From positions 1 through 14,897 of the forward strand of contig JAUSPT010000096.1 in assembly GCA_030652805.1 (NCBI GenBank): a DNA stretch of 14,897 nt. The letters run 5' to 3'. Numbering within the stretch: the first letter of the stretch is position 1; every line of letters begins with the position of its first letter. The position numbers and the translations under genes are program-made. Below the pieces are notes generated by a model. The model saw nothing but the letters and a program-made list of their open reading frames with translations. It had not been told where the DNA came from and did not search any database. This document shows positions 1 to 14,897 of the stretch, piece by piece. The DNA is from a bacterium. GTDB taxonomy: Bacteria > JAHJDO01.

Positions 1-2
1 CT

Positions 3-104
3 GATGAGAAAACTGGCATATCTGAAATCAGGTGCTGGTATGACAATAGGCTTGTTGGTGTTCAAACAGCTAAAAATGAAGACCTAAATATTGTGCACTT
101 TTAA
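3..104 (+). CDS. C-terminal end of a probable DDE-type transposase (5' partial)
   Basis: The frame beginning at base 3 is open from the window edge to a TAA at 102-104 and gives 33 residues, with EIRCWYDNRLVG in the middle and DLNIVHF at the end. A short beta-rich tail with an EIRxWYxxxLVG-like pattern resembles the C-terminal domain of DDE/integrase-type insertion-sequence transposases; this is recall of the family style, not a search result. Support comes from the next feature: the last codons (VHF, stop) lie inside a repeat that recurs 22 bp downstream, as expected when a transposase gene runs into its own terminal binding sites. The other two plus frames also end within about 90 bases, but their short peptides look like nothing known. 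Too little is present for a family name. Confidence 0.45.
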   Translation, partial: DEKTGISEIRCWYDNRLVGVQTAKNEDLNIVHF

Positions 105-135
105 ACTTTAAACTGTGCACTTTTAAATTTTATCT
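92..135 (+). repeat. Two 22-bp direct repeats, probable insertion-sequence end
   Basis: Two copies at 92-113 and 114-135 share the first 14 bases (TGTGCACTTTTAAA) exactly and then diverge in part. The first copy overlaps the stop codon of the partial transposase-like frame. A weaker inverted relative (CAAAAGTGTCA) lies at about 151-161. Tandem transposase-binding sites at the ends are known in Mu-like and some other DDE elements. I infer that this is the right end of an element whose body lies left of the window. The exact outer boundary and any target-site duplication cannot be fixed here. Confidence 0.45.
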
Positions 136-161
136 AACAGATGAGAAATTCAAAAGTGTCA

Positions 162-190
162 AGCCAAAATAGAAATGTTCTATTTTGGCT
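162..190. other. Perfect 13-bp hairpin with a 3-nt loop
   Basis: Bases 162-174 (AGCCAAAATAGAA) and 178-190 are exact reverse complements around an ATG loop. Neither side has a T-run directly after the stem, so it is not a standard intrinsic terminator. It lies between the insertion-sequence-like end and the first gene. It may stop read-through from the element in either direction or be part of the element's end. Confidence 0.6.
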
Positions 191-223
191 AATTAGGACA
201 TTATCATTTTGGTGTTACAGCGC

Positions 224-252
224 TTGATTATTTAACATCTATGAGATATATT
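224..252 (+). promoter_or_regulatory. Possible sigma70-type promoter for the peptidase gene
   Basis: TTGATT at 224-229 and TATATT at 247-252 are 17 bases apart. The -10 box matches the consensus at five of six positions and the -35 at four. If used, transcription would begin near 259, downstream of the TTG at 251. That would favour the GTG at 263 as a near-leaderless start. The signal is moderate only. Confidence 0.35.
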
Positions 253-1120
253 GAGAATCACAGTGGGAATCTTAAACAGAAAGTGTTACCTATGTGCCCA
301 GCCAGCACAATTTATTGTCTTATTCTTTATTTGTGTAATAATAGTTGTGGGCCTGTGTCCTATGGCACAGGCTGCTGCGCCTTTCAGCCAAGCTAAACTG
401 CCTTCTTACAAGTATGTATCGAAACATTTTATTGTGTATTCCTATAGCAAGAAAAGAGCTGCTTATTTAGCTAAAGAAGCTGAGGTTGTGGCAGGACGCG
501 TTATAGGGCATTCAGGAGTTACGAGATTTGCCTCATGGAAGACAAAGGCAATTATTGTTTTATACAAAAATCATTCTGAATATGTAAAAGAAACAGGGCA
601 GCCAGGTTGGTCAGGTGGAACTGCTGGAATGCTCACTCACGGTCCTCTTACCCATAGGGCAATCTACTTGTATGAAGACGCGCCAAACCTTTTTCCCAAT
701 ATACTTCCGCATGAAATTACACATCTGGTATTTATGCAGATGATGGGCGCTAAAGCCAATATCCCTCTTTGGCTGAATGAAGGACTGGCAGTATATGAGC
801 AAAAAGATAAGGGAAGGAGCTTAAAAATAATAGCAGCAAGAAATATGAAAAGCAATGACTATATAAAACTTGACGACTTAATTAAGTATGAAAAGGCGCC
901 AGAGGGTAGGGCTGAGTTGTTTTATGGAGCCTCAGCAGGATTGGTTGAATATCTTTTTGTTGTTTTGAATAGAGCCTGTTATGTAAAAATGATCTCTCTA
1001 TTAAAGCAGGGCGCTTCATCCTATGAAGCATTTCAGGGAGCATATGCTAAGGTATTCAAATCCTTTTCATCAATGGAAACAGGTTGGAAGAAATACATGA
1101 TAAAGGAATATGCCCGCTAG
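251..1120 (+). CDS. Secreted zinc metallopeptidase, gluzincin (peptidase MA-like)
   Basis: A 289-residue protein with an N-terminal signal peptide: a basic start, a hydrophobic core around residues 21-35 and a cleavage site of the type AQA-A near residue 42. HEITH at 154-158 supplies the zinc-binding HExxH motif, and WLNEG (E177) supplies the third ligand 19 residues later, the spacing seen in gluzincins such as the peptidase MA family. It should therefore act outside the cytoplasm, in the periplasm or envelope; the substrate is unknown. The start is uncertain: no ATG lies upstream of the signal peptide in this frame, so TTG 251 or GTG 263 must be used, and neither has a good ribosome binding site. 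It stands alone after an insertion-sequence-like end and before a gene with its own promoter. The peptidase fold assignment is firm and the role is not. Confidence 0.8.
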   Translation: MRITVGILNRKCYLCAQPAQFIVLFFICVIIVVGLCPMAQAAAPFSQAKLPSYKYVSKHFIVYSYSKKRAAYLAKEAEVVAGRVIGHSGVTRFASWKTKAIIVLYKNHSEYVKETGQPGWSGGTAGMLTHGPLTHRAIYLYEDAPNLFPNILPHEITHLVFMQMMGAKANIPLWLNEGLAVYEQKDKGRSLKIIAARNMKSNDYIKLDDLIKYEKAPEGRAELFYGASAGLVEYLFVVLNRACYVKMISLLKQGASSYEAFQGAYAKVFKSFSSMETGWKKYMIKEYAR

Positions 1121-1124
1121 ACAG

Positions 1125-1154
1125 TTGACATAAATTCAATTATTCTGATAGAAT
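1125..1154 (+). promoter_or_regulatory. Sigma70-type promoter for the BamD-like gene and lptE
   Basis: A consensus TTGACA at 1125-1130 is followed after 18 bases by TAGAAT at 1149-1154. The start of transcription would be near 1161, about 24 bases before the ATG at 1185. It lies directly after the stop codon of the peptidase gene and makes the following pair an independent unit. Confidence 0.6.
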
Positions 1155-1184
1155 CAAGACAGATATGGGATACATAAGTAAAAA

Positions 1185-2084
1185 ATGAATAAAATATTTA
1201 GTGTTATTATTATCCTAATTTTTATCTTTACTACTGCGATTCCTGTGTTAGCTAGTCCTAAAGAATCTCCAAAAGAACAGTTTGAATATGCTGAAAGCTT
1301 TAAAGATAAAAAGCCCAAGAAGTGTCTTGCGGAGCACAAAAAGCTCCTGAAATTTTATAAAAACAGTTCCTTTGCAGAAAAGTCACAGCTTAGAATAGCT
1401 CAATATTATTATGATCAGCACCAGTATTTTACAGCAGCAAAAGAATACCAGAAGGCAATAGATGGTTATCACTCCCCGGATAAATTAGAGATGATTACGA
1501 ATATACAGAAGAGGATTGCTAATTACTTTTTTGCAAATCCAACTGTGCACAAAAATAAAAAGAGATATGAAAAAGCTGCCATAGTATACAGTATGGCTAT
1601 AAAGAACATGCCATTCTCAAAGAATGCTGATGAATTTCAATATAGAATAGGGCTTTGTTATCAAAGGGAAGGTAAGTTGGAAGAAGCTGCAAAGGAGTTT
1701 AGAAAACTTATAAGTAATTATCCTAATAGTGTCTGGGTAGACGATGCCTACTATTGGATAGCGATTTGTTCTATTACTCCCTCAAACAGTTCTTCTTATG
1801 ACCAGAGCTCTACAGACGCAACAATGGACAAGCTTACCAAGTTTACTGAATCATTTCCCAACAGTAATCTTTGTTCTCTGGCAGAGCGTAAGATCAGAGA
1901 GCTTCAAGATATAAAAGCACAGAAGGATTATGAAATAGCAGAGTTTTATAATAAGCAAAACAACAAGGGAGCTGCAGAAATTTATTACAAACGGGTATTA
2001 AAAACATACTCTTTCAGTAAATGGACTGTTCTTGCAGAGAAAAAACTGAAAGAGATACAAACCAAGGGAGGTAAGAATGAATGA
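1185..2084 (+). CDS. BamD/CpoB-like exported TPR protein
   Basis: A 299-residue exported protein. The N-terminus (about residues 4-23, hydrophobic, ending VLAS) is a signal peptide of the signal peptidase I type. The rest is built from TPR-like helical hairpins. The clearest is YRIGLCYQREGKLEEAAKEF with the following NYPNSVWVDDAYYWIA, a pattern shared by BamD (YfiO), the outer-membrane beta-barrel assembly factor, and by CpoB/YbgF. Unlike true BamD it has no lipobox cysteine, so membrane anchoring by lipid is not expected. Its stop codon overlaps the start of lptE by 8 bases, so the two are translationally coupled and a shared role in outer-membrane biogenesis is a fair inference. The ribosome binding site before ATG 1185 is weak. 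A more general periplasmic scaffold role is equally possible. Confidence 0.7.
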   Translation: MNKIFSVIIILIFIFTTAIPVLASPKESPKEQFEYAESFKDKKPKKCLAEHKKLLKFYKNSSFAEKSQLRIAQYYYDQHQYFTAAKEYQKAIDGYHSPDKLEMITNIQKRIANYFFANPTVHKNKKRYEKAAIVYSMAIKNMPFSKNADEFQYRIGLCYQREGKLEEAAKEFRKLISNYPNSVWVDDAYYWIAICSITPSNSSSYDQSSTDATMDKLTKFTESFPNSNLCSLAERKIRELQDIKAQKDYEIAEFYNKQNNKGAAEIYYKRVLKTYSFSKWTVLAEKKLKEIQTKGGKNE

Positions 2085-2595
2085 GAAGACGACTAAGGGG
2101 TTTTCAATCCCTAAAATTTTAATTGTATTTTTAATTCCTATTGTCCTAGCAGGGTGTGGATATACTACCAGCACAATAAGAGGTGCTGGAATAAGCTCTA
2201 TATACGTGCCAATGTTTAAGAATGAGACCTATGAGCATAATGTTCATGTAACAGTAACAGATGCTGTCATAAATGAACTTATTCTGGATGGAAATCTGAG
2301 GCTCCTAAAGCATGAAGAAGCAGACACTATACTTGAGGGGCAAGTAATAAGATACAAGACGGAGCCACTTGGATATGATGAAAATAATGATGTAGAACAA
2401 TATCGAATGGTAGTAACTACACAGGTTGTATTTAGAAATCTTAAGAAAGATGAGATTATCTGGACTCAAACTATTGAAGGTAGTATTGCTTATTATACTT
2501 CTGGCAGATTAGGAATGTCGGAGAAAGTAGCTGCAGATGAGGCTATTGAAAATCTGGCAAGAAATATTGTAAGTGAAGTTGTTAATTTTTGGTAG
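2077..2595 (+). CDS. lptE: LPS assembly lipoprotein LptE
   Basis: A 172-residue lipoprotein. Residues 14-26 form a hydrophobic segment ending in the lipobox LAGC, with the lipidated cysteine at 27. The mature part starts GYTTSTIRGAG and continues with ISSIYVPMFKNETYE, the usual opening of LptE (LptD plug of the lipopolysaccharide export translocon), then conserved runs around ELILDGNLRLL and the beta strands of the single LptE domain. The length matches the family. A strong ribosome binding site, AGGGAGGT at 2065-2072, lies 4 bases before the ATG inside the end of the upstream BamD-like gene. The last 14 bases overlap the 3' end of rpsT on the other strand. LptE sequences are weakly conserved, so the assignment rests on lipobox, length and the N-terminal pattern. 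It supports a lipopolysaccharide-bearing outer membrane. Confidence 0.8.
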   Translation: MNEKTTKGFSIPKILIVFLIPIVLAGCGYTTSTIRGAGISSIYVPMFKNETYEHNVHVTVTDAVINELILDGNLRLLKHEEADTILEGQVIRYKTEPLGYDENNDVEQYRMVVTTQVVFRNLKKDEIIWTQTIEGSIAYYTSGRLGMSEKVAADEAIENLARNIVSEVVNFW

Positions 2596-2947
2596 AACTG
2601 GGTTTCTCCATTTCTTCGCTTTTCTTGGATACAGATTCTTTTTTGTTTGACTTAGTACCTTTAGTATCTGCAGATTGAACAGATATGTATTCATTCACTT
2701 TTCGCATTATCACGGATTTTTTTCTGCGAGCAGTGTTCTTCTTAATAATTCCCTTAGTTGTAGCTTTGTCTATCAAAGAAACGGATTTACTTATTGGTTT
2801 TTGCAGGTCTGCTGCGCTTGCTTTTTTATCTATAAGCTGATCAATATTCTTTACAGCAGCTTTAATAGTTGTCTTCGTTGCTCTATTTTTTTTGTATCTT
2901 TTTTTATTAGTTCTTACTCTCTTAACGGCCGACTTATGTCTCTGCAT
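2582..2947 (-). CDS. rpsT: 30S ribosomal protein S20 with a C-terminal extension
   Basis: S20 binds 16S rRNA early in 30S assembly. The protein has the family pattern: a basic N-terminus with HKSAVKRVRTNKKRYKKN, a central helix, and the typical IDKATTKGIIKKNTARRKKS near residues 59-78. The ORF can be opened at a GTG at 2953, but AAGGAG lies 9 bases before the ATG at 2947 and only 3 before the GTG, so the ATG is preferred, giving 121 residues. S20 is usually near 85-90 residues. Here the last 35 or so are a low-complexity tail rich in Ser, Lys and Glu. The 3' end overlaps lptE on the opposite strand by 14 bases, and I see no terminator between the two convergent genes. A good promoter lies upstream at 2980-3007. 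Confidence 0.93.
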   Translation of the reverse strand: MQRHKSAVKRVRTNKKRYKKNRATKTTIKAAVKNIDQLIDKKASAADLQKPISKSVSLIDKATTKGIIKKNTARRKKSVIMRKVNEYISVQSADTKGTKSNKKESVSKKSEEMEKPSSTKN

Positions 2948-2979
2948 GTGCACAATCTCCTTATGTATGTTTGAAGGTG

Positions 2980-3007
2980 ATTCTATATATTAAAAAGCTT
3001 TTGTCAA
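2980..3007 (-). promoter_or_regulatory. Sigma70-type promoter for rpsT
   Basis: Read on the minus strand, a consensus TTGACA (3002-3007) and TAGAAT (2980-2985) are 16 bases apart. Transcription would start near 2973, leaving a leader of about 25 bases that carries the AAGGAG ribosome binding site. The divergent region up to rmuC also has an 8-bp inverted repeat (3009-3016 with 3044-3051, AGAGAATT arms) of unknown meaning. Confidence 0.65.
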
Positions 3008-3104
3008 TAGAGAATTCAAGCTTATCAGGCTCTGTCGGTCCAAAATTCTCTTGAGTTTGCCTGTATTAAATGATAGCTTCTAGAGAAACTGGGAATATGC
3101 AGGT

Positions 3105-4184
3105 ATGTCAGGTTATATTATAGTTATATTTGCTTTTTTATTTCTTCTGACATTAGCTCTTTTATTTAGGGATAGAAAGCAGTCGTCTGATCCACTTATA
3201 CACCAGGAGATAAATAATCTAAGAGAACAGGTTAGTAAAACCCTCTCCGATAATAGTCAGGTTCTCAATCAGCAGATGTCCCTGATAATTAGCCAGATAA
3301 ATACACAGCTGCAGAATAACATAAAAATGCTTGAAACAGCCAATAAGAGCTTTTCCGACAAACTGGAAGGAACAACCAAGGTAGTTGGAGATGTGCAGAA
3401 TCGGCTTACGCAATTAGCAGAAGCAAATAAAAGGATATACGATATTGGAAAAGACATATCTTCTTTGCAGGAAATACTCAGAGCGCCAAAATTAAGAGGA
3501 GGCTTTGGCGAGTTCTTGTTGGGAGATCTTCTCTCTCAGATTATGTCCCCGGAGCACTATGAGCTTCAGTATACTTTCAAGAATGGTCAACGAGTTGATG
3601 CGGTTATTAAATTAGCTCAGCAAATGGTGCCGATTGACGCAAAATTCCCTCTGGAAAATTTTAAGAGACTGATTAGTGCAGAGGACAATATTGAGAAGGC
3701 ACAAATAAGAAAAGCATTCGTAATCGATGTTAAAAAACATATTGATAGCATTGCATCAAAATACATACTGCCCGATGAAGGCACCTTTGATTTTGCCTTT
3801 ATGTATATTCCCGCAGAGAACGTGTATTATGAAACTATAATAAAGGACGATAATCTGGGAGAAGAGAAAAGTATTTGCAGCTACGCTTTGCGCAAAAAAG
3901 TAATTCCCGTATCTCCAAACAGCTTCTATGCATATTTGCAGGCAATTCTACTTGGATTAAGAGGCATGAGGATAGAAAAGAGTGCGCAAACCATAATAAG
4001 CAATCTTGCCAGACTGCACGGTGATCTGGCGAGGTTTTACGAGGAATTTTCAAAGATAGGCACGCATCTCTATCACTCAAAATCCTCTTATGAATCAGCG
4101 GAGCGAAGACTGGAAAAATTCACAAATAAGCTGGAGAATATTGCTTCGCCGGATAAAAAATCCATCACGCTTGGTAAAGAATGA
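3105..4184 (+). CDS. rmuC: DNA recombination protein RmuC
   Basis: A 359-residue protein of the RmuC family, which limits DNA inversions and rearrangements at repeats and has a predicted nuclease-like core. Residues 3-21 form one N-terminal membrane segment. Residues from about 30 to 125 are a long polar helix of coiled-coil type, rich in Gln, Asn and Leu. The conserved core then begins with RGGFGEFLLGDLLSQI near residue 132 and continues with QYTFKNGQRVDAVI and VPIDAKFPLENF (about 160-185). The C-terminus again looks helical. The length is at the short end for the family but the core is complete. The ribosome binding site is weak (GGGA about 10 bases before the ATG). The stop codon overlaps the fmt start by 4 bases (ATGA), so the two are translated together. 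Confidence 0.92.
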   Translation: MSGYIIVIFAFLFLLTLALLFRDRKQSSDPLIHQEINNLREQVSKTLSDNSQVLNQQMSLIISQINTQLQNNIKMLETANKSFSDKLEGTTKVVGDVQNRLTQLAEANKRIYDIGKDISSLQEILRAPKLRGGFGEFLLGDLLSQIMSPEHYELQYTFKNGQRVDAVIKLAQQMVPIDAKFPLENFKRLISAEDNIEKAQIRKAFVIDVKKHIDSIASKYILPDEGTFDFAFMYIPAENVYYETIIKDDNLGEEKSICSYALRKKVIPVSPNSFYAYLQAILLGLRGMRIEKSAQTIISNLARLHGDLARFYEEFSKIGTHLYHSKSSYESAERRLEKFTNKLENIASPDKKSITLGKE

Positions 4185-5131
4185 CAAAAATTGTTTTTAT
4201 GGGGACACCTGATTTTGCCCTGCCGAGTCTTAATGCTCTTATAAAAGCCGGGCATGATGTGATATGTGTTGTTACGCAGCCTGACAGGTCAAAAGGCAGA
4301 CAAAGAGAGGTGATGGCTCCTCCTGTAAAATTATGTGCACAAGAGTACAATACTAAGATTCTTCAGCCAGAGACAATAACAGATGTATTAGTAAAGAGCC
4401 TTCAAGCACTCAGTCCTGAGCTCGTAGTTGTTGTAGCTTATGGCAAAATACTTCCTAAACAGATTCTGGATATTCCACGCTTGGGTTGTATAAATGCGCA
4501 TGCGTCTTTATTGCCAAAATATAGAGGTGCAGCTCCAATGCAAAGAGCATTGCTTAATAGCGAGAAACAAACAGGTGTAACAATAATGTTTATGAATGAA
4601 AGAATGGATGCCGGTGACATTTTACTTCAAGAAAAAATAATGGTTAGCCCCTCAGATAACCTGGAAACTCTCCATGATAGATTAAGCAAACTATCAGCAA
4701 AATTATTAGTTAAAGCTATAGCACAAATAGAGCAAGGCACTTGTTCCAGAATCACTCAAAATCATGCAGAGGCGACGTATGCTCCAATGCTCAAGAAATC
4801 CGACGGTCTCATAGATTGGACCAGACCTGCAAAAGAAATTAATAATATGATAAGAGCTATGAATCCATGGCCAGGTACTTACACATTCCTAAACATATCT
4901 GGCAAAAAGAAAATGCTAAAAATACTCAAAACAGAAGTTTATGACAAATCCGCATACAGCAAAGAAAAAACAAGTGTTTTACTGGATATATTGAAGAATA
5001 AAGGCGGACTTGTAGGCACAGGCAAGGGACAACTTCTGCTTAATGAGGTTCAGCTTGAGAGCAGTAGAAAAGTATCTTTCGAAGAATTTATCAGAGGCCA
5101 TCCTGTTAAGAAGGGGTTCAGGTTCCGATAG
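4181..5131 (+). CDS. fmt: Methionyl-tRNA formyltransferase
   Basis: Transfers a formyl group from 10-formyltetrahydrofolate to the initiator methionyl-tRNA in the cytoplasm. The 316 residues match the usual length. MGTPDFA at 7-13 opens the N-terminal Rossmann domain. INAHASLLPKYRGAAP carries the catalytic Asn105 and His107 and the substrate loop, and MDAGD supplies Asp143; these align with Asn106, His108 and Asp144 of the E. coli enzyme. WTRPAKEINNMIRAMNPWPG marks the junction to the C-terminal OB-fold domain, which ends with FEEFIRGHPVKKGFRFR. It starts inside the rmuC stop codon. In many bacteria fmt is followed within a few genes by rpe; here a 2.6-kb stretch of different composition intervenes. 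The last 81 bases recur in diverged form at 6487-6567. This copy of the gene is intact. Confidence 0.97.
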   Translation: MTKIVFMGTPDFALPSLNALIKAGHDVICVVTQPDRSKGRQREVMAPPVKLCAQEYNTKILQPETITDVLVKSLQALSPELVVVVAYGKILPKQILDIPRLGCINAHASLLPKYRGAAPMQRALLNSEKQTGVTIMFMNERMDAGDILLQEKIMVSPSDNLETLHDRLSKLSAKLLVKAIAQIEQGTCSRITQNHAEATYAPMLKKSDGLIDWTRPAKEINNMIRAMNPWPGTYTFLNISGKKKMLKILKTEVYDKSAYSKEKTSVLLDILKNKGGLVGTGKGQLLLNEVQLESSRKVSFEEFIRGHPVKKGFRFR

Positions 5132-5132
5132 A

Positions 5133-5150
5133 TCTCCGCAAATGCGGAGA
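5133..5150. terminator. Hairpin between convergent fmt and the methyltransferase gene
   Basis: TCTCCGC at 5133-5139 pairs with GCGGAGA at 5144-5150 around a 4-base AAAT loop. It lies just after the fmt stop and just before the minus-strand stop at 5152, where a bidirectional terminator would be expected. No T-run follows on either strand, so intrinsic termination would be weak. It starts two bases after the point where the fmt duplication ends. Confidence 0.4.
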
Positions 5151-5151
5151 C

Positions 5152-6348
5152 TCAGAGGGATGAGCTCAGGTGTGTGATAGATTCGAAATATGCGGTGCGT
5201 GGAAACATGTCCACGAGTCCCGTGTCTATAAGTCGATAGCTATGGCTGGTCAGAAACTTCACGTCACGCGCCATTGTGTCTGCCGCGCATGACACATAAA
5301 TAATATCGCGCGGTTTCTTTCTGCTCAAAATCTCGACTACCCGTTTCTCCAATCCGGCACGCGGTGGATCGAGTATTACCGTCGTGTTCTTAACATCGAT
5401 ATTGTTCAGCGCTTCTTCAAGCAGATCTTCTGCGTAACCATGACGGAACGCTACCGAATCAAGATTCAAGGCTCGTCCATTGCATATTGCTGCGTTGATT
5501 GCGTGCTTGTCTGTATCTATACCAAGTACTGCTTTCACTCCGATCTTTGCCGCTATGAACGCAAAAGTACCCACTCCGCAGTAGAGGTCTATAACCGCCT
5601 TGGGTTCAGTACGATTCAGTATTTCGGACAAACTATCAAAAAGGGCTTCTGTTATCCGCGGATTAGTCTGGAAGAAACTTTTTGTTGGAACACTGATATT
5701 GCCAAGGGGTGTTTTCTCAACCAGGCTCGGGCTGGAAGGCGCGATGTGATTGGTCCAATACACAGCGCCATCATGCTCTGTACATCTGAGATTGACCGAT
5801 GTGCCGTAGCTGAACGAGTAATCTTTTCTAAGTTCTGTCAGAAGATTGTTAAGAGGGTCCATTGCCAATGGGCAATTCGGAATATCGAGAACGGTCTTAT
5901 TGTCCTTCATATAGTATCCAAAAGTCCTGCTATCGTCTCTTCGCCCATTAACGTGCATAGATATCTTGTTCCTGTATCCAAGCACGGATGGGCACCGTAT
6001 TGGCTCTCTGCAGGTCACTTCGTGGCATCCACCCATGTGTTCAAGAAGGTTCACAAGCTGTTTCTGCTTAAATTCTATCTCCGCATCATGCTCCATATGC
6101 TGGTAACAACATCCCTCGCATTTCTCGGCAAACTCACAAGATGGTATGATACGCGAGGACGATTCCTCCAGTATCTCCACCAGGTCGGCCTCGGCACAAT
6201 TCTTCCTTTGCTTCCTGATTTGCACTCGCACCAGTTCATTTGGGAGCACACCGTCAACAAAGTAGACCATGCCATCCAGCCGCGCCAGGCCACGTCCGCG
6301 GTAAACCACATCTTGGATTCTCAATTTAATTGTATCTTTATTATTCAT
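5152..6348 (-). CDS. TRAM-domain Fe-S 23S rRNA m5U methyltransferase (TrmA/RlmD family)
   Basis: Predicted S-adenosylmethionine-dependent RNA 5-methyluridine methyltransferase, 398 residues. An N-terminal TRAM domain (about 4-60, with YRGRGLARLDG) is followed by Cys71, Cys77 and Cys80 in a C-x5-C-x2-C pattern; with Cys159 in IPNCPLA these form the expected 4Fe-4S site of RlmD/RlmCD-type enzymes. YRNK at 125-128, FFQTN at 225-229, the SAM motif DLYCGVGTF at 254-262, ILDPPRAGL, the nucleophile Cys354 in YVSCAADT and Glu389 in YFES follow in family order. SCAADT replaces the common SCNPxT. Which uridine is modified cannot be told, so no symbol is given. The gene is visibly richer in G and C than fmt or rpe and sits between two copies of the fmt 3' end, so it may be acquired. 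No good ribosome binding site precedes the ATG. Confidence 0.88.
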   Translation of the reverse strand: MNNKDTIKLRIQDVVYRGRGLARLDGMVYFVDGVLPNELVRVQIRKQRKNCAEADLVEILEESSSRIIPSCEFAEKCEGCCYQHMEHDAEIEFKQKQLVNLLEHMGGCHEVTCREPIRCPSVLGYRNKISMHVNGRRDDSRTFGYYMKDNKTVLDIPNCPLAMDPLNNLLTELRKDYSFSYGTSVNLRCTEHDGAVYWTNHIAPSSPSLVEKTPLGNISVPTKSFFQTNPRITEALFDSLSEILNRTEPKAVIDLYCGVGTFAFIAAKIGVKAVLGIDTDKHAINAAICNGRALNLDSVAFRHGYAEDLLEEALNNIDVKNTTVILDPPRAGLEKRVVEILSRKKPRDIIYVSCAADTMARDVKFLTSHSYRLIDTGLVDMFPRTAYFESITHLSSSL

Positions 6349-6393
6349 GTCAAATAGATAATCTCATTTCGTTTCGCATTTAAACATACATCA

Positions 6394-6412
6394 TTGAACA
6401 GATTGCGTTCAA
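6394..6412. promoter_or_regulatory. Inverted repeat upstream of the methyltransferase gene
   Basis: TTGAAC at 6394-6399 and GTTCAA at 6407-6412 are exact inverted copies separated by 7 bases, about 46 bases upstream of the minus-strand start at 6348. Read on the minus strand, the TTGAAC formed by 6407-6412 could serve as a weak -35 box. The geometry would suit a dimeric repressor site, but no regulator is seen nearby and a chance occurrence is possible. Confidence 0.25.
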
Positions 6413-6471
6413 GATAGCGACTAATTTTATATAAATCAAGGGATTTTTGTGCGAAAATACGGGCTTTAGGC

Positions 6472-6567
6472 TTGCTTAAGGAGATGCAGCTTGAGGGTAG
6501 TAGAAAGGTATCTTTCGAAGAATTTATTAGAGGTCATCCCGTTAAAAAAGGTTTCAGATTCCGATAG
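6472..6567 (+). pseudogene. Second, diverged copy of the 3' end of fmt
   Basis: Bases 6487-6567 align without gaps to 5051-5131, the last 81 bases of fmt, with 10 mismatches by my count (about 88% identity). Both end at the same TAG and similarity stops there. Translated in the fmt frame, the fragment gives QLEGSRKVSFEEFIRGHPVK and then the same final residues as fmt; only one residue differs (Gly for Ser). Most changes are thus silent, which means this piece diverged while still under selection as part of a working fmt gene. Weaker similarity (LLKEMQL against LLNEVQL) reaches back to about 6472. No start codon, body or active site remains, so it is not a working gene. It lies between the two minus-strand genes. 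Confidence 0.9.
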
Positions 6568-6601
6568 TAAGCAGATGTCTTCTTTTGCCGTGCACGACTT
6601 G

Positions 6602-7588
6602 TCATCCCTCAACAAGCTCCTTCCTCAGCATCTCTCTGCCTTTCTCGTAGGTAGGGCACGGGGCAGGGATTTTGCCACATCCATCACGCCACACGGAAAG
6701 ATCTGCGATGGTGTTGTCCAACGCGCAAATTCCGGCGGTTTTCGGAATGCGCTGGAAGATCAGCTTGTATAATTCCCTAGCTTTCATAGTGGTGCCGTAT
6801 GTCAGCCCCAAAGCCTGCAGCACATTCAGATCTTTCATCTCGTTGTAAAGTCCTTGGGAACCCCCGCATGCATTCAATTCGAGTACGCGGCTTGGACACG
6901 AGGCGCACATCATCCAATCTGCGCCTGAGACGAGGGTAATAGGCGTTTCGGTGTTCTTGAGGATATGTTGGATCATCTCAGGCAGGTTGTCGGGCTCGTA
7001 TGGAGGTCTCACGCCGTCACCATACTGAGACACGGCACACAAGAGGATGTGTGGGCGAATCTTGATCGTGTCGGCGTGGTACATGTCCTGCAGGGATATT
7101 CCCTTGTCCTCTTTCATCTCCTCTTGGCTTCGTGGAGGAATGATCGCGTTGATTCCCTTCGAATATCCTTTTTCGTAACATCCGCTGTTAGCATATGGAC
7201 ATCCGCGCCACGCTTCGGATGTGACTGTATCGTAGCCACATATTCCGAAAACGGAAGGGATTGCTTTAAACAAGCGCCCAAGAAGAACTCTTGCAGGAAG
7301 GATGCTTCCCGGGGCAAGATCCAGCCGCTGAAGAATATCCATGTCTCGCTTTCTATTAAACTCAGATCCTTCCGGAGTATCGTCTTCGGTGCCTGGGTCC
7401 TGATAAGAAAATACGCCACCCCCATTGCAGCGAAGGTTGACGGGCATGTCGGGGTTGTTCCTGACACTTTCGCGGAGTTTCCTGAGTCGTGCATTTCTTG
7501 AGATCAAGTCGTTTTCACCGAGTGAACACACGATACAAAGAAGTTGATATGGTCTGATAACTAGCATCGGATAGTCTTGGCACTTCAT
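6602..7588 (-). CDS. Cysteine-rich protein of two DUF1284-like halves, function unknown
   Basis: A 328-residue soluble protein with no signal peptide, made of two related halves (about 9-145 and 175-318). Each half has RPxxLLC (Cys18, Cys184), a Cys in the middle (54; 228 and 231), a run of the form LQxLxLxxG then FxxIPxxxGIC (Cys117, Cys288), a WRxGC or WRGC motif (Cys130, Cys304) and Cys plus YEKG (Cys137, Cys311). The RPHxLLC opening recalls DUF1284, a small family thought to bind metal or an Fe-S cluster; this link is from memory of the motif and needs a profile search. Five cysteines per half in matching positions suggest two metal or cluster sites. The ATG at 7588 has a GAAAGGA site about 7 bases upstream and a good promoter. 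Composition differs from rpe and ffh, as for the methyltransferase gene. Confidence 0.7.
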   Translation of the reverse strand: MKCQDYPMLVIRPYQLLCIVCSLGENDLISRNARLRKLRESVRNNPDMPVNLRCNGGGVFSYQDPGTEDDTPEGSEFNRKRDMDILQRLDLAPGSILPARVLLGRLFKAIPSVFGICGYDTVTSEAWRGCPYANSGCYEKGYSKGINAIIPPRSQEEMKEDKGISLQDMYHADTIKIRPHILLCAVSQYGDGVRPPYEPDNLPEMIQHILKNTETPITLVSGADWMMCASCPSRVLELNACGGSQGLYNEMKDLNVLQALGLTYGTTMKARELYKLIFQRIPKTAGICALDNTIADLSVWRDGCGKIPAPCPTYEKGREMLRKELVEG

Positions 7589-7632
7589 AATTCTTTCCTT
7601 TCAGTTGCTTTTATTTTAGAATAACTATAACA

Positions 7633-7662
7633 ATTGTATGATTGTATAATGTTATGTGTCAA
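7633..7662 (-). promoter_or_regulatory. Sigma70-type promoter for the DUF1284-like gene
   Basis: On the minus strand, TTGACA (7657-7662) and TACAAT (7633-7638) are 18 bases apart. Transcription would begin near 7626, about 38 bases before the ATG at 7588. The rest of 7589-7758 is AT-rich. A weaker plus-strand pair (TTGAAA, TAAAAG, 17 bases apart, in 7699-7728) could serve rpe. Confidence 0.55.
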
Positions 7663-7758
7663 GTAAGATTTACCTTGCATTACTGGCATTTTCATTTCTT
7701 GAAACATAAGACGAAATGTGTTAAAAGAATGGAACTAATTTAGGAGAAATTTGGCCCA

Positions 7759-8421
7759 ATGATAAAAATAGCGCCTTCAATCCTTTCTGCGGATTTTTCA
7801 AAACTTGAGCAAGAGGTGTATAGAGCTGAGGAAGCAGGAGCGGATCTTATACATATTGATGTTATGGATGGACATTTTGTTCCTAATATAACAATAGGTC
7901 CAGTAGTGGTAAAATCTATAAGAAACAAGACTAGTATTCCGCTTGATGTGCATTTAATGATTGAAAATCCAGACAAATACATAGATGCTTTTGCAGAAGC
8001 AGGCGCAGATATTATAACTGTTCATGTTGAGGCATGTGAGCATTTACATAAGACTTTTGATCATATACGAAAATTCTCCAAGACAGTCGGAGTTTCACTT
8101 AACCCTTCTACGCCTATTGTGCGTATAGAACACATTCTAAAACAGGTTGATATGGTTCTCGTTATGACCGTTAATCCGGGATTTAGCGGTCAGAAATTCA
8201 TCAGATCTGTTCTGCCAAAGATAAAAGAGCTTAAGCAAATGATAGATAATGCAGGGTTACCTGTTGATATAGAGGTAGATGGCGGGATAGACGAAGTCAC
8301 AGCAGCAGATGTTGTAAAAGCAGGTGCTAACATATTGGTTGCTGGAACCGCTGTATTTAAAGCGACTGATATAAAAGAGGCAATTGCAAAATTGCGGGGT
8401 AAGGGAAATAGTAATGCTTGA
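7759..8421 (+). CDS. rpe: Ribulose-phosphate 3-epimerase
   Basis: Interconverts ribulose 5-phosphate and xylulose 5-phosphate in the pentose phosphate pathway; a cytoplasmic TIM barrel. The 220 residues match the family length. IAPSILSADF carries Ser8, HIDVMDGHFVPN carries the metal ligand His32 and the catalytic Asp34, DVHLM carries His65, and EVDGGI carries Asp174; MTVNPGFSGQKF is the phosphate-side loop. All the key residues are present. AGGAGA lies 11 bases before the ATG. The gene ends inside the start of ffh, with an 8-base overlap, so the two are coupled. It begins a run on the plus strand after the compositionally different stretch that follows fmt. Confidence 0.97.
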   Translation: MIKIAPSILSADFSKLEQEVYRAEEAGADLIHIDVMDGHFVPNITIGPVVVKSIRNKTSIPLDVHLMIENPDKYIDAFAEAGADIITVHVEACEHLHKTFDHIRKFSKTVGVSLNPSTPIVRIEHILKQVDMVLVMTVNPGFSGQKFIRSVLPKIKELKQMIDNAGLPVDIEVDGGIDEVTAADVVKAGANILVAGTAVFKATDIKEAIAKLRGKGNSNA

Positions 8422-9736
8422 AATAATATCAGAAAAGTTTCAAAACATATTTCGCAATCTTAGAAAGCCGGGCAGGCTTACAGATGATAACATAAAGGCT
8501 GCATTACGGGAGGTACAACTTGTTCTTCTGGAAGCTGATGTTAATTATAAGGTTGTTAAAGAGTTTATTGGAAATATTAGTGAAAAAGCAGTTGGACAAC
8601 AGGTACTTAGAAGCCTTCAACCAGGGCAGCAGGTTATAAAAGTAGTACATGAAGAACTGATCAATCTTTTAGGCAAATCAGCTTGCGGTATAAATATGGC
8701 AAAAGGGCAGCCTACGGTTATAATGGTAGTTGGCCTTCAGGGAGGGGGAAAAACAACAACAGTTGCTAAACTTGCAAAATATTTCACAAAACAGAATTAT
8801 CAGTGCCTTCTGGCAGCAGCAGATATATACAGGCCTGCTGCAGTGAAACAGCTGGAAGTTCTCGGCAGCCAATTGAATATACCTGTTTTTTCAGGGCATA
8901 ATGATCCTGTAAAGATTGCAACTGATTCTGTTAAGCTTGGTTCCAGAGACAACAAGGATATTGTTATTATTGATACAGCAGGCAGGCTTCATATTGACCA
9001 GACTCTAATGACAGAGCTGGTGGATATGAAAAAGGCTACAGGGGCACATGAAGTTCTACTGGTAGCAGATGCTATGACAGGCCAGGATGCAGTGAATATA
9101 GCAAGAGAATATCAGGATATTCTGGGAATAGATGGCATAATTCTTACGAAAATGGATGGAGATGCTAGAGGCGGCGCAGCAATATCTATATGTGCTATTA
9201 CAGGTAAGCCTGTTAAATTTATTGGAAATGGCGAAAAACTCGATAATTTAGAATTATTTTATCCGGATAGAATGGCATCCAGAATACTGGGAATGGGGGA
9301 TATTCTTAGCTTAATTGATAAGGCAGAATTCAAAGATAAAGCTGAACAGGAAAAAGCGCTTGAGAAGAAAATGAGAAAAGAAACCTTAACTTTAGAGGAT
9401 TTTCTTGATCAGCTTAAGAAGATGAGAAAGCTTGGATCGATGCAGGAAATTTTACAAATGCTTCCTATGCAGGGTCAATTTAAAAATTTAAAGATTGATG
9501 AGGGGACTATAAAGAAACAGGAAGCAATTATTAATTCAATGACCAAGGAAGAGAGAAGAAGCATAGAGATAATTAACGGACAAAGACGAAAACGTATAGC
9601 TCGAGGCAGTGGAACAAATATTCAGGATGTTAACCTGCTTATTAAGAATTTTATTGCATCAAGACGAATGATTAAAGAATTAATAAAACGGGGAGGGTCT
9701 CTTGGCAAAAGAGGGCTGTTCCCCGGAATGATTTAA
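8414..9736 (+). CDS. ffh: Signal recognition particle GTPase Ffh (SRP54)
   Basis: Binds signal sequences emerging from ribosomes together with 4.5S RNA and delivers them to FtsY at the membrane. The start is ATG 8414, which gives MLEIISEKF, the usual Ffh N-terminus; an in-frame upstream ATG at 8384 lies inside rpe and is rejected. The 440 residues contain an N domain with LREVQLVLLEADVN, the G domain with GLQGGGKTT (107-115), DTAGR (187-191) and TKMDGD (245-250), and the M domain from about 300 with MLPMQGQ and RKRIARGSGTNIQDVN. The P-loop reads GGGKT where GSGKT is most common. The protein is of usual length and looks complete. No 4.5S RNA gene was recognised in the window. Confidence 0.97.
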   Translation: MLEIISEKFQNIFRNLRKPGRLTDDNIKAALREVQLVLLEADVNYKVVKEFIGNISEKAVGQQVLRSLQPGQQVIKVVHEELINLLGKSACGINMAKGQPTVIMVVGLQGGGKTTTVAKLAKYFTKQNYQCLLAAADIYRPAAVKQLEVLGSQLNIPVFSGHNDPVKIATDSVKLGSRDNKDIVIIDTAGRLHIDQTLMTELVDMKKATGAHEVLLVADAMTGQDAVNIAREYQDILGIDGIILTKMDGDARGGAAISICAITGKPVKFIGNGEKLDNLELFYPDRMASRILGMGDILSLIDKAEFKDKAEQEKALEKKMRKETLTLEDFLDQLKKMRKLGSMQEILQMLPMQGQFKNLKIDEGTIKKQEAIINSMTKEERRSIEIINGQRRKRIARGSGTNIQDVNLLIKNFIASRRMIKELIKRGGSLGKRGLFPGMI

Positions 9737-9757
9737 AAAACCATAAAAAGATATGAT

Positions 9758-11065
9758 ATGAAAAATTCAAAAATGATTAAAACTGTCCTAGCGTTTTTCC
9801 TGCTGAGTTTTCTTCTCACGGGCTGTGCTTCAACACGCTTTGCAACAACATTAAAGCCAGAGCATGGGATGGATAAGTTTGCGGTCTCAGATAATGTAAA
9901 GTTTTGTCTTGTTCAGCTTAATGCGGACCAAGACAAAAAATCAAATATGTATGTTGATGTCAAAGGAATAAAAATAACGGACATGAAACAACATGTCTCT
10001 GGTCTTTATCCTGATTTGTTGGGCAACGATTTTGGCGATATCCCCGTTTACGTTGATGTGAACAGTAAATGTTCCAACAGTGACTGGGGCGCGATGCTTA
10101 CAGGGTTTACCATGGGTGTAATCCCGTTTCCGTCAGGGAGTGAAATTGAATGTAAAGTACGCACCCGGGTGACTGGCGAAGGTGAATGGGTAATTGATAA
10201 AACCGTTTCGTTTACTCGGACAGATAAGTTGTGGCTGACGCTTACAAGCCCATTGGGTCTCTTGCCTATCCCCGGAAGGTCAGATTTACCAAGGGTCTGC
10301 TTTCTTTTTGACTTAACTGGTAAGAAATCTATGGCGCGTTCAAAAAAACTGACCATGGACTCTTTAACCGAAGCTGTTGTCCGGAGCATAAGGCAGGCAG
10401 ATCCTGACAAATTAAAGGCAGTGTCTGCATACCGCAAGTCAAGGATTCGGCAGGTCAGTATCAATGGGCAGTCTGTTTGGTCATTTCTGGGCTTTGGTTG
10501 CTCTTCTAAGGAACTTAAATCCAATGATATGGCCGCATTTTCCATTTATCGCGAGTATCCAACCTGGGATGCGAAACCTGTTGAGCAAGTGATTGTAGCG
10601 CGGCTGAAGGATGACATATGGCAGCCAGTAAATGGTTATCTGCGCAGTGTAAAAGAGTTGACGGCTGCTATGGTGGTTCTTGAGAATGGAAGACCTTCGA
10701 AGGCGGTTGTTAAGAAGATTGCCCACCCGCCTCTTGAGGACTTTATTGAATTACCCAACACCTATACAGCGAATGATCTGCGCTGGAACAACGGGATTCT
10801 TATAGAAGTCAAAAACAACACCCTGCCGTTGCTGATACGGGAAAAGAGCCGGGGAGATTTAACCAAATTTATAACACGGATTGAAAAGGCAATGCTGGTC
10901 TTGAACGAACGGGCGCAAATGGCTGACAACAAGGTGCAGCAGATAGTAGTGAATAAAGGTGACCCGAAGAACGTAAGCGAGTTCTCGGTGCTATATAATC
11001 AGCGCATTGCGATATTTGGGGCAATTCTTTCTGCCTTGAAACGATCTGGAGCAAGAGGCGAATAA
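9758..11065 (+). CDS. Lipoprotein of unknown function
   Basis: A 435-residue protein that I do not recognise. Residues 8-22 form a hydrophobic signal ending in LLTGC, a clear lipobox with the lipidated cysteine at 23 followed by Ala, so outer-membrane sorting is expected by the Asp+2 rule as known in enterobacteria. The mature N-terminal half (about 40-210) looks beta-rich, with MGVIPFPSGSEIECKV and LTSPLGLLPIPG as notable runs. The C-terminal third is helical and ends in a basic stretch. No catalytic motif or repeat is evident. It begins 22 bases after ffh with no good ribosome binding site, and a second exported protein follows 24 bases on. The base composition is richer in G and C than ffh or rpsP, which suggests a later insertion between them. 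Confidence 0.65.
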   Translation: MKNSKMIKTVLAFFLLSFLLTGCASTRFATTLKPEHGMDKFAVSDNVKFCLVQLNADQDKKSNMYVDVKGIKITDMKQHVSGLYPDLLGNDFGDIPVYVDVNSKCSNSDWGAMLTGFTMGVIPFPSGSEIECKVRTRVTGEGEWVIDKTVSFTRTDKLWLTLTSPLGLLPIPGRSDLPRVCFLFDLTGKKSMARSKKLTMDSLTEAVVRSIRQADPDKLKAVSAYRKSRIRQVSINGQSVWSFLGFGCSSKELKSNDMAAFSIYREYPTWDAKPVEQVIVARLKDDIWQPVNGYLRSVKELTAAMVVLENGRPSKAVVKKIAHPPLEDFIELPNTYTANDLRWNNGILIEVKNNTLPLLIREKSRGDLTKFITRIEKAMLVLNERAQMADNKVQQIVVNKGDPKNVSEFSVLYNQRIAIFGAILSALKRSGARGE

Positions 11066-11089
11066 ACTAACTGGCAGATTAAACGAGGA

Positions 11090-12100
11090 ATGACGATTAA
11101 AAAAGGTGTTTTGGCTTTTGTCTTGTGTTTTGCCATCGGTCTGCTGCAAGCTAACATGGCATTTGGTATAGACTGGGAACAGTGGCGAATACAAGACAAT
11201 TCGTTGGGCTCATTTCCAGTCGGCGTAAAACAACCGGCTCCAGACCCCCGAAAGATTGAGGCTTTTAAACTGAATGAGAAGGGAAACCAAGCATACAAGG
11301 CGGGAAATTGGAAAGAGGCAATTGATTATTACAAAAAGGCCCTGATAAACTCCCCCAATGACGGGGTCATCAGGCAAAATTTGACGAACGCCCAAAACGC
11401 CCTCGCAGAAGAGAAAAAAAGGCTTGCAACATGGCAGCAACTAGAGAAAAAAAATAAAAAGAAAAGAGAAATGGAAAATAATCAATTGCAGATGCTTTTG
11501 TGCGCGAGCAATTTTCCAAAGGATGCCGTTGACGCGGCGGAAAAGGGCAATTATGAAGATGCAAGAGGTCTGAGTGCGCAGGCGCTGTTAGGTCAGGTAA
11601 GAGATACTAAGTACGGGTTTCTTGATGTGGTTGATCTGCCGGAGCCAGTCGGGTTTGACGAAGTCTGGAGGGAGAAAGAGAAACAGCTCATTGCGCTCAG
11701 GAAATCAAACCCGTATATTCCTGATAAATATAAGTCGCTAAAGCCGTCTTTTGTCCCACGCTTGTCTGACAAGAAGGTTAATGAATTAGAAAAAGAAACA
11801 GAATCTGCGGCTAATTCTTCAGCGCGGTTACATGATTATTTCAAGAAGTTAAAATTAGAAGAATATTATGTAGAATATAGAAAATGTAGAGACGAAATAT
11901 CAGCAAAATATGGTGAGTCATTTGGTAAGGAACTAGATAAAGGATTTTGGAATGGTGTTAAAAAACTGGGTTCAGGAAGCATTACTATTAGTAGAGCGTT
12001 AGAGTTCCGCGAGATTTTTTCTAACATTGTAGGGGACTGTCTTACTAACGCGACCACTAAGATGGACGAAGCGATGAAAGAGTTGAAAGGGAAAAACTGA
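11090..12100 (+). CDS. Exported TPR-containing protein, function unknown
   Basis: A 336-residue protein with a signal peptide (basic MTIKK, hydrophobic 7-20, likely cut after AFG near residue 26). Around 57-105, AFKLNEKGNQAYKAGNWKEA and the following YYKKALINSPND match a tetratricopeptide repeat with a second, weaker hairpin after it. A charged, lysine-rich helix (about 106-130, AEEKKRLATWQQLEKKNKKK) follows; the C-terminal half is helical, without a motif known to me. TPRs usually bind partner proteins, and the lipoprotein encoded just upstream is the obvious candidate. GAGGA lies only one base from the ATG, too close for an ideal ribosome binding site. The first two thirds of the gene are more G+C-rich than the last third. 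No enzyme function is suggested. Confidence 0.65.
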   Translation: MTIKKGVLAFVLCFAIGLLQANMAFGIDWEQWRIQDNSLGSFPVGVKQPAPDPRKIEAFKLNEKGNQAYKAGNWKEAIDYYKKALINSPNDGVIRQNLTNAQNALAEEKKRLATWQQLEKKNKKKREMENNQLQMLLCASNFPKDAVDAAEKGNYEDARGLSAQALLGQVRDTKYGFLDVVDLPEPVGFDEVWREKEKQLIALRKSNPYIPDKYKSLKPSFVPRLSDKKVNELEKETESAANSSARLHDYFKKLKLEEYYVEYRKCRDEISAKYGESFGKELDKGFWNGVKKLGSGSITISRALEFREIFSNIVGDCLTNATTKMDEAMKELKGKN

Positions 12101-12109
12101 ATTTTCACT

Positions 12110-12137
12110 TTGGCATATATTGTGTTATAAATATAAT
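12110..12137 (+). promoter_or_regulatory. Sigma70-type promoter for rpsP-trmD-rplS-rnhB
   Basis: TTGGCA at 12110-12115 and a consensus TATAAT at 12132-12137 are 16 bases apart. Transcription would start near 12144, giving a leader of about 53 bases that contains AAAAGGAG, six bases before the rpsP ATG. This gives the translation block its own promoter, separate from rpe-ffh and the two exported proteins. Confidence 0.7.
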
Positions 12138-12196
12138 GAATTGGAAAAAGAGTTCATAGTGGGTTTAAAAACCAAAAACGATAAAAGGAGATTAAA

Positions 12197-12655
12197 ATGC
12201 CAGTTACAATTAGACTAAGAAGATTGGGAGCAAAGAAGAAACCTTATTATAGGATAGTCGTTGTCGATTCCAGGGTCTCTACCAGAGGAAAGATTTTGGA
12301 GCAGTTAGGACATTATGGACCAGTAGATAATCCCAAAAAGGTAGATATTGACATCGAAAAGGTCAATATGTGGGTAAAGAAAGGGGCGCAGCTTTCTGAT
12401 ACAGTAAGGGGTATATTAAGTGGAGTTAAAAAATCCCAGAAGCAAGAAAAAGTTGTGAATAAACCTGTTGCAGAAGTGGAAGGTAAAGATAAAGGAAAAG
12501 GAAAAGGAAAAGAAGAAAGCAAGGAGAAGGCAACAAAAGATAAGGCCACACGCAAGACAACACCCGGTACCAAAGTAGCACAGGTTAAGAAGGGGAGTGG
12601 TAAGGGCAAGCAAATACAGAAAAAAAGCAAAAAGAAAATTAGCAGAGCGCACTAA
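12197..12655 (+). CDS. rpsP: 30S ribosomal protein S16 with a long lysine-rich tail
   Basis: S16 is a small-subunit protein needed for 30S assembly. Residues 1-80 are a standard S16 domain: VTIRLRRLGAKKKPYYRIVV at the start, then VDSRVSTRGKILEQLGHYGP, and VNMWVKKGAQLSDTVRGIL near 56-74. From about 82 to the end at 152 the protein is a low-complexity tail of Lys, Gly, Glu and Thr with short KG repeats, roughly doubling the usual size. AGGAG lies six bases before the ATG. The stop codon shares one base with the trmD start (TAATG). In many bacteria a KH-domain protein and rimM come between rpsP and trmD; neither is here. The core assignment is firm. The role of the tail is unknown, but such basic tails would favour RNA contact. 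Confidence 0.96.
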   Translation: MPVTIRLRRLGAKKKPYYRIVVVDSRVSTRGKILEQLGHYGPVDNPKKVDIDIEKVNMWVKKGAQLSDTVRGILSGVKKSQKQEKVVNKPVAEVEGKDKGKGKGKEESKEKATKDKATRKTTPGTKVAQVKKGSGKGKQIQKKSKKKISRAH

Positions 12656-13341
12656 TGATAATACATGTTCTCACAATATTCCCAGATATGTTTAAATTTC
12701 CTCTGCATCAGAGTATACTAGGAAAAGCACAGGAAAGAGGGTATGTGGATATAAATATACACAATCTTCGAGATTTTGCTGATGGGATGAGAAGAACTAC
12801 GGATGATACTCCATATGGTGGCGGCTGTGGCATGGTTATGAAACCTGAGCCAGTATACAAAGCAGTGGATCATATAAAGGAAGAATTCAAGATTGAAACC
12901 GAGAACACCTCTGTTATTCTTACCTGTCCACAAGGGGAAAGATTCAATCAGGATATGGCAAGGGAGTTAAAAGAGAAACATACCCTAATATTTATATGCG
13001 GAAGATATGAAGGCGTTGATGAACGAATTCGCAATTTAGTTAATAGGGAAATTTCAATAGGTGATTATGTGCTAACAGGGGGTGAATTACCAGCAATGGT
13101 TATTATTGATACTATTGCTAGATTAATACCAGGGGTGCTTGGCAATCAGGATTCTATAAAAACTGACTCTTTCTCTGGTCCTTTTTTAGGGTATCCTCAA
13201 TATACGAGGCCACCGGTATTCAGAGGGCTCAGGGTTCCGAAAGTTCTACTTAGCGGCAACCATAATCAAATAGAATTATGGAGAAAGAAGAAATCTTTGG
13301 AAAGAACATTATTAAGAAGACCGGATATTTTGAAAAATTAA
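12655..13341 (+). CDS. trmD: tRNA (guanine-N1)-methyltransferase TrmD
   Basis: Methylates G37 next to the anticodon of certain tRNAs using S-adenosylmethionine; a dimeric SPOUT enzyme that prevents +1 frameshifting. The 228 residues include FPDMF at 9-13, PYGGGCGMVMKPEPV at 53-67, LTCPQGERFNQ, the knot region FICGRYEGVDERI (113-125) and ISIGDYVLTGGELPAM, and DSFSGPFLGYPQYTRPP with the catalytic Asp171 (Asp169 in E. coli); Arg156 matches the second key residue. The C-terminal helices are short but present. It starts on the last base of the rpsP stop codon, so its translation depends on rpsP. It precedes rplS by 24 bases, as in the conserved rpsP-trmD-rplS order. Confidence 0.98.
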   Translation: MIIHVLTIFPDMFKFPLHQSILGKAQERGYVDINIHNLRDFADGMRRTTDDTPYGGGCGMVMKPEPVYKAVDHIKEEFKIETENTSVILTCPQGERFNQDMARELKEKHTLIFICGRYEGVDERIRNLVNREISIGDYVLTGGELPAMVIIDTIARLIPGVLGNQDSIKTDSFSGPFLGYPQYTRPPVFRGLRVPKVLLSGNHNQIELWRKKKSLERTLLRRPDILKN

Positions 13342-13365
13342 AATAACTTTTCTGGAGGAGATGAT

Positions 13366-13785
13366 ATGTCTAATAGAGGAAGTGTTCTGGATGGAATAAG
13401 TAAGTCGCAAAGAAAAGACAGTATCCCTGATTTTCGTATAGGAGATACAGTAAAAGTTCATGTAAAGATCGTAGAAGAGATAGCGGCTAAAAAAGGGAAG
13501 ATGGGGCAGAAGAAAGAAAAGGCAGAGAGAAAAGAGCGTGTTCAAGTATTTCAGGGCATTGTGATTAGAAGAAAGGGAGGCGGCATCAGCGAGACCTTTA
13601 CGGTAAGAAAAGTCAGCTATGGCGAGGGAGTGGAAAGAATATTCCCTCTACATTCTCCAAATATTACAAAGATCGAAGTCACAAGACAAGGCGCTGTCAG
13701 AAGGGCAAAACTATATTACTTACGTGAAAGAGTTGGAAAAGCAGCTAAGGTTAAGGAAAAGAAAAAACAGACTAAAAAAGTCTAA
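13366..13785 (+). CDS. rplS: 50S ribosomal protein L19
   Basis: L19 sits at the interface of the ribosomal subunits. The 139 residues are longer than the usual 115 or so. [17 protein letters not shown] opens the domain; [20 protein letters not shown] and then [20 protein letters not shown] carry the main conserved core, and REG-type contacts are replaced here by [19 protein letters not shown] near the end. Extra length comes from a basic insertion (about residues 43-58, [15 protein letters not shown]) and a lysine-rich C-terminus. GGAGGAG at 13354-13360 lies five bases before the ATG, the best ribosome binding site in the block. The stop is followed four bases later by the start of the RNase HII fusion gene. 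A small AGACT/AGTCT hairpin (13769-13783) spans its stop codon. Confidence 0.97.
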
Positions 13786-13789
13786 ATGC

Positions 13790-14749
13790 ATGTTTTTTTA
13801 TGAAAACAAGTTATATGCACAGGGCAAAAACTTAATTGCGGGGCTGGATGAGGCCGGCAGAGGTCCTCTTGCAGGACCAGTTGTTGCAGGTGCAGTAATC
13901 CTTCCTAAATGTTGTAATATCCAGGGCTTAAACGATTCTAAAAAGCTCAGTCCCCAAAAAAGAGATAATTTATTTAATCAAATATATGATGTAGCGCTAA
14001 GTGTTGGTATTGGAATTGCAGATACAGAAGAAGTAGATAAAATCAATATATTGGCTGCCACACACCGCGCTATGAATAGAGCAATTGATAACTTAGATAT
14101 CTCTCCGGGATGTATACTGGTTGACGGATTAAGAGTACCAAGTTTGAAAAAGCCGCAGATAGCAATTGTTAAAGGTGATTCAAAAAGCGCGTCTATAGCT
14201 GCAGCGTCTATTATTGCGAAAGTCACAAGAGACAGAATAATGATAGATTACGCAAAACAATATCCTCAGTATGGCTTTGAAAAACATAAGGGGTATGCTA
14301 CACAGTTTCATCTTGAAGCAATAGCAAGGTTTGGCATATCTTCTATTCACAGAAGGTCGTTTTCTCCTGTTCTGGAAAAGGAGAATAAGCAAAGGGGAAA
14401 AATATCTTTAGGAGAATATGGAGAAGACTTTACATGTAGATTCCTCAAGACAAAGAGATATAAAATAATTGAAAGAAATTATAGGTCTCTATGGGGGGAA
14501 ATAGATATTATTGCAAAGGATAAGGATACTTTGGTATTTATTGAGGTTAAAACTCGTTCGTCAGACAGATTTGGCCCGCCAGAAAGTTCAGTTACTCGCA
14601 CTAAGCAGAATAGAATTCGTCGTATTGCAGAGGCATACATTAAAACAAGTAAGTATCGGAATCTCTGCTTTCGTTTTGATGTTGTCTCTATCCTGTTTGA
14701 TTCAAAAAAGAATATGGTTGATTTTAAACTAATCCAGAATGCCTTTTAA
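13790..14749 (+). CDS. rnhB: RNase HII fused to a YraN/UPF0102 nuclease-like domain
   Basis: One open frame of 319 residues with two domains. Residues 1-195 are RNase HII, which removes ribonucleotides from DNA:RNA hybrids: GLDEAGRGPLAGPVV (Asp20, Glu21), ILVDG (Asp112) and IVKGDSKSASIAAASIIAKV (Asp130) give all four acidic metal ligands. Residues 205-319 match UPF0102/YraN, a PD-(D/E)xK nuclease-fold family of unsettled function: LGEYGEDF, ERNYRSLWGEIDIIAKDKD with Glu237 and Asp239, then LVFIEVKTR with Glu252 and Lys254. The two are separate neighbouring genes in many bacteria; here only about 10 residues link them. The frame stays open upstream to 13619 within rplS, but ATG 13790, four bases after the rplS stop, fits the RNase HII N-terminus. 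No clear ribosome binding site is seen, so coupling to rplS is likely. Confidence 0.93.
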   Translation: MFFYENKLYAQGKNLIAGLDEAGRGPLAGPVVAGAVILPKCCNIQGLNDSKKLSPQKRDNLFNQIYDVALSVGIGIADTEEVDKINILAATHRAMNRAIDNLDISPGCILVDGLRVPSLKKPQIAIVKGDSKSASIAAASIIAKVTRDRIMIDYAKQYPQYGFEKHKGYATQFHLEAIARFGISSIHRRSFSPVLEKENKQRGKISLGEYGEDFTCRFLKTKRYKIIERNYRSLWGEIDIIAKDKDTLVFIEVKTRSSDRFGPPESSVTRTKQNRIRRIAEAYIKTSKYRNLCFRFDVVSILFDSKKNMVDFKLIQNAF

Positions 14750-14812
14750 GAACTTTATCACTACTGTCCCAACGTTTAAATTTTGTTTTAATGTAACCAA
14801 TGTAGTATCAAT

Positions 14813-14897
14813 ATGTTAGAAGCAAAAAAGGTTTTTATTGATTTGAAATTTACATCATACTGTGGCCATTCTTCTGTCAAAGAACAGAAAGGAGTGG
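14813..14897 (+). CDS. Possible start of a further gene, cut by the window edge
   Basis: After the RNase HII gene, 14750-14812 is AT-rich and shows no clear terminator. From ATG 14813 the frame is open to the window end (28 codons, beginning MLEAKKVFIDLKF). The peptide is not recognisable and there is no ribosome binding site before it. An AAAGGAG at 14888-14894 suggests that a gene may instead start just beyond the window, in which case this short frame is noncoding. Confidence 0.2.
   Translation, partial: MLEAKKVFIDLKFTSYCGHSSVKEQKGV
14866..14897 (+). other. Hairpin at the right edge containing a Shine-Dalgarno-like site
   Basis: CCATTCTTCTGT at 14866-14877 can pair with 14884-14897 (ACAGAA, a two-base AG bulge, GAGTGG; one G-T pair) around a CAAAGA loop, a stem of 12 pairs. 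The right arm contains AAAGGAG. If a gene begins just past the window, its ribosome binding site would be partly hidden. The feature runs to the last base, so it may continue. Confidence 0.35.

Follow-up and report, generated by a model that had tools for sequence, protein, structure and literature searches.

The window analysed here, the whole of a 14,897-bp contig (C96) from a 2.0-Mb genome assembled in 102 contigs (G000), contains the intact gene fmt, which is separated from rpe by an rlmD/rumA-like methyltransferase gene (hereafter rlmD), a promoter-like module, a truncated second copy of the fmt 3′ end and a DUF1284-domain gene, in that order (Table 1). The window was compared with four relatives (G001–G004), which together with G000 make up the five genomes of the family, the order and the class and belong to one genus only. 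No Rfam match to a structured RNA was obtained in the window, and sigma-70-like matches of the kind seen ahead of the DUF1284 gene were no rarer in shuffled sequence. Outside the fmt–rpe interval, a second insertion spot lies between ffh and rpsP (9758–12100), where a TPR gene and a lipoprotein-like gene to which no Pfam family matched are both missing in G001, G002 and G004.

Table 1. Features of the fmt–rpe region in the window
Feature	Position	Strand	Evidence or remark
fmt, methionyl-tRNA formyltransferase, complete	4181..5131	+	NCBIfam TIGR00460, E 2.4e-91; Pfam N and C domains
Repeat of the fmt 3′ end, copy 1, within the intact gene	5037..5131	+	
rlmD/rumA-like 23S rRNA (uracil-5-)-methyltransferase	5152..6348	-	TIGR00479, E 1.7e-74
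Promoter-like module E95, reads into rlmD	6383..6477	-	Member of a repeated family
Repeat of the fmt 3′ end, copy 2, 5′-truncated, joined to E95	6473..6567	+	
DUF1284-domain gene	6602..7588	-	PF06935, E 1.2e-07
Sigma-70-like promoter match ahead of the DUF1284 gene	7633..7662	-	TTGACA-18-TACAAT, 11/12
Native rpe-side flank	7690..7758	.	Alignment to G001 and G002 resumes here
rpe, ribulose-phosphate 3-epimerase	7759..8421	+	TIGR01163

A preliminary description of this DNA had stated that the last 81 bases of fmt recur behind the methyltransferase gene with about 10 mismatches and no gaps, that both copies end at the same stop codon, where similarity ends, and that one residue differs. The alignment of 5051–5131 with 6487–6567 is indeed gapless with exactly 10 mismatches, contains the 20-base identical run that had been described (5072–5091 and 6508–6527), and ends at a TAG common to both copies, at which similarity stops. 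Nine of the mismatches fall at third positions, and the tenth is a residue change (S to G). The left end had been understated, however, as the similarity extends a further 14 bases leftward to 5037 and 6473, giving a repeat of 95 nt with 86% identity; the single residue difference thus holds within the 81 bases but not in the extension, which adds two more. A second intact fmt gene was rejected because the second copy is a fragment truncated at approximately codon 285 of fmt, and no other full copy was found when the G000 genome was searched. A chance repeat was likewise rejected, with about 4e-22 such pairs expected in a window of equal size, as was an assembly artefact, since the composite, in which the promoter module adjoins an fmt 3′ end, recurs in the independent genome G004. 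The fmt end (GGGGTTCAGGTTCC) bears a likeness, by eye only, to a tRNA T-arm.

The fmt–rpe interval was readable in four genomes (G000, G001, G002 and G004), which is a small sample; G003 is incomplete, and fmt was not found in it. In G001, whose fmt is 94% identical to that of G000, the order is fmt, rlmD, rpe. The preliminary description had proposed looking for relatives with nothing between fmt and rpe and for fmt 3′ fragments downstream of intact fmt in other genomes. The former arrangement was found in G002, where rpe follows fmt directly, and the latter in G004, where the order, with names of the inserted genes assigned by eye, is fmt, rlmD, a response-regulator-like gene, the fmt fragment, a hypothetical gene, a large N6-methylase-type gene, a FabK-like gene, a FabF-like gene and rpe. 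The fmt end of G002 differs from those of the other genomes, and its empty arrangement may therefore be a deletion scar. Foreign genes are present in three of the four readable genomes; all inserted genes read towards fmt, and their GC content is higher than that of the surroundings. rlmD is single-copy in each genome having it (G000, G001 and G004), with dN/dS well below 1, and was not found in the G002 genome (about 90% complete), while the DUF1284 gene occupies this spot in G000 only and is not there in G001, G002 or G004. Alignment to G001 and G002 places the right boundary of the imported interval at about 7690–7694. Neither an intact second fmt around the fragment nor a gene order common to all relatives, the two patterns that the preliminary description had set against integration at fmt, was thus observed. 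The contents of the fmt–rpe interval vary among relatives, and the interval is therefore a hotspot of gene import.

The two fmt ends of G000 differ by 10 synonymous and three non-synonymous substitutions, where 20% would be synonymous under neutrality (P = 1.5e-5), and all three residue changes lie within the first 24 bases, beside the promoter module. Because of this preponderance of synonymous differences, a sign of purifying selection, the G000 fragment is regarded as a recently working fmt end, in agreement with the earlier claim that the second copy diverged as such. In contrast, fmt and the fragment of G004 differ by four synonymous and eight non-synonymous substitutions, the pattern expected of a decaying fragment under relaxed constraint, though G000 and G004 contrast only marginally in substitution pattern (P = 0.047). 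Compared with fmt of G001, the G000 fragment differs at 14 of 95 positions, exceeding the prediction from fmt-wide divergence (P = 0.002), and the intact fmt end of G000 at nine of 95 (P = 0.13); these divergence tests are weak because the fragment is only 95 bases long. The fragments of G000 and G004 share one state, at column 12, that is present in no fmt, and within G004, fmt and the fragment share states at columns 3 and 55. The synonymous distance between G000 and G001 is 0.34 for rlmD, 0.17 for fmt and 0.11 for rpe, although this contrast alone is weak because rmuC, just upstream of fmt, has also diverged by 0.34, about like rlmD. Between G001 and G004, the corresponding distance is 0.39 for rlmD versus 0.66 for fmt. 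Distances of rlmD departing from those of fmt and rpe are as expected if the interval was exchanged between lineages. Taken together, these comparisons suggest that the fragment may come from the working fmt of another lineage, with exchange having occurred between lineages.

Considering these results, we propose, with about even confidence, that the second fmt end is the junction scar of a gene import from a related lineage by recombination. The fragment would be the 3′ end of the other lineage's fmt, and the incoming segment most likely carried the fmt end, the DUF1284 gene and the rpe flank already arranged in this sequence. Its rpe side would have been joined by homologous recombination, and its promoter side either by a short-homology join (CTTGATT-like) or by recombination within an older fmt fragment, rlmD and the repeated promoter module probably being present at the site beforehand. 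What we infer in this scenario is who the donor was, how the events followed one another, and that the exchange was homologous and not site-specific. In its favour, what follows the fragment is a second foreign gene (DUF1284) and not the native flank, and a third fmt end is lacking ahead of rpe in the interval; import is best supported by this lack, together with how far the fragment has diverged. Of the two origins offered in the preliminary description, recombination with a related strain's fmt thus fits best, as the differences are mostly synonymous and the fragment is further from G001 fmt, whereas an integrating element restoring the reading frame with an imported end is less supported. 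Integration of that kind should leave the fragment as the displaced native end, near G001 fmt and followed by the native rpe flank, which is not what was observed. The strongest point against import is that the module is joined to the fmt end at the same base in G000 and G004; this is not expected of a random short-homology join and needs either common descent with later replacement or a site-specific event. A combination may be possible, in which the composite arose by an initial integration and its downstream content was afterwards replaced by recombination via fmt homology. Among the four readable genomes of the genus, a small sample, none showed the fmt–DUF1284 order expected of a donor. 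The locus shows how accessory genes build up one at a time downstream of an essential gene in a lineage that is uncultured, with no visible mobility enzyme.

Site-specific integration at the fmt 3′ end by a recombinase acting in trans is possible, though we regard it as rather doubtful. According to this explanation, rlmD and the module (about 1.4 kb) would be the element, the intact fmt would carry the imported end, the fragment would be the displaced native end, and the DUF1284 gene would be a separate arrival. The direct repeats flank exactly the rlmD–module unit, the target fmt is left whole and its 3′ end recurs on the distal side of the insert, as in integrative elements, and the identical junction base in G000 and G004 also agrees with such an event. 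A parallel exists at a tRNA-Glu gene of G004 (L236:2633-3652, contig C143), where a unit of about 970 bp, comprising a module and a small gene, ends in a 51-bp copy of the 3′ half of the tRNA. This unit contains no integrase, the site is empty in G000, G001 and G002, and the unit is a structural twin of the fmt case. However, when G000 is compared with G001, the end that would have been displaced is neither native-like nor followed by the native flank, the fragment being the more diverged of the two ends; most other module units are without a flanking repeat; and the empty site of G002, with its differing fmt end, may be a deletion. Furthermore, the unit has no integrase. As the preliminary description had noted, none is visible, neither among the interval genes nor, as a tyrosine recombinase match, on contig C96, and G000 as a whole has only two intact tyrosine recombinases, XerC/XerD-like in appearance, and one fragment. 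A phage or plasmid origin of the junction was rejected, as phage and plasmid records gave no match to the module–fmt-end composite and three module patterns had no exact counterpart in viral contigs. A limited literature search turned up no description of fmt being used as an integration site.

A single old event, by which G000 and G004 inherited a composite formed once in their common ancestor and lost in G001 and G002, with the G000 fragment kept fmt-like by gene conversion from the intact gene or by some function of its own, would fit the composite common to both genomes and the states shared at columns 12, 3 and 55, but it is improbable because it requires two independent losses, the G004 fragment is under relaxed constraint, and recent conversion would have left the G000 pair more alike than observed. 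We thus favour import by recombination over integration in trans at the fmt end, and the latter over vertical inheritance with conversion or function.

The duplication of the fmt end is mostly a known kind of event, and the module family is the more interesting part of the present results. The copy in the window has the boxes TTGATT-17-TATCTT, read by eye and not called by the consensus scan, followed by the leader GTTCAATGATGTATGTT, in which this copy has an 8-base deletion; it matches the sequence upstream of an hcp-like gene on another contig. With a sequence model made from the copies, at least 43 were found at E<0.01 (nine in G000, six in G001, eight in G002, six in G003 and 14 in G004), the counts per genome, from 150 scored candidates each, being lower bounds for weak copies, a few of which may be false. 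Two kinds are distinguished, namely the E95 type, with TTGACA-17-TATCTT and the leader GTTCAATGATGTATGTT, and the E-B type (TTTTTATTGAGGTTTTAAGCAATTTGAGCTATGGTAACATTAAAGTAGAAGTGACTGTTCAATAATTAATGTT), whose 8-base inverted repeat folds no better than shuffles (z about -0.9). A co-directed gene starts within 60 bases of the module in 25 of 29 copies, compared with 7.8% at random positions, and the genes behind the modules, as read by eye, are unrelated (nuclease-like, methylase-like, acetyltransferase-like, lipoprotein-like and others). Other dispersed repeats, such as TGTAGGGGCGGGGCTTGCCTCCGCCC and TTGATCGGGGAATCCAG, lie ahead of several modules, and a gene resembling a REP-associated transposase is part of one insertion (L233). 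A XerCD dif-like site within the module was considered, by eye only. FabF/FabK-like genes, found behind fmt in G004 (L017, the fmt–rpe interval), are also present in G000 on another contig, between two promoter-like modules (L224, reverse complement 7770-10137).

Conserved flanks were used as queries to find empty intervals in relatives. At topA, a module–gene unit is present in G001 and absent in G000 and G002, and at ruvA–galK, one is present in G002 and absent in G000 and G001. At plsY–gpsA, G000 is empty, and G002 and G004 share the module with different genes behind it; at an acyltransferase locus, the left flank and the module are common to G000 and G001, with hcp behind one and an unrelated gene behind the other. 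The module thus stays while the gene behind it changes at two orthologous sites. On contig C99 of G000 (L218:5628-7075), two modules stand in tandem, the second without its promoter half, and the segment lies between 32-bp imperfect direct repeats. A general rule that module units are flanked by target repeats was rejected, such repeats being found only at the fmt units, the tRNA-Glu unit and perhaps the C99 pair; on contig C30 of G004, an imperfect match of about 45 bp, 6.4 kb apart, frames no unit, and another two matches resemble dispersed repeats.

The modules might serve as landing sites in a cassette system that resembles integrons but lacks their integrase, in which single accessory genes are swapped behind fixed modules dispersed along the chromosome and some units have gene 3′ ends (fmt, tRNA-Glu) for attachment sites, with a recombinase in trans. 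We consider this a long shot, but if true, it would represent a cassette system outside known integrons. An integron platform consists of a Pc promoter, attI and cassettes; the likeness lies in a promoter-bearing site followed by exchangeable genes and in the tandem pair on C99 of G000, separated by a promoterless half module. However, no integron integrase was recognised among the G000 recombinases and no attC-type boxes were seen, both by eye, and the modules are spread across many contigs. Insertion of elements at conserved gene ends is already well known from trmE, yicC and dusA, as is an integrase-less island with imperfect repeats. SGI1-like elements at these three genes are 23–37 kb long and have their own integrase (PMC8409611); as at fmt, foreign DNA adjoins the terminus of a conserved protein-coding gene and leaves it with a functional reading frame, but the insert here is about 1.4–2.6 kb with no integrase. 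The 13-kb Microcin H47 genomic island of E. coli, which carries a microcin system and whose mobility has been shown by experiment, resembles the present case as a small island with extensive imperfect direct repeats and no recombinase genes of its own, moved by proteins from elsewhere (PMC3191183), whereas here one or two genes are concerned, known from sequence alone. Putative mobile promoters, as summarised where they are cited in PMC8049555, are closely similar promoter sequences ahead of non-homologous genes (Matus-Garcia et al., 2012; van Passel et al., 2014), and the module family appears to share this trait, with a similar candidate promoter ahead of unrelated genes. Compared with that summary, the module described here includes a conserved leader and is kept at two orthologous sites while the gene changes, and such a genus-wide promoter-like module may give incoming genes immediate expression.
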